The notes below the pieces were generated by a model that saw nothing but the letters and a program-made list of their open reading frames with translations, was not told where the DNA came from and made no database searches. Positions 1 to 41,672 of a DNA stretch of 41,672 bases are shown piece by piece; the first letter of the stretch is position 1, and every line of letters starts with the position of its first letter. Position numbers and translations under genes: made by a program. Origin of the DNA: Elusimicrobiota bacterium (GTDB lineage: Bacteria > Elusimicrobiota > Elusimicrobia > UBA1565 > UBA9628); the NCBI GenBank assembly GCA_016207605.1, contig JACQPJ010000014.1:1-41672 (forward strand). Direction: 5' to 3'.

Positions 1-36
1 AGATGCGGTTGAGGAAGGCCTCGCAGCATCTAGCGA
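1..36 (-). repeat. interspersed structured element, copy A (truncated by window edge)
   Basis: Minus strand CTAGATGCTGCGAGGCCTTCCTCAACCGCATCT; stem AGATGC/GCATCT. Confidence 0.6.
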
Positions 37-1244
37 CGGGGGATGGTCATGCTGCCGGAGCCGGTGTTGGCGCCGTCGTCATAGGCAACCGCCGCGTCGA
101 TCTGCCCCCCCGCCTGACCGTCGCGGTTGACGAAGAAGATGGTGTAGAAGCAGGTGGACGCGGTACAGCCGGGCTGGACCATCCCGAAGGTCAGCGTTGC
201 GGCGCCCGAAAGGCCGTCCCACGAAGGCAGGTTCAACAGCGTGGTGTTGAAGTTGCCCGTGGGCCCGGGAGGGGTGGTGATGGACGCGGCGCTGCCCGGG
301 ACGAAGGAGCGCGCGTTGAAATCCGCGGAGAGATGGATGTCCCAGGTGGTGCCGGGCGGAAAGGCGGCGCCGACGCCGTTGAAGGCGGCGCTGGCGTCGT
401 AAGCCCCGATTCCTTGGAGCTGGCGGATGCTGTCCCAGGAAGAAACGGCCCCCTCGGGCAGAACGGGGGTCTGCTGCTCGACGGACGCCAAGTGGGCGTC
501 CAGGGACGTCGTGTCCACGGGCCCGCTCGGCGCGGGCTCCTCGGAGGCCGGGGCGTCTTGGGCCTGCCCGGGGACGGCGGGGCCGGCCGGAGCCGGCTTG
601 GACGGCGACAGGGGACCGCCCAGGGAGTCCAGCATCTCCCGAGAGGCCGCGAAGGCCTGGCTCGGCGCGCTCCCGGCGGCGATGACGGTCGCGAAGTCCG
701 GCCTGTCCACGTCGGTGGAGCCGGCCTCGTTGGCAACGGTGATCCGGCCCGACTTGAGGACGACCGTCGCCTGATCGGCGGCGACCACCCCCATGACGTC
801 GGTCCCGTGGATGCCGATCGTGCACATCGGGAGCCTGACCTTCATGTTGGAGGGGGCCCTCCGAGCGATCTTGCCCGTGATGAACCGGAAAACGCCTTGA
901 ATCACGCTGACCGACGCCGCCCCGATCCCGCTCGACGGGTCATAGACGAACTCATCGAGGACCAGGGACGTGTTGGGGCCGATCGTGAACACGGTCTCGT
1001 CGCGCAGCAGGATCTGCAGGCGGCCCGCGGCGTCGGTGGTGATGCGGTCGTTGAGGTACACGGGCTGGCCGCTGCCCAGCACGCGGCCGACCGCGGGCGA
1101 GCCCTCGGAGCGGGCCTCCACGCGCCCGCGCACGATCGCCGCCGAGCCGATGCGGAGCAGACCCGGAACGGCCGCTTGGGCCGCCGCGAAGACCGGCAGC
1201 CCGCCCCACAGCGCCAGGAACGCCGCGTCTCGAAAAGCTCTCAC
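30..1244 (-). CDS. FecR domain-containing secreted/periplasmic protein
   Basis: Signal-like N-terminus (VRAFRDAAFLALWGGLPVFAAAQA) then FecR-like region (GRVLGSGQPVYLNDRITTDAAGRLQILLRDETVFTIGPNTSLVLDEFVYDP...). GTG start chosen after an upstream TACACT; TAG stop at 30-32. Confidence 0.8.
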   Translation of the reverse strand: MRAFRDAAFLALWGGLPVFAAAQAAVPGLLRIGSAAIVRGRVEARSEGSPAVGRVLGSGQPVYLNDRITTDAAGRLQILLRDETVFTIGPNTSLVLDEFVYDPSSGIGAASVSVIQGVFRFITGKIARRAPSNMKVRLPMCTIGIHGTDVMGVVAADQATVVLKSGRITVANEAGSTDVDRPDFATVIAAGSAPSQAFAASREMLDSLGGPLSPSKPAPAGPAVPGQAQDAPASEEPAPSGPVDTTSLDAHLASVEQQTPVLPEGAVSSWDSIRQLQGIGAYDASAAFNGVGAAFPPGTTWDIHLSADFNARSFVPGSAASITTPPGPTGNFNTTLLNLPSWDGLSGAATLTFGMVQPGCTASTCFYTIFFVNRDGQAGGQIDAAVAYDDGANTGSGSMTIPRR

Positions 1245-1321
1245 CCTTGTCTGAGTGTAACCCCGGGTTTCCCCCCGCGTCAAGCCCATTGGGCGAGCTT
1301 GCCAACCGGCAAACTGCTTGA

Positions 1322-2629
1322 TCAGAGGCCGGCCTCCCAGCGATAGGTCAGCATGGCGGCGGCCTTGTTGTTGGTATAGGAGTAATTCAGCAGGGAGGAG
1401 ACATCCTGGAAGTACTCGTACGTAAAGGTCCAGGCGAAGTCTCTCAAGGACGACGCGAGGAAGCCGAGCGTCGTCCCGAATGTCGCGCGCGCGCGCCAGG
1501 TGTTGTCGCGCCGGCGGCTGGCGCTGATGAACGGATCGTGGCCCTCGTAGGAATCCCAGTTCACGGCCAGGTCCGAGGACAGGAACATGCCCCGGCCGAT
1601 CAGCCACGAGTGATGGAGGTTGGCCCCATCGCGGTTGAAGGACTCGGCGCGAAACGAGGCGCGCTTGATCGTGTGGACGTAGGCCAGGCCGGCCTTCAGG
1701 CGGGGAGTCAGGGCGTACTCGGCGCCCAACGCCCCGTCGATCTGGACGCCGTTGCGGCGCGCAGCGGTCGGGATGGCGCTCGTGGCCGAAAAATCCTGGT
1801 AGCGATCGCGGCCTTCCACGTACAGCCCCAGCCCGCCGGGGAAGCGGCGGTCGACGCGCAGGGCCGCCCCGCGGGCGCGCAGATAGGTGGACTGGGCCAG
1901 CAGGAGATGCTCGAACGTCAGGGAGGGGGTGACGTCGAGAAGCTCGGACTTGAAGGCGATCCCGCCGTTGAGGGCATAATCCTGCAGGTCGAGGGCGTCC
2001 AGGAGGGTCTGCTCCGCGCGATAGTAGGCGAGAGACCCGAACAGCCGGCGCCGCGGATCGTCGGCGAGGTCGCGTTCGGCGTCCACGCGGGCCAGCAGGA
2101 CGGCCGCGGTGTCGTCGCGCCGCTGGGAGCCCGACTGCAGGGGAATGGGGGCGTCGAAGAGGAGGCTCTGGCCTGAAGCGGGCGCGGCGTTGCGGTTGGA
2201 ATAATACTCAAAGCCCGCGCCGACGAGGACGCTCAGCCTCGCGTGCTGACCGCCGCGCCGGACCAGACGCTTGAAGGCGGCGAGGCGCTCGCGTATCTCG
2301 GGGGCCGGGGCGGCCGCGCTCAGCACATCCAGCTCCTGGTCGGCGTCCTGGAAACTCCCCAGGCGGAACAGGAGCGCGGCGCGCAGCAGCCTGGCATCCT
2401 GACGCTGGGGAGCGACGGCCAGAACGCGGTCCAAGGCGGCCAAGGCGGCGCGCAGGTTGCCGGCAGTCGCTTCCTGCCGCGCGAAGCGAAGGTTGAGCTC
2501 GACGTTGTCGGGGTCGGCGAGAATCTGTTCGAAGGCGACCGCCGCGTCCCCTGCGCGGGGCGGGACCGCGGGGGGGACGCCCGCGCGGATCGGGGCGGCG
2601 AGGAGCATCAAAAACGGAAACAAGAGCAT
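1322..2629 (-). CDS. TPR-repeat N-terminal region plus predicted outer-membrane beta-barrel
   Basis: Signal peptide, TPR-like helices (AVAFEQILADPDNVELNLRFARQEATAGNLRAALAALDRVL), then a long region of alternating aromatic/polar strands. Confidence 0.7.
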   Translation of the reverse strand: MLLFPFLMLLAAPIRAGVPPAVPPRAGDAAVAFEQILADPDNVELNLRFARQEATAGNLRAALAALDRVLAVAPQRQDARLLRAALLFRLGSFQDADQELDVLSAAAPAPEIRERLAAFKRLVRRGGQHARLSVLVGAGFEYYSNRNAAPASGQSLLFDAPIPLQSGSQRRDDTAAVLLARVDAERDLADDPRRRLFGSLAYYRAEQTLLDALDLQDYALNGGIAFKSELLDVTPSLTFEHLLLAQSTYLRARGAALRVDRRFPGGLGLYVEGRDRYQDFSATSAIPTAARRNGVQIDGALGAEYALTPRLKAGLAYVHTIKRASFRAESFNRDGANLHHSWLIGRGMFLSSDLAVNWDSYEGHDPFISASRRRDNTWRARATFGTTLGFLASSLRDFAWTFTYEYFQDVSSLLNYSYTNNKAAAMLTYRWEAGL

Positions 2630-2670
2630 GAAGAGGTTTTAATATGCAAGCATTTTAAAGAGCGAAAGAT

Positions 2671-4728
2671 ATGGGGCATCGTGAGGCCGCATGGCGATGG
2701 GCTCAGACGCTTGTGCCGTCCCTGCTTTTGCTGGGCGCCTTGGCCCTGCGCCTGGCGCGCGTCGAGACCCTCCAAGCGTACCAGGATAAGATCTTCGACG
2801 CGTACCAGGCGTTGAGCCCGCGGCCCTACCGGTCCGCCCCGGTCCGCGTCATCGACATTGACGACGAGAGCCTGGCGCGGCTGGGCCCCTGGCCCTGGCC
2901 GCGGCCGCTGATGGCGCGGCTTATGACACGCCTCTCCGAGCTCGGCGCGGCGGCCGTCGCCCTCGACATCGTTTTTTCCGAACCCGACCGGACCTCGCCG
3001 CGCCGGCTCGCGGACCTGATGCCGAACCTCCCCGAGACCGCCGCCTTCCGGGAGAAGGCGCGCCTGCTGCCGGACCACGACGCCCTCCTGGCGCAGGCCA
3101 TGGCCCGGACCCGCGCGGCGGCCGGCTTCATGCTCACCGACCGAGCCAGCCCGGCCGCGCCGGCGCTCAAGGCCGGCATCGCCTACGCCGGAGACAGCCC
3201 CTTAAGCTACCTGGGGGACTTTTCCGGCGCCGTCCTCAACCTGCCGGAGCTGGAGGGGGCGGCGGCGGGCCACGGGTTCCTGAACTTCATCCCCGAGGGG
3301 GACGGCATCGTCCGCCGCGTCCCGCTCCTCCTGCGCAAGGGCCCGGTCGTCTACCCCTCCCTGGCGCTCGAGGCGCTGCGCCTGGCCCAGGGAGCCGACG
3401 GACTGGCCGTCAAATCCTCCGGCGCCAGCCGCGTGCCCAGCTTCGGCCAGCACACGGGCATCAACTCGGTCAAGGTCGGCGCGCTTGTCCTGCCGACCGA
3501 CGCGGCGGGACGTTTCCGGCCGCATTATTCAGAGCCCTCCCCCGAACGGACGATCCCGGCGTGGCGCCTCCTCGAGCCCGTTTTCCCCAAGGAGAGGGTC
3601 GCCGGCGCCATCGCGCTGGTCGGGTCCAGCGCGCCCAGGCTGCAGGATCTGCACGCAACCCCGCTCCATCCCGCCGCGCCCGGGGTCGAGATCCAGGCCC
3701 AAATCGTGGAACAGGCCCTGCTCGGGGCCTTCCTGCGCCGCCCGGATTGGGCCGACGGCGCCGAGGCCGCCTACCTGCTCGCCCTGGGAGGTCTGCTCAT
3801 CCTCCTCCTGCCGCGGCTGGGAGCCGCGTGGTGCGGCATCTGGGGCCTGACGATGGCGGCGGCGGCTTTCCCCTTGTCCTGGTACGCCTATTCCCGCCTC
3901 CATTGGCTCCTGGATCCGCTGTTCCCGTCGCTGGCCGCGCTGGCCATCTACACGGCCTCCTCCCTGATCGGACGCCTGCGCGACGAGGCGGAGCGCAGGA
4001 GGCTGCTGATCCTCGACGCGGCCAAGGACCATTTCGTCTCCACCGTGTCGCACGACCTGCGCGGCCCCGTCAACGCCATGATCATGGTCGTCCAGGCGAT
4101 GCGCGCGGGTCTCTACGGCCCCCTCAACGAAAAGCAGAGCCAGAACCTGCTGCGGGTGGAGACCGCGGGCTGGCAGCTGGTCCTGCTCATCTCGAACATC
4201 CTGGACGCGGCCAAGATCAAGGCCGGCCGCATGAAGCTGCACCGGCAGGAGGTCCGGCCGCGGGAGCTGGTGTCGCCCGTCGTCGAGATCTTCGCGCTGG
4301 TAGCCGCCTCCAGGGGAACGGCCCTGGAGACGCGGGTCCCGGACGACCTGCCCCCCCTCTTCGCCGACCGGGAGAAGCTCGAGCAGGTGGTCAACAACCT
4401 CGTGTCGAACGCGCTCAAGTTCACGCCGACGGGCGGGCGCATCATCGTCGGCGCGGAACTCGACGGGGACGGCGTGCGCTTCCGCGTGGACGACACGGGT
4501 CGCGGAATCGCCGCCGAGGACATCCCCAAGCTCTTTCAGGAGTTCCAGCAGCTCGATGCGGGTCTGCGCAAGGAGCTTAAGATCGCGGGAACGGGCCTGG
4601 GGCTGGCGATCTGCCGGACCATCATCGAGGCGCACGGCGGCAGGATCTGGGTCGAATCGGAGAAGGGGAAAGGCTCCTCGTTCCTCTTCACCATCCCCGC
4701 GCGGGCGCACGGCGCCCCCACCGCGTAG
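2671..4728 (+). CDS. CHASE2-domain sensor histidine kinase
   Basis: CHASE2-like extracytoplasmic region (VRVIDIDDESLARLGPWPWPR...ALDIVFSEPDR), C-terminal TM helices, then HisKA/HATPase with H-box (STVSHDLRGPVNAM), N-box (NNLVSNALKFTP), G1 (DDTGRGI), G2 (GTGLGLAI). Confidence 0.9.
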   Translation: MGHREAAWRWAQTLVPSLLLLGALALRLARVETLQAYQDKIFDAYQALSPRPYRSAPVRVIDIDDESLARLGPWPWPRPLMARLMTRLSELGAAAVALDIVFSEPDRTSPRRLADLMPNLPETAAFREKARLLPDHDALLAQAMARTRAAAGFMLTDRASPAAPALKAGIAYAGDSPLSYLGDFSGAVLNLPELEGAAAGHGFLNFIPEGDGIVRRVPLLLRKGPVVYPSLALEALRLAQGADGLAVKSSGASRVPSFGQHTGINSVKVGALVLPTDAAGRFRPHYSEPSPERTIPAWRLLEPVFPKERVAGAIALVGSSAPRLQDLHATPLHPAAPGVEIQAQIVEQALLGAFLRRPDWADGAEAAYLLALGGLLILLLPRLGAAWCGIWGLTMAAAAFPLSWYAYSRLHWLLDPLFPSLAALAIYTASSLIGRLRDEAERRRLLILDAAKDHFVSTVSHDLRGPVNAMIMVVQAMRAGLYGPLNEKQSQNLLRVETAGWQLVLLISNILDAAKIKAGRMKLHRQEVRPRELVSPVVEIFALVAASRGTALETRVPDDLPPLFADREKLEQVVNNLVSNALKFTPTGGRIIVGAELDGDGVRFRVDDTGRGIAAEDIPKLFQEFQQLDAGLRKELKIAGTGLGLAICRTIIEAHGGRIWVESEKGKGSSFLFTIPARAHGAPTA

Positions 4729-4809
4729 GCGATCGCGCCGAGTGAAGCGCCCGCCGCCATCCGACGGGAAAATTGCTATACTCGCCCTCCCCGGGAGGGA
4801 TCAACGAAC

Positions 4810-6018
4810 ATGCAGCGAAAAGGCAAGTATTTCTTCAACTCCGAGTCCGTGACCGAGGGGCACCCCGACAAGGTCTGCGACCAGATTTCCGACGCCGTGC
4901 TCGACGCGGTCCTGGCCCAGGACCCCCTGAGCCGCGTGGGCTGCGAGACCTTCGTCTCCCGCGGGCTGGTGATCGTCGGCGGAGAGATCACGACCCGCGC
5001 CTGGGTGGACGTGGACAAGCTGGTGCGCGAGGTCGTCGCCGACATCGGCTACACCCGCCCGGAATACGCCTTCGACGCCGCCTCCTGCGCGGTCCTCAAC
5101 GCCATCGGCCGCCAGTCCCCGGACATCGCCCAGGGCGTGGACACGGGCGGCGCGGGCGACCAGGGCATCATGTTCGGCTACGCCGTGCGCGAGACGCCGG
5201 AGCTCATGCCGCTGCCGATCATGCTCGCCCATAAGCTCACCCGCCGCCTGGCCGAGGTGCGCCGCTCCGGGGAGCTCAAGTACCTGGGCCCGGACGGCAA
5301 GTCCCAGGTCTCGGTCGAGTACTTGGACGGCCGCGCCCTGCGCGCCGACACCGTGGTGCTCTCCACTCAGCATGGCCCGGAGATTCTGGACAAGTCCGGC
5401 GAGCAGATCACCGAGAAGGCGCGCAAGGAGATCATCGACGTGGTGATCCGCCCGGTCCTGGGCAAGCGGCTCATCGATGAGAAGACCCGCTTCCTCATCA
5501 ATCCCACCGGAAAGTTCGTGGTCGGCGGCCCCGCCTCCGACGCGGGCGTGACCGGCCGCAAGATCATCGTGGACACCTACGGCGGCCGCGCCCCGCACGG
5601 CGGCGGCGCCTTCTCCGGCAAGGACCCGACGAAGGTGGACCGCTCGGCCTGCTACATGGCCCGCTGCATCGCCAAGAACGTGGTCGCGGCGGGGCTGGCC
5701 GACGAGTGCACCGTCCAGCTCGCCTACGCCATCGGCGTGGCCGAGCCCGTCGGCGTCTACTTCGACGCCCACGGCACCGGACACGCCGACGAGGCCCGCA
5801 TCGAGGCCGCCGTGCGCCGGCACTTCCCGATGACGCCCAAGGGCATCATCGACGCCTTCAAGCTCCGCCGCCCCATCTACCGCCCCACCGCCGCCTACGG
5901 CCACTTCGGCCGCGAGGAGAAGAACTTCGAGTGGGAGAAGACGGACAAGGCCGACGCCCTGCGCGAGGAAGTCCTCGGCCGGGCCGCGAAGGCCAAGAAG
6001 ACCCTCGCCCCCGCCTAG
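4810..6018 (+). CDS. metK: S-adenosylmethionine synthetase
   Basis: Full-length Met[67 protein letters not shown]. Confidence 0.97.
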
Positions 6019-6038
6019 GAGCGTGTCCGAGTAATAGC

Positions 6039-6746
6039 GTGGACAAGACCGCCGCCTCCGCCGCGAAGGCGCTGGAGGCGGCGGGCGTCCGGGACGGCGC
6101 GACCGTCCTGGTCGGCGGCTTCGGCACCTGCGGCATCCCCGAGAACCTGCTCGCCGCCCTGCTCGCACGCGGAACCAAGAACCTCACGCTCGTCTCCAAC
6201 AACGCCGGCCTCGATGAGTTCGGCATCGGCCCGCTCCTGCGCGCCGGGCAGGTCCGCCGCATGATCATGTCGTACGGCGGGGAGTGCAAGGCCTTCGAGG
6301 AGATGACGCTCGACGGCCGCCTCCAGGTGGAGTGGAACCCGCAGGGGACTTTGGCCGAACGCCTGCGCGCGGGCGGGGCCGGCGTCGCCGGCTTCTACAC
6401 GCCGACCGGCTACGGCACCCCCGTAGCCGAGGGCAAAGAGACCCGCCAATTCGACGGACGCTGGCACGTCTTCGAGCGCGGCCTGCGCGGCGACATCGCG
6501 CTGATCAAGGCCTCCCAAGGCGACCGCCACGGCAACCTGATCTACCGCAAGACGACGCGCAACTTCAACCAGGTCATGGCCACCGCCGCCGAGCGCGTGA
6601 TCGCCGAGGTCGAGCGGCTCGTCGAGCCCGGAGCCCTGGACCCGGATCAGGTCCACACTCCGGGCATCTACGTGGACATGATCCTTCAAGGACCGCGCTA
6701 CGCCAAGCCCATCGAGAGGCTGACCCTGCGCGCCGCCCATGTCTGA
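6039..6746 (+). CDS. 3-oxoacid CoA-transferase subunit A
   Basis: [35 protein letters not shown]...; GTG start; overlaps subunit B start. Confidence 0.9.
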
Positions 6747-7398
6747 GGACGCCCGCGTCGTCATCGCCCGCCAAGCAGGGCGTTTATTAAAGAACGGCGA
6801 CTACGTCAACCTCGGCATCGGCATCCCCACTCTCATCCCCAACTATCTGCCCCCGGGCGTGGAGATCGTCCTCCACACCGAGAACGGCATGCTCGGCTAC
6901 GGCCCCTACCCGCGCGAGGGCGAGCAGGACCCCGACCTCATCAACGCCAGCAAGGAGACGATCACGGAGCGCCCCGGCTGCTCCTACTTCGGCTCCCAGG
7001 AGTCCTTCGCGATGGTGCGCGGCGGCCATCTCGACGTCACCGTGCTCGGCGCCATGGAGGTCTCCGCCGACGGGGACCTGGCCAACTGGATGATCCCGGG
7101 CAAGAAGGTCAAGGGCATGGGCGGCGCCATGGACATGGTCGCCGGCGCCAAAAAAGTCATCGTCGCCATGGAGCACGCGACCAAGGACGGGCGCCCCAAG
7201 ATACTGCCCAAATGCTCCCTGCCTCTGACCGGCAAGGGCGTGGTGAATGCGATCGTGACGGAGCTGGCCTCCTTCGAGATCGGCACCGGCGGCCTGACCT
7301 TGACCGCCCTGAGCCCGGACTCCAGCCTGGACGCCGTGCGCAAGCTCACCGGCTGCCCCTTCCGGACCGCCGCGCGAGTCGCGGTCTACGCGCGCTAG
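6739..7398 (+). CDS. 3-oxoacid CoA-transferase subunit B
   Basis: [35 protein letters not shown]...[19 protein letters not shown]. Confidence 0.92.
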
Positions 7399-7415
7399 AT
7401 GCGAGGCCTGAGCCG

Positions 7416-8081
7416 ATGAGGGCTTCCCTGCGCCTGGGCGTCGCCGCGCTCGCCGCGGGCATCGCCGCCATGATCCTGTGGCTGCGCGCGCACGCGCCCC
7501 CGCCCCTTGTCCCGCCCGGACCCGCGGCCGAGGTCTACACCGCGGCGAACGCCCCGGCGTCCCGGCTCCGGCTCGACGCCTTGACCCTTGCGGCCACCGG
7601 ATCCGCTCTCTCCGAGGCCCGCGCTCCCGGCCGGCCGCTGGACGCGGCGCCGGCTGCTCCCTCCACGTCCGCCGTCATGACCGAGGAAGCCCGCTCCGCG
7701 CGCAACGAAGAGCTCATCGCCGGCCTGGAGAAAGAGAAGTCCCGCATGGGCATCGCCCAGATCCTGCTCAAGGACGGCTCGCTCTCCGAGCCCCCCGGCG
7801 TCGTCCTGCGCGACGCCGACTCCCTCGCCGAGGCATGGTCCGCGGCCGGACTGCCCGGCCGCCCGCCGCGGATCGACTTCAAGCGCCGCATGGTCGTCTT
7901 CCTGACGGTCCCCGGCCGGATCACCGCCGTCAAGAACGTCGACGGCGAGCTCGAGGTGCGCTATCGCCTGTCGCCGCGGGCCAAGCCCGTGTCCCACCTA
8001 AAAATCCTGCTGAAATCCTCACGTTCCGTCGTCTTCATCGACGAAGCTCCCGCTTCGCTCTCGACTTCTTCGCGCCGCTAA
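7416..8081 (+). CDS. hypothetical membrane-anchored/secreted protein
   Basis: N-terminal hydrophobic segment MRASLRLGVAALAAGIAAMILWL, Ala/Pro-rich linker and small C-terminal globular domain. Confidence 0.55.
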   Translation: MRASLRLGVAALAAGIAAMILWLRAHAPPPLVPPGPAAEVYTAANAPASRLRLDALTLAATGSALSEARAPGRPLDAAPAAPSTSAVMTEEARSARNEELIAGLEKEKSRMGIAQILLKDGSLSEPPGVVLRDADSLAEAWSAAGLPGRPPRIDFKRRMVVFLTVPGRITAVKNVDGELEVRYRLSPRAKPVSHLKILLKSSRSVVFIDEAPASLSTSSRR

Positions 8082-8196
8082 CCTCCCAAACAGCCCTCAC
8101 GGCGGGAAAATTGCGGGAACTTTTTGCCCCCTCGTGCGTATACCTATGGGCGCACTCAAGCCGCCCTGGCAATCGAAAGATATAACTGTTATACTC

Positions 8197-8350
8197 ATGC
8201 TGCGATTCGATAGCCAGGGTCGAAGACCTATGTTACATGGCCGTCTTCACGATGCGAGACGGACTGACACGGTTAATCACATGCCATCGAGCAGACAGGC
8301 GCCTGGAGAACATCTATGAAAAAAGCATGCAAACGCAAAGAAACTCCTAA
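8197..8350 (+). pseudogene. frameshifted, 5'-truncated BrnT-like toxin relic
   Basis: Frame 1 reads MLRFDSQGR; after a 1-nt shift, frame 2 reads DLCYMAVFTMRDGLTRLITCHRADRRLENIYEKSMQTQRNS*, resembling the BrnT C-terminus (SxGRLLVVVHTERGDxIRIISARxATRRERxxYEE). It overlaps the antitoxin start, as in brnT-brnA operons. Confidence 0.4.
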
Positions 8351-8585
8351 GATGATTACCGCAGCGGAATTCGACCGCATGGCAGATGAGGGAGAGGACA
8401 TTACCCCGTATCTTGACTTGAAACATCCGATCGTGACCAAGGTACGCCGAGTCAACGTTGACTTCCCTGATTGGATGGTTCAACGGCTGGACCAAGAGGC
8501 GGTGAAGCTCAATATCTCCCGCCAGGCGGTCATCAAGACGTGGCTGCGCGAGCGCCTCGACCCGAATCACCGCATGACGCGTTAA
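8316..8585 (+). CDS. CopG/BrnA-type antitoxin
   Basis: MITAAEFDRMADEGEDITPYLDLKHP...RRVNVDFPDWMVQRLDQEAVKLNISRQAVIKTWLRERLD; ribbon-helix-helix BrnA-type pattern. Confidence 0.75.
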   Translation: MKKACKRKETPKMITAAEFDRMADEGEDITPYLDLKHPIVTKVRRVNVDFPDWMVQRLDQEAVKLNISRQAVIKTWLRERLDPNHRMTR

Positions 8586-8601
8586 GCGCCGCCGATTAAA
8601 G

Positions 8602-8617
8602 CTTACTCCGGAGTAAG
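8602..8617. terminator. bidirectional terminator-like perfect palindrome between convergent genes
   Basis: CTTACTCCGGAGTAAG flanked by AAAG on one side and TTTT on the other; it also encodes the last residues and stop of the minus-strand gene. Confidence 0.55.
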
Positions 8618-9967
8618 TTTTGATTCCGGAAAAGACACGCGTATCGCGCCCGCGTCGGCCGCGGGATGTCGGGCGTCGAGCGTGATGTCGCCACGGTGGC
8701 CGGAGACTTCGGGCGGGCCGGAGGCGGCTGCGGCGGGAAAGGCGAAGGCGAGGTAGTAGCGGCCGGCGGGAAGGCCGTAGAACGCGAAGCGGCCCCGGAC
8801 GTCCGGCTCCGCCGCCGCGACCAGGCCCGAGGCGTCCAATAGGTAGGACGGATCGCCCCATCGGTAGAGCGCGACGGCCGCGGGGCGGGGGCCGCGTAGG
8901 GTCCCCGAGACGCGCCCCGGCGACAGGGCGCCGACGGCGTCGAGGCCTAAAAGGCCGGCCGGCACGCCGCCACGGGCGGCCCAGCGCCCCGACTCGGGGC
9001 CGGCGCCCAGGCGGGCGTAGGCGCGGGCCAGGGAGACCGCGCCGAGCGGCCCGATCCGATAAGCCCGCTCGTCGGACAGGGCGTCCAGCGCGGCGCGGGC
9101 CTCCGGCGACGAGGCGGCCGAAGCGAGATGGGACGACAGCAGGGCGAAGGCCAGGCCGTCGCCGCGGGAGGCGCCCAAGGACAAGTCCCGGCGCAGGGCG
9201 GGGACGTCCCAGCGCTTGACGTCCTCCTCGTACAAGGCCCGGAGCGCGGGCAGGGCGCGGGCGTCGCCGGGTTTGGCGGCCAAGGCGCGCAGCTCGGGCC
9301 GGACGTCGCGGCTGGAGAAGAGGCCGGAGATCAGGAGATAGGGCTCCCGGCTGGGACCGGCCGGCGTCTCGGTCAAGACCACGTAGGCGGCAACGACCGG
9401 GGGGCCCGGGTCCGGGAGGGGACGCCCCACGCCGCGGGCCCGGGCCAGACCGGCGCCGCCTAGGTCGAGCGCGGCCAGGACGAAGGCGAGCCGGAGCGCG
9501 CGGCCGCGGCGGCCGGCGGCCCAGGCAAGGGAGAGCTCGGCGGCCAGGGCCAGGAACGCGGCCGCCAGGACGAAGACGACGAGGGGCTCGCGGACGTCCA
9601 TGGAGCCGTAGGGAAACCAGACGAGTTGGACCAGGTCGAGGACGCGCCGGAATGCGTCCGCGGCCAGGAGCGCGGCGGCGACGAACCCGCCGAGCGCGAC
9701 GAGAATGCGCCGAGATGCGGCGCGCCAAAGAGAACGCAAATAAACAAAGCCGGCCGCCAAAAGAGCCAGCGCGACGACGCCGGAAAAGATCGCCCGGCCG
9801 CGGCCCGTCGCCGACATCGCCCACGCCGCTTGGTAGAGCCAAAAGCCGCCGCGGCGCGGGAGGAAAAAGGCATCGGACGGAGGCAGGCGCGAGACGAAGA
9901 GCATCGCGGCCAGCGCGGCCGCGGCCGCGAGGGGCGCAAGCCGACGGGTCCCGGTCGCCTCGGTCAT
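8603..9967 (-). CDS. multi-pass membrane protein with C-terminal carboxypeptidase-regulatory-like domain
   Basis: Several N-terminal hydrophobic segments; C-terminal VSGTLRGPRPAAVALYRWGDPSYLLDASGLVAAAEPDVRGRFAFYGLPAGRYYLAFAFP resembles a CarboxypepD_reg fold. Confidence 0.55.
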   Translation of the reverse strand: MTEATGTRRLAPLAAAAALAAMLFVSRLPPSDAFFLPRRGGFWLYQAAWAMSATGRGRAIFSGVVALALLAAGFVYLRSLWRAASRRILVALGGFVAAALLAADAFRRVLDLVQLVWFPYGSMDVREPLVVFVLAAAFLALAAELSLAWAAGRRGRALRLAFVLAALDLGGAGLARARGVGRPLPDPGPPVVAAYVVLTETPAGPSREPYLLISGLFSSRDVRPELRALAAKPGDARALPALRALYEEDVKRWDVPALRRDLSLGASRGDGLAFALLSSHLASAASSPEARAALDALSDERAYRIGPLGAVSLARAYARLGAGPESGRWAARGGVPAGLLGLDAVGALSPGRVSGTLRGPRPAAVALYRWGDPSYLLDASGLVAAAEPDVRGRFAFYGLPAGRYYLAFAFPAAAASGPPEVSGHRGDITLDARHPAADAGAIRVSFPESKLTPE

Positions 9968-10004
9968 CGAACGGCATTCTAGCGTTTTGCTAGACTCCCT
10001 GATC

Positions 10005-10790
10005 ATGGAGCTGCGCCTTGGCGTCGTCCAGAATCACCCCAAGTTCCTCAAGGCGCCGGGCAACCTCAAGGCCTGCCTGGAGCTCATGGACAAGCACGAG
10101 GCCGACCTCTGGGTCCTGCCCGAGCTCTTCGCCTCCGGCTACGCCTTCAAGACCAAGGCCGAGGCGGCGCGCTGCGCCGAACGCGCCGACGGCCCCCTGG
10201 CGAGCCTGCTCAAGGCCTACGCCGCCCAGCGCGGCTGCGCGATCGTGGCGGGCTTCCCGGAGAAGGCCGGGGCGCGCCTCTACAACTCCGCGATGCTGGT
10301 GACGGCCGCCAAGACGCGGGTCTACCGCAAAACGCACATCTTCGGCGGCGAGAAGCGCTTCTTCGCCCCCGGCGACACGGGCCTCTGGGTGGAGGACGTG
10401 GCCGGCGCGAAGGTGGGCGTGATGATCTGCTTCGACTGGTTCTTCCCGGAGGCCGCGCGCACGCTGGCGCTGCGCGGTGCGCAGGTGATCGCGCACCCCT
10501 CGAACTTGGTCCTGCCCTGGGCCCCGGAGGGCATGAAGATCCGCTCCCTGGAGAACCGCGTCTTCAGCGCCACCGCCAACCGGGTCGGCGCCGAGCGCGG
10601 CCTGCGCTTCATCGGGCAGTCCCAGATCGTCTCGCCCAACGGCTCCCTGCTCGCCCGCCTCGGCCACGAGGAGACCCGCGCCGCGGTGGTCGCCGTGGAC
10701 GCCTGGACCGCCAAGGACAAGAAGGTCCATCCCGCCAACGACCTCTTCGCCGACCGGCGGCCGTCCCTGTATGGCCTCGCGAAAGCCTAA
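10005..10790 (+). CDS. carbon-nitrogen hydrolase (nitrilase superfamily)
   Basis: Catalytic Glu/Lys/Cys motifs: LWVLPELFASGY, VYRKTHIFGGEKRFF, VGVMICFDWFFPEAARTLALRGAQVIAHPSNLV. Confidence 0.9.
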   Translation: MELRLGVVQNHPKFLKAPGNLKACLELMDKHEADLWVLPELFASGYAFKTKAEAARCAERADGPLASLLKAYAAQRGCAIVAGFPEKAGARLYNSAMLVTAAKTRVYRKTHIFGGEKRFFAPGDTGLWVEDVAGAKVGVMICFDWFFPEAARTLALRGAQVIAHPSNLVLPWAPEGMKIRSLENRVFSATANRVGAERGLRFIGQSQIVSPNGSLLARLGHEETRAAVVAVDAWTAKDKKVHPANDLFADRRPSLYGLAKA

Positions 10791-11262
10791 GCCGGAGGCC
10801 GCGGGCGCGGCCAAGCCGGCGCGCGACTCGGTCAGCGTGGTCGCCGACCTGATGTTCCCCCCCGACGCGAACATGCACGGGACCGTGTTCGGCGGCAAGG
10901 TGCTCCAGATGGTGGACAAGGCCGCCTCGGTCTGCGCGATGCGCCACGCGGGCAAGCCCGCGGTCACGGTCGCCATGGAGCGCGTGGAGTTCCTGGTCCC
11001 CATCCGCGTGGGCACCTTCCTGATCGCCGAGGCGCGGGTGCACTACGCCGGGCGCACCTCCCTGGAGATCGGCGTGGAGGTCTACGCCGAGGACATGCCC
11101 GGGGGGACGCGCCAGCACACCAACTCCTGCCTCGTCACGATGGTGGCCGTGGACGCCCAGGGCCGCCCCTCCCCGGTGCCGCCCCTGCGGGTCGAGACCC
11201 CCGGCGAGAAGGCCCGCGCGGCCGCCGCCGACGCCCGCCGCCGAGCCCGCCGCCCCTCGTAA
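10771..11262 (+). CDS. acyl-CoA thioesterase (hotdog fold)
   Basis: MFPPDANMHGTVFGGKVLQMVDKAASVCAMRHAGKPAVTVAMERVEFLVPIRVGTFL. Confidence 0.88.
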   Translation: MASRKPKPEAAGAAKPARDSVSVVADLMFPPDANMHGTVFGGKVLQMVDKAASVCAMRHAGKPAVTVAMERVEFLVPIRVGTFLIAEARVHYAGRTSLEIGVEVYAEDMPGGTRQHTNSCLVTMVAVDAQGRPSPVPPLRVETPGEKARAAAADARRRARRPS

Positions 11263-11388
11263 AAGACGCGGCTCGACCGCCTTCAAACGCGAACAAACGA
11301 CACTGGACGGACGGCGGCCCGTGATATAATGTCCGCGGGTTCCGACGCGGAGCCCGCATACGCCGCAATCCAGAGGTAACACGCCACG

Positions 11389-11595
11389 ATGACCATGAAC
11401 GGAAAAGTAAAGTGGTTCAACGACCAGAAGGGCTACGGCTTCATCACGCCCGACGACGGCAGCCCGGACGTGTTCGTGCACCACAGCGCCATCCGCGCCG
11501 ACGGCTTCCGCAGCCTGTCGGAAAACCAGGCGGTCCAGTTCGATCTGATGCAGACGGACAAGGGCCCGAAGGCGGCCAACGTCGTCAAGTTATAG
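11389..11595 (+). CDS. cold-shock protein
   Basis: [32 protein letters not shown]...[12 protein letters not shown]. Confidence 0.95.
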
Positions 11596-11614
11596 GCGAA
11601 CGGCCCTTCAAGAG

Positions 11615-11641
11615 CCCCCGTCCGGCTGGCCCGGGCGGGGG
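11615..11641 (+). terminator. intrinsic terminator of the cold-shock gene
   Basis: CCCCCGTCCGG-ctggc-CCGGGCGGGGG stem-loop followed by ttcgtattttt. Confidence 0.75.
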
Positions 11642-11658
11642 TTCGTATTTTTGAAGCA

Positions 11659-12096
11659 TCATGGCGTGGGAGTCGCAAGCGGCGGCCTGGTTGAAAATGT
11701 CACCTGCCAATCATCATTACTATTTCCATCAATCGTCAACTTCCAGACATAACGTGCCCCCGGCACAAGCGGCACAGGACCGATATTCAATGCCATCGGC
11801 ACGCTCAGTGGAGACCCTGGAATCATCCCCGGGGGACGACCAACCTCAAATTCAGCGTTGATTACCAACGGCACGTTCCCGCCAGGCGTCGGCACCAGAA
11901 CAGGATTATAATCGGAGTCTACGAGCGCAACCTGCAGCTTGTGCTTGCGGTTGGCTTCAGTCCAAGGCACCTCAACTTTAATAGCAATCGCGGAAGGACT
12001 CGAGGTCGGACCGGTCATCGTCCAACCGCCACCCATAATGTAGAGTTTCCCGTCCACAACTTGGGCAAAATCGGCAAGCATCATCGTAATTTTCAT
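11659..12096 (-). CDS. hypothetical protein, DUF6941-like
   Basis: MKITMMLADFAQVVDGKLYIMGGGWTMTGP...; N-terminal pattern recalled from the DUF6941 family; visibly lower GC than neighbours. Confidence 0.55.
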   Translation of the reverse strand: MKITMMLADFAQVVDGKLYIMGGGWTMTGPTSSPSAIAIKVEVPWTEANRKHKLQVALVDSDYNPVLVPTPGGNVPLVINAEFEVGRPPGMIPGSPLSVPMALNIGPVPLVPGARYVWKLTIDGNSNDDWQVTFSTRPPLATPTP

Positions 12097-12117
12097 AGCG
12101 TTCCGAAACCGCGCCAA

Positions 12118-13224
12118 CTACCCCAAAGGAAGTTTCGCTGGCTCTGACTTCTCCTCGCCGCGGCGGGCGCGCTCGATCTTCTGGATGGAGCTCTCCAGGC
12201 GCTTGAAGGACTTGCCCTCGACGTCGTCGTAGGTCTCGCGCAGCTTGGCGAGCTGTTCGCCCATCTTTAGGAAGCGCTCCTTGAAGGCGTCGTAGACCGA
12301 AGCGAACTGGGAGATCATCTTTAGGATCTCCTGGGCCGCCTGCGTGAAATGGAAGTGCTCGAAGGCCTGGCGCACCACGCCCAGAACCGCGTAGAGCGTG
12401 AAGGGCGAGCAGAGCACCACCTTCTGGCTCAGCGCCTCGTCCACCAGGCCGGGAAAGGACTCCTGGATGAAGCCGTACACCTGCTCGTTGGGGATGAAGA
12501 GCAGGACGTAGTCCAGCGTCCCCTCCTCCGGGCTGATGTAGCCGCGGCCCTGGATTTCCTTGACGCGGGCTTTCACGTCGCGCTCGAAATCCTTTTTATA
12601 GCGGGCGCGCTCGTCCTCCGCGCCCGCGTGGACCAGCTTCAGCCAGTTGTCGAGCGGGAACTTCACGTCCATGCTGAGCTTCTTGCCGTCGGGCAGCAGG
12701 AAGGTGAAGTCGGGGCGGGAGGAGGAGGTCTCCTGGGCGCGGTTCTTGAGGTACTGCACGCCCTCCTGCAGGCCGCTGGCGCGCAGGATGTCGTCGGCCA
12801 TGCGCTCGCCCCACTGGCCGCGGGCGCGGGAGTTGTCGAGGAGCGCGCGCAGGCCCTCCGCGGACTGGGCCAGCTTGGCGGTTTGCTCGGCGGCGGACTG
12901 CAGTCCCTTCTCCAGGGAACCGTACTTCTGCGCGCGGTCGGTCTCGAAGCGGCGCACCAGCTCCTCGTAGGACTTGAGCCGCTCGGAGAGGCCGGAAACC
13001 GCGGCCTCCACGGCGACACGCTTCTCCTCCAGCTCGCTCGTCTGGCGCGCTCGCTCGGTCTCCAGCTTCTGCTCGGCCAGCTCCAGGATCGAACGGAAGT
13101 CCTCCTTGAGCTGGGCGCGGGAGGACTCCTCGTTCTTGCGCGCGGAGAAGAAGACCAGGTAGAAGCCCAGCCCGGCCAGCAGCGCGCCCGCGGCGGCGGC
13201 CAGCAGGGCGGCGAGCGCGCTCAC
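12118..13224 (-). CDS. rmuC: DNA recombination protein RmuC
   Basis: N-terminal TM and coiled-coil, then RGQWGERMADDILRASGLQEGVQYLKNR...RPDFTFLLPDGKKLSMDVKFPLDNW...DYVLLFIPNEQVYGFI. GTG start overlaps the upstream stop (GTGA). Confidence 0.92.
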   Translation of the reverse strand: MSALAALLAAAAGALLAGLGFYLVFFSARKNEESSRAQLKEDFRSILELAEQKLETERARQTSELEEKRVAVEAAVSGLSERLKSYEELVRRFETDRAQKYGSLEKGLQSAAEQTAKLAQSAEGLRALLDNSRARGQWGERMADDILRASGLQEGVQYLKNRAQETSSSRPDFTFLLPDGKKLSMDVKFPLDNWLKLVHAGAEDERARYKKDFERDVKARVKEIQGRGYISPEEGTLDYVLLFIPNEQVYGFIQESFPGLVDEALSQKVVLCSPFTLYAVLGVVRQAFEHFHFTQAAQEILKMISQFASVYDAFKERFLKMGEQLAKLRETYDDVEGKSFKRLESSIQKIERARRGEEKSEPAKLPLG

Positions 13225-13760
13225 GCCTGCTCCCGCGTGAGAAGGCGCGCGGCCTCCATGTCCAGGGCCTCCGCGCGGCAGGTGCGGCCGGTCTCCAGGT
13301 AGAGCTTGAGCTTGGCCAGACCGTCCTCCCAGGCCCAGGCGCAGGAGCGGTAGGCGCCGTCGGCGGCGGGATCGGCGGGGAAGCCCGCGTGGACCAGCGT
13401 CACCTCGCAGCCGCGGCCCTTGGGCAGGAGGAAGACGCTGGCCAGCGGGGGCACGCCCTGCTCGCCCCGCACCGGCCGCCACAGCCAGGCGACCTTGCGC
13501 CCCGGCTCGAGGTCCACGAAGAAGCCCTCGCGCTCGCCGAAGCCCTTGAGGCCGTCGCGCCCGCGCAGGCGCGGCCAGACCATGCGCACACGCCCGCCGC
13601 CGCGGGCGTCGGTCTCGGCTCCCAGCAGCCACCAGCGCGTCAGCTCCCGCGCCGAGGTGAGCGCCCGGTACACCGCCTCGGGCTTGGCGCGCAGGCGCGC
13701 GCTTAGGCGCACGTCGCGGGTCTTGAAGCGGGGGCGGGAGCGGCGTGGAGCGGCAGGCAT
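13221..13760 (-). CDS. SRPBCC / AHSA1-like domain protein
   Basis: VRLSARLRAKPEAVYRALTSARELTRWWLLGAETDARGGGRVRMVWP... typical START-like fold beginning. Confidence 0.75.
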   Translation of the reverse strand: MPAAPRRSRPRFKTRDVRLSARLRAKPEAVYRALTSARELTRWWLLGAETDARGGGRVRMVWPRLRGRDGLKGFGEREGFFVDLEPGRKVAWLWRPVRGEQGVPPLASVFLLPKGRGCEVTLVHAGFPADPAADGAYRSCAWAWEDGLAKLKLYLETGRTCRAEALDMEAARLLTREQA

Positions 13761-13773
13761 GGGGACCTTGGAC

Positions 13774-14484
13774 TCACGAGCCGGGCGCAGGCAGGCGCGC
13801 CGGGGGGCCTTCGGGGCCGTCGGTGAGCGGGCGGAAGGTGCCCAGCAAAGCCCGGAAGCGGTCCTCGTACCGGTCGTAGCCGCCGCGCGTGGCGGGGTAG
13901 CAGAGCACGTAGAAGCCGTCGCGCATGGGGACGACGGCGTAGGCGTGCTTGCGCACGTTGAAGGGCTCGCCGGCGGCGTCGTACTCCACGCCCCAGCGGC
14001 CGGCGGGCGGGGCCGGGACCGGGGAGAGCGCGACGAAATATTTGGCCGCCAGGCCGGAGGCCTGGAGCGTGATCGTCTCCGGCGCGGCCGTGATCTCGGG
14101 CCGGCTGGAGTCCTCCGGGCTGCGGCCGGCGCCGTAGAGCACCGTCCTGCCGCCGTAGACCTGTTGGAGCGTCTGGGCGATGAAGTCGTCGGCGTCGGCG
14201 TACATCTCCAGGCGCCCGTCGGGAAGCCGGCGGGGGCGGTAGCGGCGGTACCAGCGCACGCTTAGGCTGGGCGCGCCGCGGAAGAAGTCCGCCTCGAAGG
14301 GGCCGACGAAGAGGGTCTGGGCGAAGTCCCTGCCGTCGGACTCGGTGGTCACGTTCCAGCCCATCGGGACCGCGGCCGTGAAATCCTTGAACACGGACCG
14401 GTAGGGGGCGTATTTAGGCGGGCTGCAGGCCGCGGCCAGCGCGGCGGCAAGGATGACGATCTTCGAAAGGGGGCGCGTCTTCAT
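13774..14484 (-). CDS. hypothetical lipoprotein
   Basis: Lipobox-type signal MKTRPLSKIVILAAALAAACSPP. Confidence 0.65.
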   Translation of the reverse strand: MKTRPLSKIVILAAALAAACSPPKYAPYRSVFKDFTAAVPMGWNVTTESDGRDFAQTLFVGPFEADFFRGAPSLSVRWYRRYRPRRLPDGRLEMYADADDFIAQTLQQVYGGRTVLYGAGRSPEDSSRPEITAAPETITLQASGLAAKYFVALSPVPAPPAGRWGVEYDAAGEPFNVRKHAYAVVPMRDGFYVLCYPATRGGYDRYEDRFRALLGTFRPLTDGPEGPPARLPAPGS

Positions 14485-14580
14485 CGTCGGAGAGGCACAG
14501 TATAACAGGAGCGGCCGGCTTTGTCCATCAGCGCGGGGCCGGCGGCCCCGAACACGCCCCGGATTGGCTAGAATGGCCCA

Positions 14581-15732
14581 GTGGATTATGAACTAAGCGA
14601 CGCCCAAAAGACGGTCCGCGACTCCGTGCGCCGGTTCGCGGAGGCCAGGATCAAGCCCCGCGCCCACGAGCTCGACGAGAAGGAGGAGTTCTCGGCCGAG
14701 CTCACGCGCGAGATGGGCGAGCTGGGCGTCTTCGGCCTGACCGTCCCGGAGGAATTCGGCGGCCAGGGCCTGGACTACCTCTCCTATGTGATCGCCGTCG
14801 AGGAGCTCGCGCGCGTGGACGGCTCCCACGCCGCCACCGTGGCCGCCGGCGTCTCGCTGGGCGTGGCTCCCGTCATGTATTTCGGCAATGCGGAGCAAAA
14901 AAAGAAATATCTCCCCCGCCTGGCCGCCGGCCAGGGCCTCTTCGCCTTCGGCCTGACCGAGCCCGAGGCCGGCTCCGACTCCCGCGGCTCCAAGACCAAG
15001 GCCGTCCAGAACCCCGACGGCTCCTGGACCTTGGACGGCGCCAAGATCTTCATCACCAACGGCTCCTCGCCCATGACCGACGGCGTCATCGTTCAGGCCG
15101 TCAGCGGCCGCGCCGAGGGCGGCGCGCCCGAGTTCACCTGCTTCATCGTCGAGAAGGGAACGCCCGGCTTCACGACGAAGACCATGCACAAGAAGCTCAT
15201 GTGGCGCGCGTCCAACACCGCCGAGCTTTATTTCTCCGGCGTCAAAGTGCCCGCCTCCGCCATGCTCGGCGCCAAAGGCGAAGGCTCCCGCCAGATGCTC
15301 AAGACCTTGGACTCCGGACGCCTCTCCATCGGCGCGATGGGCCTGGGCTGCGCCCAAGGCGCCTATGAGGCCGCTCTATCCTACGCCAAGCAGCGCTGCC
15401 AATTCGGCAAGCCCCTCTCGAAATTCCAGGCCATCGCCTTCAAGCTGGCGGACATGGCCCTCAAGATCGAGCACGCCCGGACTTTCCTTTATAGGGCCTG
15501 CTGGCTGCGCGACACCGGCCGCTCCTTCGCCACGGAATCGGCCATGGCCAAACTTTACTGCTCGGAAGTCGCCCAATGGGTCGCCAACGAGGCCGTGCAG
15601 ATCCACGGCGGCTACGGCCTGATGAAGGAGTTCGACGTGGAGCGCTTCTACCGCGATCAGCGCCTCCTTCAGATCGGCGAAGGCACCTCCGAGATCCAGC
15701 GCCTCGTCATCAGCCGCGCCATCGGCTGCTGA
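14581..15732 (+). CDS. acyl-CoA dehydrogenase
   Basis: LSDAQKTVRDSVRRFAEARIKPRAHELD, FGLTEPEAGSDSRGSKTKAV, YAKQRCQFGKPLSKFQAIAFKLADM, VQIHGGYGLMKEFDVERFYRDQRLLQIGEGTSEIQRLVISRAI. Confidence 0.96.
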   Translation: MDYELSDAQKTVRDSVRRFAEARIKPRAHELDEKEEFSAELTREMGELGVFGLTVPEEFGGQGLDYLSYVIAVEELARVDGSHAATVAAGVSLGVAPVMYFGNAEQKKKYLPRLAAGQGLFAFGLTEPEAGSDSRGSKTKAVQNPDGSWTLDGAKIFITNGSSPMTDGVIVQAVSGRAEGGAPEFTCFIVEKGTPGFTTKTMHKKLMWRASNTAELYFSGVKVPASAMLGAKGEGSRQMLKTLDSGRLSIGAMGLGCAQGAYEAALSYAKQRCQFGKPLSKFQAIAFKLADMALKIEHARTFLYRACWLRDTGRSFATESAMAKLYCSEVAQWVANEAVQIHGGYGLMKEFDVERFYRDQRLLQIGEGTSEIQRLVISRAIGC

Positions 15733-15748
15733 GCCCGCAAAAAACCGC

Positions 15749-15819
15749 AGCCCCCTCCCAGAATCGAACTGGGGTAGCCAGTTTACAAAACTGGTGCTCT
15801 GCCACTGAGCTAAGGGGGC
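15749..15819 (-). tRNA. tRNA-Thr (anticodon TGT)
   Basis: Reverse complement GCCCCCTTAGCTCAGTGGCAGAGCACCAGTTTTGTAAACTGGCTACCCCAGTTCGATTCTGGGAGGGGGCT folds as a cloverleaf; loop TTTGTAA gives anticodon TGT; CCA not encoded. Confidence 0.93.
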
Positions 15820-15871
15820 GTCGCCCAAAAGTTTAACAGGTTTTTACAACAGCGGGGAGGGGGCGTTATAG

Positions 15872-16480
15872 TTAATCTGGTCGCATAACTGCCAATGCCC
15901 ATAAGCTCGAGTGGAAGTCCATCGCGACCAATGGTGGCAAGAATGACTCTTCTACCCAAACAAAGGAAAATGCCCCCAACTGAACAGTCTGCCAGCGGTC
16001 TGTCTGCGCCTCCATAAGGCTCCGCACCTCAAAAGGGATCCTATTCGGAGAGACTAATGGATATGTCAGGATCTTAAAATTGTCGAGTTCCAGCCTTCGG
16101 TTATTCATGGCGGCCAGACCCACCGCAATTTTGGCGATGACCCGGTCCACGCGACCCTGTTCGGGCAAGAGGGCTGGGCGCCCATCCTGAATACATGCTT
16201 GTCTTTGGAAGCGCGCCGCCAACGCCGGACGGCGGGCCAAAGTACGTCCAATAACCCCACGCCGTTGAAGCCTGGACACGAGCAATGGGGCCGTTCCGAT
16301 CAATGCGAGAGCAACGAGGAAGTACTGCTCGTCGCTTGAGAACCCATGATTGCAGCTTGCACAAGCTGGGACTGTAGGAACGTTCGTGGGATAAGGGTCA
16401 TTGAGCAAGGCCTTCGGCACTACATGCTCGCGGGAAGCCGCATCACTAGAACAAAAAGTGCAAACCCGCCTCATCTTCAT
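15872..16480 (-). CDS. HNH endonuclease-like protein
   Basis: CTFCSSDAASREHVVPKALLNDPYPTNVPTVPACASCNHGFSSDEQYF: CxxC...EHVxP...CxxCN zinc/HNH signature. A longer start at 16543 would overlap the upstream gene. Confidence 0.75.
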   Translation of the reverse strand: MKMRRVCTFCSSDAASREHVVPKALLNDPYPTNVPTVPACASCNHGFSSDEQYFLVALALIGTAPLLVSRLQRRGVIGRTLARRPALAARFQRQACIQDGRPALLPEQGRVDRVIAKIAVGLAAMNNRRLELDNFKILTYPLVSPNRIPFEVRSLMEAQTDRWQTVQLGAFSFVWVEESFLPPLVAMDFHSSLWALAVMRPD

Positions 16481-16505
16481 CCGCTTTGCCTTCGGATGCG
16501 ACGGC

Positions 16506-16778
16506 CTATTCCTTTGTGATCTCGATTTGGTGGTCGCGGGCAAGTTGAGTCAGGCAGGTCCACACAGCCGCGTTTGGATTAAAGACTGAAATCTTTCCGC
16601 CTTGCTTCTTCGCGATGACCGGTACGACCTCATCGCCGAAGGAGGAGCCCAGCGCAATCGTTCCTTCAAAGTCAAGGCAAACGGGAGGCGCCAGTTTTTC
16701 CTCCAGTTCTTTCATGACCTTTCGCCCGAATTCTCGTCCCGTGAGAATCGGCCCGTACTGATTCATCTTTATATTCAT
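16506..16778 (-). CDS. STAS-like domain protein (DUF4325 type)
   Basis: GREFGRKVMKELEEKLAPPVCLDFEGTIALGSSFGDEVVPVIAKKQGGKISVFNPNAAV; start overlaps the upstream ATPase stop by 4 nt. Confidence 0.7.
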   Translation of the reverse strand: MNIKMNQYGPILTGREFGRKVMKELEEKLAPPVCLDFEGTIALGSSFGDEVVPVIAKKQGGKISVFNPNAAVWTCLTQLARDHQIEITKE

Positions 16779-17887
16779 TGACCCCTCGCCAACCCATCGA
16801 TAAAAGCCGCGGCGTCGTCTCTCGTCTTGGCGTCAAAAGCATGGTCAATGAGCACGAGAGAAACGCGCGTTCCCTTCGGCAATCGTTCGTTGAAACTGAT
16901 TCGATGGTCGTTTTTCTTGAAGTCTCCATGCCAGACGTTGCCGCCGCTCTCGGCGCGGATGATGGATTCGTTCCCCATGGCAATGGTTAAAACATCCGTG
17001 AGACCGCGCCCTCTATTATATTCGTCCCCCCAGCTGCTGATCCCCGGCTTGAAGGCAATTAAGAACGCCTCGCGATCGCTGAGCGCCGAATGCTTTGGAT
17101 TCTTCTTCAGCGTCGCGTGTATGCCCGGCCCGGCATCGGCGATGCTGATGATGATGCAGTCCTGCTTCGACTGGATAAAGCGGTATCGCTGCGCCAGCAA
17201 GTACGAATCCGCCGCATCGTCGCTTCGGGTCAGGTGCGTCGTGGCGTTGTCCGCCAGCTCCCCATAGATCCAGCCGATATATCCGCCGATGGTCTCCGAG
17301 AAACCCTGCCCCCTCAGCATTTGCACCAAGCCCGCGACCACGGGCGCCTCGTCCTTCTGAAAGCGGACGTTGGTCAGCGGTATCGGATACTGAATATCGG
17401 TGTAGTCGGTCCTAAGCGCGGTCTTGTCCCAAGCGATTTTGTCGCCGCACTTCTTTTCTAATTCGGCAAAAAATCCCAATCCCCGCAGGTGATTGCAGAT
17501 GAAGCCGTCTTCAACGATCATATTCACGACATTGCCGGCATTCACCTTACCTACGATGGAACAAAATAACCCAAGAACTCCATGGGGATCGAATCGGCGG
17601 ATTTTTCTCAAATCGAAGGTGGTCCCATCGGATAAAACGTCCGCGGCAATGGAAGGACTAAAAACGGTTAAATCGACTTTTGCAGCCGATTCAATCTTAG
17701 CCGCGCAAATCGGCTTGCCGGTGCCGGCATCCAAAATAGATTGAATATCCTCGTGCAAAAAGCGCGGCCGCGCTCCAAATGAAAATTCTCGAAGTTTTAA
17801 GGTCTTGCGTATCTTGTCAAAGGTCGGGCGACTGATCTTCAGCAAGGCACAGGCCTCTTTTATCGTCAGGTATTTTCTTGATTTCAT
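16775..17887 (-). CDS. HTH (excisionase/MerR-like) N-terminus fused to GHKL ATPase
   Basis: N-terminal YLTIKEACALLKISRPTFDKIRKTLKLREFSFGARPRFLHEDIQSIL; GHKL N-box YGELADNATTHL, G1 IADAGPGI, G2 NRGRGLTDV. Confidence 0.8.
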   Translation of the reverse strand: MKSRKYLTIKEACALLKISRPTFDKIRKTLKLREFSFGARPRFLHEDIQSILDAGTGKPICAAKIESAAKVDLTVFSPSIAADVLSDGTTFDLRKIRRFDPHGVLGLFCSIVGKVNAGNVVNMIVEDGFICNHLRGLGFFAELEKKCGDKIAWDKTALRTDYTDIQYPIPLTNVRFQKDEAPVVAGLVQMLRGQGFSETIGGYIGWIYGELADNATTHLTRSDDAADSYLLAQRYRFIQSKQDCIIISIADAGPGIHATLKKNPKHSALSDREAFLIAFKPGISSWGDEYNRGRGLTDVLTIAMGNESIIRAESGGNVWHGDFKKNDHRISFNERLPKGTRVSLVLIDHAFDAKTRDDAAAFIDGLARGQ

Positions 17888-17891
17888 AAAA

Positions 17892-17917
17892 TTTACATTT
17901 CTTTACAACTATTTACA
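17892..17917 (-). promoter_or_regulatory. three 10-bp-phased TGTAAA (TTTACA) repeats upstream of the HTH-ATPase; candidate operator
   Basis: TTTACA at 17892-17897, 17902-17907 and 17912-17917, exactly 10 bp apart. TATAAT-like boxes on the minus strand at 17943-17948 and 17919-17924. Confidence 0.5.
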
Positions 17918-17996
17918 AAATATAGCTCCCAGAACTGCCCTAATTATAGCTTAAAAATCGTAGGATATAGTCGCTTTTCCCGCCTCAAGGAGACCT

Positions 17997-19226
17997 ATGA
18001 GTTTCGACGCGTTTGGGCTGCATCCGCAGATCGTCGCGGGACTTAAGGCGCAGGGGTATCAGACGCCGACTCCGATTCAGAAGGAGGCGATTGCGCACGT
18101 CATGGCGGGCAAGGACGTGCTGGGGCTGGCGCAGACGGGAACGGGGAAGACGGCGGCGTTCGCGCTGCCGATCCTCCAGCGGCTGATGACGGGGCCGCGG
18201 GGAGTGGTGAGGGCGCTGGTGGTCGCGCCGACGCGGGAGCTGGCGGAGCAGATCCGGGTGGTTTTTTCCGAGCTGGGCAAGGGCGCGGGGCTGCGGGCCG
18301 CGTCGGTGTACGGGGGCGTGAGCATGGGGCCGCAGGTGCAGGCGCTGCGGGGGCGCTGCGAGATCGTGGTGGCCTGCCCGGGCCGCCTGCTGGACCACAT
18401 GGGGCAGGGGACGTTCTCGGCCAAGAGCGTCGAGGTGCTGGTGCTGGACGAGGCCGACCAGATGTTCGACATGGGCTTTTTGCCCTCGATCCGGCAGATT
18501 TTGGCGAAGGTGCCGGCGCAGCGGCAGACTTTGCTCTTCTCGGCGACGATGCCGGATCAGCTCCGGGGGCTGGCGCATGAGTGCCTGAAGAACCCGGTCA
18601 CGGTGCAGGTCAAGCACACCGAGGCGCTGACGACGGTCACGCACTCTCTCTATCCGGTCGTGGAGCACTTGAAGACCCCCCTTCTGCTGGAGCTGCTCAA
18701 GCGCATAGACAGCGAGTCGGTGCTGGTGTTCACGCGCACCAAGCACCGCGCCAAACGGATCGCCGACAAGGTGCATGAGGCGGGGCACGCCTCGGCGTCC
18801 TTGCAGGGCAATTTGTCGCAAAACCGGCGCAAGGCGGCGCTCGACGGCTTCCGCTCGGGCAAGGTGCACGTGCTGGTCGCCACCGACATCGCCGCGCGCG
18901 GCCTGGACGTGTCGCAGATTTCGCACGTGATCAACTACGACATCACCGACACGCCGGAGGCCTACGTCCACCGCATCGGCCGCACCGGGCGCGCGGCCAA
19001 GACCGGCGACGCCTACACCTTGGTGACCGGCGCCGACGCGGACATGATCCGCGTCATCGAGCGCAAGCTGGGCAAGAGCATCCCGCGGCATACGCTGGAA
19101 GGCTTCGACTATCGCGCCGCGCCCAAGCCCCACGGCCATTCCCCCAGCCACGGCCCGCAGGGGACGCCCGCCAAGCACGCCAACCCGCACCGGAAGTTCT
19201 GGCGCCAGCGGCGCCGGCCGCGCTGA
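17997..19226 (+). CDS. DEAD-box RNA helicase, RhlE-like
   Basis: GLAQTGTGKTAAFALP, PTRELAEQI, VLDEADQMFDMGF, FSATMP, ATDIAARGLDV, HRIGRTGRA. Confidence 0.95.
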   Translation: MSFDAFGLHPQIVAGLKAQGYQTPTPIQKEAIAHVMAGKDVLGLAQTGTGKTAAFALPILQRLMTGPRGVVRALVVAPTRELAEQIRVVFSELGKGAGLRAASVYGGVSMGPQVQALRGRCEIVVACPGRLLDHMGQGTFSAKSVEVLVLDEADQMFDMGFLPSIRQILAKVPAQRQTLLFSATMPDQLRGLAHECLKNPVTVQVKHTEALTTVTHSLYPVVEHLKTPLLLELLKRIDSESVLVFTRTKHRAKRIADKVHEAGHASASLQGNLSQNRRKAALDGFRSGKVHVLVATDIAARGLDVSQISHVINYDITDTPEAYVHRIGRTGRAAKTGDAYTLVTGADADMIRVIERKLGKSIPRHTLEGFDYRAAPKPHGHSPSHGPQGTPAKHANPHRKFWRQRRRPR

Positions 19227-19266
19227 AACCAGGCTTTGGTATGATGGGCGTCGAGAGGTCCCTTCC

Positions 19267-21426
19267 ATGAATATGCTGTCCACCCGCGCGCTGCTCGTCG
19301 CCGCTCTGCTGGGCCTGGCCGCGCCCCCGCCCGCCGGCGCGGCGGCCGCCGCCGCGAAGGCCCGTCCGGCCGCCGCCAACCCCTTACTGAGCGAGAGCTC
19401 CCTGCCCTATCGGATGCCTCCGTTCGACCGGATCAAGGACGAGCACTTCCAGCCCGCGTACGAGCAGGCGATGGCCGAGCACCTCAAGCAGGTCGAGGCG
19501 ATCGCCGCCGACCCGAATCCTCCCACCTTCGAGAACACCCTCGTCGCGCTGGAGCGGTCCGGCCGGATGCTGGCGCGGGTGGACGAGCTGTTGTCCAACC
19601 TCGTCAACGCCGACGCCAATCCGGTCCGCAAAAAGATCGAGCTCGAGAAGGCGCCCAAGCTCGCCGCGCATCGCGACGCGATCCGGCTCAACGCCGCGCT
19701 CTTCGCCCGCATCCAGGCCCTCTACGACCGGCGCGGCCGCCTGGGGCTCGACCCCGAGTCGGCGTGGCTGCTCGAGCGCTACTATCAGGACTTCGTGCGC
19801 GCGGGCGCGCGCCTCTCGGACGCGGACAAGACCAAGCTCAAGGCCATGAACGCGGAATTAGCCTCCCTGGGGGTCGCGTTCAGCCAAAACGCGCTCAACG
19901 AGGTCAACGCGTCGACCGTGATCGTCGCCGACCGCGCCGAGCTGGCGGGTCTCTCGCCTGCGGAGCTCGCCGCCGCCGAATCCGCGGCCAAGGCCGAAAA
20001 GCTGGACGGCAAATTCCTGCTGCGCCTCAACAACACCAGCGGACAGCCGCTGCTCGCCGTGCTGGAAAACCGCGGCCTGCGCGCGCGGATCCTGCGCGCG
20101 TCCCTGGCGCGCGGCAGCCGCGGCGGCCCGTTCGACAACCGCGCGATCGTGCTGCGCGTCGTCCGGCTGCGCGCCGAGCGCGCGGCCCTCCTCGGCTTCT
20201 CCAGCCACGCCGCCTACGTGCTGGACAACGAGACCGCCCGCAGCGTCGGGGCGGTCAACAAGCTCCTCGCGCAGCTGGCCGCCCCCGCCGCGGCCAACGC
20301 CCGGCGCGAGGCCGCGGACATGCAGGCCCTCATCGACCAGGAGCCCGCCCCCTTCCCGCTGGCCGCGTGGGACTGGGCCTATTACGCCGAAAAAGTCCGC
20401 TCGCGGCTCTACGCCTTCGACGCATCCCAACTGCGGCCCTACTTCGAGCTCGACCGCGTCCTGCAAGACGGCGTGTTCTACGCCGCCAACCGTCTTTACG
20501 GCATCACGTTCAAGGAGCGGCACGACCTGCCGACGTATCACCCGGACGTGCGCGTGTTCGAGGTCTTCGACGCCGACGGCTCGCCGCTCGGGCTTTTTCT
20601 CGGCGACTTTTACGCGCGCCCCACGAAAAAAGGCGGCGCCTGGATGAACGAATACATGTCGCAGTCCGCTCTTTTGGGGACCAAGCCCGTCATCGGCAAC
20701 CATCTCAACATTCAGAAGCCGTCCGCCGGCGAGCCGGCCCTTCTGACCGTGGACGAGGTCAAAACCATGTTCCACGAGTTCGGCCACGCGCTGCACGGCC
20801 TATTCTCCAACGTGAGGTATCCGCGCTTCGGCGGCACCAACGTGCCGCACGACTTCGTCGAGTACCCCTCGCAGGTCAACGAGATGTGGCAGAACTGGCC
20901 GGAGGTCCTGGCGCACTACGCCAGGCACCACCGGACCGGAGAACCGATCCCGTCCGCCCTGCTTGAAAAGGTGCTGGCGGCGCAGAAGTTCAACCAGGGG
21001 TTCATCACCACCGAATATCTCGCCGCCGCCGTGCTCGACCAGGCGTGGCACCAGCTCAAGCCCCGCGAGACGCCCGAGGACGCCCTCGCCTTCGAGGCCG
21101 CGGCGCTGCGCGGCGCCGGCCTGGACTTCGCCCCCGTGCCGCCCCGCTACCGCAGCGCCTACTTCCTGCATCCTTTTTCCTGGGAGTATGACGCCGCCTA
21201 CTACGCCTACATCTGGTCGGAGGTCCTCGACGCCGACAGCGTCGAGTGGTTCAAGACGCACGGCGGACTCACGCGCGAAAACGGCGACCGCTTCCGCGCC
21301 GCGCTCCTGTCGCGCGGGGGCAGCGCGGAGCCCATGTCCCTGTTCCGCGCCTTCGCCGGCAGGGACCCCGACATCAAGCCTCTGCTGGCGCGCCGAGGGC
21401 TCGACCAGGCCGCGCCGAAGCCCTAG
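19267..21426 (+). CDS. M3-family metallopeptidase (peptidyl-dipeptidase Dcp-like), exported
   Basis: Signal peptide; zinc motif HEFGH in VKTMFHEFGHALHGLFSNVRYPRFGGTNVPHDFVEYPSQVNEMW. Confidence 0.93.
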   Translation: MNMLSTRALLVAALLGLAAPPPAGAAAAAAKARPAAANPLLSESSLPYRMPPFDRIKDEHFQPAYEQAMAEHLKQVEAIAADPNPPTFENTLVALERSGRMLARVDELLSNLVNADANPVRKKIELEKAPKLAAHRDAIRLNAALFARIQALYDRRGRLGLDPESAWLLERYYQDFVRAGARLSDADKTKLKAMNAELASLGVAFSQNALNEVNASTVIVADRAELAGLSPAELAAAESAAKAEKLDGKFLLRLNNTSGQPLLAVLENRGLRARILRASLARGSRGGPFDNRAIVLRVVRLRAERAALLGFSSHAAYVLDNETARSVGAVNKLLAQLAAPAAANARREAADMQALIDQEPAPFPLAAWDWAYYAEKVRSRLYAFDASQLRPYFELDRVLQDGVFYAANRLYGITFKERHDLPTYHPDVRVFEVFDADGSPLGLFLGDFYARPTKKGGAWMNEYMSQSALLGTKPVIGNHLNIQKPSAGEPALLTVDEVKTMFHEFGHALHGLFSNVRYPRFGGTNVPHDFVEYPSQVNEMWQNWPEVLAHYARHHRTGEPIPSALLEKVLAAQKFNQGFITTEYLAAAVLDQAWHQLKPRETPEDALAFEAAALRGAGLDFAPVPPRYRSAYFLHPFSWEYDAAYYAYIWSEVLDADSVEWFKTHGGLTRENGDRFRAALLSRGGSAEPMSLFRAFAGRDPDIKPLLARRGLDQAAPKP

Positions 21427-21483
21427 ACGCTGCAAGGCTTTCCTCCGATGCGTCTGTGCCGCGTCCTTCAGATCGCGGCCTAA
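21423..21483 (+). repeat. interspersed structured element, copy B
   Basis: CTAGACGCTGCAAGGCTTTCCTCCGATGCGTCTGTGCCGCGTCCTTCAGATCGCGGCCTAA; stem AGACGC/GCGTCT (compensatory relative to A and C) and second stem GCCGCG/CGCGGC. Confidence 0.65.
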
Positions 21484-21491
21484 AAAGAGTC

Positions 21492-21521
21492 GCCCCCCTC
21501 GCCGCAGGCGGCGAGGGGGGC
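21492..21521. terminator. bidirectional terminator between convergent dcp-like and cold-shock genes
   Basis: 14-bp stem GCCCCCCTCGCCGC / GCGGCGAGGGGGGC with a minimal loop; T-rich on both sides (tttctc on +, ctcttttta on -). Confidence 0.75.
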
Positions 21522-21547
21522 TTTCTCAGGCGTCGTTCGTCAGCGGA

Positions 21548-21751
21548 TTAGAGCTTGCGAACGTTCGCGGCGCGCGGTCCCTTGTCGGACTGCTGCACGT
21601 CGAACTCAACGGCCTGATTTTCGGCCAAAGTCTTGAACCCATCGCCCATGATGGACGAGTGGTGGACAAAAAGATCCTTGGAACCGTCATCCGGCGTGAT
21701 GAAGCCGAAGCCCTTCTGGTCGTTGAACCACTTCACTTTTCCCGTAGCCAT
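21548..21751 (-). CDS. cold-shock protein (second copy)
   Basis: [34 protein letters not shown]...[12 protein letters not shown]; strongly similar to 11389-11595. Confidence 0.95.
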
Positions 21752-21839
21752 GTCGTTGTATGTCCTCTTTCTGTGTGCGTCTTGCTCACGTACGTCTATG
21801 TGGCGCGGGAAAGCTGCTTCCCGTCCCGTATAGTATACC

Positions 21840-22679
21840 TTAAAGAGACATGAAAAAATCGGCGGCCGCGGCGCCGTCCACGGCGCAGTGGCCCCCGGGA
21901 CGGACTTGAAAAGACACGGGCTTGCCGGCGTCCGCGAGGGCGGAGGCCAGCGCGGCCGCGCCGGGAAAGAAGCCGAACTCGTCGGAGGCGTTGGCCTCGA
22001 TCAGGACGCTGGGGGCGGGGCCGGGGCGGCGGGCGAGGGCCAGGGGATTTTCGGAGCGCCAGACATCCGGGCCGCCGAGGCGTATCTTGAACAGGGTGAG
22101 CCCGTCCCGGCGCTTGCGGGAGAGGCCCTTGGTCGGGGCCGCGAAGGGATCGACGTCGAGAAGGGCGGGGCAGGAGAGGACGGCGGCCGACCACCGGTCG
22201 GGCGCGGCGAACGCCAGCTCGGCGGCGTTGTAGCCGCCCATGGACAGGCCCCAGAGGTAGCGGCGCTTGGCCGGGACGTCCTGAAGGCGGGCGAGGAGGG
22301 CGTCGAGCTCCCCGCGGAGGACGACCTGCCTCTGCCCGGGCGCGTCGGAGATCAGCCAGTGGCTGCCGTAGGAAAGGCTGAGGACGCGGGGCGGTTTGCG
22401 GCCGGCCTTCCGATAGCGCTTGTAGAATCCGTTGAGAAGGCCGACGCGGACCAGGCTGCGCTCGTCCCCGGTGGCATAATGGAGGAAGAAGACGACGGCC
22501 TCGGGGTCCTCGTCGGCGCCCTTGGGCCTCCAGCGGCAGACGGAGGCGGACCCGTCGCGAAAGCACTCCGACTCGGCGGACGCGCCGGTCAGGCGCTGCC
22601 AGACAAAGCCGGTGCCGCGCCGCACGGCGCAGCCCTGAAGCGCCGGGAGCAGGAGGAACAGGAAGAGCCGCGCGCGCAT
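21840..22679 (-). CDS. alpha/beta-hydrolase, esterase-like lipoprotein
   Basis: Lipobox [19 protein letters not shown]; nucleophile elbow [32 protein letters not shown]. Confidence 0.78.
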
Positions 22680-22792
22680 GGGACAGTGTAACGAAAGAGG
22701 AGCCGCGGGCACAAAGCGTCGCGGCCGGCGCGGCCGTCCGCGCGCTCAAGACGCGCTTGATGAGCCTCGTCGAGCTTATGTAAAAGACTGGG

Positions 22793-24010
22793 GTGAGGGA
22801 GCGCATCCCATCCGAGTTCATCCGGGCCATCCCCAAGTCGGACCTGCACCTGCACCTCGACGGGTCGCTGCGGCTCAAGACGCTCATCGAGCTGGCGCGC
22901 AAAGCGAGGGTCAAGCTTCCTTCCTACACGGAGTCGGGTCTGCGGCGGCTGGTGTTCAAGGACGCCTACAAGGACCTGCCCGACTACCTGCACGGGTTCA
23001 TGTACACCTGCGCGGTGCTCCGGGACCGGGACAACCTCCTGCGCGTCGCGCGGGAGCTCGTCGAGGACAACGCCGCCGAGGGGGTGCGCTACATCGAGGT
23101 GCGCTTCGCGCCCCAGCTCAACGTGACGGCGGAGATGGGGGTCGGCGACGTGGTGCGGGCGGTCGCCGCGGGGCTGGCCGCCGGGGCCAAAGCCCACAAC
23201 GCCTCCAAGACGGTCCAAGCCGGCGCGGACGTGCCCTTCCACTTCGGCATCATCCTCTGCGCCATGCGCCGCTTCAAGAGCGGCATGTCCCCCTACTATG
23301 CGGACATGCTCAAGCTCATGGCGCACGCGCCCCTCGACGAGGCCTACGCCGCGGCGTCGCTGGAGCTGGCGCGCGCGGGCGTGGAGCTGGCGCGGGAGGG
23401 CCTGCCGGTCGTCGGCTTCGACCTGGCCGGCGAGGAGGCGGGCTACCCTCCCGCCGACCACCGGGCCGCGTACCAATACGCGCACGACCACTTCCTGCGC
23501 AAGACCGCGCACGCGGGGGAGGCTTACGGCCCGGAGTCCATCTGGCAGGCCATCACGAAATGCCACGCCAACCGCGTCGGCCATGGCACCTTCCTCTTCG
23601 CCCACCGCATGATCAAGGACCCGCGCATCAAGGACCGCCGCCGCTACGTCGAGGACCTGGTCAACTACCTCGCCGGCCAGCGCATCGGCATCGAGGTCTG
23701 CGTCACCAGCAACCTGCAGACCATCCCCTCGCTGGGCGCCATCGAGCGCCATCCGATCCGGAAGATGATCGACTACGGCTTGTCGGTGTCGCTGTGCACG
23801 GACAACCGGCTGGTGTCCAACACCACGGTCTCGCGCGAGCTCGCCCTCGTCGCCGAGCATGCCCGGCTCACGCGCGAGGAGCTGCGGCGCGTGGTCGTGG
23901 CGGGCTTCAAGGGCAGCTTCTTTCCGGGCTCCTTCAGCGAGAAGCGCCGCTTCGTGCGCGCGGTCTCGGCGCGCTACGACGCCCTGGAGGCCCGCGCATT
24001 CCCCGCATGA
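22793..24010 (+). CDS. adenosine deaminase family protein
   Basis: IPKSDLHLHLDGSLRLKTLIELA, VGFDLAGEEAGYP, NRVGHGTFL, IGIEVCVTSNLQT, LSVSLCTDNRLVSNTTVSREL. Confidence 0.93.
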   Translation: MRERIPSEFIRAIPKSDLHLHLDGSLRLKTLIELARKARVKLPSYTESGLRRLVFKDAYKDLPDYLHGFMYTCAVLRDRDNLLRVARELVEDNAAEGVRYIEVRFAPQLNVTAEMGVGDVVRAVAAGLAAGAKAHNASKTVQAGADVPFHFGIILCAMRRFKSGMSPYYADMLKLMAHAPLDEAYAAASLELARAGVELAREGLPVVGFDLAGEEAGYPPADHRAAYQYAHDHFLRKTAHAGEAYGPESIWQAITKCHANRVGHGTFLFAHRMIKDPRIKDRRRYVEDLVNYLAGQRIGIEVCVTSNLQTIPSLGAIERHPIRKMIDYGLSVSLCTDNRLVSNTTVSRELALVAEHARLTREELRRVVVAGFKGSFFPGSFSEKRRFVRAVSARYDALEARAFPA

Positions 24011-24537
24011 CGCCCGCTTGGGCGCTGGGGCTCCTGGCCGTCCTGGCCGCCTGCCGCCAAGACGAGATCGCGACGCATCGGGAGCCAAAGGAGGTCCCGC
24101 CTGCCTCGGCGGAGGCCGCGACCAGGCCCGCGGGCCCGCGCTGGCGCGTCCCCCGCGGCTGGAAGGAGCTGCCGGGGACCGGGATGCGGGCCGCCACTCT
24201 TCTGCCGCCGCCCGCGGCCGGCAAGGCCGAGGTCTCGGTGATCGCGCTCCCGGGCGACGTGGGCGGGGAGCTGGCCAACGTCAACCGTTGGCGCGGCCAG
24301 CTCGGTCTGCCGCCCCTGGCGGAACCGGAGCTGGCCGGAGCGCGGTCGCGGGCGGGAGCGGCCCGCGTGTACGACTTCACCGGGCCGGGCGCGGCGCCCC
24401 AGCGCCTGATCGCCGGAGTGGTCGAGGAGCGCGGCACGATCTGGTTTTTCAAGCTCGCGGGCGAGGCCGGAGCCGCGGCCGCGGCGCGGCCCGCCTTCCG
24501 GGAGATGCTCCGAGGCCTGAGGCTGGATGCGCGATAA
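24007..24537 (+). CDS. hypothetical lipoprotein
   Basis: Lipobox MTPAWALGLLAVLAACRQDE; ATGA overlap with upstream gene. Confidence 0.65.
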   Translation: MTPAWALGLLAVLAACRQDEIATHREPKEVPPASAEAATRPAGPRWRVPRGWKELPGTGMRAATLLPPPAAGKAEVSVIALPGDVGGELANVNRWRGQLGLPPLAEPELAGARSRAGAARVYDFTGPGAAPQRLIAGVVEERGTIWFFKLAGEAGAAAAARPAFREMLRGLRLDAR

Positions 24538-25630
24538 GAATGTTTGGCGCCGGCTGGCGCACGCCCTGAGCTCGCTGGAGCTCACGCTCGCCTGCCTGGC
24601 GCTCCTCATGGTCCTGGTCACGGCCTGCACCCTGCTCCAGGTCCCGCTCGGCACGCACCGCGCCGTGCAGAGCACCGTGCGCTCGCCTCTCGGCGGGCTG
24701 GTCGGCGGCGTGCTGCTGGCCAACCTGCTCTTCGCGCAGTTCCGACGCCTGGAGTTCAGCCGGCGCAAGTTGGGGTTGTGGCTGGCGCACCTGGGGCTGG
24801 CCCTGCTCTTCGTGGGCGAGTTCGGGACCGCGCTCTTCCAGGTCGAGAGCCAAATGCCCTTGGAGATCGGCCAGACCAAGGACTACTCCGAAGACGACCG
24901 GCGCACGGAGCTGACCGCGACGGACGCGAGCGACCCCCGCTTCGACGTCGTGACCGCGATCCCGGACTCCCGGCTCAAGCGCGGCGGCGAGATCGACGCG
25001 CCCGCCCTTCCGTTTACGCTGTCGGCGCGGCGCTACCACGAAAACGCCGAGCTGGGAATGCGCCGGCCCTCGGACCCGCCCTCGGAGGCGACGGCCGGGA
25101 TCGGGCCCAATCTCCTGGTGCGGCCGGCGCCGCCGTCGACGTCCGATGACGCGCGCGACTCCGCGGCGATCCTGGTGGAGGCGAAGTCCCGGGGCGGCCG
25201 CGGCCTGGGGACGTTCTGGCTGTCGAGCGCGCTGGGCGCGCCGCAGGGATTTTCTCTCGACGGCCGAACGTGGCGGCTGGCCCTGCGCCCGCGGCGCTAC
25301 CGCCTGCCCTTCTCCCTGACGCTCGAGGAGTTCCGCCACGACGTCTATCCGGGCACCGACATCCCCAAGAATTTCTCCAGCCGCGTGCGCCTGCGCGACC
25401 CCGGCCGCGGCGAGGACCGCGCCGCCCTCATCTCCATGAACAACCCACTGCGCTACGGCGGCAAGGCCTTCTACCAGGCGAGCTTCGGCCAAAACGACCG
25501 CCTCTCGGTCCTGCAAGTCGTGCGCAACCCGGGCTGGCTCCTGCCTTACGCGGCCTGCGCGCTGATCGCGGCGGGGATTCTCCTGCACTTCGGCCTCAAG
25601 CTCCGGGCGTCGCTGGGAGCCCGGCCGTGA
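24527..25630 (+). CDS. ResB-like cytochrome c biogenesis protein
   Basis: TM pattern plus LACLALLMVLVTACTLLQVPLGTHRAVQSTVRSPLGG, RRKLGLWLAHLGLALLFVGEFG, PLRYGGKAFYQASFGQNDRLSVLQVVRNPGWLLPYAACALIAAGILLHF. Confidence 0.85.
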   Translation: MRDKNVWRRLAHALSSLELTLACLALLMVLVTACTLLQVPLGTHRAVQSTVRSPLGGLVGGVLLANLLFAQFRRLEFSRRKLGLWLAHLGLALLFVGEFGTALFQVESQMPLEIGQTKDYSEDDRRTELTATDASDPRFDVVTAIPDSRLKRGGEIDAPALPFTLSARRYHENAELGMRRPSDPPSEATAGIGPNLLVRPAPPSTSDDARDSAAILVEAKSRGGRGLGTFWLSSALGAPQGFSLDGRTWRLALRPRRYRLPFSLTLEEFRHDVYPGTDIPKNFSSRVRLRDPGRGEDRAALISMNNPLRYGGKAFYQASFGQNDRLSVLQVVRNPGWLLPYAACALIAAGILLHFGLKLRASLGARP

Positions 25631-27465
25631 CGCGCCAAGCTCGCGCGGCGTTCCAGACGGCGCTGGCCGTCGGTCTGCTCGCCGCGGCCTGGCCCCTGGC
25701 CGCGCCGCCGCCGTCCGACTGGACGCTCGACGTCCTCGGTCGCCTGCCCGTGCTGGAGGGAGGGCGCGTCAAGCCGCTGGACTCCTTCGCGCGCAGCTCC
25801 CTGCTCATGCTGAGCGGCCGGCAGAGCCTGGCTTCCGGAGGCCGGAGCGCGGGGGCGATGGAATGGCTGGCCGACGCCCTCTTCCGCCCCGAGAGGGCGG
25901 ACGCGCGCGCGGTCTTCACCGTCGACGACCCCGACCTGCGCGGGCTGTTGGGGCTCCCGGAGGGACCCGAACGCCGTTTCGCCTACTGGCGCGTCGAGCC
26001 CCGCCGCGCGGAGGTCCGCGCCCAAGCCGAGAGCGCCGAGAAGGTCGAGGCCGCGCGCCGGTCCCGCTTCCAGGCCGCCGTCCTCAACCTCGACCGCCGC
26101 CTGGAGCTCTACGAGCGTATCCAGAACACGCTGATGGCCGCCGGGGCGGGAGACCCCGTCGCCGAGCTGGCCGCCTTCCGCCGGGCGATGCCCGCCGCCC
26201 TGCGCGCCGTTCACGCGGGCGGCGCCGCCTCGGCCTCGGACCGGCGCGCCGTGCGGGCGCTGGCCGGGATGTTGGAGCGCTGGCGCTTCCTGGCCCGGGC
26301 CGCCGCCTTCAAGCCGCTGCCTCCCCGGGGAGGACAGCCGGACGACGCCTGGTCCTCGGTCGGCGAGACCCTACTGCGCCCGCCCGATGGGACGGACCCC
26401 CACCCCGGGCTGGCCGCCTTCGCGCTCATGGGCCGCGCCTACCGCCTGGGCCGGCCGGCCCCCTTCGAGGCCGCCCTGCGCGAGTACGCGGCCTGGGTCG
26501 CGAGGACCCGCCCCGCCGACGTCCGGCGGGCGGCGGCGGAGGAGGCCTTCAACCGCGCCCAACCCTTCGTCTCGGGCATGGCCCTCTACCTGGCGGCCTT
26601 CCTCGCGGTCTGCGCCGGCTGGGCGACCCGCCGGCCCGAGGCCGAGGCCGCCGCCCGCGGCCTTCTGCTGGCGGCCTTCGCCGCGCACACCGCGGGCCTG
26701 GCCGCGCGTATGCTGCTCCAGGGACGCCCGCCGGTCACCAACCTCTACTCCTCGGCCGTGTTCGTGGGCTGGGTCGGGGCGGGGCTGGGCCTCCTGGCCG
26801 AGCGCGCGCGCCCCGGAGGCTTCGCGGCCGCGGGCGGCGCGCTGCTGGGCTTCTGCACCCTCCTGATCGCCCAGCATCTCGCCGCCTCCGGCGACACGCT
26901 GGAGATGATGCGGGCCGTGCTCGACTCCAACTTCTGGCTGGCCACGCACGTGGTGACCGTGACGATCGGCTACGCCTCCACCTTTCTGGCCGGGGCCCTG
27001 GGCGCGGCCTGGGTCCTGCGCCGCCACTGGGTCCGCCGCCCCGACCCGGAGAGCTCGCGCGCCCTCGCCTCGCTGGCCTACGGCGTGGTCGCCTTCAGCC
27101 TGCTGTTCAGCTTCGTGGGCACCATGCTCGGCGGCATCTGGGCCGACCAGTCCTGGGGCCGCTTCTGGGGCTGGGACCCCAAGGAAAACGGCGCGCTCCT
27201 GATCGTGCTCTGGAACGCGATCATCCTGCACGCGCGCTGGTCGGGCCTGGCGCGCGAGCGCGGGATCATGGTCATGACGGTCTTCGGGAGCGTCGTGACC
27301 AGCCTGTCCTGGTTCGGCGTCAACATGCTGGGCGTCGGCCTGCACTCCTACGGCTTCATGGACAAGGCCTTCTGGTGGCTGGCGGCCTTCGTCGCCGGCC
27401 AACTGGCGCTGATGGTCCTGGGGCTGCTCCCGCCGCGCTTCTGGGAGGCGCGACGAAGCTCCTGA
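25627..27465 (+). CDS. CcsA/CcsB-type cytochrome c assembly protein
   Basis: Heme-handling motif WGRFWGWDPKENGALLIVLWNAIILHARW; multiple TMs; GTG start overlapping ResB stop. Confidence 0.92.
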   Translation: MTRQARAAFQTALAVGLLAAAWPLAAPPPSDWTLDVLGRLPVLEGGRVKPLDSFARSSLLMLSGRQSLASGGRSAGAMEWLADALFRPERADARAVFTVDDPDLRGLLGLPEGPERRFAYWRVEPRRAEVRAQAESAEKVEAARRSRFQAAVLNLDRRLELYERIQNTLMAAGAGDPVAELAAFRRAMPAALRAVHAGGAASASDRRAVRALAGMLERWRFLARAAAFKPLPPRGGQPDDAWSSVGETLLRPPDGTDPHPGLAAFALMGRAYRLGRPAPFEAALREYAAWVARTRPADVRRAAAEEAFNRAQPFVSGMALYLAAFLAVCAGWATRRPEAEAAARGLLLAAFAAHTAGLAARMLLQGRPPVTNLYSSAVFVGWVGAGLGLLAERARPGGFAAAGGALLGFCTLLIAQHLAASGDTLEMMRAVLDSNFWLATHVVTVTIGYASTFLAGALGAAWVLRRHWVRRPDPESSRALASLAYGVVAFSLLFSFVGTMLGGIWADQSWGRFWGWDPKENGALLIVLWNAIILHARWSGLARERGIMVMTVFGSVVTSLSWFGVNMLGVGLHSYGFMDKAFWWLAAFVAGQLALMVLGLLPPRFWEARRSS

Positions 27466-28199
27466 CCGGGGCTCTGCTCCTGCTGTCCGGCGCGGCCGCG
27501 GCGCGGACCACGCCCCCGTCGCCCGCCGAGGGGCCGCGGCTGGTCATCCTCGACCCCGGCCACGGCGGCAAGGACTTCGGCGCCGTGGCCCGCGGCCTGC
27601 GCGAGAAGGACGTCGCGCTGGCCGTGGCGCGCCGGCTCGAGGCGCGGCTCAAGGCCGCGGGGATACCCGTGCGCCTCACGCGGCAGGGCGACGAGCGCCT
27701 CTCCCTCGACCAGCGGCTGGTCGCGAGCGTGGACTGGAAGGGCGCGGCGTTCGTGTCCCTCCACGTCAACGCGATCCCCAGCGCGAAGGCCTCCGGGATC
27801 GTCCTCTACACCTACGGGCCCGACGCGCTGGGCCTGCGCCGGATGCGCCACCGCGGCGTCCCGCCCATGCCCGCCCCGCCGCGCGCCGCCGTCGGCGACA
27901 GCCGGATCTTGGCCGGGACCCTGGCGGCGGGCTTGGGCGCGGAGGGGCTCAAGGTCGAGCGCGACCGCTCCGACTACTACGTGCTCAAGAACCCGTCCCA
28001 GCCGAGCGTCCTGGCCGAGCTCGGCTACCTGAGCAACCCGGCCGAGGCCGCGCGGCTGGCCGATCCGGCCTATCAGAACCGCCTCGCCGCCGGCCTGGCG
28101 CGCGGCCTGGCGCGCTATCTCAAGCTCACAACAGCCGGAGTTGACGTCCCCCGGGGCGGCGGAAGTGCGCCGCGCTCAAAGGCTGTCGCTCGCGATTAA
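27462..28199 (+). CDS. N-acetylmuramoyl-L-alanine amidase (Amidase_3)
   Basis: LVILDPGHGGKDFGAVARGLREKDVALAVARRLEARL...FVSLHVNAIPSAKASGIVLYTYG...PSVLAELGYLSNPAEAARL. Start codon uncertain. Confidence 0.85.
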   Translation: MTGALLLLSGAAAARTTPPSPAEGPRLVILDPGHGGKDFGAVARGLREKDVALAVARRLEARLKAAGIPVRLTRQGDERLSLDQRLVASVDWKGAAFVSLHVNAIPSAKASGIVLYTYGPDALGLRRMRHRGVPPMPAPPRAAVGDSRILAGTLAAGLGAEGLKVERDRSDYYVLKNPSQPSVLAELGYLSNPAEAARLADPAYQNRLAAGLARGLARYLKLTTAGVDVPRGGGSAPRSKAVARD

Positions 28200-29199
28200 G
28201 GCCGAAGCGCCGTCCGCTCACCTCGAAAAGACGCTTGAGGTGCGCGGCAAAGACGCCCTCCCCGCGCATGCGCGAGCCAAAGCGCGCGTCGTTCAAGCCG
28301 CCGCCGCGCAAGGCGCCAAGCTGGGAGACGACCTTGGCCTTGCGGCCCGGCTCGTGGCGGTCCAGCCAGTCCAAGAAGACGTCCTTGACCGTGTAGGGCA
28401 GGCGCAGGACCGTAAACCCCGCCCAGCGCGCGCCGGCCTCGGCGGCGGCCTCCAAAATCCGCGGCAGCTCGTGATCGTTGAGTCCCGGGATCATGGGAGC
28501 GGCCATGACCCCGACGGGCACGCCGGCCCGGGACAGCGCCCTTAGGGCGCCCAGGCGCCGCTCCGGCGTGGAGGCGCGCGGCTCCAGCCGCCGCGCCAGC
28601 TCCGCGTCCAGCGTCGTGATGGAAACGAAGACGCGCACCGCGTCCCAGCGCGCCAGCTCCGCGAAGAGGTCCGCGTCGCGCGCGGCCAGCGCGTTCTTGG
28701 TCACGACCCCGACCGGCGCCCGGCAGTCGGCCAGCACCCGCAGGCAGCGCCGCGTGACCTCGAAGCGCCGCTCGGCCGGCTGGTAGGGGTCGGTCACGCC
28801 CGAGATCGAGATTGCGTCCGGCACCCAGGAAGGCTTGGCCAGCTCGCGCTCCAAAAGCTCCGGCGCGTCCTCCTTGACGAAGATCATCGTCTCGAAGTCG
28901 AGGCCCGCCGAAAGGCCCAGATACTCGTGATAGGGCCGCGCGTAGCAGTAGGCGCAGCCGTGCTCGCAGCCGCGGTACGGGTTTAGGCCCCAGGTAAAGG
29001 GGATGTCCGGGCTGTCGTTGCGGACCAGCACCGAGCGCGTCGCGTCGCGAAAAAATCGGGTCTTGGGCGCCGGCCGGTCCGCGGGATCTACGGACTCGTC
29101 GAGCTCGTAGGCGATCTCCTCGAACCGGTTGGCCGGGTTGATCCCCGTCCCCCGCCCCCGCGGCGCCGCGCTCTCCACGGGAACAGGATAATCGAACAA
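28126..29199 (-). CDS. PA0069/Rv2578c-type (SPL-like) radical SAM protein
   Basis: RGRGTGINPANRFE, GLNPYRGCEHGCAYCYARPYHEYLGLSAGLDFETMIFVK, SISGVTDPYQPAE; CxxxCxxC cluster motif. Confidence 0.9.
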   Translation of the reverse strand: MFDYPVPVESAAPRGRGTGINPANRFEEIAYELDESVDPADRPAPKTRFFRDATRSVLVRNDSPDIPFTWGLNPYRGCEHGCAYCYARPYHEYLGLSAGLDFETMIFVKEDAPELLERELAKPSWVPDAISISGVTDPYQPAERRFEVTRRCLRVLADCRAPVGVVTKNALAARDADLFAELARWDAVRVFVSITTLDAELARRLEPRASTPERRLGALRALSRAGVPVGVMAAPMIPGLNDHELPRILEAAAEAGARWAGFTVLRLPYTVKDVFLDWLDRHEPGRKAKVVSQLGALRGGGLNDARFGSRMRGEGVFAAHLKRLFEVSGRRFGLNRERQPLSAAHFRRPGGRQLRLL

Positions 29200-29231
29200 A
29201 TGTTCTATGTCAAGAGGACGCCAAAACTAAA

Positions 29232-29260
29232 GGCCCCGCGCCGGAACGCGGCGCGGGGCC
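29232..29260 (-). terminator. intrinsic terminator of the small Ala/Lys-rich gene
   Basis: GGCCCCGCGCC-ggaacgc-GGCGCGGGGCC; minus-strand flank tttagttttgg. Confidence 0.65.
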
Positions 29261-29276
29261 ATGCGGCGCAGCGGCC

Positions 29277-29495
29277 TTAAGGGGCCTTCGGGGCCGGGGC
29301 CGCGGCCTTCTTCTCCTTGGCGGCCCTGGCCTTGCGGGCGGCCTTGGCGCGAGCCTTCTTCTCCGTCTTCGCCTTGGCCGGAACGGCGGCCGGAGCCGGC
29401 GTATTGGCGGACGCCGCGGCAGGCGTATCCGCAGCCCTAGCCGCCAGCGGCGCGGCCAAGCCGAACGACAGAACGGCGGCAAACAATTTCTTCAT
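29277..29495 (-). CDS. small exported Ala/Lys/Pro-rich protein
   Basis: Signal peptide MKKLFAAVLSFGLAAPLAARA plus low-complexity tail (KAKTEKKARAKAARKARAAKEKKAAAPAPKAP). Confidence 0.6.
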   Translation of the reverse strand: MKKLFAAVLSFGLAAPLAARAADTPAAASANTPAPAAVPAKAKTEKKARAKAARKARAAKEKKAAAPAPKAP

Positions 29496-29572
29496 GATTG
29501 TGTCTCCTTGATGAAACGACATGCGATCGAACATCCGGGCGCGCAGGCGCCTGCTGAGCCAGCGGGACGCGG

Positions 29573-29632
29573 CTAGATGCTATAAGCCTTTCCTCGACGC
29601 ATCTGTGCCGCGCCCGAAGGGTCGCGACCTAG
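29573..29632 (+). repeat. interspersed structured element, copy C
   Basis: CTAGATGCTATAAGCCTTTCCTCGACGCATCTGTGCCGCGCCCGAAGGGTCGCGACCTAG; CTAG at both ends. Confidence 0.65.
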
Positions 29633-29907
29633 ACGGCCTGGGGAGGGGACAGAGACCGCGGTTCCGGCACGGGCGCGGCGGGAACTTGAGGCCGGGACGG
29701 GGGAACGACGGATACAGCCTCGCCCAGACGGACGATGGCCGCGGAAGCGCCGGCGGCGCAGGGGGGCGCAGTCCGGTCGCCGGGGACGGCCCCCACGGTC
29801 CAGCAGGCCGCGGAGACGGACGGCTCATCCGCAGCCGGCTCCTCGGCGAGGCAAAGAACGGCGACGAAAAAGGTCAAGCCCAACAGGAGCGGGCGCCAAT
29901 GCCTCAT
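29629..29907 (-). CDS. small hypothetical exported protein
   Basis: MRHWRPLLLGLTFFVAVLCLAEEPA signal-like start; stop codon lies in the repeat element edge. Confidence 0.45.
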   Translation of the reverse strand: MRHWRPLLLGLTFFVAVLCLAEEPAADEPSVSAACWTVGAVPGDRTAPPCAAGASAAIVRLGEAVSVVPPSRPQVPAAPVPEPRSLSPPQAV

Positions 29908-29988
29908 GCGATTCTTAGTCGATACCAAACCGGCAAGCCGGCCGTCAAGGCTGACCGGGGGGCCAAGACATCAGAACTGCCGGCAGTT

Positions 29989-31671
29989 CTAGAGAAAAAC
30001 GGTCTGCGTCGAAACAAATTTCGGCTGAAGAGCGACGGCAGGCGTGCCGGAGCGAAAAATATATCGCTGGTTGAGCTGGAGAATCTCCGGGGAATCCCGC
30101 GTATAAACATCCCCCGCCGACGCCGACCGCACCAAGCGCCTCACGGACTCAATGAGAAGCCTCTTCTCATCCGGGCGGACCCAAACCGGATAGGGCATTC
30201 TTTCCACATCCTTGCCTTGGATATTTCGGGTATGGTTGATAACGCCTTTGAGAATGCCGTTGAAAAGATCCGTCAGCATCCAGCCAAGGATGAAATAAAG
30301 CTCGTCTTCCGGAATCCCTTCGCGGACGAAGGCGCAGGGAGCTCCGCTGTCCAGAATATAACCGCTGGGAAGAAACTTGGCGTGCACTCGAGACGCCACC
30401 AGAGACCACGTAATGCCGGATTTTCCAAAAAAAGGCTTGCCCCCGACCCCCTGTAGGTACCAGTTGCCGTTTTTCTTGAACGTGCGCACGGCGTCGCCGG
30501 CGTCCTTCCAGAAGATCGCCCATTCGGCCGGCGCGTAGATGACCTTGTTGTTTGCTTTGTTGTAATAGCAGTAATCCAGATTGGGAAGAGCAACGACTCG
30601 CGGCGGGTGCAGCTCATGCCAACGGACATTCCGTCTGGTCGCCCCAGACCGCGCAAGCTCCGATATCTTGAGGGCCTGGGCATCGCTCAAACGGTTAAGC
30701 CGCGCCCGAGCCCGTTCTCTTTCCAACGTTATGGGCTCCTCAAAGAACTCGAACACAAGCCGCTCGACCACGCGCCCATCCTGAATCGGACGCAGAAATA
30801 GGTCGTTGTTGCCCGTCGTCATCCCGCTCGTAGCGACGACAAAGTCTCCCAGCGTCGCGCCCGTGAAATATTTCGAGAACTCGCCCCCCAAGCGCCAGCT
30901 TAGATTGCCCGTCCGCTCGATCTCCTCGTGGGAAAAAGTCTGTCCAAACACCTCCACGACGCTCGGCCTCGCGCCGGTCTTTATAAAATCAAGGAGAACC
31001 ATCGGATGCGAAGTCTCGTCGAACAAGCCGGGCACTTCCCGAATCCGCATTTGGCCGCTGGCCATGAGGAATGCTCTAAGCCCCCTCATCGTATTGATCG
31101 TCAAAAACGTGTCGGAGCAGATGAACAGAAGCCTCCCCCCCGGCCTGAGAAGATCGCAGGCTTTCACGACGAAGAAGCTATAGGTCTCCTTTTTTATTTT
31201 TTGCCCATGCCTCCAGCCATAAACGGCATCCAAGGCATCCTGGATGTCGGGCCCAATGGATCCGCCGAACGGCGGATTCCCGATAATAAGGTCAAAGAAC
31301 TCCCAATCGCGCTTGAAATAGAACTCTTTTCGCAGGAAATCCTCCGACAGGCCGCTCGGCATCCAGCGAAAGAAATCCGTCTGATTTAAGTGCAGCCTCA
31401 AATTCGGAGAGTCTTTCCGCTGCAGCGCGGAAACGCCGGCCTCGAAGAAATCACGATCTAACTCGCATCCCCAAACCTCGCCTGAGACCCCGATCCGACG
31501 CGCCCTCTCTTGGAGCGCCCTGATAAAAACTCCGCGGCCGAAGCTGGGCTCAAGAATCCGCATCCCCGGTGAAAATCGGATTTCGTCCACAACGCCGGCG
31601 GCGATATTCTCGGGGGTCAGGAACTGGCCGAGCTGCCGTTTTTTCTGTCTGGCAAATCTTGCGGTGCTCAT
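29989..31671 (-). CDS. N6-adenine DNA methyltransferase with C-terminal target-recognition region
   Basis: LGQFLTPENIAAGVVDEI, ILEPSFGRGVFIRAL, DLIIGNPPFGG (NPPF), YSFFVVKACDLLRPGGRLLFICSDTFL; C-terminal TaqI-C-like region. Confidence 0.88.
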   Translation of the reverse strand: MSTARFARQKKRQLGQFLTPENIAAGVVDEIRFSPGMRILEPSFGRGVFIRALQERARRIGVSGEVWGCELDRDFFEAGVSALQRKDSPNLRLHLNQTDFFRWMPSGLSEDFLRKEFYFKRDWEFFDLIIGNPPFGGSIGPDIQDALDAVYGWRHGQKIKKETYSFFVVKACDLLRPGGRLLFICSDTFLTINTMRGLRAFLMASGQMRIREVPGLFDETSHPMVLLDFIKTGARPSVVEVFGQTFSHEEIERTGNLSWRLGGEFSKYFTGATLGDFVVATSGMTTGNNDLFLRPIQDGRVVERLVFEFFEEPITLERERARARLNRLSDAQALKISELARSGATRRNVRWHELHPPRVVALPNLDYCYYNKANNKVIYAPAEWAIFWKDAGDAVRTFKKNGNWYLQGVGGKPFFGKSGITWSLVASRVHAKFLPSGYILDSGAPCAFVREGIPEDELYFILGWMLTDLFNGILKGVINHTRNIQGKDVERMPYPVWVRPDEKRLLIESVRRLVRSASAGDVYTRDSPEILQLNQRYIFRSGTPAVALQPKFVSTQTVFL

Positions 31672-31814
31672 CTCAAATGGATGGCTCGCTGAGTTTCCGG
31701 CGTGACCCCCAAGGCCCCGCGCTCAAGACATCGGCCAACCTTGACCCGGAACTCCGCCAGATCCTTTTTCCGATTGATCTGCAGCCTGCGCTCGCCGTCT
31801 TCGTAGAGAGCCAT
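31668..31814 (-). CDS. 48-aa ORF translationally coupled to the methyltransferase
   Basis: MALYEDGERRLQINRKKDLAEFRVKVGRCLERGALGVTPETQRAIHLR; TGA overlaps the methyltransferase ATG (ATGA). Not in the supplied ORF track. Confidence 0.45.
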   Translation of the reverse strand: MALYEDGERRLQINRKKDLAEFRVKVGRCLERGALGVTPETQRAIHLR

Positions 31815-31828
31815 AAGCCGAATTCAAC

Positions 31829-33595
31829 TCAGCCGCCGGAGAGGCGGCGGGCTTCTTCCTCTTTGGCTTGGAGGGCGCTTTGGACGCGCTCCATGTCCTC
31901 GCCGATTTGTTGTACGCGGACGAAGTCCGCGTAGATCGCGGGATCGGACATTTGGACGGCAAGGCCCTCGAGTTCGGCGTGCAGGCGTTCCAGCTCAGCC
32001 TGGGCTTTTTCCAGAGCTCGGGCGCGACGGCGCGCCGCTTTCATAGCCTCGTACGCATTGACTTCGGGGTCCTGGGGAGCGCTCACGGGCTCCTGTGGGG
32101 CGGGCTCATCGGCGCTCATCTGCGCCTGTCGGTGGCGGAAGTACTCGAAGTTGCCGGGGTAGACCGTGACCTTGCCGTTGACGACATGGACGATGTGGGT
32201 GGCGACGGCGTTCAGGAAATAGACGTCGTGGCTGATGGCGCAGACCGTGCCCTCGAAGCTCTTGAGGGCCGCGACCAGGGCCTCGACGCTGGAGAGGTCC
32301 AGGTGGGTGGTGGGCTCGTCGAGAAGCAGGACGTTGGGCGGGTCCAGCAGGAGCTTGGCGAGTTGGAGGCGGCTTTTCTCGCCGCCCGAGAGGACGCGGA
32401 CCTGCTTGTGCACGGAGTCGCCGGGGAACAAAAACGTGCCCAGCACGGTGCGCGTGAAGAGGTCCCCGTTGAGGCGCCCGACGCTGAGCGCCTCCTGCAG
32501 GACGGTCTTGTCGGGATCGAGCCAGCCCTCGCGGTGCTGGGAGAAGTAGCCGACCTTGACGTTGTGGCCCAGGAGGCGCTCGCCGCCGTCGATGGGAATG
32601 ACGTCGCCCAGGATCTTGAGCAAAGTGGACTTGCCCGCGCCGTTGGGGCCCACGAAGGCCATCTTCCAACCGCGCTCCAGCTCGAAGTCCAGGCCGTCGT
32701 AGACGCGCACGGAGTCGTAGGACTTTCGCGCGTTTTTCAGGCGCAGGACCACCGCGCCGGTGCGCGCGGGCTGCGGGAAGGCGATCTTGACGGCGCGCGC
32801 CTCGGGCGGCAGGACGATGCGCTCGATCTTCTCCAGCTTCTTGATCACGCTTTGGACGCGGCTCGCCGTCGAGATGCGCGCCCGGTTGCGCATGATGAAC
32901 TCCTCCATCGCCTCGATCTCGGTCTGCTGCTGCTTCCAGGCCGAGACCAGGCGCTCGCGGGCGGCCTCGCGCTCGGCGAGGAAGCCCTCGTAATCGCAGC
33001 GGTAGACCTTGAGCTTGCGCTCCTCGACGGCGACGATCGCCGAGCAGACCGAGTCAATGAAGGCGCGGTCGTGCGAGATAAGGAGGATGGCGCCGCGATG
33101 GGAGCGCAGGTAGTCCTGGAACCAGAACAAGGCCTCCAGGTCGAGGTGGTTGGTGGGCTCGTCGAGAAGCAGAAGCTCCGGTTCGTCAACGAGCAGGCGC
33201 GCCAGGGCCGCGCGCATGGCCCAGCCGCCGGAAAGCTCCGATAAGGGCTTGTCAAAGTCCGGCACCTTAAAGCCCAGTCCCATCAAGACCTTCTTGGCCT
33301 TGGCCGTCAGGCGCCCGTCGGGGTCGGCATGGGAGCCGAGCGCGGCCTCGAGCACGGAGTCGGGGCCGACGGGCGGGTTCTCCTGGGGCAGATAGCCGGC
33401 GCGCGCGCCCTTGCGCCACTCGATGGCGCCGCCGTCGGGCTCCTCGGAGCCCAGCAGCATCCGAAAGAGCGTGGACTTGCCCGCGCCGTTGGGGCCGACC
33501 AGCGCGAAGCGGTCGCCGACGTTGAGCTGGAGGTCGGCGCCGGCGTAGAGCGTCTGGCCGCCGAAGGACTTGCGCAGGCCGCGGACGGAGATCAC
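31829..33595 (-). CDS. ABC-F family ATPase
   Basis: Two ABC domains: VGPNGAGKSTLFRML / LSGGWAMRAALARLL / LLLLDEPTNHLDLEAL and VGPNGAGKSTLLKIL / LSGGEKSRLQLAKLL / LLLDEPTTHLDLSS; no TM domain; interdomain linker; C-terminal coiled-coil. Confidence 0.95.
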   Translation of the reverse strand: MISVRGLRKSFGGQTLYAGADLQLNVGDRFALVGPNGAGKSTLFRMLLGSEEPDGGAIEWRKGARAGYLPQENPPVGPDSVLEAALGSHADPDGRLTAKAKKVLMGLGFKVPDFDKPLSELSGGWAMRAALARLLVDEPELLLLDEPTNHLDLEALFWFQDYLRSHRGAILLISHDRAFIDSVCSAIVAVEERKLKVYRCDYEGFLAEREAARERLVSAWKQQQTEIEAMEEFIMRNRARISTASRVQSVIKKLEKIERIVLPPEARAVKIAFPQPARTGAVVLRLKNARKSYDSVRVYDGLDFELERGWKMAFVGPNGAGKSTLLKILGDVIPIDGGERLLGHNVKVGYFSQHREGWLDPDKTVLQEALSVGRLNGDLFTRTVLGTFLFPGDSVHKQVRVLSGGEKSRLQLAKLLLDPPNVLLLDEPTTHLDLSSVEALVAALKSFEGTVCAISHDVYFLNAVATHIVHVVNGKVTVYPGNFEYFRHRQAQMSADEPAPQEPVSAPQDPEVNAYEAMKAARRRARALEKAQAELERLHAELEGLAVQMSDPAIYADFVRVQQIGEDMERVQSALQAKEEEARRLSGG

Positions 33596-34353
33596 GGCGC
33601 GACGGCGGCGATCAGGCCGGACTCGGCCAGGAAGGCGAACAGCGTCCGCGCGCCGGCCTCGTCCAGGCCGTCGGCCGCGGCCAGGGCCTCGCCCAACGGC
33701 AGGCCTTTCTCCAAGGCGGAGAGGGCCGCGTGCTCGGGGACGGGAAGCTCGCGCACGAAAACCGGATTGCTCCCGGCCTTGTACAGGAGGAGCCGCTCGG
33801 CCCCCTCCCAATCCCGAGGCCGAAGCGGCGTGTCGTCGGCGCGGTCGCGCCGCCAGATCCCGTAGACGCGATGGTTCAGCGCGAGCAGAACGGACGCGCT
33901 CCCCAGGCGCAGACGCGAAGCCGGGCCCGCGGCGGCCGCCAGGCGCGCGGCCGCAAGACCATCGTGCGGCGCCTTGTGGAAGAGCTCCTTAAACGCCCAC
34001 TCGAAGCGCGCCAGATCTTCCAGGAACGGCGCCTGGACCGAATCAGGGCGCGCGCCCAGGCAGGCGGGGAAATCGGACCCGTAGTCGGACAGGTTGTGCG
34101 AGCGCGAGGGATGCCCCGCGATGTAATCGCGGCAGGCCGCGAAAAAGTTCTCATCGCCAAGGACGCGCCAACAGACCTGGAAGGTCTCGCCCAGGGCCTC
34201 GGTCAGCCGCGCGGGATAGCCGCGGACATAGACCGCGACGGCCTCGGCCGGCGAGAGCCGGCCGCCGCCCCTTACGGCCGCGGCCAGGGCGCCGTCGCCC
34301 TCGGCCACGGCGGAGACGAAGCGGCGCTGGAGCGCCTCAAGCGGGCTGGGCAA
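33592..34353 (-). CDS. DUF2063-type putative DNA-binding/MNIO partner protein (BufC-like)
   Basis: LQRRFVSAVAEGD...AEAVAVYVRGYPARLTEALGETFQVCWRVLGDENFFAACRDYIAGHPSRSHNLSDYGSDFPACL; TTG start inferred; adjacent to a DUF692 enzyme. Confidence 0.82.
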   Translation of the reverse strand: MPSPLEALQRRFVSAVAEGDGALAAAVRGGGRLSPAEAVAVYVRGYPARLTEALGETFQVCWRVLGDENFFAACRDYIAGHPSRSHNLSDYGSDFPACLGARPDSVQAPFLEDLARFEWAFKELFHKAPHDGLAAARLAAAAGPASRLRLGSASVLLALNHRVYGIWRRDRADDTPLRPRDWEGAERLLLYKAGSNPVFVRELPVPEHAALSALEKGLPLGEALAAADGLDEAGARTLFAFLAESGLIAAVAP

Positions 34354-35176
34354 GGGCCTCCTCCCGGAGCGCGGCGGCCTTGACCGCCTGCGCCTCGAGC
34401 GTCTCCCAGGGCGGGACGTCCTCGTCCCACTCGATCAGGACGGGCGCGCCGGACAGGCGCCGAATCGCGCGGCGATAGAGATCCCAGACCGGCTGCGTGG
34501 GCGCGCGCGAGTGCGTATCGAAAAGAAAAGTCCCCATGTCCGAATAGCCGCCCAAGTGGATTTGCGCCACGAGCTTGGCGGGGACGGCGTCAATATAAAT
34601 CTCGGCGGAAAAATCGTGGTTCTTGGCGCTCACATAAATATTGTTGACGTCGAGAAGGATTTTACACCCCGCGCGGCGCGCGACGGCCGTCAGGAACTCC
34701 CACTCCGCCATCTCGGACTCGGGATAGGTCAGATAGCTGGACACGTTCTCGAGCGCGATTGTCCGCCCCAGCGCGTCCTGCGCCCGCCCGACGTTGGCCG
34801 CGACGACGCGGACGGCCTCCTCCGTGTAGGGCAAGGGCAGGAGATCGTGCAGGTTGGAGGCGTGCGCGCCCGTGAAGCAGAGGTGGTCGGTGATCAGGAA
34901 AGGCTCCGCCCTCTCGGCCAGGCGCTTGAGCCGCGCCAGGTAGCCGGGGCGCGGCCCCTCCACGCCGCCGACGGAGAGCGACACGCCGTGCAAAGCGACG
35001 GGATAGTCCTCGCGAATCTTGAGAAGGACCTCCAAGGGGCGGCCTTCCGAGTCCATGTAGTTCTCGCTCAACGCCTCGAACCAGCGCACGGGCGTGCGCG
35101 GACAGCCGAGAAGGCGCGGGAAATGGGCCGAGCGCAGGCCCACCCCGACCAAGCCCCGGCCGTCCGCGTCCCGCAT
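34337..35176 (-). CDS. MNIO family (DUF692) enzyme, BufB-like
   Basis: VGVGLRSAHFP, ALHGVSLSVGG, ITDHLCFTG, ALENVSSYL, ILLDVNNIYVSAKNH, AQIHLGGYSD, LIEWDEDVP. Confidence 0.92.
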   Translation of the reverse strand: MRDADGRGLVGVGLRSAHFPRLLGCPRTPVRWFEALSENYMDSEGRPLEVLLKIREDYPVALHGVSLSVGGVEGPRPGYLARLKRLAERAEPFLITDHLCFTGAHASNLHDLLPLPYTEEAVRVVAANVGRAQDALGRTIALENVSSYLTYPESEMAEWEFLTAVARRAGCKILLDVNNIYVSAKNHDFSAEIYIDAVPAKLVAQIHLGGYSDMGTFLFDTHSRAPTQPVWDLYRRAIRRLSGAPVLIEWDEDVPPWETLEAQAVKAAALREEALAQPA

Positions 35177-35178
35177 CG

Positions 35179-35442
35179 TCAGCCCTGCTTGAACGTGCCG
35201 CCTCGGCCCTCGCAGATCTCCTTGGACAGCGAGATCCAGCCCTGGCTCTTGCAGGCGTTCTGCCCGGCGCAGGAGTGGCCGACGCCGCCGCACTCCCCCT
35301 GCCCCTTGCAGGCGTTGACGCCCCAGCACTCGCCCGAGGCCGCCGCGGCGCCGCCCGCGGCCGAACCCCCCTTCATGGAGGCGCAGCCCGCCATCGACAG
35401 CGCGGCCAAAGCCGCGCCCGCCAGCATCGTCTTGCGATCCAT
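35179..35442 (-). CDS. Cys-rich bufferin-like RiPP precursor (BufA2-like) with signal/lipobox
   Basis: MDRKTMLAGAALAALSMAGCASMKGG...GECWGVNACKGQGECGGVGHSCAGQNACKSQGWISLSKEICEGRGGTFKQG; 6 Cys after the lipobox Cys; 2 nt upstream of the MNIO gene. Confidence 0.8.
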   Translation of the reverse strand: MDRKTMLAGAALAALSMAGCASMKGGSAAGGAAAASGECWGVNACKGQGECGGVGHSCAGQNACKSQGWISLSKEICEGRGGTFKQG

Positions 35443-35526
35443 GCAGACCTCCCGCGCGCGAATAAACAACGCATATTCAACCATTTATTTCATCAGAGGA
35501 AAGGCGCGCCCGGAAGGAGAACCGAC

Positions 35527-35685
35527 ATGAAATTGAACGACGCCTCGAAGACGTTCCTGGACCGACGCGATTTTCTGGCCGAGCTGCGGCGGCGAGGCCA
35601 GGCCTCGGTGACCGTCGCGGGGGCCTACGGCGCGCTGATCCGGCCCATGAGCGCGGAGATTAACAATCTCTATTTAACATCCTAA
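35527..35685 (+). CDS. small ORF with Tat-like motif; possible truncated gene
   Basis: MKLNDASKTFLDRRDFLAELRRRGQASVTVAGAYGALIRPMSAEINNLYLTS; RRDFL followed by a hydrophobic stretch; C-terminus runs into AT-rich DNA. Confidence 0.4.
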   Translation: MKLNDASKTFLDRRDFLAELRRRGQASVTVAGAYGALIRPMSAEINNLYLTS

Positions 35686-35692
35686 AATAGAG
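35668..35692 (+). promoter_or_regulatory. hairpin abutting the start codon of the AAA ATPase gene
   Basis: CTCTATTT-aacatccta-AAATAGAG, ATG at 35695; the right arm covers the only SD-like purines (AGAG). Confidence 0.45.
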
Positions 35693-35694
35693 TT

Positions 35695-36864
35695 ATGTAC
35701 TCTAGATATATAGACCTCCCCAAGCGCAATAGTTTCTTTCTCTTCGGCCCCCGGCTGACCGGCAAGAGCACGCTCTTGCGCCAAACTTTCGCGGGCGAGG
35801 AAGTCCTTTTTCTGGACTTGCTTCATCCATCCGTTCATCAGAAATACCTCGCCGAGCCCGCGGCGTTCTTGCGCGAGATCGAAGCCGCCAACGGGAAGTA
35901 CAAGCGAATTGTTCTTGACGAAATCCAGCGCGTCCCCGCGCTCTTGGATGTGGTGCATCATCTCATGGAGTCCTCTGCGGGACGTCATCTCCAATTCATC
36001 ATGAGCGGATCGAACACGCGAAAACTCAAACGCTCCAAGGCAAACCTCTTGGGCGGCCGCGCATGGTCGTTGGAACTTTTCCCCCTGACGCGGGAAGAAT
36101 TAGGAGCCGACTTCGTTCTGGAAAAAGCGCTCGCCTTCGGAACCCTGCCCAGAATCTATGCCGGTCAGGAAACGGAAGCGGAGGAAAACCTGCGCGCTTA
36201 CGTGGAAACTTACCTGACCGAGGAAATCAAAGCGGAGGCGCTGACCCGCAACCTGGGAGCGTTCATCCGCTTCTTGCCGATGGCCGCGGCCGAAAGCGGA
36301 CACACGATCAATGCCTCCAATATTGGACGGGAAGTCGGGATCAGCTACAAAACGGTCCAGGAATATTTTCAAATCCTTGAGGATACCCTGCTGGGATTTT
36401 GGCTCGAGCCTTTCGCCAAGACCGTGCGAAGACGAATGGCCAAGCAGCCCAAGTTCTACTTCTTCGACATGGGAGTGCTTCGGGCTCTCAAAAAGACCCT
36501 CAAGGTCCCGCTGGAGCGCGCCAGTCCGGAATTCGGCGATCTCTTCGAAAACTTTTTCATCAACGAAGTCAGGCGTCTCAATTCCTATCATCGCCTCGAC
36601 ATGGCTTTTACTTTTTACCGGACGGATGCCGGGGCCGAAGTGGACCTGATCGCGCAGCGGCCGGGGAAGCCCTGGCTGGCCATGGAAATCAAAGCCACGG
36701 AACGCCCTTCGGCATCCCTTTGCTCCGGCCTATTGTCCTTTGCCGACATCATGCCCAAGGCGGAACTCTTGCTGGTTTGCCGAACGGGTCAGCCGCAACT
36801 CTTCCGATTTGGGAAACGCACGGTGCGAGCGTTGTCGTGGCTGGATTGCCTTAATATGCTCTAG
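35695..36864 (+). CDS. AAA ATPase with DUF4143 domain
   Basis: FLFGPRLTGKSTLLRQTF (Walker A), IVLDEIQRVPALLDVVHHLME (Walker B), FIMSGSNTRKL, LTREELGADF..., C-terminal DUF4143 features (EIKATERPSASLCSGLLSF). Confidence 0.9.
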   Translation: MYSRYIDLPKRNSFFLFGPRLTGKSTLLRQTFAGEEVLFLDLLHPSVHQKYLAEPAAFLREIEAANGKYKRIVLDEIQRVPALLDVVHHLMESSAGRHLQFIMSGSNTRKLKRSKANLLGGRAWSLELFPLTREELGADFVLEKALAFGTLPRIYAGQETEAEENLRAYVETYLTEEIKAEALTRNLGAFIRFLPMAAAESGHTINASNIGREVGISYKTVQEYFQILEDTLLGFWLEPFAKTVRRRMAKQPKFYFFDMGVLRALKKTLKVPLERASPEFGDLFENFFINEVRRLNSYHRLDMAFTFYRTDAGAEVDLIAQRPGKPWLAMEIKATERPSASLCSGLLSFADIMPKAELLLVCRTGQPQLFRFGKRTVRALSWLDCLNML

Positions 36865-36930
36865 GTCCTTTCTGGGCCTTGCGCTCCCCCGCCCCCCCTG
36901 GTATATACCTAGCCATGCGGGGCGCAATAA

Positions 36931-37320
36931 ATGCGTAACCTGGCCCAACTGCTCATCACGGCGGTGAACACGCTCTACGCCTCCCTTTTCGGCGGCCCCA
37001 TCGACGGCACGGCCTGGGACGTCAAGCTGCGCAAGCCCGGCTTTTTCCAGTGGACGTCCAAGCGCGACACCCTGATATTCCAGGACGGCCGGGCGACCGC
37101 GGCCGCGGCGGCCCAGGAAGGCTACTCGTCGGCTCTCTATGAGGCCGCCGACCGGGACGGCGGGACGGCTTTCCGCCTCGTCTTCGACGCCCAGGACCGA
37201 GCCCCCGCGGAATGGTCCGGCCGCATCGAGGGTCGCCGCATCTCCGGCGTCGTGATCGTCCGCGGCCAGGACGGCAAATCCGTCCGCTACGTCTTCACCG
37301 GCAAGCGTAAGGCCGCCTGA
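36931..37320 (+). CDS. hypothetical protein
   Basis: 129-aa ORF with coherent beta-rich C-terminus (GGTAFRLVFDAQDRAPAEWSGRIEGRRISGVVIVRGQDGKSVRYVFTGKRK). Confidence 0.55.
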   Translation: MRNLAQLLITAVNTLYASLFGGPIDGTAWDVKLRKPGFFQWTSKRDTLIFQDGRATAAAAAQEGYSSALYEAADRDGGTAFRLVFDAQDRAPAEWSGRIEGRRISGVVIVRGQDGKSVRYVFTGKRKAA

Positions 37321-37353
37321 ATCGACACGCCTGAATCGGCCTGAATCGGCCCC

Positions 37354-37382
37354 TTGACAGCAAGCGGCGCCGAACCAATACT
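37354..37382 (+). promoter_or_regulatory. sigma70-type promoter with very short or absent leader
   Basis: TTGACA - 17 nt - AATACT, then 6 nt to the GTG start at 37389. Confidence 0.6.
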
Positions 37383-37388
37383 ACCCGC

Positions 37389-38273
37389 GTGAAAATCTTG
37401 ATTTTGGCCGCGGCCCTCCTGCCGGGCAAAGCCTTCGCTTTCAATTATGACTCTGCGTTTTGCACCGGCCAAGGGCTTGATTCGCAATGTCTTGTTTATG
37501 GTTATGACGAGGGCAAGGAAGTCTGGGCTTGGGGATTCCCGAGCGACGGCCTATGGTGGGAACTCCCCGGGCCTTACCTTTCAGCCCCCAAGCAGGAGCG
37601 CAGCCTCGCCATCCCAGGAGGCTACATAGCGAACTGCAAAGGAGAGGAGAACTGCATTCACGTGCACTGCGGCAAGGACGCGGCATGGAACCTCTATCGC
37701 TACGATCCGAAAACGAACTGGCCGATTGAGATCAATCTCGACGTCGGCCAGGCCAACTTTCTGAAGCCGGATCGGCATGGAGAATGGCGCTCCTTGATCA
37801 TCGCGCGCGAAGTGAAGCGCGACGGCGGGTCTTCGTTTCCCGATCCTCGCTGGCTGGGCCTATGGGAGTATGCCCCGGTCCAATGGCTGGACGCCTCGCC
37901 CCAACGGGCATACCGAAGAAATTTTTATGCCCGACTGGCCCCTCTCTCGAATCCCAACGGCGGGGACCTGATGATCAAACCGAAGGATCCGTCCGCTTGG
38001 ATAGAGGTCCGAAAAGCGATCAAGAAGGTCATCAACGGCACGGATTATTTTGGTTTCAGTCTCCGCAAATATGCGCCGGACAAAAAGAGCTACAACGATT
38101 ACTACGCGACCTTCGACGTTAAGAGCGGCGCCGTCACCCTCACAAGCCGCAACGGGCAATCTTCCGCCCAATTTCGCAAGCTTGACGGCGCCTTGGTCAA
38201 GGGCTTGCAGGAGCTGGCGCAAAGACGCAATCAGCGATGGCCCGTTAGATACGGGCCTTGCGACGGCTTCTAA
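37389..38273 (+). CDS. hypothetical exported protein
   Basis: Signal peptide VKILILAAALLPGKAFA; Cys-containing mature protein; lower GC than neighbours. Confidence 0.65.
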   Translation: MKILILAAALLPGKAFAFNYDSAFCTGQGLDSQCLVYGYDEGKEVWAWGFPSDGLWWELPGPYLSAPKQERSLAIPGGYIANCKGEENCIHVHCGKDAAWNLYRYDPKTNWPIEINLDVGQANFLKPDRHGEWRSLIIAREVKRDGGSSFPDPRWLGLWEYAPVQWLDASPQRAYRRNFYARLAPLSNPNGGDLMIKPKDPSAWIEVRKAIKKVINGTDYFGFSLRKYAPDKKSYNDYYATFDVKSGAVTLTSRNGQSSAQFRKLDGALVKGLQELAQRRNQRWPVRYGPCDGF

Positions 38274-38301
38274 AGACCTCGGAGCGAGTTTTGAAGCAAG
38301 C

Positions 38302-39543
<1,242 letters not shown>

Positions 39544-39602
39544 TTCGTCCCCTTCAGTATAACATAGCCCGACAGACCCGTGCCGGGGATGGGCTAAAAA
39601 TC

Positions 39603-41465
39603 CTACTCCTCGGACGCTGAACGCGAAGCTAAACGCCATTGAGTTCTCATCCGACCTCCGATATTGACTTTATTGCCCGTCACGAGATGGTTGCGCGCGA
39701 GATCGCTCATGATAGCGGAATACACGTCCGTCCTTTTCAGCCCCTGGATTTTTTGCAGTCCTCTGGGGTCTAAAGGGCCGTGCTTGAGTTCGAGCAGTGC
39801 CAGAGCGGCGGGCCTTGCCAGACCTGCTTCTTCCAGTTGCGACACGTCTCCGCCCTCGATGAGCTCGAAAATTGATTCTCGCCACGCTTCCGTTGAAGGG
39901 ATCCGTCCGCCGTCGGCGCCCGCGCCTGGCCGCAACCTCGCAGGCGGTCTGAATTCAACAGGCTTTAGGGCATGGTAGATGGTATGGCCTGTCTTCGGCG
40001 TGCCCTGTTGCCAAGGTTCGCGGTCGATGCTTCGCAACAGGGTTCTGCCGCCGGCGGCAAAAGATGGGACCGTCATTTTGTCCACTAATCCAATTCTCTT
40101 AAGGTGCTCCATCAGACTCACCGCGTTGGCTAAATCCAAGCTGGCGATTTCCTCCACCTCTCCGGTGGTCAGAAACCTACGCGCCATGAATTCCTGCAGG
40201 ACTAAAACGGCTTGCTTTTCTAATCCGGTTGCTTCCTCAGCTTCCTCCACGGACGCCATCGCCAGAACGCGCCAAATAGAGACTTTTTCGTCGGCCGTTA
40301 GGGGGACTCTCCTTCGCTTGGCTTTGCGATCCGTCGTCGCGGTTTTGCCCCCGCCTTCGGGTCTGACGGCTCCCCCTCGAGCCGCCGCCGTGGTTGGGTC
40401 CTTGTCTTGCGGCCTGGCAGGCTCAGCGTTCCCGACGGTCTGAGCAAGCGCCGAAGCCGCCGTATTTTCTTCAAGGACTAACAAAACGGCTGCCTCAAGT
40501 TCTTGTTCGGGGGTGAGCGCCGGCGTGCCCAGCCGGCTGCGCCTTTTGGAATCATCAAGACGACGTCTCACTTGTTGGGCATATCCATAGTCTGCAAATT
40601 GTCCTCTTGTAACAACTATGAGTTCTAGAGCCTCAAGCCTCAACAAGGACTGAAAAAGGCTGTCTCGGTCCAACCGGGTCCTTCTTAACAGAGTTTCAAT
40701 GTCCGTCCAGCGGCGTATGAGCAGAGCAAGGATTCGCAGATCCTTCGGATCGAGAGCGGCCGCGTTCATCTCGAACGCGGCGAGGCCGGCCTCGCTTTGA
40801 GGCGGCAGCCGCGCTGGAGCAGTCCCCCGCTCCGCAGGCACAGCGGGGTTGGCCCCGCTTGGCGCCGCGGCGACCATTGGAGCTGGGACAGGCACCGAGA
40901 GCTTGGCGGCGGCATCGAACTGTTCCGCGAGCTTCCGATGGAGTTGCAAGATTGAGTCGTGGCCGCTCTTGGCGTAGCCGGTCCATTCCGGTTCCAGGGC
41001 GTCAAGGATTCGTTCCGTAATCTCGACCTGAACATGCTTGGCGGGATCAGCCAAATCGTGAAGATCAACCTGCGATTGAAGGCCGATGCGCCCGGTGAGG
41101 ACCGCGGCGTGGCGCGGCGTCAGCAAGGCATGGACGGGCTGGCCGGATTGCAGGGCTGATCGCGCAACGCCGATGATGTTGCGCAGAACGGCTCGACTGT
41201 GGGCTTCGAGTTCTTGGGGGGGTTGCGCGGGAGTCGCGCGCTGCGCAATCCCCCAGTAAAGAGCCGACAATTCGGATGGTACTTGGCTGCCCGGCGCGGA
41301 GAGATCGAAGTCATCGGCTAGGTCCGGAACGCGAAACATGGGAGCGTCCAGAGCGGTCTCTCGGGCGACCGGCGCGATGCTTTCCAAAGCCCGGATCGGA
41401 ACAGGGTGAAGCAATACGGCAACAGCCGTGATGATGGGGACGGGACCGGCATATTTCACAACCAT
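39603..41465 (-). CDS. large hypothetical protein with several winged-helix-like segments
   Basis: 621-aa ORF; hydrophobic N-terminus (MVVKYAGPVPIITAVAVLLHPVPIRA), later helical/wHTH-like blocks (ILALLIRRWTDIETLLRRTRLDRDSLFQSLLRLEALELIVVT; ALLELKHGPLDPRGLQKIQGLKRTDVYSAIMSDLARNHLVTG). Confidence 0.6.
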   Translation of the reverse strand: MVVKYAGPVPIITAVAVLLHPVPIRALESIAPVARETALDAPMFRVPDLADDFDLSAPGSQVPSELSALYWGIAQRATPAQPPQELEAHSRAVLRNIIGVARSALQSGQPVHALLTPRHAAVLTGRIGLQSQVDLHDLADPAKHVQVEITERILDALEPEWTGYAKSGHDSILQLHRKLAEQFDAAAKLSVPVPAPMVAAAPSGANPAVPAERGTAPARLPPQSEAGLAAFEMNAAALDPKDLRILALLIRRWTDIETLLRRTRLDRDSLFQSLLRLEALELIVVTRGQFADYGYAQQVRRRLDDSKRRSRLGTPALTPEQELEAAVLLVLEENTAASALAQTVGNAEPARPQDKDPTTAAARGGAVRPEGGGKTATTDRKAKRRRVPLTADEKVSIWRVLAMASVEEAEEATGLEKQAVLVLQEFMARRFLTTGEVEEIASLDLANAVSLMEHLKRIGLVDKMTVPSFAAGGRTLLRSIDREPWQQGTPKTGHTIYHALKPVEFRPPARLRPGAGADGGRIPSTEAWRESIFELIEGGDVSQLEEAGLARPAALALLELKHGPLDPRGLQKIQGLKRTDVYSAIMSDLARNHLVTGNKVNIGGRMRTQWRLASRSASEE

Positions 41466-41575
41466 GACTATATCATCAACCGTGTTTTTACACATGGGCC
41501 GAAAGGCCCATCTCCGGCAAGACAAAAGACCCGCGTCGCGTAGGACCTTTAGTCCAGAGCTGTCCCAAGAAAGTT

Positions 41576-41671
41576 TTAGAAGGTGAACAGGAGCTGCGGA
41601 TCGCCGTCTCTGATCTTTCTGAGCCGACGCGTCGTGAGGTTCAGGATGTCGATGAGGCTCAGCTTCTGAAA
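41576..41671 (-). CDS. C-terminal fragment of a gene continuing beyond the window
   Basis: Minus frame reads FQKLSLIDILNLTTRRLRKIRDGDPQLLFTF* with no internal stop; partial. Confidence 0.3.
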   Translation of the reverse strand, partial: FQKLSLIDILNLTTRRLRKIRDGDPQLLFTF

Positions 41672-41672
41672 C

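Follow-up and report, generated by a model that had tools for sequence, protein, structure and literature searches.

Do three low-GC genes that lie in one block on the minus strand of an Elusimicrobiota contig form a single regulatory switch with a nuclease as its output, and how does such a switch relate to systems already described? The ORF list and the sequence place a kinase gene first, a STAS gene second and an HNH-type gene third in the window, by which we mean the whole 41,672-nt stretch of contig JACQPJ010000014.1 that was analysed. The features are as follows.

17892..17917, minus strand: candidate operator, three direct repeats of TGTAAA, period exactly 10 bp, placed 4 bp before the kinase ATG
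16775..17887, minus strand: HTH-STAS-GHKL kinase-like protein, 370 aa, CapK-type domain order (from ORF, motifs, hhalign and Foldseek)
16506..16778, minus strand: STAS-like DUF4325 protein, 90 aa, PF14213 above cut-off, profile match to VapS 9z7o
15872..16480, minus strand: small HNH-type nuclease-like protein, 202 aa, conserved residues, 25-bp gap to the STAS gene
15749..15819, minus strand: tRNA-Thr (TGT), which borders the block

The kinase and STAS reading frames overlap by 4 nt. The HNH frame is open over 15872-16543 (223 aa), and its best start is the ATG at 16480, 25 bp past the STAS stop codon on the same strand; no terminator-like site was found in this gap. The HNH gene is likely the third gene of an operon, with a candidate role in it. 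The tRNA-Thr gene lies 52 bp beyond the HNH stop codon, and the nearest neighbours of the block are an acyl-CoA dehydrogenase (ACAD) gene, this tRNA gene and a DEAD-box helicase gene. The trio has a GC content of 0.52-0.55 and a GC3 of 0.59-0.66, whereas the four nearest neighbours measured have a GC3 of 0.90-0.94, and the stretch between the kinase and helicase genes is 35% GC. A preliminary description of this DNA had proposed three overlapping or abutting minus-strand genes (HTH-GHKL ATPase, STAS-like and HNH) in a block AT-richer than its flanks. The ORFs, domains and invariant motifs agree with that gene arrangement and the GC3 values with that composition; the STAS-like segment of the kinase (about 85-150) and the tRNA-Thr(TGT) at 15819-15749 (minus strand) had been overlooked. 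Low-GC3 genes are also present further away within the window, outside the trio. Two low-GC3 stretches, 29989-31671 and 35695-36864, encode an Eco57I/N6-type DNA methyltransferase-like protein and an AAA_14/DUF4143 ATPase (PADLOC PDC-S01). When the trio was compared with PADLOC-DB models, neither the kinase nor the STAS protein gave a match, and the HNH protein gave weak motif-level matches only (best PDC-M01B, E=1e-4).

Three of the domain calls lie below the Pfam cut-off: HTH_17 (kinase residues 6-53, E=7.9e-5), HATPase_c (kinase residues 208-346, E=0.0087) and HNH_5 (residues 28-69 of the third gene product, E=0.0015). We uphold them because the motifs are invariant in the family alignments. 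In the kinase family E210, N214, H218, D251, G253, G255, I256, G293, G295 and L296 are invariant, and the ATP-binding motifs are intact (N box E210 and N214; G1 D251, G253 and G255; G2 G293 and G295). The protein is laid out as a BldC-like wHTH (about 1-50), a STAS-like segment (about 85-150) and a GHKL domain (about 180-350). The middle segment is called STAS-like because it aligns with a protein whose own Pfam STAS_2 match is below the cut-off, and because of a profile match to 1sbo. With hhalign, kinase columns 89-346 matched an aligned set of VapK-like proteins and their STAS-GHKL relatives (probability 96.8%, E=2.1e-10). A structure model computed from a two-sequence alignment is well predicted in the wHTH only (the first 50 residues) and poor elsewhere; the best Foldseek match of the wHTH model is BldC (6ama, E=0.026, prob 1.00, TM 0.69 on target). 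Identity to HTH-less Elusimicrobiota GHKL proteins (about 320 aa) is about 22-26%. The only other HTH-type kinase found is in locus L028 (Elusimicrobia MAG JAHJSU010000155.1), at 42-44% identity to the window kinase; the two cluster together in the kinase tree (100/99), with long branches that leave the closest relatives of both uncertain. Searches of plasmids and phages gave no match to the window kinase, and no relatives of it were found in viral contigs.

The second gene product carries DUF4325 (PF14213) at 26.5 bits, above the 23-bit cut-off. A profile of 20 family members has as its best solved structure Escherichia VapS (9z7o, E=1.2e-11). The GSSF motif contains Ser45 and Ser46 as candidate phosphoacceptors, of which Ser46 is invariant among the 20 aligned members and Ser45 aligns with a serine of VapS. 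The 90-aa protein has almost nothing outside the STAS core, no DNA-binding extension and no clear C-terminal tail of the VapS sort; a similar STAS protein is found in L028, and a search of plasmids gave no match. By these profile matches the pair is homologous to VapK/VapS, which we hold with more confidence than the whole scheme given below. The preliminary description had likened the GHKL and STAS proteins to SpoIIAB/SpoIIAA, and that general logic is well supported. A SpoIIAB/RsbW-type sigma switch, with the ATPase as anti-sigma factor and the STAS protein as its antagonist, would share this fold logic and fit a weak profile match to SpoIIAB (1tid, E=0.005). We nevertheless consider it very improbable, with no sigma factor adjoining the block, VapS rather than SpoIIAA as the best solved STAS match, and a DNA-binding domain in the kinase itself.

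The idea that no named system resembles this locus is outdated. CapKS and VapKSC are switches that turn on anti-phage weapons upon DNA damage (PMC13373217). In CapKS, ssDNA switches on the kinase CapK (HTH-STAS-GHKL), whose substrate is CapS (STAS-wHTH) (EMBO J 2026, PMC13373217); phosphorylated CapS leaves DNA and immune operons are derepressed (PMC13373217). The ssDNA-stacking residue is W68 in CapK and F54 in VapK, and the VapK set was gathered with CapK homologs lacking the HTH (PMC13373217). VapKSC is an operon of kinase, STAS and nuclease genes for which the same logic was proposed, freeing a PIN toxin, and VapS blocks VapC via its C-terminal extension (PMC13373217). The earlier view of an undescribed system stands only in part: the pair is of the same broad kind as CapKS/VapKSC. 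The VapKSC precedent, the homology of the STAS protein to VapS and the nuclease-like gene in third place would also fit a toxin-antitoxin system, in which the HNH protein is directly bound and silenced by the STAS protein and, once the latter is phosphorylated, is released to attack nucleic acid and arrest growth. No clear counterpart of the C-terminal extension that VapS uses against VapC is seen in the STAS protein, and a direct antitoxin role is therefore not indicated; L028, without an HNH gene, has a similar STAS protein, and the HNH family occurs without any STAS partner. HNH and PIN are, moreover, unrelated folds. We judge the toxin-antitoxin reading improbable.

Whether the HNH gene belongs with the pair was examined through its relatives and through the neighbourhoods of other pairs. 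Its family alignment keeps H20, C41, C44, N45, F48, E52 and Y54. Relatives were found in one intact and one stop-broken locus in the phylum, in ten plasmid records and in six viral contigs; the small HNH-type proteins of the plasmids and viral contigs are 25-31% identical to the window protein. No match was found in annotated phages, and the HNH structure model had no match below E=1 in the PDB. The kinase-STAS pair is absent from the 11 neighbourhoods of HNH relatives that were read (L102, L033-L036, L177-L182); several of these relatives have genes of the methyltransferase, Vsr, TIR or restriction type nearby, and others have unnamed neighbours. On the side of the pair, 341 genomes of the phylum were searched and DUF4325 was found in 71. 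Separate kinase-STAS pairs, mostly with the 4-nt overlap, make up most of the phylum loci fetched, and the pair is common in Elusimicrobiota. None of the 33 other separate pairs fetched has an HNH gene beside it, and L028 has an HTH-type kinase gene followed by a STAS-only gene with no HNH gene. These neighbourhoods rule out the trio as a conserved system: absence of co-occurrence, or an HNH protein with relatives outside the pair, was the outcome that the preliminary description had named as refuting its three-gene unit. The HNH gene is thus a plausible local pairing and not part of a conserved module, since it is missing from all 33 pairs and its relatives are found without the pair.

The same counts bear on a second reading, in which the two-gene regulatory pair acts alone and an unrelated HNH gene has hitchhiked into the same variable site by tRNA-Thr. 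It is favoured by the lack of HNH genes at the other pairs, by the many orphan pairs in the phylum, by L028 with its HTH-type pair alone, by HNH relatives in plasmids and viral contigs without a pair, and by the variation of the region past tRNA-Thr among genus members. That L028 and every other pair examined lack the HNH gene likewise weakens the HNH protein as the output of the switch. Against hitchhiking, the HNH gene follows on the same strand after a short gap free of terminator-like sites and has a similarly low GC3, and 348 of 443 CapKS pairs precede a known or predicted immune operon (PMC13373217). Strand, gap and GC3 favour the HNH protein as output, as does the PIN gene in third place in VapKSC and after the pair at L092-L095 and L144. 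We regard hitchhiking as a serious possibility, though one held at less than even confidence, and the HNH protein as a plausible output from its position; recurrence gives no proof of that role, and the protein would act as a nuclease.

Elusimicrobiota harbour several sorts of kinase-STAS genes: CapKS-like, VapKSC-like beside Hma genes, orphan and fused. At L092-L095 the pair lies between a long helicase gene and a PIN gene, in that order; the helicase matches PADLOC HmaA in L092 (the one tested), and HmaB and HmaC were matched in L093, which suggests a VapKSC-like trio within Hma loci. The orphan kinase and STAS protein of L078 match the N-terminal part of PADLOC PDLC02567 (DrmA, 1750 positions) at 49-250 and 323-390, which suggests a kinase-STAS unit fused to a DISARM helicase. 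L091 (4563-7593) holds a DUF3800 gene, a GHKL gene, a gene for a 186-aa protein with a YSFTDE motif seen by eye and then DUF2188; it looks CapKS-like, without Pfam confirmation. Apparently fused GHKL-DUF4325 proteins were seen at L104 (G000:C45), L096 and L098, one in the genome of the window itself. Two further loci come from plasmid records. In L183 (Janibacter plasmid, 3929-5408) an HTH-less kinase gene is followed by one for a 188-aa DUF4325 and MarR-like protein, with a divergent ThiF-family gene nearby; the 188-aa protein weakly matches the 184-aa solved chain 9z71 (E=1.4e-4), which we take to be CapS. In L146 (Streptococcus agalactiae) a GHKL and STAS pair lies directly after a phage lysozyme gene and is therefore probably prophage-borne.

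We then considered the DNA directly before the kinase ATG, where the three TGTAAA copies lie. None of 5000 local dinucleotide shuffles reached this array, for a motif picked after inspecting the sequence. TGTAAA-N4-TGTAAA has no occurrence elsewhere in the 1.44-Mb assembly (about 75% complete). The hexamer recurs upstream of the L028 kinase gene in three copies (p=0.001), two direct and one inverted, which are scattered and not in 10-bp tandem; the 11-mer TAGTTGTAAAG is common to the two upstream regions. Within 109 bp upstream of HTH-less kinase genes TGTAAA was found in 0 of 37, AT-rich ones included and one of the 37 being without upstream sequence. A scan of viral contigs for the repeat pattern gave 8 exact matches, and by a rough estimate chance gives several. 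At 15833-15849, between the HNH stop codon and the 5' end of tRNA-Thr, there is a TTGTAAA with a one-mismatch copy 10 bp away; part of this stretch may be a tRNA promoter. A role of the repeats as an attachment site in the anticodon loop of the tRNA was considered too and rejected, with only a 9-bp match by eye and nothing past it.

Head-to-tail binding to direct repeats has been described for BldC, whose protected tracts at smeA-sffA lie one helical turn apart (PMC5859096). Binding of the kinase HTH to the repeats is favoured because the wHTH model resembles BldC and because, among the kinase genes examined, TGTAAA was seen upstream of the two HTH-type ones only. It is offered as a proposal, as the motif was chosen after it had been seen and L028 is without tandem phasing. 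Deletion of the HTH from E. roggenkampii CapK left both induction and CapS phosphorylation unaffected (PMC13373217), which leaves the role of the HTH open in CapKS and weakens the role considered here.

The block was likely acquired horizontally, as had been suggested from its composition. Several genus members have the ACAD-tRNA-Thr(TGT) neighbourhood, the region past the tRNA differs between genomes, and none of the ten such neighbourhoods fetched contains the trio. On the helicase side of the block no window neighbours are shared within the genus. Proof by an empty site is impossible, because the helicase side is unshared and the region beyond tRNA-Thr varies. In L028 two 139-nt copies of a ubiE-like 3' end (8515-8653 and 10277-10415, 85% identical) flank the HTH-kinase/STAS pair, which suggests insertion there too.

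The scheme we favour is an acquired kinase/STAS switch of the CapKS/VapKSC type with its DNA binding on the kinase. It is favoured by the profile matches of the kinase to VapK and of the STAS protein to VapS, by the phylum-wide pair and by the CapK domain order, and as a whole we hold it with evenly balanced confidence. In the resting state the kinase would occupy the TGTAAA repeats beside its start codon by way of the N-terminal BldC-like wHTH and hold operon expression down, and the STAS protein would carry no phosphate. DNA from phage or from damage would then stimulate the GHKL domain to phosphorylate the STAS protein at Ser45/46, and release of the partner may alter DNA binding, free the HNH protein, or both. 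A further step would make this a third architecture of kinase-STAS immune switch, in which the BldC-like wHTH polymerises on helically phased TGTAAA repeats and so represses the operon, the STAS protein is a phospho-regulated partner and not a repressor, and the HNH protein is the output; this we put forward tentatively, as rather unlikely.

Compared with known systems, the locus is a variant between CapKS and VapKSC and a member of neither. With CapKS it shares the HTH-STAS-GHKL order of the kinase (domain order only was compared), a STAS partner directly after it, a Ser motif in that partner and a gene downstream. CapS, in contrast, is a STAS and wHTH repressor (184-185 aa in solved structures), whereas the 90-aa window partner has no wHTH and the DNA-binding domain and adjacent repeat array belong to the kinase; CBASS/Bub genes lie downstream in CapKS and one HNH-type gene in the window. 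With VapKSC it shares the layout of kinase, STAS-only and nuclease genes and the STAS profile match, but VapK is without the HTH_17 of the window kinase, the third gene encodes the PIN-domain VapC and not an HNH_5-like protein, and VapS has a C-terminal tail not evident in the window. The orphan GHKL (about 320 aa) and DUF4325 (about 97 aa) pairs of Elusimicrobiota have the same two families and mostly the same 4-nt overlap, without the HTH, the upstream TGTAAA or the nuclease. The plasmid and viral-contig HNH-type proteins keep the conserved residues listed above but have no pair beside them in the 11 loci, and SpoIIAB/SpoIIAA systems differ in having a sigma factor partner. The BldC-type MerR-like wHTH resembles kinase residues 1-50 in predicted fold and in having direct repeats spaced by roughly one turn of the helix, although BldC is a free 68-residue protein with AATTXXXX(C) repeats and the window domain is fused to a kinase beside TGTAAA. 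In the kinase-STAS pair of the window, the HTH is the only recognised DNA-binding domain and has a specific candidate operator, and the question of what the kinase HTH does is therefore directly testable at this locus.
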